A DNA stretch of 64,000 bases from Xiphias gladius. Taxonomy: Eukaryota > Chordata > Actinopteri > Istiophoriformes > Xiphiidae. Of the stretch, positions 1 through 64,000 are shown one piece after another. Below the pieces are notes generated by a model. It did not search any database and was not told where the DNA came from. It saw only the letters and a list, made by a program, of their open reading frames with translations. Location: NCBI RefSeq assembly GCF_016859285.1, contig NC_053415.1, positions 6,554,501 to 6,618,500 on the forward strand, given 5' to 3'. How positions within the stretch are numbered: position 1 is the first letter of the stretch; each line of letters starts with the position of its first letter. A program made the translations under genes and the position numbers.

Positions 1-5
1 CTCAG

Positions 6-89
6 GACGTACAGGTGTGTACGCACCAGGGCCAGTTCTTCTATCGGGGACCCTCAGATCAATGGTTTGAATGGTTAAAGCTTGAATGA
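6..89 (+). CDS. Possible last exon of an unrecognised gene (partial, runs off the left edge)
   Basis: The window opens with CTCAG, which fits a splice acceptor, followed by a 27-codon open stretch from position 6 that ends in TGA at 87-89. The peptide begins DVQVCTHQGQFFYRG and ends QWFEWLKLE. It is rich in aromatic residues and looks more like a folded protein end than random AT-rich translation. The following DNA could be a 3' UTR, with an ATTAAA at about 541. I do not recognise the family, and one short exon is weak evidence. Confidence 0.33.
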   Translation, partial: DVQVCTHQGQFFYRGPSDQWFEWLKLE

Positions 90-1485
90 AAGTGGCTCCA
101 AAGCTGCTGAAGAGTCGAGTTATTTTCAGTTCAGAGTTTCTCACTCTTGTGAACTAATCTTCAGATGTTCCTCGGAACGCACCAACAGATCGATGTAAAG
201 AATCTGAGTGAAGGAGAAAAGTGTGTCAGAATGTTGTTGGACCTTGAACAGAGCTGTTCAGTCGTCTCACTTGGTCTTGTGCTTGACATGTTGGTATTCC
301 ACTCACTTCACTCTTTCATTTAGTGGTTTGATTCTGAGGGAGGAGACAGCAATTTGCCTCGTGATGTGTTCATGGACTGCATGTGCCCCCACAGCTGTGC
401 GTAAAAGTGTCCGGCGCTCTTCGTCCTCAAGATATACATGTGCACCGTATAATCATAAAATATTATTGTTATTATTATTATCATTATTGTGTTCTCTGTT
501 TTTGAAGAACTCTAGAAATGCAAAACCTTGCCTTTAAAAAATTAAAAGAAAAACAAACTTCTTTAGTAGCGTAAGTAGCAGTTAAATATTTTATAACAAT
601 TTGGTCATTAGTAAGAAACTCTTAAATATAATCTGACCATTACATTATTAGTACAAGTGGGCTATTGATTAACCATCTGAGCAGATGTCAATTAGGTTAA
701 ATTGAAAACAGCGGCCCAACATTCAAAACTTCACAAACTATTTCTATTCAGAAATATCCAGATCCTCATGAGTTTTGATATTTCCACCAATCAAGCCAGA
801 GATCATTCAACTCTGTGCTGTCAAACCAGCTGATTGGAATAAGCTCCCAATGTTATAACAAGGGCATTGGGTTGGCAGGTGGTTCTATGCTTCCCTCATT
901 TTGTTTACTCTCTAGCACCCGACAAAGGGGGTTTGCGGCTACAGAGGTGCTCGATGCTGTAAAAAGGGTGTGTGCACGTGTGCAAACACGGACGTAAAAC
1001 AGGCTGATACTTTCAATCTTGTGAAGCTTTGAAACAGAATATAGTTTGTTTTCAATCTGTAACTCAAACTCGACAACCATATATGTGAATCTACTTGTAA
1101 TTTATAATCAAAATTTCAATCTTTGCACAAAACATTGTGCCGAGGACAACACATTAACAGCTGTACATGTTACATGTGACCATCAGTTAACAGTAACAAG
1201 GGACCAAGTGGTGTAAACAAAAATCCTTACTATTCCTTATTAGATTTCATGTGAGTGCTATATAAAATAATTCTCATGCCCTCCTCTGCTCAAAATTACA
1301 GTGACAGAACTCTCTTAAGGGGACAGCTCCTTGTGTGTGGGTTTGAAACACATGTAGTGCAGTCGTAGTTACGTAATGGTTATACAGTAACTTTTTCTAA
1401 ACTGAAATGGGATTCTTCCTTACGCTATCCCGAAGAGTTATCAGTAGGAGACAATTCTTAAGTTGTGAAGTCAAGTTTTTAGGTG
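90..1485. other. No gene seen
   Basis: AT-rich DNA with only short, unconvincing reading frames. If the candidate exon at the left edge is real, the first 450 bases could be its 3' UTR. I see no recognisable repeat or RNA gene. Confidence 0.5.
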
Positions 1486-1904
1486 CTTTCGGTGCCACAT
1501 CTCTTCTAATGAGGAAGAGGACGGTGCGGTTGAGGCTGTCATTGTGGATGAAGGTGAAGGTGATGGCATTCCTCCACTCTCTGAAGATGGGGATGAGTTT
1601 CAGGAAGACCAATACATGGATAGTGATGAAGAGGAAGAGGAGGAGGGGGAGGAGGCTATTGATAGCGAGGGGACTGGAAGGCTGGACCAGTGAGGATTCC
1701 GGTTACGGCACCATGACTGAGGATGAAACAGTCTTCGAAGACGACAATGATGACAACATCAGGCCTTGCGCTCCTCTCATCCGGCAAGTGTTTACTCTCG
1801 CTGCTCCCTGTGGCTCTTTTGCAGAACGCTCAGTTTCTCAAAGGCCTGAAGACCCTGCTCCTTCAACATCAGGCAACAGAATTCGGCTTTGGCCGAGAGG
1901 TTAG
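1486..1904 (+). pseudogene. Acidic coding-like relic with a frame change
   Basis: Two adjacent coding-like stretches lie in different frames. The first, about 1,486-1,692, follows a TTTTAG acceptor-like signal and encodes an Asp/Glu-rich segment containing GEGDGIPPLSEDGDEF and a run of Glu; it stops at a TGA next to 1,690. The second, about 1,683-1,904, continues in another frame with SEDSGYGTMTEDETVFEDD and then IRPCAPLIRQ. The switch between two protein-like, acidic stretches within a few bases suggests one ancestral coding segment with an indel, or two exons of a decayed gene. DSGYG resembles a phosphodegron, but that is a short match. I do not recognise the parent gene. Confidence 0.35.
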
Positions 1905-1960
1905 TGCTGGTTGTCCACTAATCACAGGGTTGGTGGTTCCATCCCCAGCTCCTAGTGTTA
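1885..1960 (+). repeat. tRNA-like head of a possible SINE
   Basis: TGGCCGAGAGGTTAGTG matches the general form of a tRNA A box, and GGTTCCATCCC about 40 bases later resembles a B box (GGTTCRANTCC). The spacing is that of a tRNA gene or a tRNA-derived SINE head. The stretch does not fold into a convincing complete tRNA by eye, so I read it as a SINE fragment. Confidence 0.4.
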
Positions 1961-2467
1961 TCTGTCAGGGAGAGCGGGGGTCCTCTCCTGGCTGCACCAG
2001 GGACCACCTGCATACCCTGGCGAGATCACACACCACTGCTCCTTCATGTTGATTGGAGCCAGTTGGGATACCTCTACACCTCCCTGCAGGGGTTTCCTGG
2101 GCACCTCGACCCCGGCAGACTGAGAATACATTGATGGGATTGCTTCTCCAATCTGGCCCAGAGTTAAGTGGGGTTCATGTGGATAGGAGCCAGGGATTGG
2201 AGGAAAAAAAAAACAAAACCAAAAAAATACCCAGCAGGTAATGCTCTAGCACATGACCTACTGCCATTCTCATAACTTTGGGAGAAACGGTAAGCATGAG
2301 CATCTGACTTGTGAAGAAAGTTGCCTACTATGGGCCAGGCTTATAAACACAGAATGTTATACATTTAATGTACAGTATCACCGTATAAGTTCTTTTAATA
2401 TTTCAAAGATGATGCATCCTACTAACTCTGTTTGTTTTTTTTAAGTAAAGTCTATCTGTATGTACCT

Positions 2468-2687
2468 GAGGTAAGTCATTTATTAATGACAACATTAAGA
2501 AAAGTCTCCTGCGAGTTTGAAATTCATGTATGTGATTCAAAGATGTTCAAAGTTCAAAGATTGTTTATTTTATTGTCTATTTTACTGACTCTGTTCTATG
2601 TAATGTATTTTTGTCTTTAATGTGTAGATGGCAATACCAGACAGAGGTAAGTTAATGACAACATTAAGAAAAATGTTCTGCAAGTCT
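2468..2687. repeat. Two copies of a short direct repeat, each starting at a donor-like GAGGTAAGT
   Basis: GAGGTAAGT followed by TAATGACAACATTAAGAAAA occurs at about 2,468-2,505 and again at about 2,644-2,672. The first copy has an extra CATTTAT insertion. Each copy sits just downstream of a short stretch preceded by a T-rich tract and AG, so each could be a small exon plus its donor. No protein family could be assigned. Confidence 0.4.
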
Positions 2688-2849
2688 TAGTATCATTTAT
2701 GATACTTGTGATAATGTTTCTTTTAGTTGTGATAGGTGGAGCTGTGGAGGCTGCAGGTGGAGCCGTCTCTCTCTCCAGCCACCCTCCTCAAGAGAATGAC
2801 GAGTGTCCTGCCTTCCCACACAGAGGAAGTTCACACTATCTGCTTCTTC

Positions 2850-2890
2850 ACACGCGCGCGCACACACACACACACAAACACTGACACACA
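2850..2890. repeat. (CA)n microsatellite with CG interruptions
   Basis: A CACGCGCGCG block followed by a CA run and ACAAACAC. A simple repeat. Confidence 0.9.
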
Positions 2891-4118
2891 GGAAACTCAC
2901 CAAGACAGTGAGGGGAGAGACAGCAACAGTTCGGGCTAAATGAGAAAAAAAAAAAATCTTAATTGTTAAACACATTGAAATGTATCAACCACAGGACCCG
3001 AAAGCCTGAGCTGGAGTCCCCAGCTTTTTCACATTCCATACAGTACTACATTATTATCAACTGAATAGTACAATGTCATTTATGTAAGATAGACTTTCTG
3101 AATATTTCTTAATTTTTTTCCAACAATTGTATAATTTTTCATATATAATACTGAACTCTGACACAGCCTTAAATAAATACATAAAATTAAAATTAAATAA
3201 ATATTGTGAAAATTGTTATTTAGTTTGTGTGGATTTTCATTTGACTCTGTCCATATCACCCTTGTTTTTTAGTCATTATTGTTTGATAAACTTTGCCAAC
3301 TCTCCCACTGTTTGCACGTACCTTGGGCCAGTGCATTGCCTTCCTACACTGATCATGCGTACTTACTGTAGACAGTATACACACACACACAGCCTGTTGC
3401 TCAGTGTGACTGGTTTGGTGTTAAATTCAATTTAAAAAAAACCAAAAAACAACTCATGTATGTAGATGGCAAAATGCTTTCTACAACCACGTATGTCACC
3501 AGAGGCCTGTTTCAGCAACCTGGTATACTGAGACGGGATATCGTGACTGGTCACAGAGGACAACAGAAATCTTCTTCTTTTGGCAGGTCACTGCTGAGAA
3601 GGCCGGGGAAGCTATTCATCTACTGTTTCGACTAATGGTTTGTATTTCAAACATGGAATACTACTGAAGATATATTCTCTTGCTGTTATGCTCATTTCCA
3701 GAGCACTACTTGCAACATTTCATGTCATGTTTTAGAATGTAAACACACAAACACTATTTATACACTATGTCCAAAAACACATACCAATATTCATATACTC
3801 ACATATTTGATATTTGACTAGTTTTCTAAACATTTTTGGCAAACAGCTGATATTAAGCATCAGCACATCTATCGGATTTTGTAATGAGGCTTCAGAGTTC
3901 CCTCACTTGAATTGGCCTAAAGTAACAAAGAATCCCGGCTAAGTCAGGTGTAATTACTGAAAACATATTAAAGTTGCCTCATGGCAGTGAAACCTAAAGT
4001 GTTGGAGGGTGCGTAGACTTCATAATCATTGAATTATGGAATTATTACCTGAATGTCAAGCACACACTGAGTAAAGAACTAGTTTGTCATCACGGGATAA
4101 TTTCATTGCCAGAATTTC

Positions 4119-4173
4119 ACACACAAACACACACACACACATACACACAGAGAGCGAGAGAGAGAGAGAGAGT
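4119..4173. repeat. Compound (CA)n-(GA)n microsatellite
   Basis: An imperfect CA run passes directly into a GA run. Confidence 0.9.
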
Positions 4174-4566
4174 TGTGCACCGTCTTTACATGGATATTAA
4201 GTTATCAGCCTCTGTTGTTGTCTCTGTGTTGAAACCTGACTCGAGTATCATCTAGGACCACTAAAGAAACCCTCTCTATAATCCAACAACACCAAACAAC
4301 AGCAGGAGTAACATAAATATTAATGTTGAGTAATTGCAATGATGCTGTAATATTTCTAAAAAAAAAAAAGAATGAGCTGCTTTTACCCAAGATTTGCTGA
4401 AAGCTCTCTCCTGTTTACTGATTTCTGGGGCCTTGATTTTATTTAAAGGTCAACATAAACCCATTTCCTTTGATATAAAAAATGCAGGCTTGCAATGTGC
4501 AAGTTACATTCGTTTTCAGTTTCTTGGGACCATTAATTGTTCAGTTGTTGGAAGGGAGAGATGCAT

Positions 4567-5068
4567 CAGTGGTGGAAGAAGGATCCTTCACTTGAGTAAA
4601 AGCAGAACTATAACAGTGTAAAAAAAATACTTCATTAAAAGTAAATGTCCTGCAAGTATTATCAGTAAATTGTACTTAAAGAATCAAACGTAAACAGGCA
4701 TAATGCGAGAAAATGGCCCAGGTATGTTGTATTATTATATATTTACGGGAATATTCCAATGCATGTTAAACAGCAACATCATGTCGTAGCTGGTCAAAGT
4801 TAAATTGATTTTATCTACTTTACATACTGTTAGGTAGTTTAATTCATAACCATGTGTCATATTGTATGTGTTTTATATACTTGGTGTGTAAAATCTTCAT
4901 CTGCAAAGGAATTGGTAACTATAGCCGTCAAATAAATAAAAGTCCAATATTTCCCTGTCAAATGTAGTGGAATACAAGCATAAACTAGCATAAAATGGAA
5001 ATACTTAAGTACAATAAATACAAGTGTGTCAAAGTTGAGTAGACGTACATAGTAACTGTCCATCACTG
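4567..5068. mobile_element. Non-autonomous inverted-repeat DNA element (MITE-like)
   Basis: The block begins CAGTGGTGGAAGAAGG and ends ACTGTCCATCACTG, so its ends are near-perfect inverted copies (CAGTGGTGGA against CAGTGATGGA). The interior has the AAGTAAA / TACTTAAAG / TTAGGTAGTTTAAT pattern that I recognise from a very abundant percomorph interspersed repeat. It encodes nothing. No matching 8-bp target duplication is visible, so the superfamily is not settled. Confidence 0.7.
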
Positions 5069-7034
5069 AACTCAACCCGGGATGGACCAGTATGCATGAT
5101 AAAAATGTCATTACCTTAATTTGCTTGTTCCAATCGCCATTAGAGCCCAAACAATCATTAGTTCACTCGGTTCAACAGCCATGTTTCATTTGAATCAAGA
5201 CCAAAAGAGAAATCCCATTCTGTTGGCTGCAACAAACCGCCGCCTTCAAGACTTTGGTCTGCATCTCACTGTTTATGCGTGAAAATGTATGCATAAAATG
5301 TCTTTTTCCTCTTTCTAAATGATAAACAGGATTAAGGTATTCGCAAACTTTCCGCATGTTAAACAGCCAGAAGTGCCCAGGTGATCTGGTTTTGAACTGG
5401 TCTGAAGCAGGAGAAAAGACTTTAGTATATGCGCCGTCAATTGCGGTATGACCTGCAGATGGAGCCCGAGAGTTAAGCAGGGGCTCTCATTTTAATGAAG
5501 CTGCGTGAGAGAACGTCTGTGATTTCCTGTAATATTGTCTCACCGCGACATGTTTTGGCAGGGAAAATGCGCGTGCAAAGAAATGAGCACTCATACATCA
5601 AAGTGCACGTGATTCGGAAAGAAAGTTGACATCAACGCAAGGGGCCTGAAAAAGTTTCTGATCCACAGAGGTGACACAATTCAGAGCTCTGAGGAAATCA
5701 CAACAAAGTCTAGCATTACATTATAACATTAAATCAAGATATTTCTTATAGTATTACATTTATTTTTAAGGTGATGAATCTCAACTTGTGTTAAATAAAA
5801 GTTTTCGAAAAAGGTTATTAATGTGATCTCATATGGTTTGTAATTATTTCCTTGTTTTTATGTAACTTACGCCTTCTTGATCATAAATTGAGAGTGAAAG
5901 AGAGGGAGAAAAGCAAAGCTGCTTACTTATTGCCCTGAACTGGAGAAAATTGATTAAACAAAACCTTGGTGTCTGGGTTAATATCCAAAACTTGTCATAT
6001 CATAATAGTTTGAAAAAAAAAAAAAAAAATCACATAGACACTGAAAAGCAAACTTTGTGTTTATGAGGAATTCTGGAAACTGCTTAGCCAACATTATCAT
6101 ACAGGGATGATGGGAATCTTTTCATGATTGAAGAACTGGGTTAATGCTGGAACGTCAATGTATTGGAATAAGTTTACGGAGCAACAAGCCGGCTCTTTTA
6201 TTGGTTTATCTGTTTGGGGTATATTTGTTTCTTATTTTTGTCTTTGTTTATGTCAATGTGGAATTTGTTGACAATTTTCAACATGATGGGTTTGGTACAC
6301 TCTGCTGTTAAAAGTTATGTGATGGAAAAGCTATGTGCTGTACATTTATTAGAGGAAATTGACAAAAAATTGAACTGACATTTGTGTGGACTGTAAATCA
6401 AGAAAACTACTCAGTTTACTGTCTATCCTGCTCTAATAGACAAAAATTAGAAACAAATGTAGAACTTGAGTAATTAACTTTAAATTTATAGAAAACATAT
6501 CTGTGTGCTCATAGTAACTTTTACTTGTAAAGGCTTGTTTATTGGAACAGCAGTTAACTTTCATTTTTCCTTATAAAAACCAAAGGTGATTGCTAACCTG
6601 ATTTACACATACATAAAGGGTAGGAGAACAGGTTATTTCCGTCAGCCTCTAAACTCTGTGTACAATGTTCAGGACAATTACACAGTGCATAATATACAGA
6701 AAAAAAACTGTGTTGGGAACCCTGTCCTTTTCCTATCATTGTTAAATTTCTTCTTGCATGATCATTCTATGGAATGATCAGAGAGACATTTACAAGGCAC
6801 TATATGGGTCTGATGACTAATACCTGACCCTTGTGATCATTACTGACTACTTTTAATCCAAGAAATAGTTTATATTGTTTTAAGGTTCCCCTAACTGTAC
6901 AGTTAAATAAAATCTGTTAAGTAGATGGGTAAACAAATACATAATAAGCTGATGATAAGCAAAGAGTTATTTAATTTCGGAAGGCAGTGTAAAATGTAAA
7001 GCATTTGCATTTGTTATCTCAGTGCATAGTTGTG
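5069..7034. other. Gene-poor stretch, including the likely parp14-like 3' UTR
   Basis: No coding exon recognised. Reverse-strand poly(A) signals that could serve the parp14-like gene include TTTAAT at 6,970-6,975 (ATTAAA on the minus strand) and TTTATT at 6,538-6,543 (AATAAA). A 9-bp inverted repeat (TGATCATTC with GAATGATCA) lies at 6,759-6,780. Confidence 0.5.
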
Positions 7035-8198
7035 TCACTTGAATGTAATCAAATATTCTGGACAAGCCTGACTGTCATGGAAAATAATGAACATGCTGGG
7101 GTTGGCCATGTTGTCCACGACACTGTCGTACTTCTGAACGGAGACGGGGCCCTTGGCTGGCGGTACGATCATGTTTTGCTTTCCAAGAGTGTAATCTCCC
7201 GTCAGTACTCGACAGAGGTACATGCACTTCTCCCCATTTTGATTCGGCATGGAGTAGGTGTCCCTGGCAGAGTAGCTAGCTTTGACGGCAAAGTATGTGC
7301 CATTTCCAAAACAAGTAGCTGAAAATGAAGTAGCAGCAGAAAGTTAGAGTTAGTCTGTGAGATACTAACTGCAATTTTTCAAAGTAAATATAAAGAAACA
7401 AGGGAACAATGACTGTAATGTTCTGAACAACCATTAGGCTGGGATGATAACTTCTTTCAAAATGTATGTTTATTGATATCGGTCAGATGCAACTTTTAAT
7501 GAGCGACTTATGCATAACCAAACTGATTTTAAAATATGCTTAATCATGGTGTAAGAACTAAAAATCAACATTACAAGGAATGGGATACACTGGAATTGTT
7601 CCGGAGGTTTGCAATAAATACGAAGGAAGTGTCTGATGACACATTGTCCCATATTTTCAAAATAAAGTTCTCACCATTCTTTCCTGCGTAACTCCTGTTG
7701 AAGCCAAGTTCGTTGATGTGGGTCACAGTGGTGTGGCAGGTGCCATGGAAGAGACGCCTCTCGTTGTTTTGATGACCGTTTCTCTGCTCCATGTCACGCT
7801 TCTTGATCTCCAGGCTCCTCCACAATACAGGGTTCTGGATCCTCTCGATCTAAGAGGAAGGAAAAGTACATTTTTCAGTCTGCGAAGAACAAAGCGGCTG
7901 AGTAGCCGCATGGAAGACAACGAAGTTAGTGACATCATGACCAGCTTTCTACTCTAGTGACTGGCAATAACTTGAGGGACTTACAAAGTGACTTACAAAT
8001 AACAAAGTATGAAAACTAAAACATCATGGATTAAATGCAGAGCGTGTTAAATGCAGACTACCTTAATAACGGTTTGATTGCATGAGGCCTGGAACAGTTT
8101 CAGGATTTCAGTATGCTCTGCTGTTCCAGCCTTGATGGTGACGGCCTGACTCGAAGTGTTGGCTGGCATATTATCCCAATGCTGAGGAAGGTCTTCAC
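7035..8198 (-). other. parp14: parp14-like ADP-ribosyltransferase exons (15-17)
   Basis: The domain starts with [10 protein letters not shown] and continues with [18 protein letters not shown] (His1689), [20 protein letters not shown] (Tyr1721), [11 protein letters not shown] and CPEYLITF. The His and Tyr that hold NAD+ are present. The usual catalytic Glu of polymerising PARPs is replaced in this C-terminal motif exactly as in human PARP14, which fits mono-ADP-ribosylation. The protein ends in Lys before TGA at 7035-7037. Confidence 0.92.
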
Positions 8199-11100
8199 CT
8201 ACTGGCAAATTAAATCATTTCATTTTTATTATTTCTATCAACAATCAACAACAGCATCAACAATATTTTGGCATTATTTTTTTGGCTTACAAAATCAGAT
8301 AAATCAGATCAATAGAGACGGCGCCTAGAGAGATCTCAATAAGAGGAATCATGCTAAAAGCTATGAATAAGTCGCAATACTAACAGACTCAAGTCTGGAC
8401 TGAAGCGCTTTATTCTGGCTTCATATTGGAACTTTTACCATTTACTACTGCATTATGATCTTTGTTCCACAGGACCCAGAAGCAGAACTTCAAGAAATAA
8501 CAAGTCTTCCTCTATCAGTGAAATACCTTTCAGTTTGTCGATTCTATTTATCTGCAGGGTACGTCCCTGGCTATCAGTGGCCGGTCCGTCCGGCATGTTG
8601 ACAGTGTAGTCTTGACCATGGACTTTAATTTTTACATTTAGTAAGTTGTTTTCCAATGCTTCCTCGAGCTGGAAGTTGGTCACTGAATCAAAACTCTGAA
8701 ACTGAAGCCCTTGCTGTTGGTATTGCCAGTCTACTACTGTGCCTGCCAGCTCCACTTTCCTCTTCAGCTCCTCGGCCTCCCTTGTCTTTGTCAGCATGTT
8801 ATTGATCTCACTGGTGGCTGTGAGTACATCCTTGCTGAGTCCCTCAATGGTTATTGAGGCCTGGCCCTTCTTGCTTTCAGTCGTTATACTCACGCCCCTG
8901 GTTTTCTGGATGTCAACAATTTGCAGGTAGTCTGCATCAGAGAGGCTAAGGACGACGGGGTCTGAAATCTTGAAGGTGTCTTGCTCTTTGGTTATCAGGT
9001 CCATGATCCACTGCTTGGCTGAGTCTACTTTAGCCTGTGAGTTGCCGCAGATGTGGAAGCAAGTTGGGTCTACTTTCAGAGCACCAATAACAAAATCTTT
9101 GTCTTTCTGTGGCTCGCCAGCACTTCCACTAACAAAGAATGCTGAAAGAACAAATTCAAAGTGCTACATTAGAGTTTAACTTTCAAAACCGATTATAGAT
9201 TGAGGAATATGAACACCAAAATTATTCTATTCTCTTTACTTACATTTGATTCTGTTGGGGAGGTTTCTCCAGACCCAGCCTTTATCATTAGGATCAGTGA
9301 CTTCTCTTTGACGCATACTGTTGTAGAACTCTTTCAGCATTGGTGGCTGGAAAATAACTATCCGAATTGTCCTCAGGGGGCCCGAAGTGCGTTGGCTCAA
9401 CACATCAATCACTGCATCCAACATGGCATCTGCCACCTGCCTTGCATCTACATTGCCTTGACCTAAATTGGTACAGCAGAAATTACAGACTCTCGCAATA
9501 ATCAAAGTTTACAGCAGGGGAGAGAAGCATTATGAGAATAAAAGTAGACTGTAAAAGCTTGTAACAGAATTCACTGATTAAGCGGTCATGACTATGATCA
9601 TTGTCTCTGAATCAATACAACTCAGGCATGAACATTCCCTCAAATTTCTGATTTTTTTTCTTTGCAAAGGAGGAAATCTGAAGAAAGTCCTTCTGAATAC
9701 AAACCTAATTAAAATCCATTTGATTGCGTACCAAAATTATACCCTAACATTGCAATAAATAGGATCTCTGAGTTTTATTTGTATAAACAAACCCCTCAAA
9801 TGAGATGGTCTGGAAGACAAAAGTCAAGATTTTCCACATAATAAACTCCAGAACCTTGCTGATAAATCTCACCTGTGCCAATGGCAGGAAATGACACTGA
9901 GGTGTATGAGTTTTTCACACACATTTGGAGAGCTTCTTTCACAGTCCAGTTGATTTTTACTGGGTCCGTCTGTCCACTCAAGTGGAGGATCTTCTTACAC
10001 GTTAGGTTACCTGGCTGGGTCATTATCATGCCTGTTTTAGATCGGGCACCTAAAGGTATAGACAGTGGATTTGAATGCCTTTGAACCATGACAACCATGA
10101 TCATGTGCGTGCATTTAGGTCACACTTCTCTTCTAACCAATCTTGTGTTATGATGTGGCCTACAGAACTGGCAAGCAAGAACATCGGACTACTGTGGCTG
10201 GGGTCATGTCTGGGTTACGGTGTCACAGAAGCTTAAAGTGTAAATGTTTCCTTACCAAGCATCTGGCATTCTTCTTCAACAGCCTGACCAGCTGCATCCA
10301 AAATGGCCTGGGATACTCCTAGAGGAGGGAAAGACTTTTGTGTCAATATTGATGTTGAGTGAGATTCACGTGTCACCTTAATATTACTTTTAAAATATAA
10401 TCCACAATTTCAATATTTATATTTAAACCTAAACAAGTATTTTTATCATTATTATGCATAATTGAAATATTCCAGCTCTTGCTGTCATTTACCTAACTTA
10501 AGGGAGAATGTTTCATTGGAGGAGTTGACAATGACATCAGTGGTCTCCTTGGTTATGTCTCCTGTGACCACCTGTATAGCCACACTTCCCATTTTGGTCT
10601 CATGCATTCCTGAGCTCGAGACAACTTTAGAGAAGGAACCTGGTGGCAGTAGACACAAGTAAAGGATTAACAGCAGTGCTAAAACCCAATGAGTAAAGCT
10701 TTTTGTTAAATAACAAAATTATTCAGTATGGGTAAAATTACAAACTAGCTAATAGACATACAGTATAATTTGAAATTAATGAGCCATTTAAGTAATTTAA
10801 TAAATAAACATACAAAGCATTTTTCAGTTACGGCCTTATAAATTCTAAGATTTTCCCTCCTTTATTACAAATTTTTTTTTTTTTTCTTCCAGTGTATAAG
10901 TGCACTGTTTAAAGCGTTTCACTCCTTAATGACACGTTTGTCATGAGAACAATGCTAATTTAATCCTTACAGATTGCTAACATACCGCATTACATTGTAG
11001 TTGCACATAAAAATGATGAAGCATTGTTGCCTACCTGGACTTTGCGGGGAACTCATGGACACTGGACCACCTGAGGCACTGGGGAACTCCTTCTTAAATT

Positions 11101-14100
11101 TTTGACTAAAAGCCTGAGGACAGAATCAGAGAGATGCCTTATACCAAAGCACTCACCAATATTATGAATATATTACGAAAATATTAAAAAAGCAGAGGTT
11201 AAAAAACACAGACATAATTGACACTGCCTCTTTGTAAACAATGTCACAATATGGAGATATCACTGGTTGATATTAATGATTTGTCACAAAGTTAATGTCC
11301 CTGTGAAATTTTTGTTTAGCATTCTAAGCCCAAAAGTACTACAAAGCTTATTTTGTTTCCTTACCTGGATAGTCTGTGCATCTCCTGGGTAAAGGACGAT
11401 AACAACCTTCTTCAGGTGCTTACGTTGTTTATTACTGCTAAATGCTGAGATTTCATCCAACATCAAAGAGGCTACAAGGTCTTTTGGGAAACCCAGGTTT
11501 CCAGTGCCGATGGCGGGGAAGGATATGGAAATCAGACCAGTATCCTCTGCCTTGTACAAGCATTCCTTGAAAATGGAACTCAAGGTCTGTAAGGCAAAGC
11601 ATAAATGCTTTTAATATCTAGCTGCAGGATATTGAAAGTCTACACTGCTGTTGCATATATTTACTGGCCCCTGCAACTAATATATAATCATGTGACCTCA
11701 AACTACAAGAAAAGTAGCTAAAAGCAGTTTGTTATACAAATTAGCAGAATAATGTTTTACATTAAATGCAGTGAAAGGAAAGAGACAAGGGTGTAGATTT
11801 TAAGTATATTCCTTATAATATGTTTTGACTTTTCATCAAACTCAGATCAGAGAAAACATTCAACACATACTAGACATGATAGAACAGTGTACCTTTTCAG
11901 CTGTGCCTTGTCCATTGTCCCATTGAGGTGCAACTGCATGAAAGACTTGTTTGCTCTTCAGATGGCAGCCGTCAGTAACAATGACCTCACCATCATTTCC
12001 ACTAGCATTCTTTGCATTTACCAACTGCTGAAGTTTGGGTCCAGCCACACTCAAGATGGCATTTGAAACTGCCCCTTTATTCAGTGCAAGATCTCCAAAC
12101 ACAGTATTCACGGTCACCTCCGTCTAGAGATGTGTCAAAAGAATATTATAAGTTGCATGTTCTTCATTTTACAACAGTTTTTTTAGACAGTCAGGTCTAT
12201 AAGAGGCTGTATGAAAAGAAGCAGTCAAGCCCCATAATACCACATCCAATTATGAAGATATTCTAGAGCTAGAGAATAGGGTCAGTAGTTAATACTACAT
12301 ACTCTAGTATTTTGTAGTCCCTCTGTGGGAATGTTTCACTCTTAAACTTATTGTTTGTTCTTAGTAAAAGATAATAGAAAATCTAAATTACCGTGGCATC
12401 CTCGATTTTTCCTTTGGTAAGAGTGATATCCAAGCCCTCTTTGGTCTTCACTTGACCCAAGCAGTTTGGATCAGGTCCAGCAGGTCCAGCATGTCTCACA
12501 AGCTGAAACGTGGTGGCTTTGGTACCAAGAGTTTGTTGAGAAAGACTAACACCATCATTTCCGAACTCCTGTCTGACAGCTGCCTCCATAGCCTGAACAG
12601 CAGTGTCATCATTGTTCACAAAATGGATCTTCTTCAGGGTGTCATCGTACCTCTCATCACAGTATTCCTTTACTGCTTTGCTGATGGTTACAGCACATGA
12701 ATTGAGAGGAAATCCTTTGCTTCTGCTGATGGTGGGCAGAGCCACAGAGATGCAGCTGTGCTTTTCAGCAAATTCTAAGATTCTTTTAACAGCTCTTTTC
12801 AACTGTGCTAGAGCCTTCTGGGGTTTAGCTGGATCAAAGTTGGGTCCCACTGTATGGATAATTTTTTTGCAACAAAGTTTCCCCGTTGCATCAGTTATGA
12901 CACAGTCTCCAGACTTGAGCTGTCCCTTCAAGTTAATTATTTTGTCACATTCATCCTGCAGCTGAAGGCCAGCAGCATTCAAAAGGGCTCCTGCAAGACC
13001 TCCATTATGTTTCAAGTCACAATTAGAAGAATTGACAACTGCATACACTGGGTAACTGCACATATCTGCCTTGCAAACAGCTATTTCCACTCCATCAGAT
13101 GTCTGAAGCTGATACACTGCATTTGGCACTTGTTGGGCCAAGTTACCCTGTCCACCACTAGTCTCATCAACCAGTTGGACCAAGCAGCCAGTTTCACTCA
13201 ACAGTGAGGAAACATACATAGCTTCTTTATCCTGGAACAACTTCTTCACTCCAGGCTTGAAGACTTTTAAACTTTCAAAGAACACAGAACGGACCAAGGC
13301 CTCAACCGAGGTCTTGCAATTTGCAACATCAACTCTACAACCACTTAGACAGATGGCCTCTTTTCTGTAAGACACCACCACTTTGTCTTTCACTTGCTCC
13401 AAACAAGATATGTTGGATTTTTGAATGTATTCAATGATGGCATTATGCTTGACCACAACCGTTTCTGTTACTTGAGCATTTTGCATTAAAAAGTCATCAA
13501 GCTCACTGCTAACTTTTATGACACTATCCTTGTGGCCGGAGACCACGACTTGTTGACCAGTGATGTGGATTCGAAGTCTCCTGCATGACTTACTGTTGGC
13601 GTTCTCTAATTGACTGACCAGATCCTGCCACTCTGACTTCTTCAGGACATTAATATCTTCAACATCAATATATTGAGACGTCAGCAGCCTTCCCAGATGG
13701 TCTTCAGCATCTTTCAGATCTCTATCAGAGACAGCAAGGAGCTGCACCCTCTGTGCATTTATCTCAAATGCTGCATTTATTCCAATTGATGTGAAGAGAG
13801 CATTTGTAAGCTCCTCTTGTTCTTCATCTTTCAACAATTCAAGCACAAATGTATCTATTTCTAAATTATGTCGTTTTAATGCCAAAATTGCATCATATAT
13901 GACTCTGCTTGCTGCCAAAATCTCATCACTCAAGCCATTTACTGTCAAATCCAGACTCTCTTTCCTGAATGACATTTTGAGTTCTGGGTACACACAGAGC
14001 AACGTGTCCTGAAGACCATTTTGACATAGTATGTGGAAAACCGATGGTGAAACTTTGATCACTTGGGTTATGCTTGATTTCTCCCTCTGCACCCTTTTGA

Positions 14101-17100
14101 AAATCTTGGTCATGACTTCACAAAGAGCTTGCTCGAGTCTGTTGATATCATCCACAAGGCCAACCACTGATAAGACACCACTGGCTTTATTGGGCACGAA
14201 AACCACATCCTTATTCTGTAGTGTCTGTCTGATTTTCTCCTCAGACTCTTCCCATACCTCTGACTCTGGCTGAAACTTCAGCGATTTGAATTTTGACACA
14301 GTTTGTGCAAAGGCTGCCTTCACAGTATCCCGCCACTCTTTGATGATGGCTTTGGCATCCTTTTGCCGAAGTAGTGAGGAGGCGGGGCTCAAGCACACAG
14401 TAGACTGGTCAAGGTTTACGTTGCAGAAGTGTTTAGCTAAGTCATTGTGAATGGTCTCTGCTGCTGATTGATTGTCATTTAGGTATCTCCAGAGAGCATT
14501 GTCAATGGGTTCAGAGATAGCAGCAGGGAGTTTTAGCGAAAGCCTGTCTTTGCCATAGAGGGCTGTTCCCAAAGATTTATATAAAGGATAAACTCTGATC
14601 TCTTCCTGTTTGATATGATGCTTCTTCTTCGTGATTTTCTGAACAGCTATGGAAAAAGATATTAGATTAACTGTAAAATCATCTAGAATTCATATAATAA
14701 ATACATATAATAAATGGTGGTAATCTCTGATTTTTATTATACTACATATATACTGACACAGTAATATTTAACTTGTACTGTAACTGTACTACCTTTATGG
14801 TCGTTAAATGTGATGACGGCAGACTGTTCCACTTCATTAACCATGATATTTTCAACAGCACCAGCTTCGTTCTCAAAATACAGGTGGAGGAGATCTTCAC
14901 TAAAATTTTGTATTTCTTCAACTACAACTTGCTTTGTGACTTCAAGAGGCCGGACTGATAATCCTTTATTTGCAAACATCCTGTTTTGAGGACATCTTGT
15001 CACAAAGTCAGTGTTTTCTGTGAGATAGTGATAAAAAGTTAAGTTAGTTGGGCAAAAACCCTTCCATAAAATAACACAAAAATAAACAGCTCTTTGTGCT
15101 TTCTTAGAAAGTAGACATCAGCCTTGCCGAGACCTTTGGTTAAAACGAGTTGAGGATACATTAAATGCAGTTTGATGAAAAACACTGAATTTAAATATAA
15201 CTTTGTTCACAAGAAAAATCCAAATGGTTCCTTTAATGTTAATTGATGATTTATTTATTTTCAGTGCATAGCTGATCAATAAATATAATTTAGCTTATAA
15301 ATCTGGCACATGTTTTCTGCTGGCAAACAGCAGGAATTTTATACAGGATTCCACTAGTCAGGGTGAACATGGCTCTGTGTTCTTTATCTTTGAGCTGCCT
15401 ATCAGTGGTCTGGGAAACTGTAGGAATCAAGTGATTCTCACCACTTGCAAGAACTAATTTATTGGTGTAATTCTTCTTAGTGTTATGTCTCACTGCATTG
15501 ATCATATTAAGAAGTGCTATCAGTTATCTATATATGTATATGTTATCTCACATATTTACCTTTTCCACTCTGGAATGTAACCACAGCAGTGGAGATGCCA
15601 GGTATGACTTCCAAAGTGAACCTCTGGGAGGCAGATGGAAAGTCGGGAACCTTTAAAATGTTCTCTACCAGCATCACCAAAAACTCCTGGCTTAACCTCT
15701 CTGGAATATTTCCTAAAACAGCCGAGGTGGTGCACTGCTCTTCATCTGCTGTAATGTCGCCTCTGCCTTTTGCCTCTGTCTGAACTTCAGCTGCAGGTGT
15801 GAGCTCATCGGCACTTGACTGTTTGTTCTTCACAGCAGCACCCACTGTTAATGAGACATGAAGGTTGAGTGACTGAGCACACATTTCTTAATGAGGTTAG
15901 ATAATATAACACTAAATAACGGAATAACATCTCTATTTGTGGGAATTTTATTCCAAGTGTTTCGCACAAATTAGATTTATTTAGCCTACCCCTCCAAAAA
16001 ATAATTTCCCCACAACAACAACAACAAAAAAAATTCCTTTTAATTTAGTTTTTTAATTTTAGAAAATTTAAAGTGGTGCTTAGGTTAGTACAAGATTCAT
16101 TGTACAGCCCCTCCTACTTTCCTCTTCTGACAGTTTCAAGCAAAGGGAAAGTAGCAAATTTACAGTATACATTTGCTAGCCTGTGTAACATTTTCCGATA
16201 CAGCCTGCCCTAAACAAGTCTGCAAAGTTATCAACATTTCTTAAAGCACAACACTTCTGTTTTTGCACATCTTTATAGCTTATTTATTACTGGCAGACTG
16301 GGAGAAAGGAGGGGAGTGACTTAACAGCCATTAAAGATAGATCATCACTACAGGGCTGAGGTAATTTATTTTCACGTTATTAATGTTTTTATGACTATCC
16401 CTATAGACTATAATTAAGCAAAAGAAAAGGGAGATCAAGAGAGACAGTGCGAGAGAACGAGCACGGGTGGAGACAACCAAAACTGGAACTAACTTTATTT
16501 GTTCTATGTAATGGAAAATTCTGTGGTTTAGCAGTGAGCTGGCCTAAACAAGTGTCCAACTGACCAGTACAAAGCCCAGCATGAAAGTGTAGCAGAATAT
16601 TAGTTTCTTGAAAGCTCAGTCAAGTTGTTCAAAATAAGATTAGAAATGATCAGAAACAACATTTATAAAAAAAAGTCTGGCTTGAACAACAGTAGGCTTT
16701 ACTGTTGAGTTCACAGCAAAACATTAACAAGCTATCTTTTTGAAAATCAAACCCTGAAGACAAACAAAAAGCCAACAGGCACAACGTCAATAGGATCATG
16801 TTAAGATGGTTACTTCTTGATGGAAGAAATGAAAAGTATCCTTCTAGGTACTGTAAGGGAGATGTTTTCCCAGCTAATCAAATAGCAAATCACCACAACT
16901 AATTTTCCATGCTTGTGTGTCTCTAATAATGCACTAATGTGATGTGATGTTGTGTGATGTGTTATGTCAAACACAAGTTTAAGTGTAATAACGATACTAT
17001 ATACTGTACTAACACATGATCAAATAAAAGTTTACAAAAACTTTAAACAGTGACAAATATGCAAAGGCTTAGCCTGGGTGGCAGTGCAGCTGACTTAAAA

Positions 17101-18646
17101 AGGCAGATAGTATTTGACCGCAGAACATGTGGACACAATGACAAACCAAGCTATAAAAGTTCTGATTTGAGGAATGCCCTCCTGTTTTGACCTCATTTCG
17201 GTGTGAAAACTTTTAAATGATCGCACAGAAGTGTTTGGATAGTGCTAGTTATAACCACATACATTTAACACAATTAATGATTTTAATAACTTTTTGTCAA
17301 CCATAAGCACGCAGATGCATGTATCAAAGCTACTAATTAAGAGTAAACTGCATTGACTAAAATTGTTTTTTTTTTAAATTTACAATTGGATTTACAAATT
17401 CATAGAAACAAAATCATAATAGGAAACTTAATAATGGATAAAAATATTTCTGTTTATTATAAAATTGTGTTATTAGCTACCACAAATTCCCTTCATCACG
17501 TGTGTGCGTGTGTTTGTGTTCTGAGACTGCCAGTATAAGTAAATCTTGACATTCTATCTGTAACAAAAAAAGAACCAGAGTCGTTACAGAGTAGGAAACA
17601 TATTGGTGTTACTTACACCACTTACTTACATTTCTTGTTGAGGTTATCAGATGGACCCTCCTGTAGAGAATAAACAAAAAATTATTTTAGTCAAGATTTA
17701 CCATAACTATGGCATCTTGTGTAACCACTTTCACTTGGCAGAATGCCCTTAATGTCAGCTAGTTTGAAAAGGAATCCCATCGGGCAAATGATCAGTATTT
17801 GTGTCAAGGAAATGAATTCCTTTACACAGAAATGCTTTCAAAGTGTTTTGTACTTCGGGTTACGACCTCTGCAATAACCAAGCAGCAGGAACTGGGAAGA
17901 ACAATATGCGGCACTGCCTTGGGTTTCTGATCATGCACGTGATTCTCAGTGAGATGTGAGCCTTACAGAGACAGGCCTCAAGCTTTTGTACGCTCACATA
18001 CATTTTGTCTCAATCTGATTAGACCTACAGTCCCCAATTTAGAGTAGGGGGAGGGGGTTGAAGGGTCCCCAGCGAATGAGGAAGTTATAGCAATTGATAT
18101 GGCACTTCATTTTGAGGTCAAGACAGAAAGTGAATGTTATAGAAAAGACTGAAGTGATTTTTTTTATTTTATTTTTCAATTTTCACAAGAACCCTATACT
18201 CAGGCAATACTTTTTCTACTCACTTACCTGTGCTGTTTTCTCATCTGGAGGTAAGCGAACCGTCATCTTCAGAACGCATTTGCCCAAACTGATCTGATGC
18301 GCCTCTTTCCTCAAAACATTTTGCTGGTCTGAGTGAGTGAAAAGAAAACAAAAAAAACCATCCCAGCATTCTCAGAAAAGAAGTCGATTGACAATGATGG
18401 AGGTAACATTACGTCTTTGTTTTTTTAATGACAAAGTAGAGAGCAGGTCTAGTTTATCGGACCAAACTTACCCTCCTCTGTGCGGAAGCGCAGCACCGCT
18501 GTCCTGCTGCCATTTTCGTAGTCAACTTCACAATCGCCGCCGTTAGATTTCTTACTTTGAAAGTACTTAACTAATTTAGTTTTTAATCTTGGTAAGTTGT
18601 TTTCTTCGAGCTCAACGAGCAGAGGATAAGAATATTCGTCGGCCAT
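7035..18646 (-). CDS. parp14: PARP14-like mono-ADP-ribosyltransferase with three macrodomains (17 coding exons)
   Basis: Exons in transcript order: 18646-18472, 18328-18228, 17660-17630, 15844-15560, 15017-14793, 14646-12392, 12123-11893, 11586-11365, 11113-11035, 10639-10493, 10318-10256, 10049-9873, 9462-9244, 9141-8527, 8198-8062, 7849-7675 and 7318-7035. All joins keep frame and use GT/AG, giving 1,806 residues, against about 1,800 for human PARP14. Order: RRM-like repeats (residues 1-272), long KH-like region (about 300-770), macrodomains at about 785-970, 1008-1175 and 1220-1400, KH-like (1405-1520), WWE (about 1535-1608), transferase (about 1615-1806). [13 protein letters not shown] near residue 293 and PEYLITF at the end are close to human PARP14. 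The family transfers single ADP-ribose units and reads ADP-ribosylation, is interferon-induced, and acts in antiviral and STAT6 signalling. The start ATG sits beside the promoter shared with parp9. Family certain; which fish paralogue is not. Confidence 0.93.
8527..9141 (-). other. parp14: parp14-like exon 14: KH-like module and WWE domain
   Basis: A 615-base phase-1 symmetric exon. Residues 1404-1520 form a KH-like unit ([42 protein letters not shown]). A WWE domain follows: [37 protein letters not shown] and [12 protein letters not shown] domains can bind terminal or iso-ADP-ribose. The donor is AAAG|GTATTT. Confidence 0.88.
9244..11113 (-). other. parp14: parp14-like linker exon 9 and macrodomain 3 exons (10-13)
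   Basis: Exon 9 (11035-11113) is a Ser/Pro-rich linker. Exons 10-13 encode macrodomain 3: [58 protein letters not shown], and a C-terminal helix with FYNSMRQRE, all matching the third macrodomain of human PARP14. The four exons are 147, 63, 177 and 219 bases, every one a multiple of three with phase 1 at both ends. Confidence 0.87.
11365..12123 (-). other. parp14: parp14-like macrodomain 2 exons (7 and 8)
   Basis: Two phase-0 exons (231 and 222 bases). Exon 7 starts [12 protein letters not shown] and contains [12 protein letters not shown]; exon 8 contains [14 protein letters not shown], the intact glycine-rich ligand loop, nearly identical to the second macrodomain of human PARP14. This domain looks competent to bind ADP-ribose. 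Exon 7's acceptor is TCTCTAG, chosen because parp9 begins its equivalent exon at the matching codon (TDVIVNT). Confidence 0.88.
12392..14646 (-). other. parp14: parp14-like giant exon 6: KH-like array plus macrodomain 1
   Basis: A single 2,255-base exon encodes residues 273-1024: a basic [11 protein letters not shown] start, [13 protein letters not shown], repeated KH-like units, then macrodomain 1 (about 785-970) and the first strand of macrodomain 2. Macrodomain 1 keeps [20 protein letters not shown] and IIHTVGP, but the second ligand loop reads ISRSKGFP (residues 912-919, bases 12,707-12,730) where active relatives have ISSG-[VIL]-F-x-[FY]-P. The usual Tyr of the HYGGL motif is Asn. ADP-ribose binding by this domain may therefore be weak or lost. 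Confidence 0.88.
14793..18646 (-). other. parp14: parp14-like N-terminal RRM-like exons (exons 1-5)
   Basis: Exon 1 starts [17 protein letters not shown] and contains [14 protein letters not shown], close to the human PARP14 start (YFQSPKRSGGGECEV). Exon 2 closes the first RRM-like fold with [11 protein letters not shown]. Exon 3 (17630-17660) is a 31-base mini-exon, a linker. Exon 4 carries a second RRM-like unit ([11 protein letters not shown] to AVVTFQSGK) and exon 5 a third ([17 protein letters not shown] to [11 protein letters not shown]). These are RNA-recognition-like folds. Exons 4 and 5 (285 and 225 bases) are phase-1 symmetric, so either could be skipped in frame. Confidence 0.88.
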
Positions 18647-18680
18647 GACTGTCGGCCATTCAGCCTCTGCCCTGCGCTAC

Positions 18681-18690
18681 TTTCACTTTT
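18681..18690 (-). promoter_or_regulatory. Second, imperfect ISRE-like element beside the parp14-like start
   Basis: TTTCACTTTT, one mismatch from the GAAANNGAAA core in reverse, followed within 20 bases by ATAATGAAACTGAC, which contains a GAAACTGA half-site. Confidence 0.4.
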
Positions 18691-18894
18691 GTTTCTTAGA
18701 TAATGAAACTGACATTATAATTGATGTTGTTGTCGAGGGAAGCCACTAAGCGCTGACGCAGAGTGGGCTGAATCTTAAGACAGAGTGCGAGTATTGTATG
18801 TACATAAGGGGGGAAAAAACAACGACTAGTTAAAACCGGCGCAAAACTTAGCTAACATCCCGAGAGAAAGGGGCGTCCGCAACCTGTCTCGCTC

Positions 18895-18904
18895 TTTCAC
18901 TTTC
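18895..18904 (-). promoter_or_regulatory. ISRE/IRF-like element (GAAAGTGAAA on the minus strand)
   Basis: An exact GAAANNGAAA core, read TTTCACTTTC on the plus strand, 33 bases before the inferred parp9 first-exon donor and about 250 bases upstream of the parp14-like ATG. A 10-base match alone can occur by chance; its place between two interferon-type genes gives it weight. Confidence 0.6.
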
Positions 18905-20268
18905 TGCTTCTCCTCAGTACTTTCCAGAAGGAACTGGGTGAGTAACTTAAAATCTCCGCACAACATTCTTTCTTTAGCCTGTAAAGTTAAAAGTGTGCTT
19001 TTGTTCTGAAATGAATATCAGCGTCGAAATAAATGCTAGATCTTAATAATTAAACCTAGCAAGCAGCTTTTTGTTTTTGTCTCGTAAACATGGTGCGAGA
19101 GGTTGCTCGCGCCGATGCACGTCATTTAACAACCGTGCTTAAGGAAATGGCGGTATAATTCTTTTTTTTTTTAATGGACTATGTCTACGACTCAAAAGAA
19201 GCTTAGAAACAGTGCAACCGACTCTTAGAATGTCGTTTAGACATTTGTCTGAATTAAGAAGTGATATTCTAGCTTACTTAAAAGACGTCGGGATGCTAAT
19301 GCACGAAAGCCAACTTGATTTTTAAGTGCACAAAGTAACTGAAGAGTAACTCACAGTTGGAAAAGTGTGGGTAGTAGTGACACAACGGCAGGTATCTCGG
19401 AAAAAAAATATAGCACTGAATGTTCAATACTTTTGTTTTCTCTACGGACATTTTCCAAACTTATCATTTTACAAAAAAGTATAATAACTTTCTTGTATAC
19501 TAACATTATACTAAGCACATTGGTGCGCTCTGTCTCCTTCTACTGGAGTGAAAGGAAACAACACTTTTATCTGGAATGGATATGCACTGTGTGTTCATTT
19601 GTAGGTAAAGTTATTCTCCAGGCCATAGAAGGACATTTCACACATGATAACACTGCCTATAGTATTAGATTAATTTGTGTATTGAACGCGAAATAATTAA
19701 AAACTCAGCTCACTGTGTCCATGGGTTCCCTGGTGCTCAGGCAACAACTACACAGCTGCCTCAATTAATATCCTCACATAAACTTTTAATTTTTCTAGCC
19801 AGCCAAATATAGGTTACAGACTTAGTGTATAGGGGATTGTTTTTTATATAGAAAAAGACAAAAGTGAAGATGCGTTTGTATTTCTATCTTACCAAAGTCA
19901 AATCACTGCTCTTTGATTTATTAAAATGAAGTCTATGGTGTTCTTCCAGTTTGACTGATAACCCCTTTTCCAATTCGGGCCTCACATGCAGTTGCTGGTA
20001 AAATTATTTTATAAGCCGTGACAATTTCCCTTCTGCCTCAACCCACAGTCCTATTTCTTACATATTCAGCTCAAAGTATTTATTGAGCATGTGAAGGCAT
20101 ATTCAGTAATTCATAAGTGTTTCTTGTCATGATCCACTTTGAAACTCAGCAGGTGTATTCATGATGTTTGAGGTGTGATAACGCTGAGTTTCAAATATAT
20201 TTACCAGACAGTGGTGTCATTCCATGATGTACTTACACAAAACCTTTCCATAGCTCTGTTTAGAAACC

Positions 20269-23200
20269 ATGGCCAGTAAATTAGATATTCCTCTTCATGG
20301 GCCTGCAGTTAACATTGTGTGGCAATGTGGACCCACTCTGAGTGATGTCCTTCAAAGAAAATTTGGATGTGTGGCCATCATCGAGGGTTTGGATTTTGAA
20401 AGAGATCTGACCATTGCACAGCAGAAAAGGCCAACTACTGTCCAAGAGAAAAGGTTTGAGGTTATGCTGCATGCAGGTGTTAAAGTGTCTGTGTGGAAGG
20501 CTGATCTCACCAGATTCCGGGTGGATGCTGTCGTGAATGCTGCTAATACCGTTCTTCAACATTATGGCGGCCTTGCTCAAGCTCTGTCCCTTGCTGGCGG
20601 TTCTCAAATCCAGAAAGAGAGTGATGATTACATCAGAAGGAAAGGAAACTTGGCAACAGGAGATGCAGTTGTCACTGATGCTGGGTTACTACCATGCAAG
20701 AAGATAATTCATGCTGTGGGTCCGCAACTACAACTATACTCCTCTAAGTCTGATGTTTCATGGGCTGAACCGCAGTTAAGGAAGGCCATCAGGAGCATTC
20801 TTGACAGAGTTAAGGAAAACCATCTGAAGACTGTTGCCATTCCTGCTATAAGCTCAGGCCTGTTCAATTACCCCCTGCCACTATGTGCAGACACCATAGT
20901 GTCAGCTGTGAAACACTACTTTGAAAACTACCCCTCTCAAAGATTTCGTCCTGAAGAGATCCTCCTTGTGAACAATGACGAGCCATCGGTTAAGCAAATG
21001 GAGAGGGCTTGCCATGAGATACTAGCCCCCCATAAGCCCATGTCATACAGTCAGGCAGCAGCTGCGAAAACCCCAAAACCAACTGTCCAGATTGGAAATG
21101 TTCTTCTGACACTGAAGCAGGGTGAAATTGAGAAACAGCAGGTAAGAATCTGAGATGTTTCTTCATTATTTAGTAGATTATGTACTAATTTAATGCATTG
21201 CAGTGTGAATTGCTGCTTGTATGAACATTTTTATGTTAACAGGTGTTACAAGTCATTTTTTCTTTAAATGAGCTCCAAAATGTTTTGTTTTTATATTTTC
21301 AGAGCTTCTGAATACATACAAATAAGCTATCTTATTGTTCTGATCCCTTTTTATTTACATTTCTTGCTTTTGTATCCTCTCAGACAGATGTCATTGTAAA
21401 CACTGTATCATCAAACCGAAACTTGCAACTTGGTGTGATCTCCAATGCTTTATTAGTGAAAGCTGGTTTGGGAATGCAAAATGAGCTTTATAAAGCCAGA
21501 GAAAAGGCACAAGTCGTCGTCACAAATGGCTACCACCTGCAGTGTAAAGAGGTGTATCACACATTTTGCACTGAAAAAGGAACGGAAGCAGCGCAGCAGG
21601 TACATTATGAGAATAAGTCTTACAGGGCATTTGAGTAAAAAGGGAAAATCTTAAATGTTAATGTAGAATATTCATTATGTGATATATCTAAAAGTGTTAA
21701 TAATCAAAACATTTTTTTAATTAGTCACATCTAAAAATATATTGTATCACAGTTTGCAATAGTTAATTAGTTTGAAATTTTCTTAATGATATCAAGAGAG
21801 CACATATTCCAAGTAACATTAAGTACAGCACAAATGGTAATGAAAAATAGCAGAGCCCAAAGACTAGCATACGTATTGTTGGGAAAGAAAATATTAATAT
21901 ACTGTATAAAAAATGTATAGATTGTACTGTAAGAAGAGCTCTTATATGTCTACATCTCTATCCACTTATTCATTCATTACAGATTCTTTACGAATCAGTA
22001 TCGGAATGCTTATGGATTGCAGATGCAAGTCACCACAAGTCAATTGCCTTCCCCGCCATCGGTACTGGAGGCCTGGGGTTCAGCAAAAAAGACACTGCCC
22101 AGATCATGTCTTCTGCAGTGGCTAACTTCGCCAAGAAGTCCACAAATATGATGGAAGTTCATTTTGTCACATTACCCTCTGACAACAGCACATTCAAGGT
22201 TGTATTGCAAAAATACTTTCATGATATTAGAATAATATTACCATATTGGCCATTTGTGTATATAGTGGGTGGCTAAAATAGAGACGCCTTGACAGTAATC
22301 ATAATAGAAAGGCAACTTAAACAATTATGAATAAAAACCAAAATACTAAACAACAAAACCAGGGACAGAGGAATAGAGATGGTGAGAATCTAGAGGTGAC
22401 ACTTTGTATGAAGTTGCTATTATATTAATCAGGAAAGTCAAATGTACAGAAATCAGTGATGTTTTAATTAAATATCATTGTAATATGTTTTTGTAAGGTG
22501 GAATGTGGTTATGTGTTTACTGTTTTCAGTTGCCATTGCTCTTAAACTTAATAACTCAAGGGAATGTAATGCTTTATGAATTGTGTCATAGAAAAGAAAG
22601 ACATATATTAGTGACCTTCTCTTTACAGGCTTTTCAGGAAGAAATGAAATTTCTCCAGCAAAAAGCATCTCATCCCAGCTCTACACAGGGTAACAACACA
22701 ATATTTCTGTTGATATTAAATGTACTAAAAAAGATGACCTTTAATGCAAGTATTTTGGTGGGGAGTCGATGGTGATGGAATGCCTTGTACTATTGGAAGC
22801 ACTGAAGTGCCCATAATTACAGTAATTAACACCTTTGAGAGACTTCCTATTCCAGGTGGTCATTGTTTTCTATTAGATTCATTCATGTATGAGAACTTAA
22901 TCTTGAAACTTTTCAGAGACTGGAAATTCATTACAGTGATCATTTTATCACCACTGGCTTTTCTCAAGGCTTTGTTATTGTGGTGTGGTAGTGAAACCCT
23001 GAGCAGCAATAGTCCTGAAGAAACATTGCTGATAGCGGCTGCTGAACAGCAAAGACTTTGATTCAGCAAGCAACTACATTTGCATTATCCTTGTAATCTG
23101 ACTGCAAAATCCTAGATCTGGGATTACTCTTAAAAATACCAGCAACGAATCTCCCAGCTTCCAGTTATATGAATTCCATTCATGAAAATAGAGTAACACT

Positions 23201-24889
23201 GACAGGGAAAGGCAGAAAAATGTCCACTGGAATGGCTTACTAATCTAAAACAAGTCTCAAGCTTACAAGGTGGATACCTGGAAGACTGGAAACCAATTTT
23301 AGAAACTTCTACTATAGTTTTCAAAATGGTCAGTTTAGTATGTATCTATTGTAAGAACGTGCAAATTGTCTTTACATAGTGGGCTAAAACATAAAAAAAA
23401 AATCACCAGAATGGTCCTATAAAAGTATTAAGACATCTATTTATTTATGGTGTGGCAAATGTGTTCTAAAGGATATTTTAATTCCAAGTAACATGAAAGT
23501 ATAAAAATTGTAGAATATAAGGAATCTTGTATACTACTGTAGTTTCCTGTATATTGCAGGAGTTGCCAAAAAACCCAATACAGCTATTGTAGGACAGCTA
23601 ATGTAGAAATGATAAGCCTAGGGGGAATGCATGTTTGACTAATCCTGTCTCTGAAATGACTAAAAAGAAGTGTAATAGTAATGCTAATATGTGGCAGTGA
23701 TTGTTGTCTTTATGTCTCCTCCACCAGCATTTGAGCACAGAGATTACTTCCCTGACAGCAAACCTCCCACTCCACAGATCAGCCTGAGCGGCCCCTCTGA
23801 CGAAGCAACTCGCGAGGCTGAACGATGGGTCAGCGGGCTTCTCCAACCCTCTGGCACTTTCACTATCCATAACAACTTCATCCAGCACTTGGGCGAGCAA
23901 GAATATCTGCAGCTGTCCTGTCTAACCAAAAAGGGCGTTTTCATTGAGGAGTCCTTCAAGAAAGGCCATGCAGCCATAACTGTAAGCGGAGGTTCATATG
24001 AAGATGTTGCAGCTGCTGCGTTGGAGGTGGAGGCCATGCTCTGCAACATCCAGAAGGAGTTTGTCAGAGAGGAGGAGGGTCCAATGCTTGTAATGTCGAC
24101 TAAGAATGTGTCCTTTGAAAGAAAGACAGTTGATTGCCAAAGCCTTGTGTTCTCAGACAGATTATCTGATTTCAGAAAGGAAAGGCTGCAGATAATCAAG
24201 GTACGGAATGTGTTACTGTAACTGCTGCAACTGTCTTATTTTCCACCACTGCTTGATTAATGATGCTTTTATTTTATTTAGTTGGAAAAAGTGGAGAACC
24301 CTACACTGAAGATTCTGTTTGACCTCAAGAAGAAACAGCTGCAATGCAACATTTCTCAAAAAATGCTTCAGCGCATACCTGCACAGTTCTGTGAGATGGT
24401 TAGCCATATTGGATTCCATTCAGAGTGTGCACCCCCTGCAGGTATGATGCATTTGATAAAATAACCTAGTTCTTTATGTATGTTAAATGATCATTTCTAG
24501 GGTCTTACAATTGGACTTACAGTTTTACAGATACATAACATCAAATGTAGAGAAGAAGGGGTAGTAAAAGGCACAATTCAGTTATTTTTCTTGTGCATAC
24601 TCCTCTGCATACAGACCCAGCATATGGAGATGGCATCTACTTTGCTGGCTCAGTGAGAAAGGCCATGGAAGTGTGGAAGGAGCAAAATGAGGAGTATCTG
24701 TACTTTGTGGAGGCCGAGGTGCTGACCGGAAAGTCCACCCCTGGTAAACCAGGTCTCATTCTGCCACCTGCCGTGGGGACAGATCCTCAAATTCTTTATG
24801 ACAGTGTGAGCGGAGGAACTGATATCTCTGTCATATTTAGTAGTTATCAAGCTCTACCTATGTACATTATCACCTGTAAGGTGGTCTGA
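20269..24889 (+). CDS. parp9: PARP9 (BAL1-type macro-PARP), seven coding exons
   Basis: Coding exons: 20269-21141, 21384-21599, 21983-22198, 22629-22689, 23728-24200, 24282-24441 and 24615-24889, giving 757 residues (human about 854). A noncoding exon ending at 18937 is inferred, because a TTTAG acceptor lies just before the ATG. Macrodomain 1 (about 65-250) has VDAVVNAANTVLQHYGGLA, CKKIIHAVGP and IPAISSGLFNYP, all intact. Macrodomain 2 (about 280-435) has TDVIVNTVSSNRNLQLGVIS and IAFPAIGTGGLGF. A KH-like segment (456-600) and a transferase-like domain (614-757: LEKVENPTLK, PAYGDGIYFAG, YFVEAEVLTG, ILPPA) follow, resembling human PARP9 motif by motif. PARP9 reads ADP-ribose, pairs with the ubiquitin ligase DTX3L and supports interferon signalling and DNA repair. 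The catalytic His position appears to be Gln643, so it is probably inactive alone. No DTX3L is visible here. Confidence 0.92.
20454..21141 (+). other. parp9: parp9 macrodomain 1 region (first coding exon)
   Basis: Residues about 63-291. Both ligand loops are canonical: NAANTVLQHYGGLAQAL near the N-terminus and AISSGLFNYP after the IIHAVGP strand. This contrasts with the damaged second loop of macrodomain 1 in the neighbouring parp14-like gene. The exon ends GEIEKQQ|GTAAGA in phase 0. Confidence 0.88.
24282..24889 (+). other. parp9: parp9 degenerate transferase domain (last two exons)
   Basis: The PARP fold is recognisable from LEKVENPTLKILFDLKKKQL to SYQALPMYIITCKVV. Where active family members have LFHGT, this one reads MLQRIPAQFCEMV, so the NAD-anchoring His is absent, as in human PARP9 (LFQQVP). 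GDGIYFAG retains the Tyr position. The end motif MYIITC has no Glu. Confidence 0.85.
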
Positions 24890-27349
24890 AGAATTATTTC
24901 TCCACTCTTTCCTCTCGGTTTATTGTGTTCTATTACAAATGTAAGAATGTTCCAATAGTGTTAGAGAGAACTGGACAATAGCAAGTTAGATTATTCTAAA
25001 ACAACCTGGAATACATTCTTAATGAATGTATACACAATTAGGAAAAAATTGGCAGTTTGCATCAAACCTTGAAACCATATGGACCAATAGCGCAACATTA
25101 CAGAGGAATCACACATGCCAGGTTTGTTTTTCTTAAAGCTGAACATTGCATAAACTGCAGCTTTAAAAGGTTTGTTTTGTTTTCTCATTGTAAATTAGTT
25201 TCTTGAAAGCAGCACTGTTACTAGGAATAGCACAATCATTTGTATAGCAATCAAGGATTCAGATTTAAAAATGCATTGCCATAAAGTAAAAAATATTCTT
25301 TCTACATTGGTAGGACTCATTTGTTTAGTGGCACCATATGATACCATACATATATATGCAAACATCATTAGAGTAACATATTCCACTAATGATTATATAC
25401 TGACACTATAATCCTTAATGTGACACGCTAAAGGCTTTGGCTGGTGGTAAGGGATGCACTGTACATTACAGAACTACTACAAATACAGGATTTTAACCTA
25501 ATTGTAAAATACTCATAAACCAATGGCAATGACTGTCAAATCCGTGATGAAAGGGAAACTAGCCAAATTGGGATGGAGCACGAGGGAATCTATATTGTGC
25601 CTGATGTGCCTTTTCTTTTGTTTGTTTGTTTGTTTGAAGAGTCCAGGGGCTTTGTTTTGACGCCTAATTGTAGGTCAGGAAACCACTTCAAGGAATATGG
25701 AAAAGGTGCTTGTTTAAAGACAAATTGTGGCTGTCCAGATTTGTTTACTAATATTTTATATTTAGTGATCCTTTCATAAAGGTGATCAACAAAACCTGAT
25801 CATCTACATGGATTTAATGAAATTAAATTACAAACATGTACCGTAACAGTAAACAAAATGGAATACAAGTATAAACATTTTTATATAGAACATATAAAAG
25901 ACATAAAGTGAAGTCTCATATTCTTAAAGATACAATACCACAACTGTTAGAAATCAGTCTATTGAGAATGAAAGATCATCTTTGACCTTGGAAAGGGTTT
26001 GACCAAAAAAAAATCTTAACTCAAGGGCCATTTAGTAGCTTTTAGCTTTGAGCTGCATCTCATAGTCATCAGCAGATGAAGTTTACTCTGTTGTCATGGA
26101 GCTTGAATGAAGTTTTTCTTTGATTATGATTATCGGTCAAAAAGACAAAACTATGGAAAGTGTTTTTGCCAGTGCTCAACAAATAGTGAATGTCTCTTTT
26201 TGCAAAACGTAAACAAACATTTGCGAAACACTGTAGAAATGTTCTATCTTTAATTTATAACCATGACTTTATAAAAATGTTGAGCTTATATTCTGTCTAA
26301 CCACAACATCTGGCCCTTACATAAAACAGAGACTAATGATATGACAGCACAACAGGATTCCACACATCTCTAAGGACAACAATGAGTCTCCAAACTATCT
26401 TTGGATATCAGCAAGTGAAGTATTTCAGCTGTGTGTATGATTCATTACTGGCAATTATGTGACATCCGAATGATTGTCTATGAAACTGTTACAGCCATTA
26501 AATTGTAGTCGATGCACCCTAGGATGTTTTGACACATCTACAGCAGTCAGCTACAAGCTAATTATATATTACTGTAAAATCACTTGGCTGAACCACTCAA
26601 ACAAAGACCATTTAACACATCAACATAGGACTAAACAAAGATCACTCCTGAGCAGTCCACACTGGAATGATGCTAGCTACATTCAAGCAATAATCCTGTA
26701 CCCTGGTATTTACTCCTCCTCCTGCACAATATTGAAAAATACAAGAAAGCGAGCATGAAGTGCAGGGAGATCAGGTTGAGTCTGGGGTTTACCAGGCAAG
26801 GTTATTTGTAAAGTGGGTGGCTGTTTTTTCTCCAAGGTGACAACTGTTACAGCACATCTGTAAAAAACACCTACTGTTCATGTGAATGACCTGAGGGCAA
26901 ACTGAGCCAGGTGGAGTGAGAAAAATATGGCACGCCTGGCCTCCACTATTGATAATATTACTGATATTTTTAGTATTTCTAACAATATAAAGTACCAGTT
27001 TACAGCTCTTAAGAGGTTTTTCCATGTGAGGTTAAATTTCGAGACAGTAAATCTCCCTTTGTGACTGAAATATGGCTGCAACTTCTCTCTTAAAACTGCC
27101 CAGACAGTAGATCCTGTCTATAACTGTCACTATATTAGTTACAGCCTACAGCCTTTACCAATATGGCTAATATACCCTCCACGGCATGGCCATCAAAACA
27201 TGGGAGCGCATATTTCTGTCAGTTGGTCCCTGACTCCAACAGCTTTAAATGACATTCCTCAACTGCACACCCTCCCTCAGTGTTAGATACCAAGAGTCAC
27301 ACATACAAACCTGACCTGCTTTCATACAAATGTAAACATACACACACAG
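24890..27349. other. Tail-to-tail spacer between parp9 and faim
   Basis: Holds the 3' UTRs of both genes, which converge here. I see no further coding exon, no clear repeat family and no unambiguous AATAAA for parp9 close to its stop. Confidence 0.5.
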
Positions 27350-30300
27350 TCACTCTGTGCATTCAGCTATCTCTGTCCCATCCACAAGCAGCGTGTGAAT
27401 GATCCCGTCCCGTCTTTTCCCGCTGCTCACGGCCTTCACACAGCAGTTGTGGTCTCCGAGTGTGAAATGTGTCTCTGTGCCATCATCCACAAACTCCCCC
27501 TGCAGACGCAAGCCAGACAAAATTGTGGACAAAGAAGGCAATCGTTCAGTTCCTTGTTGTCAGCTCTGGAGCTGCTCTTTATGCAGACAACTGCAGGACC
27601 ACAATGTGTTTGAGGCTTTCTACCCATAAAGGATTTAGTGTTACGTAGAAATATTTGGTTTCTGACGTTAGGAGACAGGAATTTACAATTGTTGAATTTG
27701 ACTTGTCAAGTGACTTCTTAAATTGGGTGGTTTATCCCTTTACTAAATAAAAAAATCAATACATAGACCTGAAAAAGTGTCTGGTATCATACTTACTGCA
27801 GTTTCAATCTTTTGTCCATTACACCAAATATCCATAGTGTCTTTCTCTAAAAAGGAAGGAAACACACTGAATCAATGAAACATCCAACCATTAGTGCAGA
27901 AACTAATGGTATGAGATGTTACTGGCAGTTAACAGTGGCTTAACAAGTTGTAGTATATGTGTGCAGCCAGCTGTTAGTTACAGGGCTTTCCTTGACCAAA
28001 GGAAAAGGCTGATTTACAACTATATGGAATTATTTGTGAACATCAATTTAGAAGCTCAAAGTTTTTTTGACCCTTTGATTTTCATGACATAAGAACAACC
28101 AAAGCTCTTGTTGAGAATTTCCCTGGGAAGCTGTTTTTGAACTAGTCACATTTTTATTTGTGTAGATTTTTATATAAAATGTGGTTTGCAGTATTTTAGG
28201 TCATGGAAGATGTTTTAAAAAGACCATTGTATTTGAAACAGAGACCACATTTGACCAAAACTTCCTTTTTTTTTTTCTTTGTAAAGGCACAATGTTTTAA
28301 CCCTAATTTATGGTGTGAAACTTGTATGTATGAATATATGTAAAGACTGACTTTTGTCTGGGTAGCGGTTTCTTTCTTTCTTTTTTTTTATCTTGGACTT
28401 TTTATTTTATGACTGGTTATGACTGTGGCTGTGTAAAACATTTGATCATTTCTTAATTTACATGTTCAAAGATTTTGTTTTGTTTGGGAAATGTTTGGGA
28501 TGTGTGGTGGCTCTCCAATTATATTTACATAAGAAAAATAGAAGTAGAACCAGTTAGAACCTGGTTAGAACCAGTCACATTTTATAGCTTTTGAAACTTA
28601 AAATGCATTTTCTTCAGCTTCTGAAGGTCAAATGCGACTTTTATATGGCTGAAGGGTTTATTTGAATGTGGCAGGTCCTATTTTGACTAGTTACAGTTAC
28701 CTCTTGAGGACATTTACGACAATATGTTGGCAAGTGTGTTGTTGGTGAATGTATTACTATCAACAACTGTTCTCAATGAGCAGGACTAACTGCCACAAAG
28801 CTTCGTCAGTGAAACTACTATTGCAGACCACAACCTCATATTTCTGCCCGTTCAGTGAATGATTCACATCCTTTTACTGCTCTGATTTATAGATCACTAC
28901 TTCACACTAATGTACAGTATGTGTTGTACATGCTTCAGTTGGTTGCCACCTGATTAACTGTAAGCAGTGTGATTATAAGAAGGATTAACTTGCCCAGATA
29001 ACAGAAGCAGCTGAAGATGGCGTGTGGTTTAAAGAAGTTAAAGAGCTTAGCCTCGGCTCCAACATAATATTAGTGGGCAGTTCTGAAGGGGCAGAAATCA
29101 CACTGTGCTAAATAACAATCCAATATCTATCCTGATTGATTACTTGAATGAACAAATAAAACCAGACACTAGTGACATTTTAAGGTGGATTTACTTTTAC
29201 AGTACTTGGCTGATGCTCTTGCAGTGCTGCTCAGTAGAGCTGAATATTGAACATATGGCTAGGCCATATGAAACAAGGACATTATAATAATCAGATGATC
29301 TGGACAGTGGGTGAATAATATATACACACAGAGGAACTCACCCAGGACCACCCTGCAGTCAGTGCCATCCAAGTTGAGCACCCAGGTGCTGGAGACCTTT
29401 GATCTGTTCTCCATGTACTTCTTCAAGCTCTTCCCGTTGATCTCCAACGTGTACTCATAGGCAAAACCACTGACTGCATCAATGTTGATGGTTGCCTTAG
29501 TGTCTGACTTGCCCACACTGAACGTCTCCTTCCCCACGAGCTTGAACATCCAGTCCCGTCTCAGTATCTCCTGGAGCATGGTGTGAAAACAGAAATTAAC
29601 AGCCGCTAATAAAGCTGACCCCGTAATGAGAAACCGTGAATCATAAAGGGGGTCGGGTTGTATGATAAAAATACGTGTTGTCTCTCTCCTGGCTACAATT
29701 ACTTAAAATCACGATCCATACCTTCCCATCAACGTAGATGACCCTCTTTCCAGTGGTCGTGCCATGTTCAAACTCTATCCTGTGGACTCCATCGCTCAGT
29801 GCCACCTCCCACACACCAGCAAGGTCACTGGACATGCCTAACCTCCAAAGAATCTGCTGGACACGAACAGTAAAAAAAAAACTAGACCACTAAATGTCGA
29901 GGTGAATGCATGGCTAAAGCCTGCTGTTAGCTAACAGACTGGGATAACGTCACTTGGCTTACACTAAAGAAGCGAAACTTAATAATACTTGTCTGTGTCG
30001 GTTTAATCTCCACGTTTGGACACTGCTTCCCAAGAACAGCAATTAGAGAGCATAATGTTCAAACTAACAATTAGTTAACTTGTGACAGAAACATGGCTAA
30101 ACATAACATGGTAAGTTATCGCTGTTTCTTGCATTACGACTTCCGGTGTCAGGGATTCACTTCAAAGTCCATGCAGGGAATGTTTGAACTAAGTGCTTTT
30201 TGTGTTTAAAGCAATCTTTTCAGTGTTCCTTAATGAGTGAAAACATTCATCTCAGCAAACCATATATGTAACTTAAGTGACACATATTCAGCAGAGTATA

Positions 30301-30557
30301 TGAGGGTTTTACAGAGCAGCAAGGGATGATGTGTATGGAGATCCCACTACATGAGTAGTTTCAATTTCAACTGTTTTCAGGCACGGGCCTATTTGCTTTA
30401 CAGCAACAAAACTGGGATTTTACTTTGAAAAGAAAACGGAAGCATTACTTCAACAGTGACGCGTTACACTGTGCACCTTTTCAGTAGCTTTTGCCGCTAA
30501 CGTTACCTTCTCTGCTAAAGGGATAATCTTAAACGTTAGCTCAGGAATATCATCCAT
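27350..30557 (-). CDS. faim: Fas apoptotic inhibitory molecule (FAIM), five coding exons including a long-isoform exon
   Basis: Exons in transcript order: 30557-30507, 29853-29722, 29570-29342, 27846-27797 and 27499-27350. From the ATG at 29835 the protein is 180 residues (human short form 179): MSSDLAGVWEVALSDGVHRI, FEHGTTTGKRVIYVDGK, DWMFKLVGKETF, KATINIDAVSGFAYEYTLEI, then MDIWCNGQKIETA and GEFVDDGTETHF. This is the whole double beta-sandwich FAIM fold with no breaks. The 51-base upstream exon encodes a 17-residue start (MDDIPELTFKIIPLAEK) that joins in frame through six codons to MSSD, giving 203 residues, near the 201 of human FAIM-L. FAIM is a cytosolic protein that protects against Fas-induced death; the long form is neuronal in mammals. 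Very sure of the short form, moderately of the long one. Confidence 0.93.
27847..29341. other. faim intron 3, nothing else seen
   Basis: 1.5 kb of AT-rich intron with T-rich runs; no nested gene or recognisable repeat. Confidence 0.6.
30507..30557 (-). other. faim: faim alternative first coding exon (long form)
   Basis: ATG at 30557, 17 open codons, then a consensus-like donor GAGAAG|GTAACG. Phase 0 fits the acceptor GTCCAGCAG|ATTC at 29853, and the six codons before the short-form ATG (ILWRLG) are open. The human FAIM-L exon also ends in Glu-Lys at this junction. The residues otherwise differ from the human exon. Confidence 0.55.
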
Positions 30558-33069
30558 CTTTACAAACCGGGATTACCTTAACGCTCCGGAAGTAAGCGCT
30601 CTAGCTCCGTGGTTGATAAATGAAAAGCAGGCCACTTGAGCGCAGTTTATTCACAAGGCAGTTAGTTACAGCGAAGTCGACAGACGAGCTGTGACTCTGC
30701 CGTCGCCATGGTAACAGGGCATCCGCCTACGTAGAGGCTCGAGCACTGCCACTCCGGGTACCGGCGCTTGTAAAAAACGTGATGTCGGAGTTCCACGGGA
30801 GCGTTGTGTGCTTGTAGCAAGAAGAAGAAAGCACGCATCGAAACAAAGCCGAGAGCAGGCCTGGATATACCCACTAGCAGGCTCTAGGGCGTATGCTATT
30901 TGCCTCCAACTCATTTTACCCAGAGTAAACGAACATTTTACTTACTACTCAGGGGCTCTTTTAATTTCGAGCTTCACTACAGGTGTAACAAATAACATTC
31001 ACTACTTAGACCTGTGCTCTTCCTCGTGTCAAGATGACAGGTCAAAATGTCTTCTGTCAAAAAGCCCTCCCGGAATACTTCCTCCGACATTTCTCGGTTT
31101 TTCTGTCTGAAAACACACCAAAGGTCAAGGTTTGCAGAGCTGTGCAGCCTGTTGTTCCACGCTAAACAGTCCGTAACATTCCGTTTTGAGAGATCATAGA
31201 AAGGGGGAGATTAAGAGGCAGTGTAATGTTGATATTTTAGGTGATATTGTAATCATTGTAATAGTGTATTGTGATAATAATAAAAATAGAACAAATCTTG
31301 AGAGAGTGCTACATAAAAAAAATCACAAATAAAATATTTTCTTTAAAAAGTGAATTGTTGAATAAGAGAACAATGGGCAAAATATGTTCACTAAATATTG
31401 TACTTCTATTTTTTTCATTAGGTATTCAGCAGAATTATGGGACTTTTTTTGTAAAGCGGACAAAACCTAAAGTCGGTCAAATTAAACAACGTGAGAAAAC
31501 ATTTCATAATGTTTTTGTTTCAGATAGCAATTCATTGTGGAGGTTTTTTCGATCAGCAACCTGTTTCTGTTAAGTCTTGACCCATATTTAATGAAAAATC
31601 AATTAGATTGTCATCATTTTGGATTTTGAGGGAGTGTTAAAAATGAAAAAGCATTGTCTTTTACCTACAACTCTTTGCCTTTTGCTTTTTCCTTTGTCCA
31701 ATTAGACCATCCTAATGCACTGATAGTGGGATTGATTTATTAAATGAAGAAATTAAGTGTCATACTGAGGAAAGGACAAATATGGGAGACCACACATTTT
31801 TTAAGTTTAAGGATTTATTTTAAGCAAATCACAGGATAAGCTACATCAAACCAATTAGAACTCATTCAAGATAAGATATCTGGCTTTTGCACAAATGGGT
31901 TTTTCATAAACAACTGTGAGAAATGATAACAGAATAAAAAATCATATGATCAGAGTAAATAAAAACATCACATCTCTTACATGTAATTTTGTTTTGCAAT
32001 CATTGCTTGCGCACAATTTCCCATTATGACACATTCCCCTTTCTTCTCCTTTACATACACAGAGCCACCCAAGCAGGTATGGACATGCACACCCATTCAG
32101 ATAAACAGACAGATAAAGTATCTTATTTGTAATAGCCTGACGTCAACTGCAAGTTGCTGCACAATGAAAAAATAAGGGATTTTCAGATTACAGCATTTAT
32201 TACAAAGAATACTGTTATGTTTCCTGCACCAGCAGTTTGAATAGACCAACAGTCATCACAGAGGTATACTGTCCCTTGCTTTTGAAAAGAGAAAGGTCAT
32301 TTCATCACCTCTTCCTCTCTGAACGATTAACATGTCCGATTGCAAGGAAAACATTTTTTGTTTTTGCCATTTTGACTTCCTCATGTCAAAAACCAAGTTC
32401 ACGGTGATAGAATTAAAAGCCTGCACGATAAGATGATGGCTCTTCAGTCATGCCCACAATTTCTCACAAAGAACAGAAAGAAAATACATTGTTAAAGGAC
32501 CTAAAGGGCTATCTTTTCATGGAAAAACCACACATGCTTTATAAAATGTACATAAACAACAATGAAATATCAATAATTGCACCAGTTCCCAAAGTAGAAA
32601 AAGTATGGCATACCATCGGTCTAATCAATGGCTGTGCAGCTCTCTCGTTCACTACTGAGGTGGTGTGCCATGCTTTTCCCTCCATTGACAGCTGACAGCT
32701 TTCCTCTGTCTGGAGTGCAAACTTGTTGGACTCCACAATTACATTTCAATCAAGGTGAAATCCCATTGAATCAAACAACGCTGAGGCAAGGATATTTTTT
32801 AACATGTACAAAAGCTGGGATGGATGAGTACATATAGAACTCGATTCAGATTTTGAATAATATTCAAGCTAACACCTAAATATACAGCAGTGTTCCTGAA
32901 TTTTCTCTTTCTTTACATTTCTTATTTTACATGTATTAGATTATCAAATTTGACCAAATGGTTGTCGGGTCTGCAATAGTCTTCTACAATTTCCTCATTT
33001 GGCCACTTGCAGGGGCAAATAAAAATAACCACCACCCAAGCCTCTAAATAATAATCCATCGGGAGTTTT
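30558..33069. other. faim upstream region and cxcr-like 3' UTR region; no further gene seen
   Basis: About 30,558-30,950 is richer in CpG than its surroundings and is a plausible faim promoter. Reverse-strand AATAAA signals that could end the receptor transcript lie at 32,196-32,201 and 31,814-31,819. No coding exon was recognised. Confidence 0.45.
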
Positions 33070-35098
33070 TTACATCGTAACAGAGGTGTTTCTAGATCTG
33101 ATGCTCCCTCCACTGGTGACGGAGCTTTTCCTGTAAGCCATATGGAGCCTGTTACTGATGAGGCCGTGTTTGTAAAGAGCTAAGAACAGGTGGTTGCGGA
33201 ACTTCTCCCCGATGAAGGCGTACAGAACTGGATTCACTGCACAGTGCATGAAGGCCAACACTTGGGTGACATTCAGCAACATTTCCACTTTGTAGCGGGT
33301 TTCACATGTCTCCAATTCAAGCAATCCGCTGTGTGTGAGTGTGTCGATCAGTACAGTAATGTTATAAGGCAGCCAGCACAGAATAAAGGCTAAGACCACT
33401 GCCAGGATGATACGCATGGCCTTATGCTTTTGTTGATTTCGTGTGTGAAACAGCGTCACCACAGTCCAGCCGTAGCAGACAGCCATCACCACCAGTGGCA
33501 GGAAAAAGCCCATCGTATGGCGCAGAAAACGAATGCTAACACGCCAGCGGTCGCTGCTTTCACCAGTTAGGTTTTCATAGCAAAGGGTTCGACCCAGATC
33601 TTCAGCATGCATGCTCTCCCTCTGAATTGCCACAGGTAAGGACAGTACTCCAGCCAAAAGCCACACCACGCAGCACACCACTTTCACCAGCAGGTGGTGG
33701 CAGGACAGGACACGCGTGGCTCTCACAATGGCAAAGTAACGGTCCACGCTGATGCATGCAAGCAGGAACACACTACTGTATAATGATGCTTCCTGAAAGC
33801 CTGACAGGAGTTTGCACAGGAAGTTGCCGAAGATCCAACCAGAATGAATATCGACGGCCCAGAATGGAAGCGTAAGACAGAAGAGGAGGTCTGCTATTGC
33901 CAGGTGCATCAAGTAGATATCTGTGCTGGCTCTGCCTTTCTTCATATAGCAGACCGCATAGACTACTACGCTGTTGCCTACCATGCTGAAGATAGACACA
34001 ATGATGTAGGTGATCATCAGGCCCAGGCTACTAAATCCAGGCACATTTACGCTACAAGGAGCAGATGTTTCGTCCTCATCCATAGTAGAATTGTTAAGGA
34101 GATCGAAGTTATAATTATCCGAGTAAAATACATCTGTGGTCAGCTGCCAAATAAAAAAAAATACATATATCATTACAATCTGTACAAATTGCAGTAGAAG
34201 TAGCAGTAATAGTTCAGTGTTGCCATAGTGGCATGGTAGAGAATAGCTTTCAATGAGATCAGAAACATACTTTTGGGAAATCTGCTTATTTGCCTCCTTG
34301 CTTAGAGCTGAATGAGAAGATTGATACCGCTGTCATATCTTTTTAGTAAATATGATGCAGATATCTTGCAGCTTTTTTGCTAACATAAAAATGATAATAA
34401 TAATAATAATTTTTCCCTCATCAATCTACACTCAACATCCCTTAATGACAAAGCAAAAACAGAATTTTAGAAATTTTTGCTAATTTTATTAAAAAGGAAA
34501 AACTGAAATATCACATTTGCATTAGTTTTCAGACCCTTTGCTGTGACACTAGAAATGTAGCTCAGGTGCCTCCCATTTCTCTCGATCATCTTTGAGATGT
34601 TTCTACACCTTGATTGGAGGCAACCTGTCGTCAATTCAGTTGACTGGACATGATTTGGAAAGGCACACACCTTTCTATATAAGGTCTCACAGCCGACAAA
34701 CGGAGGAGTCGGAGGAGAAGGGCCTTGGTAAGAGGTGACCAAGAACCTGATGGTCACGCTGAATATTGCTTTCGAAACAATTCAAGAATTGTATTCTCAT
34801 CGTAAACAACAGAATCACATATTACTGTATCATAATGGAATATATTTACCATACATTAACACTGAAAGACAATAACATTGAACTATTTTTTAGCCTTACA
34901 TATCCGGGTGCGTAGGTGGTTTTCATCTTTTCATCTTTACAACAAATGTGAATAAAAAATTTGAATGTCGATCCAATACCCTACCTGCAAATTGAAAATG
35001 ACAAATTCAGGAATTCCATTGTTTACCTGTAATTCTCCATCTTGACTGGTTAAAAGCAGATACTTCAAAAAACTAACGATGAAAAGTTGCAGCTTCAT
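33070..35098 (-). CDS. CXCR1/CXCR2-like chemokine (IL-8-type) receptor, two coding exons
   Basis: Exon 1 is 35098-35027 (24 codons, donor TTACAG|GTAAAC) and exon 2 is 34143-33070 (acceptor TTTGGCAG), joining in phase 0 for 381 residues. Exon 2 holds the whole seven-helix rhodopsin-family receptor: GNSVVVYAVCYMKKGRASTD, LAIADLLFCLTLPFWAVD, the SVDRYFAIVRA DRY box, VVLAFILCWLPYNI, and NPVLYAFIGEKFR with HGLISNRL. The tail ends SIRSRNTSVTM, like HTSTTL in human CXCR2. These features fit CXCR1/CXCR2, the Gi-coupled neutrophil receptors for ELR-type CXC chemokines, better than CXCR3-5. The N-terminus is acidic and Tyr-rich (FYSDNYNFD) with sequons at NNST, as expected for chemokine binding. I cannot decide between cxcr1 and cxcr2. 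The start is uncertain: a later ATG at 34083 gives 337 residues but removes most of the ligand-binding N-terminus. Confidence 0.9.
34421..34762 (+). mobile_element. Internally deleted Tc1/mariner-like transposon fragment inside the receptor intron
   Basis: TGACAAAGCAAAAACAG, GAAATATCACATTTGCATTA, TCAGACCCTTTGCTGTGACA, GACATGATTTGGAAAGGCAC and CTATATAAGGTCTCACAGC match the left end of a Tc1-like element common in teleosts. It then jumps to GGAGAAGGGCCTTGGTAAG and GTGACCAAGAACCTGATGG, which belong to the transposase reading frame several hundred bases further in. The element is a short, inactive deletion derivative. It lies in the intron between receptor exons 1 and 2. Confidence 0.75.
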
Positions 35099-35719
35099 CT
35101 TCTTCCTATTCTCATGTGCACAGGTTTATCAAGGATGACACTATTTTGGCAGTGTTCTCTACACTTAGAGACGTGTAGAAGTCCTTGTCTAATGTGCGCA
35201 CAATGGAAGTGCTAATGCTATATTAGCAAACTATCTCCTCAGGGGAAGTCAGAAAACCACAGATGCTATATTATGTGTCTTGAGCAATCTGCATGAATAA
35301 GACGGTTGTGACAACATGTAGTGAAATTTTTAAACCTGCTTTGATCTGAAAAGATAATGGATGTGATAGGATGCTGCTAAACTGTACCTGCAGAGCTACG
35401 TTGATAATGTAACAATAAATAACTTGTCATGATTTAATAGGGATTACAATTGTTCACTCTTCTAATATTCTATGCTAGTGTTAGATGCCCAGCTATGAAA
35501 TAAAGCAATTTACCAAATAAAAGAACTATGTTGTTACCATAATACAGTACCACAACACAGCTTTTTGTGTACTGTGCGCCAAAATCGAAACTTTGTAGAA
35601 AGCAGATTGGAAAGAGTCAAACCCTAATCATTATCCATGTCTCTTTTTTTTTTTTTTGACGTGTTTTTGCTTGTTTTTCACACAATATAGTGAATATGAT
35701 TAACACCCCTAAAACTGAA

Positions 35720-35800
35720 GACCCATCTCAACACCATCCAGAACTTTAATAAGGGGGCTCCACAAGGGTCAATCCCACTGTTTACTGTACATTAACAAAT
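35720..35800 (+). mobile_element. Fragment of a LINE reverse transcriptase
   Basis: Positions 35,751-35,792 translate as KGAPQGSIPLFTVH, a decayed form of the conserved non-LTR reverse transcriptase motif G-[VA]-PQGS-[IV]-LGPLLF, here missing LGP. The flanks do not give a continuous frame. A short dead fragment. Confidence 0.5.
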
Positions 35801-37395
35801 CGAACAACGAAGACATTGGTTCTGAATCCCTCATAATGTTACTTTCATAGACATGGCTTCTAAATATTTCATTTGTTTTTGAATACAATCATGGCAACAA
35901 GTCTGGCAGTGTTATTGTACTTAGCTCATCTAAATGCTGATGGTCTTACATTTCAGACCCCCTGGTTTAAAATGAAAAATAACCTGCCCCCAAAACTCAA
36001 ACAGGGTCAAACTGTTGCTCCAGCACAGCTTAATTCAAATTAAATGTGGCTTTAAATGGTTTTTGTATTTCAATGCAGTTTCCTCTGTCTCTATCCTAGA
36101 TCTGTACAGCAACTGCGTATGTGTTTGTAAAATCAAATAATCCTCCACAAGATCCGAACAGCTACAGGTGAATTCGAGATGATTATTATTTATTTTTTTT
36201 TCTTTACAGTGCTATTTTTGGCCATTTGTCCATTGGGGGGCAGCAGCAGTCTTGATCTCTGTGTTCAGTGCAGCCCTTTTGTGAGACATCCTCGAACACG
36301 AATAAGAAAAACAATACTTTAAAATGTTTTGATAATTAAGTGGGTAGGACATTTCAAAGGAACATTTAAACTGGCAAGCCATCAATTTTACTTATGAAGT
36401 TCAGTTAACTTATCTTGAGGGGCGCTACTCAGCCTGAGAAAACAGTCTTATGTCCGTTAAAGGGAGCTTTCTAAAATGTGAGAAAATAACCCTGATGATC
36501 TCATAATGGTTATCTTGGTCTGGGCTCGAGACTTAACTTTTTTTTTTCACAGAAAGTCTACGTAGCAAACTGGGGGTGTGGGGTTTAAAAGAAATGGGCA
36601 TTTAGGACGCAGGGGTCTAAGGTAGTCACTTTTGAGTTTAATTATGGGACAGTTAGGGTCCAGCGTTATTGGAGTTAGAGCCACCCACACTAGAGACTAA
36701 AAGGCAGAACATAATTTATCTCTGTCTCTGCTGCTCTGTTTTGGTTTTTTTTGTTGTTTTTTTTAAATGGTAGTGCAACACTTGTTTTCCTCGAGTCTGT
36801 AGGACTGACACAAACAGAGCAGGAATGCAGAACCTCCCACCCCAGATGTTAAACTGTTTAGCTGGCATCCCACCACAAGGCTCACTCACTGGTGAATCCT
36901 GGTGACCCTAAGCCACCCTTCTACCTGCTCTCAGTACCTACCGAAAGGAAATGTTTCCCAGTATAACTCTGCCATGTCCATTTAAAGACGGTTGTCTTTT
37001 TCCATCTGTCCGACCACAGGCCGCTCTAATCAGCACATTCTAGCCTGAAAAAGGGGCAGAGGGCAAATGTCTTTCCTTGTCCCTCAGCCACTCTATGTGC
37101 ACTAATTAACCAAGGAAAGGAGGAAAGCAAGTCACATACTAAGTCCTTGATGACAAAATGGTTAAACTTGTGAAACACTTTCTTAAGCAATAAACTTCAG
37201 GGTCTGATTATTCATTTATTTTTATTTTTTTTATCCTCTGAGGATACATACTTCAGCTTTATAAAAATGAATTCTTTCTGCAAGACCTTGACACAGGAAT
37301 GGGCTAAGCTAAGTAGAAAACAAGGCCTCTTTTAGTTCCATCCAACACTCCATTCATATTTCCTGGAATTCCTCGTCACAATAACTTTATTGATA

Positions 37396-37418
37396 TATAT
37401 ATATATGTATATATACAC

Positions 37419-37451
<33 letters not shown>

Positions 37452-37462
37452 CACACACGCAG
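37396..37462. repeat. (TA)n/(CA)n microsatellite
   Basis: Alternating TATATA, GTATATATACACAC and TATATATAT blocks: two related units arranged in tandem. Confidence 0.85.
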
Positions 37463-39270
37463 TTGAGAGCAAACAAGCCACGCATTATTGTGACTGGCCA
37501 TGTTATATCATGTTATATTCCACTGACTGACTGGTGACTGTCTGGCGGTGTGCCGATGCAGCAGAGCAATGGCTTCATCTGTCTGTGAGCCACATCACAA
37601 GATGATTCTCAAGTGAGGCCCAGATGCTTGAACTTCCCACAAAGAAAACTCCATCACTCAGAAATTGATGCAACATATAGAGATCTGCAAGTGTGTTTAA
37701 AATGAATTCGGTTCTCAGTTTATCAGTCTCAGTAAACAGCAGCACAATAAATCCTAAAGTATGGCCCATAAACACAGAATTTAATGTGAAACATTTACCA
37801 TCGCTATCTAGGCGAATTGAATACTGTTGAAGCACTGTTAGAATTTCTTTTGAATCTTCATCAATGTCAGCGTAAATTTAAATATGATTTTCTCACTTCT
37901 CAAAAGAAGTATGTTTCACTTCACACCTGCGTGTTCCAATCACCCATTTTTCCACGCACAAGTTTTAGGCACTTGAGCTTCTGAATACCTTGTAAGCAGC
38001 CAAAGCTGGAAACAGCGATGTTGGATCAAAGCTGCAATTTCAAAGTAGCAGGTGTGACCAAATTATGTTGGGTTCCAAAGTGGAAAGGAAAAAGGGCCAC
38101 AAAAGCAGGTGCTGTTTAAACATCTGTGATAGGGCCTGATAACATAATACTTTTCTAACAAAATACTCTGTCCTCTAGCATCCATATGCTTCCACCTATT
38201 TTAATAACACACATTTAAATAAACAGTTACATTACAAACAAGAACCCACCGTACAAACCAGCCTGTTTGCCTTGTGGACCGTCAGTCTGAAAATCTACCC
38301 AGCCTTCCCTGTTTGCTTTAGTTTTTGTCTGCTTGATGGCTGGAGATTAGGGTTGTGGACACACCACTGATAGGTCCTGTCTGTTTCACTAGGGGTTAAG
38401 TTGGATGAGAAAACAGTAGCCAGTATACACTGCTGCTTGTCGGTAAAGACGGTGACACGCCCCTTTAGCCTCAGCTGGGTGCCATCTCAGATGCAGGTCA
38501 TTAGCTGTATTTAAGGAATTTAGAATTGAATCAGGGACAAAACTTTCTCAAAATAGCCATCTCTTATTCTTAGTTCCTTCATTTATTTTTATCATGAAGT
38601 ATTGCTAAATAGTAGTCTTTGAAAGTCCTTTTTATAGTTCATAAACCATTCTTCTCAGTGCTTCTTGAGGGCATTTACAAGGACCAGTCCTTTTTTCAAA
38701 ATTAGATCTATAAATACTCTGACTCAGCACTTTCATTTATGCCCCTGCTGTGCAAAACGTCACAACCCTCTCTCTCTTCTTTTTATTGAACAGGAACCAG
38801 AGAGAAATGGCAACAGGCTGTCTTTACCAGATGCTCGGCCTTGCCAGAGTGCAGTGCAAATATTGTATGGCTGTTGTATGTCTTGTTTTTCTCTGTCACA
38901 GTCTGTACTTTTACTAATATAATCAGTTTACATAACCTGGTTCGTGGTGGAGGAAAGGTTAACCCAATGACGTTAGTCATACATTCTTAGGAAGTACTTG
39001 TGCTTCTAACTTAAAATAGAATTAAGGAAGTTAGTTCAGTTCCGAAGGCTGATTTGAAAATCATGTTGCACATATTTTCACATTTCTTGTAAATGGACAA
39101 TACAATGGTCCGCTATCTGGGCTTATCTGTTAACGCAGAAGCACAAAAAGGTCTACCCTTCCCTGTTGGAATAGTCTTGCTGGCACACATTACAATAAAG
39201 CAGAATCAAATTTAATGACCACATACAAGGGATTCGTCTCACTATGGAGGACTGGAGGAATGGAAGACAC

Positions 39271-39305
39271 ATTCACAGTGAGACAGCATCTGTCTCACTG
39301 TGAAT
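39271..39305. repeat. Perfect 16-bp inverted repeat with a 3-base loop
   Basis: ATTCACAGTGAGACAG at 39,271-39,286, CAT loop, CTGTCTCACTGTGAAT at 39,290-39,305. All 16 pairs match. It is isolated, with no neighbouring copy seen, and too short in the stem for a typical microRNA precursor. Confidence 0.85.
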
Positions 39306-42300
39306 TTTAGAACTCCATGTGCAGATTCTGTTTGGGATGCTCCATTGTCCTGTGCCCTCTCAGTTCAATGTTCTTTTATCCTGCCTCAGGAATATCTCAC
39401 TTTCTAATCACTTCTATTTTTCTGTTTCACCAATTATCGATGGATATATCTTCACTTGACTTTGCAGACAGTGTAGAACAGGATGTGCACAAGTTTACAT
39501 TTTGCATTCTTTTCTTAACTCTGCAGTGTCTGTTTACTCATATTTCTTCCTCTATGGGCTCTATAGTCATACTATACTCATGTCACTCAGTTTTGGGAGA
39601 ATAAAAGGAAAAATTGTATGGACTGAGAATCAGTTTTTATATGTATGATGAAATAAGACGGTTTTATTTTAAATTCCAAACTCATTTTTCATTCAGTGGA
39701 AGGCATGTCTACTTCACACAAGGAGCCAGAGGCTTTGGGTTGGATTTCTGGGTTGATATTACACTCCGCATGATTTACAAAAACCTGAACCACAGCACAT
39801 GTGTTCCAAAACTAAGTCCTAATCAAGGTCAACCGCTGCATTTAGGATATTTTCAAGCTTCCCAATCAAGTTTAAAATAGCATGCCTTTTTTCTCACAGA
39901 GCAGAAAGGAGCCATAGAAATTTTTTGCCAACCCTCACACTGTTGGTGTGTTTTTTGCCTGAAACAGAAGGAAGTCTGTACGTTTAAGTGGCTAAGAAAA
40001 GGCTCAAGGTATCTGGGTTTCTCTACCAAAGTGACCCTTTGACTGCCATTCTCACTAAAAGTGTCCGCAGAGCAAGGTGTGGTGATGACCCTAGGTGAAA
40101 ACTCAGATTGGACAATAAAGCTGTGCTGTAAAAGATTTATTTTCATGACACACATGTAAACCTGGTTATGTTTGCAAACAGATTGTGTGTAATTAATTGA
40201 ATCAAAATATTTGTTAACTGACTTATGAACTGATTGTTGGTATATTTAGTAACACATAAAGCTGCATTCATTAATTGTTTGAGCACTTGGGGGCAGCAGA
40301 ACAAGCTGTAGACACAACACTGATATATCAACTTATGAAGTTGGTAGGGCGAATGTGTTGGCAACATAACAATAGCATTCATCTGAGAGTCTTGTTTCTG
40401 GCCACCTGAGGAGAACTACACTACAGACAATCCCTTTCATATTACACTCGGCCATTGTAAAGTTATTTAATCCATTGGCAATGTAAAAATACTTATTAGT
40501 GCAACTTTAACACACCATTAAAGTTGTAAGTGTTATGTAAAGTCTGGGATACAACTCACTTGAATGGAAACAAGCCACATTACGGTAGCTACTGTCATTA
40601 CTCTAACTCACCAAGGAATGTCAGAATGACATTTACAAGTTCTAGTGCAGCAATAAATATTTCAAAATGAGTCTATGTCCCGAATGGACAAGTGTCCATC
40701 TCCTCTTGCTGGAGCATGCTGGAGATTGGGGTGGAGCTGTTTAGATTTTATCCATGATGAGCCACGTTCACCGTCTTTTGGCACAAGTCTGATAAGTAAG
40801 TTAGTTTTGTGTGTACTGTGGAATGTGTTGTGAACAATGGTAAAATGGGTTTCCTTCTTGGTTTTGCAGTCATCTAAAAAGGTACACCTGAAGTGTCCAG
40901 TATCTGAAAAACAGCCATACTTCACACTTGTCTCTGGCCAAAAAAAATCAAAACACGTAGGTTAGATTTTGTGTGAAAGCGGGAGTGGCAGTGTTTGAAA
41001 AAGGTTTTGGCCTATAACCTATACAGGATGAAAAGGTTCAATTAGAAAATGTGTAATTCGCCCTAAGGATCACAATCAAGGCATTGCAAAGCCCAAGATG
41101 ATCATGCTAGGTGGGGCTGTATGTGGAAGCCAGTGAACTGATTGCACAAGCCACATCAATCTGACAGGTCACAAGAAACGCTTGTATTCTCGATGAGCTG
41201 AATATATTCTGTATGCCTGTGGAAAAGTGTGTTCAATGATCGTGATATTGACAGAGCACCAAATTCAGCAGAGTGGTTGTCTGTTTTGTTTCCCAGAGAA
41301 TAAATTGTTGACGTAATAGATCTTAGTAGATCCCATACGGCAAGAGTCCAACATGCCAGAGGACACAGACAAAGAAAAGGCCCATCTGACAAAGACCAAG
41401 ATTCATTCAGTGACCTGGAAACTTTACTTTTCTGAATCAAGTGGAACCGGTTCAACCCCCCCCCCCCCACTTCATAAAACCAAACATTGACATGTTATAC
41501 ACAAGAATGAGCATCAAATTATAAACCGGGCATTATAAATGTGCTGGACTTACAGTGGCTTATTGACTATTTACACAGTGCCTGGATAAATAGTGACAAC
41601 AGCACAGAACGACAGACAGGAGAATCAACACATCAACTATGGTATTGTAGTATTCGCCCTTCAATATTATGAGCTCCGTGTGAATGCATGCAGTGAATAA
41701 ATGTCCTTCTTGTGTCCTCTGTGTCAGAAACTGATGACTCAACAACAGCATTTTCTTCACAATGCTCATGTGGTTGATGACACTTGCATAGAATACCTCT
41801 TAAACAGGAGGTTGTGGATTAGACATGTATCTTTGGTTTATTGTCACCTCTTCATTGTTAGAGTCATGAAAGAAGAGTTGTTGCATAAAGCACAAATATT
41901 TTTGTCCATCTATATAAGTTTTACTTGGGAACAACCCTGCAAAACAAGAGAGAGCCAACCCCACCTTTCGCTTTCTGACGCACACATACTCTCAGAGAAA
42001 CTCAAGACGCTTAAGCATGTACACATACAGGCTCCTCACTGCAAAAACAAAAAAAACAGTTGGCTTTGTAACAGCCTCAGGCTTTTCTTATGTAATATGT
42101 ACTCCTCTCTGTACCAATATATAGGCTGCAAAGGCAGCAAAGATCATCCTTGATCACCTTACAAAGTATTTGGGGATGTCATCACTGCATTACACTATTG
42201 AGAAATATTTTTATTTTCAGTCTTTATTACTGTCTACACCAGCAATAACAGATTTTTTTTTTTGGCAACTTAAGGGCAGCGGAAACAATTTGTGAACACA

Positions 42301-44939
42301 ACATTGGCATCTCATTACAACACAGACACATCATAACCTTAAAGTAGCAGATATCAATTGTTAGCAATTGTTAGCAAACAGTTGCTTCTGTACACATCCA
42401 GCAGTTGGATGGAACAACAGTATCAATCATTTGGAGTCATGTTTGTGTGTACCCTGGTGACTGTAAGTACAATGTTCACTCTCTTTTAATTCCATTTTTG
42501 GGCCCTACCCACTCCTGAGAGAAATATCTGGCTCTTCAGCTGCTAAAGGCTCCACTATGTTCAACAGCTGGTTGCTCACTGATTCAGGTTCCTGCTGTTT
42601 CCAAAAACAACGCTATGATAGTGGTTAGAGTGAATTGAAAGAGTAAAGTTGTGGTCCAGACGGCTCAACAATGAGCTGAAATCCGCTGTAAACCTCCATA
42701 ATGCCAAGGGAAGCTAGAGAGTTGAGTGATAATTCACCACTATGAACGATCCCTTTCACAGTTTCATTTCATATGTTGTTATTATAAAAATTTCAATTAT
42801 AGCTGCTTAAATTTGTGCAACACTCAAAATTTTAAAATACTTAATAGATATTGAAGGACATACTGCTCTGTAACATACAACGTCTTGGTATGTAAAACTA
42901 TCCTTCATATTAGTGAAACCATCAGGTCTTAAAACAAGGCAATGTGTACACACTTGTTTGGGCAGCTAAGATATAAGTGTCCACCAATGGGTTTCTGAGC
43001 AACATCATTGTTAGGGGGTCGAAAACAAACCAGAATGACTGAGAGGTTGTCCAGAGATAAATGTGAAACTTGAAAAACATGAAAACTTGTTTTCTTTTGC
43101 TCTAAACTGCCTGAATCACCAAAGTAATTAGTGAAAAAATGTTCAATATCCCAAGAACAAAACTTCCATTATAGCTCAGACTGCATAATTGGCTGTGAGC
43201 ACTTAGCATTTGATTGAGTAATGCAAACATTTGTCGTGAAGGTCCCTCCACATCTTGTGTTTCCCTGGTGAAAGACCCTCTGCTCTCCATGCTAACTAAA
43301 AGTGTGTCATTCGATAGTGACGGCAAATTTGTCAATCTGTCTCTGTCCCTTGTAGATTTTCATACATGCCAACATTACTAATATACTGACAATGAGTTCT
43401 TGTGTTCTTAATTAATTCTTAAGAACATAAAAACAGTGGATAGTCATTGTGGATCTTTCATGGCTCATTGGGTCCCACACTTTAAAACCCTACAGCTGTT
43501 CTGTTGCTTCACCATGTCTACGCCATAAATTCTTATGGAAGAGACACAGCTGTTATTATAAATCTATTATGTTTATGTGAGCAACCATTCCTCCTTTTTT
43601 CTCAGACACAAATGAAATCCACCACATGAATAGATGGAAGGCTGACTTGTTCAAGTAGTTTGGACCAACTTTGTTAGTCAGCTGGTGAGAGAAGGTTTGC
43701 TCATGATGCTTAGGCAGCCTATACTGCTGTGGAACTGGCTCAGCAGCATGGTTGTCTTTCACGTTTTAATCCATGTGCCAAGCAGACTCTCTCTTGGCTT
43801 GTGACCACAAGTGACATAAGAGGGGAACATATATAGGAGGTATAGAGAATGTAATGGGAAGACAGCATGAGCCTGACAGGTCTGGTCTAAGTTTTAGAAT
43901 ATGTATAAAATTCATTTAACAAACTTTCAGATGCTCACTACAGTCTTTTCTTGCTCTCACTCTGTGAATGTTTTCAAGCCAGTTTGCCAGTGAAATGAGA
44001 TTTACCTCTAGTCAGACTTAAATTATTCTTTCAAACAGAAATAAAACCTGAAAGTAAAAAAGAAACAGGCTGAAAAAGCTCTGGAGATGCCTACTGACAC
44101 ATGTAGATACCTATTTAAATCTGATGACTTCACTATGATGTTTATCCTAATCTTTGGTGTTCTTAGTTTCAGATGTTTCATTGCTGATTTTTGACAGTTT
44201 AGTGACCAAAAGTCTTTTGGACAGTTTCCTGTCATGTCCACTTGTTTGCTGCCATATAGTCCGTATTGATTTGAATCTTGTGACAGTTGCATTAAAGGGC
44301 CAAACCTAGGTCAGTTAATGCACTAAAAATGTCATCAAAATGCAAAACATTTTTACTCGTTAGGATGCCCATAGATTCTGTAAAGTGTTAATGTCACTGC
44401 CCTGCGCCCATGGGATGTCTTGAAGTTCATTACACAAGCTGACAGGATGCAGTTCTGCATTTGGAACAGTCAACGGGAGGCAAGATCAAAGACTTTTCAT
44501 CCAGTAAGAAAAGGGGAGATTTTATTTAGTCATAGAAAGTTGCCTAGCCTAGCACCCCTATCACTATAAAACTGTACATCAATTTGTGTGTTATAAGATG
44601 TTCAGTTCTGGATCCAAAATGCAGAGCACAGAAAAGTGAGTCAGAAGTGGCAGACAGCAGGAGGAAAGGTAGTTGAATCTGAGGCAGAGGTAAACAGAGT
44701 TAGCAGAGAACAAGCGATCACAAGGCACCATCCCGAGCTAGGAAGCCGACCATAGCAATTAGTAGCTCGGCTACACACAAATACTCACACAGACAGGGAG
44801 AAAGACAAACTGGGGACAAGGACACCAACTCAGGTAAATGAGAACAGAAGGGAAAGTGGATGGACACAGCGTAGCCCCGACGTTTTGGGCAGTGTCCTCC
44901 AGGCAGAGCATAAAATGTCTACGAGGCAAGTTTAAAGGG

Positions 44940-44977
44940 GCAAAGTCAGACCTCTCTTTTAGGAGGTCAGACTTTGC
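44940..44977. repeat. 15-bp inverted repeat, one mismatch, 8-base loop
   Basis: GCAAAGTCAGACCTC at 44,940-44,954 pairs with GAGGTCAGACTTTGC at 44,963-44,977, with a single A/A mismatch in the middle. Confidence 0.8.
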
Positions 44978-46352
44978 TCTTGTACAAGGGGCTCACTCCA
45001 GGAAAAGACATGCTGTACAAAGTCACAATGTCCTTGCTGCTATGGTCCCAAATTTTAAGTGATTTTGTGTGTTGCTTACTCATTTTCAGCCAGTGGGCGA
45101 TTAGTTATCTTTATCTCACATGCCAACGCTTGCTTTGACAAATAATCTTTACCAAAGGTCAGCTTACTACCTCTACTAACTATTCCCATCTTCAAGAAGG
45201 AACTTCAACATTCTTCAACGTTTCAGTTTGGGTTTTGATTTTAAATGGGAGAAACTCAGGAAAAAAGTCTTACGTCAGGATGGCTGCTTTACTTTTGGGA
45301 CTGAGAATGAGATGAGACATTTGCATTCAATTAGGTTTGCCTCTTTACACCCCGTTCTCTTTATTTCCATGTATGAGGCAACAATGGGTTGATAATGAGG
45401 AGCTGCCACTTCCTAAATTGCACTGCATTACTAGGAAAAGTAGCAGACCATTTAGTATTCTTTTGTTTAGTTTTCTTAATCCCTTGTTTGATGCTGTAAA
45501 CTGTAGCTGGTCAGCCCTTGAATGCAAATGTTTACATGTAGAGTCAGTCACTAGTCATATCCTCCAGCAGTTGTGAAGACTATTTTACACATGGATGATA
45601 CATTTTGTATGTTAGTCATCATATGTGGTAAAAAATATGTGGTCATTTTGCTTTTTTTTTAACGTGATTTATGTAATAAATCTGGGGCCCTTAACAGTAG
45701 TCATGATTTTCTGACGTGATCATTTTGACCATGAGGAGAGTGTGTGTAATATGTCCCGTCCAGCCTGCACATAAACATACCCTAAAGTCCTCCAAAAGTC
45801 TAACTTTGACCTAAGGCATAAACTTTGGTGTAACAAGAAGCTGTGAGACCCAAAAACCTCTCATTTCATGACATCACCACTGAGACATGAGAGGGCAGGG
45901 CCAGATGGAATTAACACATGTGCAGGACAAAAACCATGTCCAAGCTACCCACACAAGTGCAAGGACATACCACTCCTCATCCAAACTCAAGTTTTGAAAC
46001 TTAATGCCTCTGTCCATTCCATTAGTTACTTGGACACGAATTTTTAAAAAAAGAAAAAAAAAAACGTCTGAGAAAATTAATGTACGAGATAGTTAAGGAT
46101 TTTCAAATGTAGTGAATTTGGGTTTAACTTCAAATTATTCCACTGTAGGTTGATAATGAAGTTCAGCCTTTACTTTGTATTCTCAGGGCTCCAACCCACA
46201 GATCATCTTCTTCCTCTGCAGTCTCTTGCTGCCGCTTTGATAGATTATCTCATTTTCTTGTCATCCAGAGGAGAGCTGCTGTACATGCTGAATCAATGGT
46301 GATCTTAGCAGTTTTACTCACCCCATAATTCCTCTCTGTCCAACTTTACTGG

Positions 46353-46381
46353 AAGACTTGGCAACATGGCTGCCAAGTCTT
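46353..46381. repeat. 11-bp perfect inverted repeat, 7-base loop
   Basis: AAGACTTGGCA (46,353-46,363) and TGCCAAGTCTT (46,371-46,381) flank ACATGGC. Confidence 0.75.
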
Positions 46382-49300
46382 TTACGCATTGATAACTCTT
46401 TGGTGCAGTCATGCTGACATCACCAGAGCAGCGTGTTTATGACTAAAAGGCTGAGAGGTTTAACAGTCTGAATTAAAGGCAATTACTTTTATACTTTAGC
46501 ATTTGTTTGACGCTTAGTCCTTCATGGAATTCTAATAAGTTGACATTTTTTGGAAGACATACAGTTCTCTGTATAGAGACAAAGCATAGGCAGACTTTTT
46601 TTGTTTTTTTTGTTTTGACAAAACACAAGATTGGGTGTCACTGGAACTTGAAAGTGAGTGCCAGAGGGAAGCAGGCTTGGGCGAGTACGAAGTTATAAAA
46701 TCTCCAAACCAGATGAGGGCAGCTCGAGAGCTGAGTTACATGAGGAGTATGTTAAGGGAGAGTATCCACATGAACACAGAGATAACTAAGTGTCTGAGAG
46801 CTCATACTCACATACAGTTTTTTTTTATAACTGGTGTTAAAAACATATTATTCATCTTTTAATTATTTCCAAAATGTTCACCGCTGCTGCTCTTGGAGGT
46901 GCTAGCAAAAAGCCGAAAAATATCATCGACAAAATTTTAGATTTAGTGCATCGAGTCAAATTTCAAGCAAAACATTTCACATTAAGATAAGTTTTATGGG
47001 TGCTTGCACTGCAAATGTGAGGAAGAGTCTGCAACACAGAGATGTGTTGTAAGCTGCAGGGACAGGGGGCAGCGGAGCCCAGAGGCCATCCTCTATAACC
47101 ACATTTCCTGTGCCTTGAAGTGTTTATTTTGTCCCTTTCAAGGACCGCCTTTGCTCTTCTGCTTTATGTATGTTTGCTCCGAGGCATCAAGACTGCTCCT
47201 CTTTTACTTGTGTGGAACTCTGTTGTAATTTGTATGGTCGTAATACTGTAATGATGTGACTCTGAAGACTAAAGAGAGCTGAATACTCATTCAGTTGTTC
47301 CCTGAGAATCTGACCTAATATCATAGGGTCGGGTCTTTTCAATTCAATTCCATACAGTACCCACATATGTGCACTGAAAGAGATACAGAATTGGACTATA
47401 TATGCTGGAGTATTGTGCTGGTCTCAGATGTTGAGGAGAATAGCGCCCTGGCTAACAAATTTGAAGTAAGCATTAACTAGTGATGTCTTATTTGAGAGCT
47501 GGGATAACTCGATATTGCTTTTTCAAAAATGTTGCTGGTGCCTTTTTGGGCACGTCCAGAAAAGGTAAGATTAACAATATGGAGAAGAGACTTTGAAACC
47601 CAGCTACCTTGAAAATGCTAATCATCTCTTCGCCACATGCTGAGCTGGAAAAGTCACGTATAGCGCTGACTGAAGAAATGTCAGATTGGAAGTTGATAAA
47701 AGCTTATGTTTTGGCAATTTTTCTTATCTAAATCCGCAGTCCTTGTTCCATGCAAAAATGTATTCTAAAAAAGCTGATATTAGGCTTCAGCAGCCTGAGC
47801 TCAATCAATTAAGTGGATATCTTTCACAGTTACGTTTTTGTTTAGTATGAAATTCCACCTTTGTGTTACTATCCCTTAAATGCAGCTAGGGAACACTTTC
47901 CGAGGAAACACAAAGCGGGAATTTGTTTTAAAAAGACCGTAAATCTGAAAAATACCCACTTGATTTATCTGACTCAGACTTCCAAAACGTCATAGCTTTG
48001 GCTGAACTTTAGAATGGTTTATGCACGGAACAAAAACTGTTGATTATCCATATCTCTAATAGTGTAGTTACACAAGGCAAGGATTTCTTTATGGCCAGTA
48101 TGGACAAGAGGAACAATTGCAGCAACGAATATATCTTCCAATGACACGTGAGTAATGTTTCAACATAGCCTATGAACTCATCCTTTTCAGTTAAAAGTGG
48201 TGTTACCGGTTCATTTTAGAGCCAACAATTTCCGTTTTTCCAAAACTGAAAAAAAAAAACCCTAAACTAAATCAATTTAACAAAGGGTTGCAAATCTCCC
48301 AGTGTTTTAAATTGGATCTGAGCAATAACTTATCTTTTCCTGTACCCAGCAGACAAAGCTTGCCTCTTACATTTACAAACAATGTAACGCAAACCTGAGC
48401 CACCTGTTTTGTTAAGAAGACACACAGAAGCTGTTGTTTCAAGACGGAAGCCTGGGACAGATAATCATCTCTGGGTCCCGCCATCACTACACCCAGCCCC
48501 CCAGTACCCTCACCACCACCATCTGCTACGGGGGTAGGGCTGTCTGTTTCCATGGTAACCCTGTACCCCTCCTCCCTATAAGGGGCTTCTTTTGTGTGAC
48601 CCACGTGCAGTCTGTTCCAACTGTAACCCAACCATGCTACTGAGGGGTGCTGGTGTTAACTGCATGACAGAGAGCAGGGTTTTTTTTTTTGTAATAGGAT
48701 CTGCACCCATAGACAATATAAAGTAGGTTTTTGTCTACTATCATACTTTGAAACAAGGGTGGTGGTGCAGATGAGATGCTTTGTAGAATTACAGCACTGG
48801 AAATGCTCTGGACACCATAGATATGCAAAACACCTCACAAGGAACCTCACTATTGAGAAAATCAGTCCCCCTCCCCCATGAAAAACAAGGTGACCTTGCA
48901 AATTAAACCTGCCCACCCCCTTTTACCCAGTGCCTAGTCACCCTGTCCCCCTTGCAGACTGTGGCAGAAGTGGGATGCTAGGCAAGAATAGGAAGGAAAA
49001 AAGCCGTAAACTGGCAAGGAAGGAGCAGTAAACCAGAAGACGACAGTTAAGAGGCTGCACAGAGGAACGTTTTTTGTGCAGTTTTCAAAGGCATACAACC
49101 TAAAGGTCACAAAGCCCCTAAGTCTAAACGAAGAAAACTGCAACAAATATTTCAACCTAACTTTATCAATGACCCGTAACTTTTACTTTCTTGTTAGCAC
49201 TCATTTAATTTGACACCATTCATCTTGAAATGAAGCTCCTCAAACATAAAATCCTTAAATTGTAAACTCTCTCTGCTAAATATAGTACACACAGGGGACT

Positions 49301-52300
49301 GATGGTGTTTGGAACACACTTCCAGATAAAGAAAAAAAGCTTTTTTGGGTTTTTTTTTTTTAAAAGCAATATGTGGCCATAGGACTGTAATTACATTGAC
49401 TTTCCTTGGGTATGGCACCGACACCTCTGACTATTGTTTTGCTATATATGGGACTCTAGGCATGACAGTTGAACATTAACAGTTGAATATGTTAACCTTT
49501 TAGCATATTTCACTTTCCATACTGTTTGTGGGATCATGCTGTCCAAAACTCATCTCTAGCAAGTCCAGTCCCTCTGGACTGTTATATTTTGGGGTAAGTT
49601 AAAGTGAGTTACCCTGATCTGAGGCGGAACCTTATTAGGCTCCATTTCGGATACACAGATGGCTAAACAACACACAGATGGAAAGCATTAGTCTTGCTGG
49701 CAGGAGACTCAACTTTCCTGTTGTACTGTGAATTAAAATGTTACCGTGCGGGCTAGGTTTATAGCTGAAAATGAATTGCTCTCCTGTAAATACCTGCCAA
49801 AAACCTTACAAGTGCAGGTAGATTTGCTACCTGAACATTAACTTTGTCTTTTTGATAAAGGGTCACTTTCACATAAGTATCGATGGTCGAGGAAAGGAAT
49901 CGTAAAGGACAGAAGAAAGCCATGAGGATTGGACAAATTGTTAATAATATTTTCTAAAATAAGTTTCACAACTGACAGCTGGGCTGCGAGAGAAAGGAAT
50001 TCCTTTTTTTCCCCACAGCGACGACACGGCTGGTCATTTCTCTAAAGTCATCTTGGACAGTTGCCAGGTTAACCTTGTGCTAATGCCATTTAATAAAATG
50101 AGTTGCACCCGTGTGCATTTTCGTGGGTGTGTTGGCAGGGAGACTGCCACAAGAATGCGAGTTAAAAGATTAAAACCAGCAAGAGCATGCAGCGAGCATT
50201 TCTGCTCATTCAAACACCCTAGTGTGACCGTAGCTTAGCATTTGTGTGCCTGTGTGGTTCATATACCATGCAAAGATGGTATTGATACAGAGAGAAAGGG
50301 GATCCCTTCATTTGCAACACGGTGATGATAAACTCACCATTTCCTAGTTTAGTTTAAATACAATCATAACTGTCAGAGACTGAGCCCTGGAATGTGAGCC
50401 ATATTTTTTCCCAGCTTCATAACCATCTCGAGGATTTCAAGCTCTGTCTGCTGACAAAAGAGCTGGCTGCAACCAGCAGTGCAACTTGCACAACCATTCA
50501 AGCACAAAACCAGTTGTAGGCTGACTCGTCAAAAGAGTGTGTTTGTGTATGAGTGTCTGTTGTAGGAAAGCTAACATCACAAGAGGATGATTCACAGTGG
50601 GTCAGGTTCTGGCGCAAACAACAGGGCCACTCTTGAGCAAAGCCCTTTCACCCCTTTGGAAAATGTTGCAACATCATATCTGTGGAGCTCTAAGGAAAAT
50701 GTGTTAGCTAGTAAGCTGTCATGAAAAACAGAGTCAATACATTTTTACCTGGTAAAACCGACCAAAGCAACTTAGAGAGGTGCAGGATTAAAACAGTAAC
50801 AAACAAGTAGTTTTAGCCCTTATTTACACTAATGTTAGATGAATTATAAAATGCTGTTTGTGTTTTTAAAAACCTTGACACTCACACTGAAACGCTACAG
50901 CAATGGAAGAACTCTTGAGTAACCACAGGCGACTTGAGCAAGCAGCTTTTAGCCAGGTTATATTACCTACATCAGCGCAAAAACGCTAAAGAGGCATTTT
51001 CAAATTCATCTGTTCTGGAAGGCATCTTTGGAAACGATCTGTTTTTGTTCACCGCACATGTCGGCTTAACATGGATGATAGAGAAAAACAAATGTGTTTC
51101 CTAACACAGTGGTTTTATTTTAACCCATCCAACCCTCTAGATACAAGCAGCGTCAATATACTATATATCCGTCACAAAATGTATCCCAACAGGTACAGCA
51201 GCACTCCAATTCGAAATGTGGCACCTTTGAGTAGCCTGCCCTGTCCTGAAAATGACACCATAGGGTACTGACTGCACTGCGGTCCTCAAAATAAAGGCAG
51301 TGAAAAACAGCCATGGTTTCAAGAGGCCATTACGGCGCATTAACGATGGGAATAAGGGTGTCTTATGCAAGCATAGACAAGCTAACTTGTGATGTTTGAC
51401 ACCAGTGAGTTCATAAGGGAGTGTATTCCTGATTAACAGTTGATGTTCATATCTTGACTGTAAACATGCCTGCTCAAAATCCCGACCAGTGTACTTCGTC
51501 ATGAATAACTGTAGAATCCACCTGCAAACAAAGCAAATTAATCCGTGTTTGGAACAAGAGAGCTAACTTCAGTCTTAAGGAGCCACGAGGGCGGGCTGCT
51601 CGCTCTCCAGATTCTTTTTCTCTGTCATTTGGACTCTGGTTTACCAGGGCACCCTACATTACACCCTATGAATAAGAGCATGCTTGTGGTTCACAATAGA
51701 GCTTTGCTGCTCCCCGAGAAGGGGGAAGGGCAATGCATTCCTCTACTGACCTCCTGTCTGCAGCAGATATTAAACAATAACCGATGCTTTTAATTTGCTT
51801 TTACCAGCCATCGCAAAGGAGGAGACAAAGCACGACAGTCCCCGATCTTTGCAGACCACTCGCAATGAGCACTGTGTGAAAGAGTTGATCTGCTTTGTCT
51901 GCATTTTTGGCCGGAGAGGAGGGTAAGCAGCGAAGACTGGCATTTCAGGAGATCTGCGAAGAACAATGTGATCATTCAATGTGAGTGACTACCTCGGGAG
52001 ACTGATTCTGACTGGACGCCTGCAAGTATTTAATCTGGGTAACTGCACACATCTCATTTAATTCACTTCTGTAGGGAAAGTGCAGCATAGGCCTGTTAAA
52101 AATGCAACAGCTGTAAATAAATCTCACCTTTCACTCAGTATAAGGCTTAAACCATAGTGCAGATGATAGAGTCAATATAATGCTCCGAGTTCAGACAACT
52201 GTCTGTTCACCTTGTGATTCACGACACTAGCTGGTCCAGGCCCCATTTTAGCCCTAATGTGGGACATAAATCCTGTCTTAAAATCGTGCACACTCCCCTT

Positions 52301-52672
52301 TGTGTTCTGGTAATGAACATTAGTAAGTCTAGGCTGTGGAGGAGAGATGCTTGGGGGTGGGGGCTGGGGAAATGCACGTGCTGCTCTTGCCAAAGAAAGT
52401 GTGACATGGAGGAACGGGGGCCTTATGGCAACAACTTCCGAACATCTGCATCAGCAGGAAGAGGGTCAGCCGCTATCAGTGGGTTGTATGTTGTTCCACA
52501 CGTCCCCGGCAGAAACAGAGGTTAGATGGTGACAGGGCCGCTGCCTGACAGACCACACACTCCTGCGACTGCTGCTATCTTCACCTGCTGCTCTCAGCAG
52601 TGTGGGCAGATAGCACTTGCAGGTTTTAACATGAAGCATAGAGGAGGTGGGGTTTTTTTGTTTTTTTTTAAA

Positions 52673-52674
<2 letters not shown>

Positions 52675-52729
<55 letters not shown>
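52675..52729. repeat. (TA)n microsatellite
   Basis: An uninterrupted TA run of about 55 bases directly after a poly-T tract. It lies about 200 bases upstream of the GC-rich region that holds the inferred connexin first exon. Confidence 0.95.
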
Positions 52730-52731
<2 letters not shown>

Positions 52732-52899
52732 AGTACTATTGTATTTCCAACAACAGCCTGACGCATTTTTCAATAAAGATATGACATGCATTATTTGCTT
52801 TGTGAGTTCTTCTGCTGACACATATTTGGCTAAACTCTCGCTTATTCTCAGTCTCCGAATCCAGGCTAAAGTTATAACCGACAGACGAAGCAAGTATTG

Positions 52900-53950
52900 C
52901 ATCAGGAATGCTGGCGGTTGATCGGTTTCCTCCGCTCTGCTTAGACAGGGGGTGGGGTGCCCGGCTGAAAACTGGGAGGAGAGAAAGAGGGGGGGGTGGA
53001 TTTGGGAATATTCTTTGTCCTCACCCCGCAGTACGGCACACAGCTGGAGAAGGACACGAGCTCCTCGGAGGCAAAAAAAAAAAAAAAACCAACCAAAACG
53101 CTGGATGGGTTGATATTCGAGCGGGAGGGTTTTCTTCCAACAAAGAGCAAGCGAAGGAACGGCTCTCGACGCAAACGAAAACTTTCATCACCGGAGGACC
53201 TACAATCACAACTGAAGGTAAGATATCACGAAGGAAGCGCAGACGCGGCGGCATCACGTTGCCGTGTAGCTTTTGCTAACCAATGGCTGCTCAGGCTCAA
53301 GTCTGAGCTTCAACTTTTCTGTGCCGGAGGCGCCGCGAGCGTGGCCCCCAGCGTTCCACTAACCCGCGTTCTCAAAGCGAGGCTCGGTGAAGGCTCGCGC
53401 CCAGCGCGAGGCTCAAGTTTACGCGCAAGGGCTGGCAGCAGTCGGCGCTCATCAAAACGCGCAAACTGGCCGCGATGTGGTGCGGAGCTGGTGGTGATTC
53501 CCTGCCCTGCCCGCCCATTGGCACCGCGCGCAACGAGAGTCCCGCTTTGATGCGAGTGTTTTTCGATCACCCGAAGGTGAAAATCGTGGCTATGGCGACT
53601 GGATTTGGTGATGGAGGAACGCGCAGGGATCGCGTCTCGTTTTTTTTTTCCCCCTCAAAGTTGCCCCCACCCGTCTGCGAAATCCCGTAGTCCGGAGAAT
53701 GTCTTTACTAACGTCGCGTAGCCTCGTTACCTCAAACAGCTTGGTGTGACAGTCTCTACCGGTTCATTAACCACCTTCATATACATAGAATAGAATACGA
53801 TGTATGAAACATTAGTGTTTGTGTGGGAGAGCCACAGTACGGCCGTGGGAGCACGCGGAGCGCCGCGGTGACGTCGCCCCGTTAGCCACGAGGACGGCTT
53901 CTTTTCCTTAAGCCGCAAACTTGATTCGCGTCCTATTGAGCCGGATAGTG
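52900..53950 (+). promoter_or_regulatory. GC/CpG-rich region with the inferred noncoding first exon of the connexin gene
   Basis: Against an AT-rich background this kilobase is strongly enriched in G, C and CpG (for example GACGCGGCGGCATCACG and GCGCGAGGCTC). A good donor, ACTGAAG|GTAAGATATC, places an exon end at 53,217. It pairs naturally with the acceptor CTCTCTGCACAG at 59,228, 33 bases before the connexin ATG. Connexin genes usually have a noncoding first exon and a long first intron, so I read 53,217 as its end. The transcription start is not determined. Confidence 0.55.
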
Positions 53951-56900
53951 TGTCGTGAATCTGTGCGCTTTAGCGGAGCGAGGCCTGCACCTCACGTTCT
54001 GCGTCTCCATATCAGTTTTTGCGGTACTGGGGATGCTGAGGTGATGATCTATTTTTTTCCCCCTAGTTTCTCCGCCACTGTTCAGTGGTGAGTCACCCCT
54101 CAGTTTGATTCATATGCTGGTTATTTTTTGTCTTTTTTTTTTTTTTCCTCCCCCACCCCAAGCACAGGGCCTCTCAGGTTTTAGGGCTTTGGGATAGAGG
54201 AGGGAGAACCATATCTAGCCTCCCAGATGTGAGAGCCACAAAAGCCTCTCTGTTCTGCAGGGCTTGGTCAGTGTTCAAAGTTTGCTGCCTTGCTTTGCTC
54301 CTTACTTTGAAGGAGGCTTTTTTTTTTTCCTTTTTGAAGTGCTGCAGATAGACAGAGGCTGCCTCAGTAGATAGTACATGTGAATTGGTTTTAGGGAATG
54401 AAAAGTTGTATTCAGTTGTATTCAGAATTGATTAGCAAGTTATCCAATGTTTATTTGTGTATCTGATCAGCACTGGACACAGAAAAACACTTTGGGAATC
54501 CACAAGCTTGAAGATGTTAACACCAAGAAAGCTCAACAGAATGAAGTTTAAAATGATTTGTTGGGTAGTTTATAGTGTCAGACTGATGAATTGGCCAGGC
54601 TGGTATCTGCTTTCTGCAGATATCTTGCTATTGGTGTACATGTAGGCCATTATGTAACATGAAAGTGCAGTGAAGAAATGCAAAATGTTTTATGTAGTCT
54701 ATATATAGGTCACAGTCTTTTATAACCAAAGCTGTGGTTAGTGGTTACTCTTACCAAACGCAGTCTACACACACACATGCACACACACACACAGCTCGCC
54801 GCTTCCTCAAGTAGGCCATGGAGAAAGTTGAAAGTTGAGCTAGCTAAGTGTATCATCTACCAATTTTGTTGGTTTTTCTTTTTCATCGTGTGAATCTACA
54901 AACAAACCTGGAAATCGGTGCAGTTCCTCTGCCACAGACCATGTTTAAAGGTGCCATATGTAAGATTTTGCTATTGCTACACAGCCAACATTAGCATTAT
55001 GAGCTGTTTACTTGCCAGTCCAGAAGAAATGTTACGAGCATCAAAGGACATTCCTCTACGTGCCAAGAGCTCTCTCCAGTGATGGAAAGCAAACTTCAGT
55101 AGATATCCCTGCAACACAATACATGGACATCTTTGACATAACATCACAACTGTCATTTCTTCACATTCTATTGATAATTTTAGTTAATTGTGGAATACTA
55201 AAGGCTTTGAAACTGAAAAGTATAGCACCTTTTTAAAAAAAAGTTAGCACGTTGCTATAAGGGGCAATGAGACTGAACAGCAGCACGTAAACAACAGGTC
55301 CGTCCATGTGTCAGTCTAACATCACTTGACTATGGAGACGACCAAAAATTACAATATTTTAGATAATAGATATTCCAGCTGTAAATTCGGATTCTTTTTC
55401 AACGTGTCTTGATTTGCTGTCTGTGTGCAGGGGTGGGACTGTTTTTAGCAAGAGTGACACACTTGCAGACTCTTGCATGTGAGGCAGGGGTTTTCTTGGA
55501 CATGGACGTCAACTCTGACAGTAGCTTGGGGCAACTCCTAACCATTAACCTAGATTACAAGCGGCAGAGTGTGGCATTAAATTCTGTTCCTTGCAGCACG
55601 ACAGAAAAGCCACATAGCTAGCATGTTAGGTAACTGATATTTCTGGGGTGGCAGAATGCAACTGACAAGATAAAGCTTTGTGGTAGCTCATAAACTTTAT
55701 TTCCCATCTATAATTGAGTTGGTACCCCGTAGGCATTTTCAGCTTAAAACCACGTGCCTCCACTGAGCATCAATGAATTACTTACACTTCCTTGTGGAAA
55801 TGCACACGGACAGCTGCAGAGACCACGGACATGTAATTGTTCTTATTATACTACTTTCTAATCCGCTTGGTGTGGAAGATGGTATTCTTGTAGCGTAGTG
55901 GCCAGATACACAGAACTCCGCACAGAGCCTCACATACACCCTCTGGTGACGAAATGTAAGTCACTGGGAACCTAGCAGGCCCTTGCGGACGCAGAAGTTA
56001 TAACACTAGCTTATGTTTGCAAGCAGGATGTAGCGGCATAGAGGCAGCTCTGCAGAGGCCAATGAGGAAGGATCATGTCAGTGGTAGCCACTGTGGACAG
56101 TAAATAAGACAAACAAACATCGTAAAAGTAGTGAATAAACACAAAACGTGCAGAAATTAGTTTCACTGCACACTAACATTACTGGTGAAGGCAGCAGATC
56201 AACGGAGTAGTAGAGATCGTCATATGATCCTATGCCCTCCCTCTTTCTGTGGGTGCGTTTAGTTTAACATGTAAACGCACAGATTACAAGCAGAATGTGA
56301 ACTCTTCCTCGACAGACTAAAGATAAATTATCTCTTCAAAGCATCTGATAGAGCAACCATGGGGTCAGTCATGAAAGTGAGTACTTATTCAAGTCTCTCT
56401 TAAAGCAGATCATTAATCACATCTTTCTTCGTACCCGAGTTGCTGCTGCACAATGGAAACTTGTGTGCTTCGTTCTAACCCTTTATTTATCAAAGGATAG
56501 TTTCCACCAAACGTAACATCAAATGTAACGTGCAAACAGTACTCCCATTCACACCTGGGAGTTGCCCAATACAAACACTTCTTATTAAGCATCCCTGCTA
56601 GAGCACTATGGGGTGATGTATCATCTTTAAAGGCTTCTCAGCGGTTGTTTGTTATGGGATCTTGAGCTGTCCTCAGTCATTTTTGCCCTATTTGGTCCAT
56701 TTGAATTTAATTTTTCAGTTCATACTTTTTTTTCTTTCTTTTTTAATCTATCATTGAACTCATTTAAAGAAATATTGTGCCACCACAGTGTGCACACAGT
56801 AAGTAGAAGTGTATTTCTCTGTGGAATCCTTTTTTTAATCTTGGCACCCGAAAGCAAAATCGTAAATATTACAAGGTTTCCCACTTCCTGGGAAAGGGGG

Positions 56901-59228
56901 TATAATGTGGTGTTTTAATGTCCAGCCCTTGGGGGTTCAAAGCTATAAGACTATCCGACTAGCAGCTCTGATGGAGTATATCGGCCCCATAACACTGTGC
57001 AACTTGTCTTGTGTGTCGGGACTCTTTAGTTATGTCAATGACTTGAGTTTAAATTCAATGATACACAGACTGTATTCTTTGGACTTCCTATGTATAGAGG
57101 TTGCAATAAGGTAGCTTCTGTTTTCGGAGCATAAAACACGGAAGCCATGACAATTCTCTTTTCATGTAGAAATTGAACAACTATCCAATCATATACTTTT
57201 CTTCGGTTTCAGAGTTTGGTAGATATTTTGGCCCAAAGCATTATGGATGTAGTTATAGGCTGCAGACTATCAGAACCTTCAATGGTGTGCTGTAATGGAA
57301 TTTAACTTGACTATTGATTTTCTGTATCATTGAAGGTTGATGATCACATGAATTATATTGTATGTAGCTCTATTGCCGAAAGAGCTTTTTTTGTTCCTTT
57401 TTTACTAGGGTTGTAAGTGATCAGTCTTTTGGTTGAACTCATTAGCTTATGCTATAGTTTAAATAATAAGAATAGTGGAATATTGAAACTAGATTCATTT
57501 AATAATTTTTAAGGTTTGTCTGTATGTGAAGTATATTTTGTGTATGACATAAGCCGTTGCTGCTTCAGGTTTTTAGATTCCTTGTGCATGGTAGTGCATT
57601 TACCCTAGGTGTTAGCCGTGCATGAATAACGAGAGATTAAAAGAAACTGCCACACTATTAAATGTGTTAAGTGTCCAGGATTTCCTGAATTTTTACTATC
57701 AGCTACTTGATACCTGCCTAACCTTGAGACTAATCTTTGACACTGGTCGCTGCAGAGTTTCATTTAGAAGGACAATATGCAGATTCCAAGATTTACAATT
57801 TTTTTTTTCTTCAAATTTTTTTAAATCAAATTTTTTTTAAGAGACATTCAAGATTGCTTTCAACTCCGAGAGCAGAAAAAAAAAACAGACTTGAAGGCAC
57901 GTAGTTTGCTGCTCTGTGGCAGAGGCGCATGCTTTGCTGCCAATTCAAGATGTAAAAGTAATGTAACAAGTCTGAAACCTTATGGTTAGGGATGGAATAG
58001 TATAATCTTTTCTAAGTTACAGTGCACACTCTTTATTGTTGTTCAGCTGCTTGGCAAAAGCATGGTAGTATGGTTTATAGTAGTGGATAATTACTCAGCA
58101 GAAGTTATGAGATTGGTCTCAGATGGTGTGAAACCACAGGGTCTCTTAATTGCTTCTGCGGTGTTTTCACGGTCAGCTCTTTACGCTGTCTTTGCAGCCC
58201 CCACTCAGATTATTAAACCATGCCTGTCAGCAGGAATCTGACACTGTCCGGTGTATGTGAAATGCTCAGGTGAGCCTAGAATGATCATACACAGTTGCTG
58301 TGGCATTTTACATGTAGTGAACAATGGAAAGACAGCCCTGACTGATGCTTAGTTATATAGCACCAGTTACTGAACACTGATATTGCTATTTTGAAATAGT
58401 GGGAAAAAGTGTGGTGATTCCTGGTTAAAGTCATTAGTTTATAGAATAGACGTCTGGATAGTTGCCAGACATTTGGCTGCACTTTCTAAAAACTTCTTCT
58501 TTATTTTTCCTGTCTCTGTTTTCACAGCCTTTTCCTTTTAATCAGTTTGATATGCCTCGTCTTCCTCGCCTACAGTCTTGGTAGAACATGTTTTCACTCC
58601 ACATACTTTAGATTAGTGTGATTGTGGTTGAATTGATTTGGCGGTGGCATCTACTGAGGCCTTCTCGGGGACCTTCCCCCTGAGCATGCCCTACTCGTAG
58701 CACCAAGGACTGATTGGAGATGTCTCAGCTATGTAACAGTGACACAATAGGCCCACCGTGTGGCACTCTTGTGCAATAGCGTGGGAAATCAGGAGGAGCA
58801 GTTTTAAAATGTAATGTACCATAACTGAAAACTGATTAAATGTTAAATTAATTCAAATCAGTGGGGATTATGTAGGATTACAGGGAGAAAACTGTTTTTT
58901 TTTTTTTTAATATAACTTTATTTTGTTTCCAGCTCACTTCATACTGGTCAACATTTACCCTGGCCCAAGCTGTTGCCCTGATTATGACCAAGTTATTCAC
59001 TATGTCTCTATCATTTAAAAACACTTTTTTGGTTTAACAATTCTATTCTTCATGTGGCTTGGGCATATTGATTTGTGTTCATGAGAAAATGTTTTGTTAT
59101 TGAGACTAAATGTTTTCATTGACTAAATATTATCTTTCACACAGTTTCACTTATTGTCAGTGACCACTTTCACAGAGACATTTTACCAATGGCATCTGAA
59201 TACAATTTTTGCCTTTCTCTCTGCACAG
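53218..59228 (+). other. Inferred 6-kb first intron of the connexin gene
   Basis: No coding exon recognised inside. It contains the short inverted-repeat element at 54,944-55,236 and a (CA) tract at about 54,770-54,793. Intron assignment depends on the noncoding first exon being correct. Confidence 0.5.
54944..55236. mobile_element. Short inverted-repeat element (MITE-like)
   Basis: Begins TTTAAAGGTGCCATATGTAA and ends TATAGCACCTTTTTAAA, so TTTAAAGGTGC and GCACCTTTTTAAA form imperfect terminal inverted repeats. Interior phrases such as GAGCTGTTTACTTGCC and GGACATTCCTCTACGTG match a teleost interspersed repeat I recall. About 290 bases, noncoding. Confidence 0.5.
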
Positions 59229-59261
59229 GTTTGAGAGGTTCCCTCCGGTTTCCGAGGCAAA

Positions 59262-60569
59262 ATGAGCTGGAGCTTCCTCACACGTTTGCTGGACGAGATT
59301 TCCAACCACTCCACCTTTGTGGGCAAAATCTGGCTTACCCTCCTCATTGTCTTTCGCATCGTGCTGACGGCGGTCGGGGGCGAGTCGATTTACTACGATG
59401 AACAGAGTAAATTTGAGTGTAACACGCGGCAACCTGGTTGTGAGAATGTGTGCTACGATGCGTTTGCGCCGCTGTCGCACATTCGCTTCTGGGTCTTTCA
59501 GGTGATTATGATCACCACCCCCACCATCATGTACCTTGGCTTTGCTATGCATAAAATCGCCCGCATGGAGGATGATGACTACCGGCCCCGGAGTAGGAAG
59601 AGGATGCCTATAGTGAACCGTGGTGCCAACCGGGACTACGAGGAAGCAGAGGATAATGGGGAGGAGGACCCCATGATCCTGGAGGAGATTGAGCCAGAAA
59701 AGGAAAAGGACGCTGTGGAGAAGCCCAGCAAAAAGCATGATGGACGCCGTCGCATCAAGAGAGATGGTCTGATGAAGGTCTACGTGTTTCAGCTGCTATC
59801 ACGTGCCATCTTTGAGGTCTCGTTCCTGTTTGGACAGTACATTCTTTATGGGCTGGAAGTGGCGCCATCGTATGTATGCACACGTTCACCTTGCCCGCAC
59901 ACTGTGGATTGCTTCGTCTCACGCCCTACAGAGAAAACAATCTTCCTGCTCATCATGTATGCCGTCAGCGCCCTGTGTCTGCTCTTCACCCTGCTGGAGA
60001 TCCTCCACCTCGGCATCAGCGGTATCCGTGACTGCTTTTGTGCACCGCGATCTCGGCCTCCCACCCCCCGTCACCCAGCTTTGGCCAGCCAGAGGTCCTC
60101 CATCTGCCGCCAGCCCTCTGCGCCCCCAGGCTACCACACAGCTCTGAAGAAGGACCCAACGGGAAAAATGGGCTTTAGGGATAACCTGGGAGACTCCGGC
60201 CGCGAGTCCTTCGGGGATGAGGCTTCATCACGGGAGCTGGAGAGACTGCGCAGACACCTGAAACTGGCCCAGCAACATCTGGATATGGCTTACCAGAACG
60301 AGGAGAATAGCCCGTCGCGCAGTAGCAGCCCAGAGTCCAATGGCACCGCAGTCGAGCAGAACAGATTAAACTTCGCCCAAGAGAAGCAGAGCAGTACGTG
60401 TGAGAAAGGTGGGGCTTCTACCTTTTCATCCTTTCATAAGCTTTTTTTTTTTTTTTTTAAACAACTGCACTATGGCTGCTTATATTTATTATGTGGCTGT
60501 GACAAACAGCAAATAAAATTCTTTACTAACACTGACACCATCTCTCGGTTCACAGGTCTCCGTGCGTAG
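59262..60569 (+). CDS. Connexin, gap junction gamma family (Cx45 / zebrafish Cx43.4-like)
   Basis: Coding exons 59262-60408 and 60556-60569, 386 residues. [20 protein letters not shown] is nearly identical to Cx45 and to fish Cx43.4. Four membrane segments lie at about 22-41, 76-97, 172-193 and 228-250. Extracellular loop 1 has C-x6-C-x3-C ([12 protein letters not shown]) and loop 2 has C-x4-C-x5-C ([12 protein letters not shown]), the six disulfide cysteines. The long acidic cytoplasmic loop ([12 protein letters not shown]) and the HDGRRRI motif are typical of gamma connexins. Six subunits make a hemichannel that docks to pass ions and small molecules between cells. The tail is Ser- and Pro-rich and carries [16 protein letters not shown]. 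The spliced protein ends STCEKGLRA. An acceptor 33 bases before the ATG indicates an upstream noncoding exon. Family certain; whether gjc1 or the fish-specific gjc4-type paralogue is not decided. Confidence 0.94.
60409..60555 (+). other. Small in-frame intron in the connexin tail
   Basis: 147 bases from donor AAAG|GTGGGG to acceptor GGTTCACAG. The length is a multiple of three, there is no stop in frame, and it includes a T17 tract. If retained, 49 residues are inserted before the same four-residue ending (GLRA). Confidence 0.6.
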
Positions 60570-62085
60570 GCTGTCATCAGCTGAACAGTTCACATCAGGA
60601 GGAGTGAGCGCACATAAGGGAATCAAACAGGGAGTGTGTGTATGTGTGTGTGTGTGTGTGTGTGACGTTGTGAAGTTGCTTGAGGTGGATGAAGTCAACC
60701 CAAGCCTTCCAGTGTTTCGACCTGCCGTGGTCGAGCATGGAGTCAAACGAGGAGGAGAATGGTCGTCTCAACCCAGCAATACTTGAGACACCAGCCTGTC
60801 TGAAGATCCAAAGTGCTTACAAACAAGCGTTGTGCAACAAGAACGGTTAAGGTTAACTTGTACTTCTCCCTCAGGGCAGCTATTCCTTTTAATTTTTTTA
60901 TTAAGAGACTTAGAGCTATTAGTCCTTTTTATGAGTTTGTTCTCTGTCTGAAGCTCACAGTGAGTGCATCTCAAGTTTGCCTTAGACCTAAACTGGAACT
61001 CCGTATCATGGCATTGTGGTAAGGTAGGGCCAAGCCAGTTGTAGTACAAAAAACATGTTTAAACTGTAAGAGTTGAATCTTGTGAGGAAGTGAATCAGTG
61101 AGTGCGTGCTTGTAAGTGCAAACAAAAGGTTAATGGACAAGGCACCACTCATTCAAGAAAGGTACTGGAGTTGTTGTCATGCTGATGAAGACTTTTCAAG
61201 GTGTTTTCATACAAAGGTTTCTTTCAAGTGTTTGACATAGTTTTAAATTTTTTTTTTCTCCTCCACAATGTTGACGCTGCACCGGTCAACATTCCCAAGT
61301 CTGGTGCCTGGTATAGTAACTGGAACACACTTGGGGTGCCTTTGTCCAAAGGAATAAACAAACCTGGGTAATGCTTGAAAAACATGTAACTCTTGATATT
61401 GTCTTGTATTGTTATAAACTTGTATTTGATACTGTTCTTTATTTTTGTATTAGTTTAGAGTATTGTGCTATTGAAAAGAGGCTCTTGTCACTGTGGCCAA
61501 CTTTTTTTTTTCTTTTTCTTTTTCTTTTTTTTTTTTTAAATGAATGACATTCATGGCTGTCTTAGCTCCCCAAAGCCCAATTCAATCCATGAACTAGTGC
61601 ATCCTGAAAGTTTGTCGGTACAATTCAGTTCAACTGCAGCAGTTTTTCTCTTTTTAATAACATTTTTTAATACACAATAACCTGCAGCTTATTTTAATAG
61701 GTACAAATCATCTTTGACCAGTAGATGTTTCCTTTTTTTAGTACAGATCCAAATTTAATTGTATCTGTTGGTAAAATTAAGGGATAAAAGCTGTGTGTCA
61801 TGTTAATGTTCTATGTCTGAAGGTGTTGATTTTTGGATTAGTGTTATGACTGTTCCAGAGTCTCAATGAGGGTTGTAAATGATATAATCATTTCAATGGC
61901 TTGAATGCGCTCTACTAAGATGCCATCTTTTGTAATCTGAATCATACCCACAGTGCCATTATTGCCAACTCAAATATTGTCATCTCAAGTTATTTTTGAG
62001 CAATGCTTTTTGTACTTTTTTATACTTTTTGTATTGATAGTACTTTGTGGTTAGTTTTTAAAATAAATTTTTTTCAACAAATACC
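60570..62085 (+). other. Connexin 3' UTR
   Basis: AT-rich, T-rich, without coding features. AATAAA occurs at 61,353-61,358 and 62,062-62,067; the second is followed by a T-rich, GT-containing stretch and is the likelier main end. A (TG)n tract lies at 60,632-60,663. Confidence 0.6.
60632..60663. repeat. (TG)n microsatellite in the connexin 3' UTR
   Basis: GTGTGTGTATG followed by an uninterrupted TG run. Confidence 0.9.
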
Positions 62086-62492
62086 AATTTTCAAATGGTT
62101 TCAGTCTCGGTTTATTACTTGATTGAAATTTCTCCAGGTCCAAATCCTCTTTCTCTTTTGTATGGACTTGCATACAGGTATAAAGTTAAACATTTAAGAA
62201 GAGAGTGAATATCGTCATTTCTAAAGGGAGAAGGGCCCCTCATATATGCTTAACACACTGTATAATCTTACTAACCTGTACCCTTACTTAGAGAGGCTGT
62301 TGCTGTGTCAATAAACATCTGACATAAGGGTACTTAAAAAGGATTTAATCAATGGCCGAAAACGAGCACGTGTTGAGTTAAAGTGCGGTTAAACTGGATC
62401 TATGAGCCGCACAGTGATTCAGAGAGAGTCACATTACACTGTATTTTCCTTGGAAAATACAGATTGAGCTATCAGATTCCTGACCTTGCAGT

Positions 62493-62858
62493 TCAGCCAC
62501 CATTAACATGAACTGCTGAGGGAAGAATTCAGGGATACCAGTGGGAAAAAGGTACAGTGCATATTATCAGTTTATCAGGGTTATTACACTTCTATCACAA
62601 GCATCCATTTTACTCAGTTTGTAGTCATATACAAATGTGTTTCATGTTTACCCCGAGTAACGTAGATAACAATCAGTAGCTGACACACTTTGCACATGTT
62701 CTTGCAAGTAAAGGACCTGTGTTGGTGCAATAGTTTGTGAATTGTAGCCATGGTTTGACCGCTCTTGTTAGTCAGATAAACAGTAACCCTCTTTCTGGCA
62801 TCAGTGGCTGGGCACTGTAATAGTGTTTCCTTCACAGGATCATATAGCGTACAGTATG
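62493..62858 (-). CDS. Two 3'-terminal exons of an unrecognised gene (partial)
   Basis: Exon A, 62858-62652 (207 bases), runs from acceptor AATCTTTCAG to donor CTCGGG|GTAAAC with 68 open codons: YCTLYDPVKETLLQCPATDA, RKRVTVYLTNKSGQ, then IHKLLHQHRSFTCKNMCKVC. Exon B, 62515-62493, follows acceptor CTTCCCTCAG and ends the frame with AVHVNGG and TGA. Both junctions are phase 1, so they fit each other exactly. The five cysteines and mixed composition look like a folded, possibly secreted or zinc-binding protein, but I cannot name the family. The upstream exons were not found and may lie to the right of the window. It is oriented tail-to-tail with the connexin gene. Confidence 0.45.
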
Positions 62859-64000
62859 CTGAAAGATTTGAAGTTAAAAGGTCTCTAAACCCTTTGTGCA
62901 GACAGTTCAGTTTAAATCTACTGTGACCTCTAGTGGCATTAGGTAATTTCTACAGAACATAGCAACAGTGTTAATGCAAAACCACAGCTGCAGGTTAAGC
63001 TATAGCTTCTGAGGACACATCTACAATGCACAAAAGACCAAGTGATTTTGTCTTAAACCACAGCTAAACTAATAATAGCTGACTTTTTTACCAACACGAA
63101 CAAATTCAACATCCTGACGCCAAACTGATTAGTAACAGAAATGACAGGCAATATTGAGTAATGCAACAGATGAGTCAACTCTGCAAGTCATTGAGGTGTT
63201 TCATGTATGGTGCAATATCTTTTGTTTCACAATGTAAGAGCAGATGACTCTCATCATTTACTTAGATACTGTATTTAACAACAGGAGGTTGGGAAGGCAC
63301 TGTTATTTTTGACATCTCTGTATTTAAAAGCAAATCATGAAATATTTACCGGGATAAGTTATTAAGCACAGAAAAAAAGGGTTTTATCTTGTGGTATTTG
63401 GTTAGTACATTCTGGAACCAATAGGGTTGGCGGCCAGGCAATGCAGTGGTTGTTTTTCTTCTGGTTGCCAAATGTCTTCACAGGGGGGCTGGGAAGTTAT
63501 GGTCCCTTAAAGAAACATACTGTGTTCAAGTACAGTATATCTGGTAAAAAATACTTAAGTGGCAAATTTGTAATCACCAGCCACTGGTAGAATAAAGTTA
63601 AAAGATATGTGTGGGCCTGCTGTTACAACCAGAACATCTTTGGTGTTTTTTTCTTCACAAATGATTTCATTATCTTACAAATGTGCAATGATGAACTCAG
63701 AACACTTTTTTTGAATACAGGAAGGAGAGCTACCATAAAAAAACACAGACGGATCTTAAGAGGTTCAGTGTGTTACAGGGGATCGGTTTTAGCAGTCACG
63801 GGATCATGGGAAAATTGTAGATTTTTATAATCATAAACTGAGACTTGAGAACATCAGTAACAAAGTGGACAAGTTATTGGATAAAAGCAAAAATAAAACA
63901 TTTATTTAATCATACTTTTAGGACATGATTTAAGATTTGCAAAGCCTGCAATGAATGTCTAAAAAACATTTGATCTTAGACAGAGTTTAGCATTTGTTGG
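62859..64000. other. Right edge, no feature resolved
   Basis: AT-rich DNA that may be intron of the minus-strand gene whose 3' exons lie at 62.5-62.9 kb. No exon or known repeat could be placed. Confidence 0.4.

Follow-up and report, generated by a model that had tools for sequence, protein, structure and literature searches.

A putative interferon-type divergent promoter between parp14 and parp9 in Xiphias gladius

PARP14, PARP9 and DTX3L make up an interferon-linked module of ADP-ribosylation and ubiquitin, the products of which are countered by coronavirus macrodomains. Human PARP9 (BAL1) and DTX3L (BBAP) reportedly share an interferon-responsive bidirectional promoter, said to have been described by Juszczynski et al. 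in 2006, and a GAS element belongs to this promoter. The interferon-responsive bidirectional promoter of human PARP9/DTX3L also appears in the excerpts of two papers in which PARP14 is given as a nearby interferon-induced gene (PMC13224862, PMC11251048). Divergent gene pairs have been defined as those whose start sites are separated by less than 1 kb, and DTX3L-PARP9 is among 14 divergent pairs that are co-expressed in all 51 tissues examined (PMC12672016). In zebrafish, parp9 is among the genes whose log2 fold change exceeds 2 upon infection with Pseudomonas aeruginosa (PMC6262203). The parp14 and parp9 genes and their link to interferon are already known, and the difference from human at the locus described here is the promoter partner. 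In a literature search for a fish parp9/parp14 promoter we recognised none, and among the sources found only a gene list for Nile tilapia bears on the gene order.

We analysed a 64,000-nucleotide stretch of Xiphias gladius DNA, referred to below as the window, in which parp14 on the minus strand and parp9 on the plus strand lie head to head across 291 bp. The features of the locus are collected in Table 1. With a probability that we put at about 0.74, a divergent, CpG-rich promoter of the interferon type would have its core in these 291 bp and drive parp14 and parp9 together.

Table 1. Positions of genes, putative regulatory elements and neighbouring features in the window.
Feature	Position	Strand	Basis or remark
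parp14, 17 coding exons, 1,819 aa	7035..18646	-	RRM1-3, KH1-6 and 8, three macrodomains, WWE, PARP with H-Y-L
CpG-rich stretch	18251..19450	.	sampled 300-bp windows, CpG observed/expected 0.84-1.48
GAS-like TTCTCAGAA, in parp14 intron 1	18369..18377	.	consensus search
parp14 coding exon 1, first RRM domain	18472..18646	-	GT donor, Pfam
Divergent promoter interval, parp14 ATG to parp9 exon-1 donor	18647..18937	.	putative promoter; 291 bp exactly
Upstream ATG, out of frame, 15-codon frame overlapping the parp14 start	18657..18659	-	13 nt before parp14 start
ISRE/IRF-like site 1, plus strand reads TTTCACTTTT	18681..18690	-	34 nt upstream of parp14 ATG
ISRE/IRF-like site 2, plus strand reads TTTCACTTTC	18895..18904	-	33 nt before proposed end of parp9 exon 1
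Stretch for parp9 start and short noncoding exon 1	18905..18937	+	most likely; inferred from donor and acceptor
Proposed 5'-UTR intron of parp9	18938..20263	+	GTGAGT ... TCTGTTTAG
parp9, 7 coding exons, 757 aa	20269..24889	+	two macrodomains, ART region without catalytic His
faim ORF	29,262-29,702		Pfam scan
Chemokine receptor frame, intronless-looking	33073-34245	-	best matches CXCR1 and CXCR2

Identity of the two head-to-head genes

As judged from its sequence, the minus-strand gene is a complete, intact-looking parp14. Its exons are joined by GT-AG borders at 16 of 16 introns into an open frame of 1,819 aa, and Pfam matches were obtained for RRM_PARP14_1/2/3, KH_PARP14_1-6 and 8, Macro, WWE_1 and PARP. 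One Macro domain is located in exon 6 and two in the C-terminal part, the joined 783 aa of which contain both Macro stretches together with KH8, WWE_1 and PARP. KH7 gave no match in the parts scanned with Pfam (exons 2 and 3 were left out), and comparison of the first RRM region with PDB produced nothing significant (best E 0.1). Among single-macrodomain PDB chains, macrodomain 1 matched a PARP14 chain best (112.7 bits, versus 102.5 for PARP9), and PARP15 and PARP14 chains came out on top for the catalytic region (about 200-208 bits). DTX3L and PARP14 have similar beginnings. A dtx3l identity of the minus-strand gene was considered as well; it is ruled out by the presence of WWE, PARP and three macrodomains, and the parts scanned gave no match to RING or DTC. 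The original prediction that the divergent partner of parp9 is a parp14-like gene was therefore borne out, the partner being a full parp14 instead of dtx3l. The FHGT, GTYF and PEYLITF stretches of its catalytic region align with PARP15, showing that the H-Y-L catalytic residues are present, and we take their His, Tyr and Leu to be the mono-transferase triad. This residue assignment agrees with the 'HYX' triad given in PMC11251020.

The plus-strand gene is, by the same kind of analysis, a complete, intact-looking parp9 in which Pfam detected two Macro stretches. Macrodomain 1 scored 151.5 bits with a PARP9 chain in PDB, versus 121.2 with the PARP14 macrodomain-1 chain, and for macrodomain 2 the margin between PARP9 (89.7 bits) and PARP14 (88.9 bits) was negligible. 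For parp9 as a whole the best single PDB match was the PARP14 two-macrodomain chain 3vfq (213.5 bits), because each of the PARP9 chains listed covers a single macrodomain. KH_PARP14_8 scores of 26.6 and 24 bits were obtained, which are under the model cut-off of 27. The exon borders at 22,198 and 22,689 are less sure than the others, since their donors, two of the six coding donors, score poorly (-4.51 and 0.39 bits). Comparison of the first 291 aa with viral_contigs gave one pattern match and no relative.

Residues 610-754 of parp9 match PARP15 and PARP14 ART chains in PDB weakly (about 45-47 bits), and Pfam PARP, sought in the ART region, gave no match. The position of the catalytic His is occupied by Q when read without gaps and by A in a MAFFT alignment; the Y is kept and the third residue is I. 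The parp9 transferase looks dead, and the ART triad of human PARP9 is QYT (PMC11251020). It had been predicted that the locus would pair a transferase with a catalytically dead reader. The contrast in transferase residues fits, as parp14 keeps H-Y-L and parp9 lacks the catalytic His, but 'dead reader' is correct only in half, since macrodomain 1 of human PARP9 has been reported as an active ADP-ribosyl hydrolase (PMC11251020).

The 291-bp interval and its candidate promoter elements

Both strands of the interval were read. The A of the parp14 start codon is at 18,646 on the minus strand, and the parp9-side donor (TGG/GTGAGT) is found on the plus strand with 18,937 as the final exon base. The start codon, the donor, an interval of 291 bases between them and two ISRE-like motifs inside it had all been predicted; each of them is present, and the length is exact. 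It should be read as the span from the parp14 ATG to the proposed donor of parp9 exon 1, not as a distance between start sites. Four upstream ATGs are present on the parp14 strand within the interval. The out-of-frame one listed in Table 1 could damp translation of parp14 if the transcript starts upstream of it, and ATGGCCGAC is repeated at this ATG and at the parp14 start. Rfam and tRNA scans of the 64-kb window were empty.

The parp9 ATG is preceded, at a distance of five bases, by an acceptor (TCTGTTTAG/AAACC-ATG, at 20262-20263), and there is an in-frame stop six codons upstream of this ATG. Together these make it most likely that transcription of parp9 starts in an upstream exon. When scored with donor weights, the donor at 18,938 is the top-scoring GT in the region 18,647-20,240 (5.04 bits, versus 3.36 for the next best), and of the 3,735 GT sites that the window has on its plus strand, 20 score as high, this one counted. 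The donor score and the acceptor constitute good but indirect evidence for the proposed parp9 exon ending at 18,937. Parp9 might instead start in another exon within 18,938-20,263 and so bypass the 291 bp. Further GT sites do occur in this region, but those up to 20,240 have the lower scores just given, and the CpG observed/expected ratio, calculated for sampled 300-bp windows, drops to 0.52 and then to ~0.3 past about 19,300-19,450. We regard such a start as very unlikely.

On the other side, the two sampled 300-bp windows that precede position 18,251 have CpG observed/expected ratios of 0.47 and 0.17, so that the interval is enclosed in the CpG-rich stretch given in Table 1. Three places in the window exceed this stretch in CpG, around 53,000-54,000, 30,551 and 59,351. 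The region 53001-54000 is the most CpG-rich of the window, with 34 CpG in 300 bp at 53351, and the one ORF scanned there (52969-53547) gave no Pfam match. The CpG-rich stretch at about 30551-30850 is probably the promoter of faim.

Strings of the type TTTCACTTT at 18,681 and 18,895 constitute the two ISRE/IRF-like sites. The string RAAASTGAAAS, which we take to be an IRF-type consensus, occurs twice in the 64 kb (both strands searched), both times inside the 291 bp, and none of 5,000 dinucleotide shuffles reached two. For AAAGTGAAA, two of the three occurrences in the 64 kb (both strands) are inside the interval, and again 0 of 5,000 dinucleotide shuffles reached two. As these motifs were picked after the sequence had been seen, the figures for the strictest of them overstate the case. 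The looser AAANNGAAA is present 49 times in the window and twice in the interval; 0.48% of 5,000 shuffles reached two, 2.5% of 291-bp windows placed at 5-base steps hold at least two, and this statistic is only moderate. The perfect GAAANNGAAA core occurs 13 times in the window and once in the interval (2.6% of shuffles, 5.5% of 291-bp windows) and is by itself weaker support than the stricter strings. As far as sequence goes, each presumed start thus has an ISRE/IRF-type element near it.

A search for GAS (TTCNNNGAA) gave none in 18647-18937, and the nearest is the one at 18,369. It might be argued that the ISRE-like strings are there by chance, in a CpG-rich divergent promoter of the housekeeping type that drives both genes, and that any response to interferon originates at another site, such as this GAS-like element. 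In line with this, TTTCACTTTC at no more than one mismatch is found 20 times in the window, where shuffles average 10.4 (none of 100 reached 20), about twice the expectation, and the frequency of the GAAANNGAAA core among 291-bp windows points the same way. However, the strict strings concentrate in the interval, as described above for AAAGTGAAA and RAAASTGAAAS, and both flanking genes have interferon-linked human counterparts (PMC13224862, PMC11251048), and we consider the chance explanation unlikely. Elsewhere in the window, the only other perfect TTTCACTTTC is at 49508-49517, where no gene was identified nearby. An ISRE core, TTTCAATTTC (GAAATTGAAA), is present at 30359-30368, ~190 bp from the CpG-rich stretch near faim; it may be another site of the interferon type or have arisen by chance.

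In the divergent promoter that we favour, parp14 and parp9 would be transcribed away from each other out of the CpG-rich 291-bp core. Site 1 would serve the parp14 side, the ATG of which is no more than about 35 nt away, and site 2 the parp9 side, where the proposed short noncoding exon ends at a similar distance of up to about 35 nt. Being this near to the start codon and to the donor, the two sites may themselves be part of the 5' UTRs. Binding of interferon-activated ISGF3 or IRFs to both sites would switch on parp14 and parp9 together, and the output would be a three-macrodomain mono-ADP-ribosyltransferase and a transferase-dead macrodomain protein produced in step. The start sites, factor binding, interferon induction and co-regulation of the two genes are what we infer from the sequence: the parp14 and parp9 starts are probably less than 300 bp apart, and the divergent promoter is probably interferon-responsive.

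The same elements could also belong to two independent promoters that adjoin each other within a single CpG-rich stretch and share no function, site 1 acting for parp14 and site 2 for parp9. Indeed, both genes have a site of their own beside the presumed start, with 204 bp between the two sites. Nevertheless, starts beside these sites would be separated by less than about 300 bp, which is within the 1-kb definition of a divergent pair (PMC12672016), and a single CpG-rich stretch covers both presumed starts. We find this arrangement doubtful, although it deserves serious consideration. If one promoter does drive fish parp9 and parp14, the doses of a writer and a regulator would be tied in cis. 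A shared promoter would also make the locus a compact natural system bearing on the effect of PARP9 on PARP14 without DTX3L as genomic partner, and on the origin of DTX3L.

Gene order and possible ancestry of the pair

The order of genes in the window is cxcr1/2-like receptor, faim, parp9 and parp14. The gene list for an 80-kb interval of Nile tilapia (LG16-21:31,140,001-31,220,000), given in a paper on cichlid introgression, has the same four genes in the same order, cxcr2, faim, parp9 and parp14, and in this list there is no dtx3l; the likeness is one of a gene list alone, without orientation, spacing or promoter (PMC6145409). The adjacency of parp9 and parp14 is therefore not peculiar to one fish. 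The six stop-to-stop ORFs listed for the window at more than 210 aa are all part of, or opposite to, one of four genes, namely the chemokine receptor, parp14, parp9 and a connexin. The connexin has a long ORF on the plus strand at 59235-60566 (Pfam Connexin, E 5.3e-96). A 167-aa stop-to-stop frame without Pfam match, possibly part of a neighbouring gene, is present on the plus strand at 1401-1901. A split dtx3l might conceivably lie among the shorter ORFs of the window outside the 291 bp, of which a minority was scanned.

The original prediction spoke of a module rewired in this fish, that is, of a lineage-specific event in which parp14 would have captured an older parp9-dtx3l promoter. The human partner of PARP9 is DTX3L (PMC13224862, PMC11251048) and here it is parp14, as such an event would require. 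This part of the prediction is not supported, since the tilapia list, in which orientation is not given, contains the same four genes without dtx3l (PMC6145409), and the adjacency is common to at least one other fish. We consider a rewiring confined to one fish to be quite improbable.

Conversely, the parp14-parp9 pairing may be older than the human PARP9-DTX3L pairing, with fish having the older state and mammals having changed. PARP9, which is present in jawed vertebrates, is regarded as having originated by partial copying of PARP14 (PMC10221186), many fish have extra PARP14 copies (PMC4038475), and the domains of PARP14 are those of PARP9 and DTX3L combined, minus RING and DTC (PMC11251020). 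These three points fit an ancestral parp14-parp9 promoter at least as well as they fit rewiring. We tentatively propose, as a speculation that is much more likely to fail than to hold, an ancestral layout preserved in fish in which parp9 is an inverted partial copy of parp14, and in which, toward mammals, DTX3L replaced the 'head' of parp14 on the same promoter, with a RING-DTC tail instead of macrodomains and ART. Such an ancestry would explain why PARP9 and DTX3L add up to nearly the PARP14 domain set. If true, the interferon promoter would be the conserved unit and the C-terminus of the partner the part that changed. A trace of inverted duplication, sought across 18,200-19,300, found no support: 14 short inverted pairs (10-20 nt) were obtained, many of them A/T-rich. 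The ISRE strings stand as direct repeats and do not form an inverted pair. At such an age no inverted-repeat trace would be expected.

Comparison with the human PARP9/DTX3L promoter and macroPARP cluster

Like the human PARP9/DTX3L promoter, the locus described here is divergent in its gene layout, has parp9 on one side and contains interferon-type elements, which in the fish are predicted from the sequence. The partner genes also resemble each other at their beginnings: human DTX3L, with one RRM and five KH domains (PMC11251020), has the RRM first and then the KH domains, as fish parp14 does. Unlike DTX3L, the fish partner has macrodomains and ART, being a full-length parp14, and gave no RING or DTC in the parts scanned. 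The 291 bp of the fish also differ in having no GAS inside and in that the start sites are presumed ones.

At a larger scale, the human cluster at 3q21, which comprises PARP9, DTX3L, PARP15 and PARP14, likewise holds macroPARPs at one locus (PMC11251048). In contrast to this cluster, parp9 and parp14 of the fish are immediate head-to-head neighbours, and they are found beside faim and a cxcr1/2-like gene.
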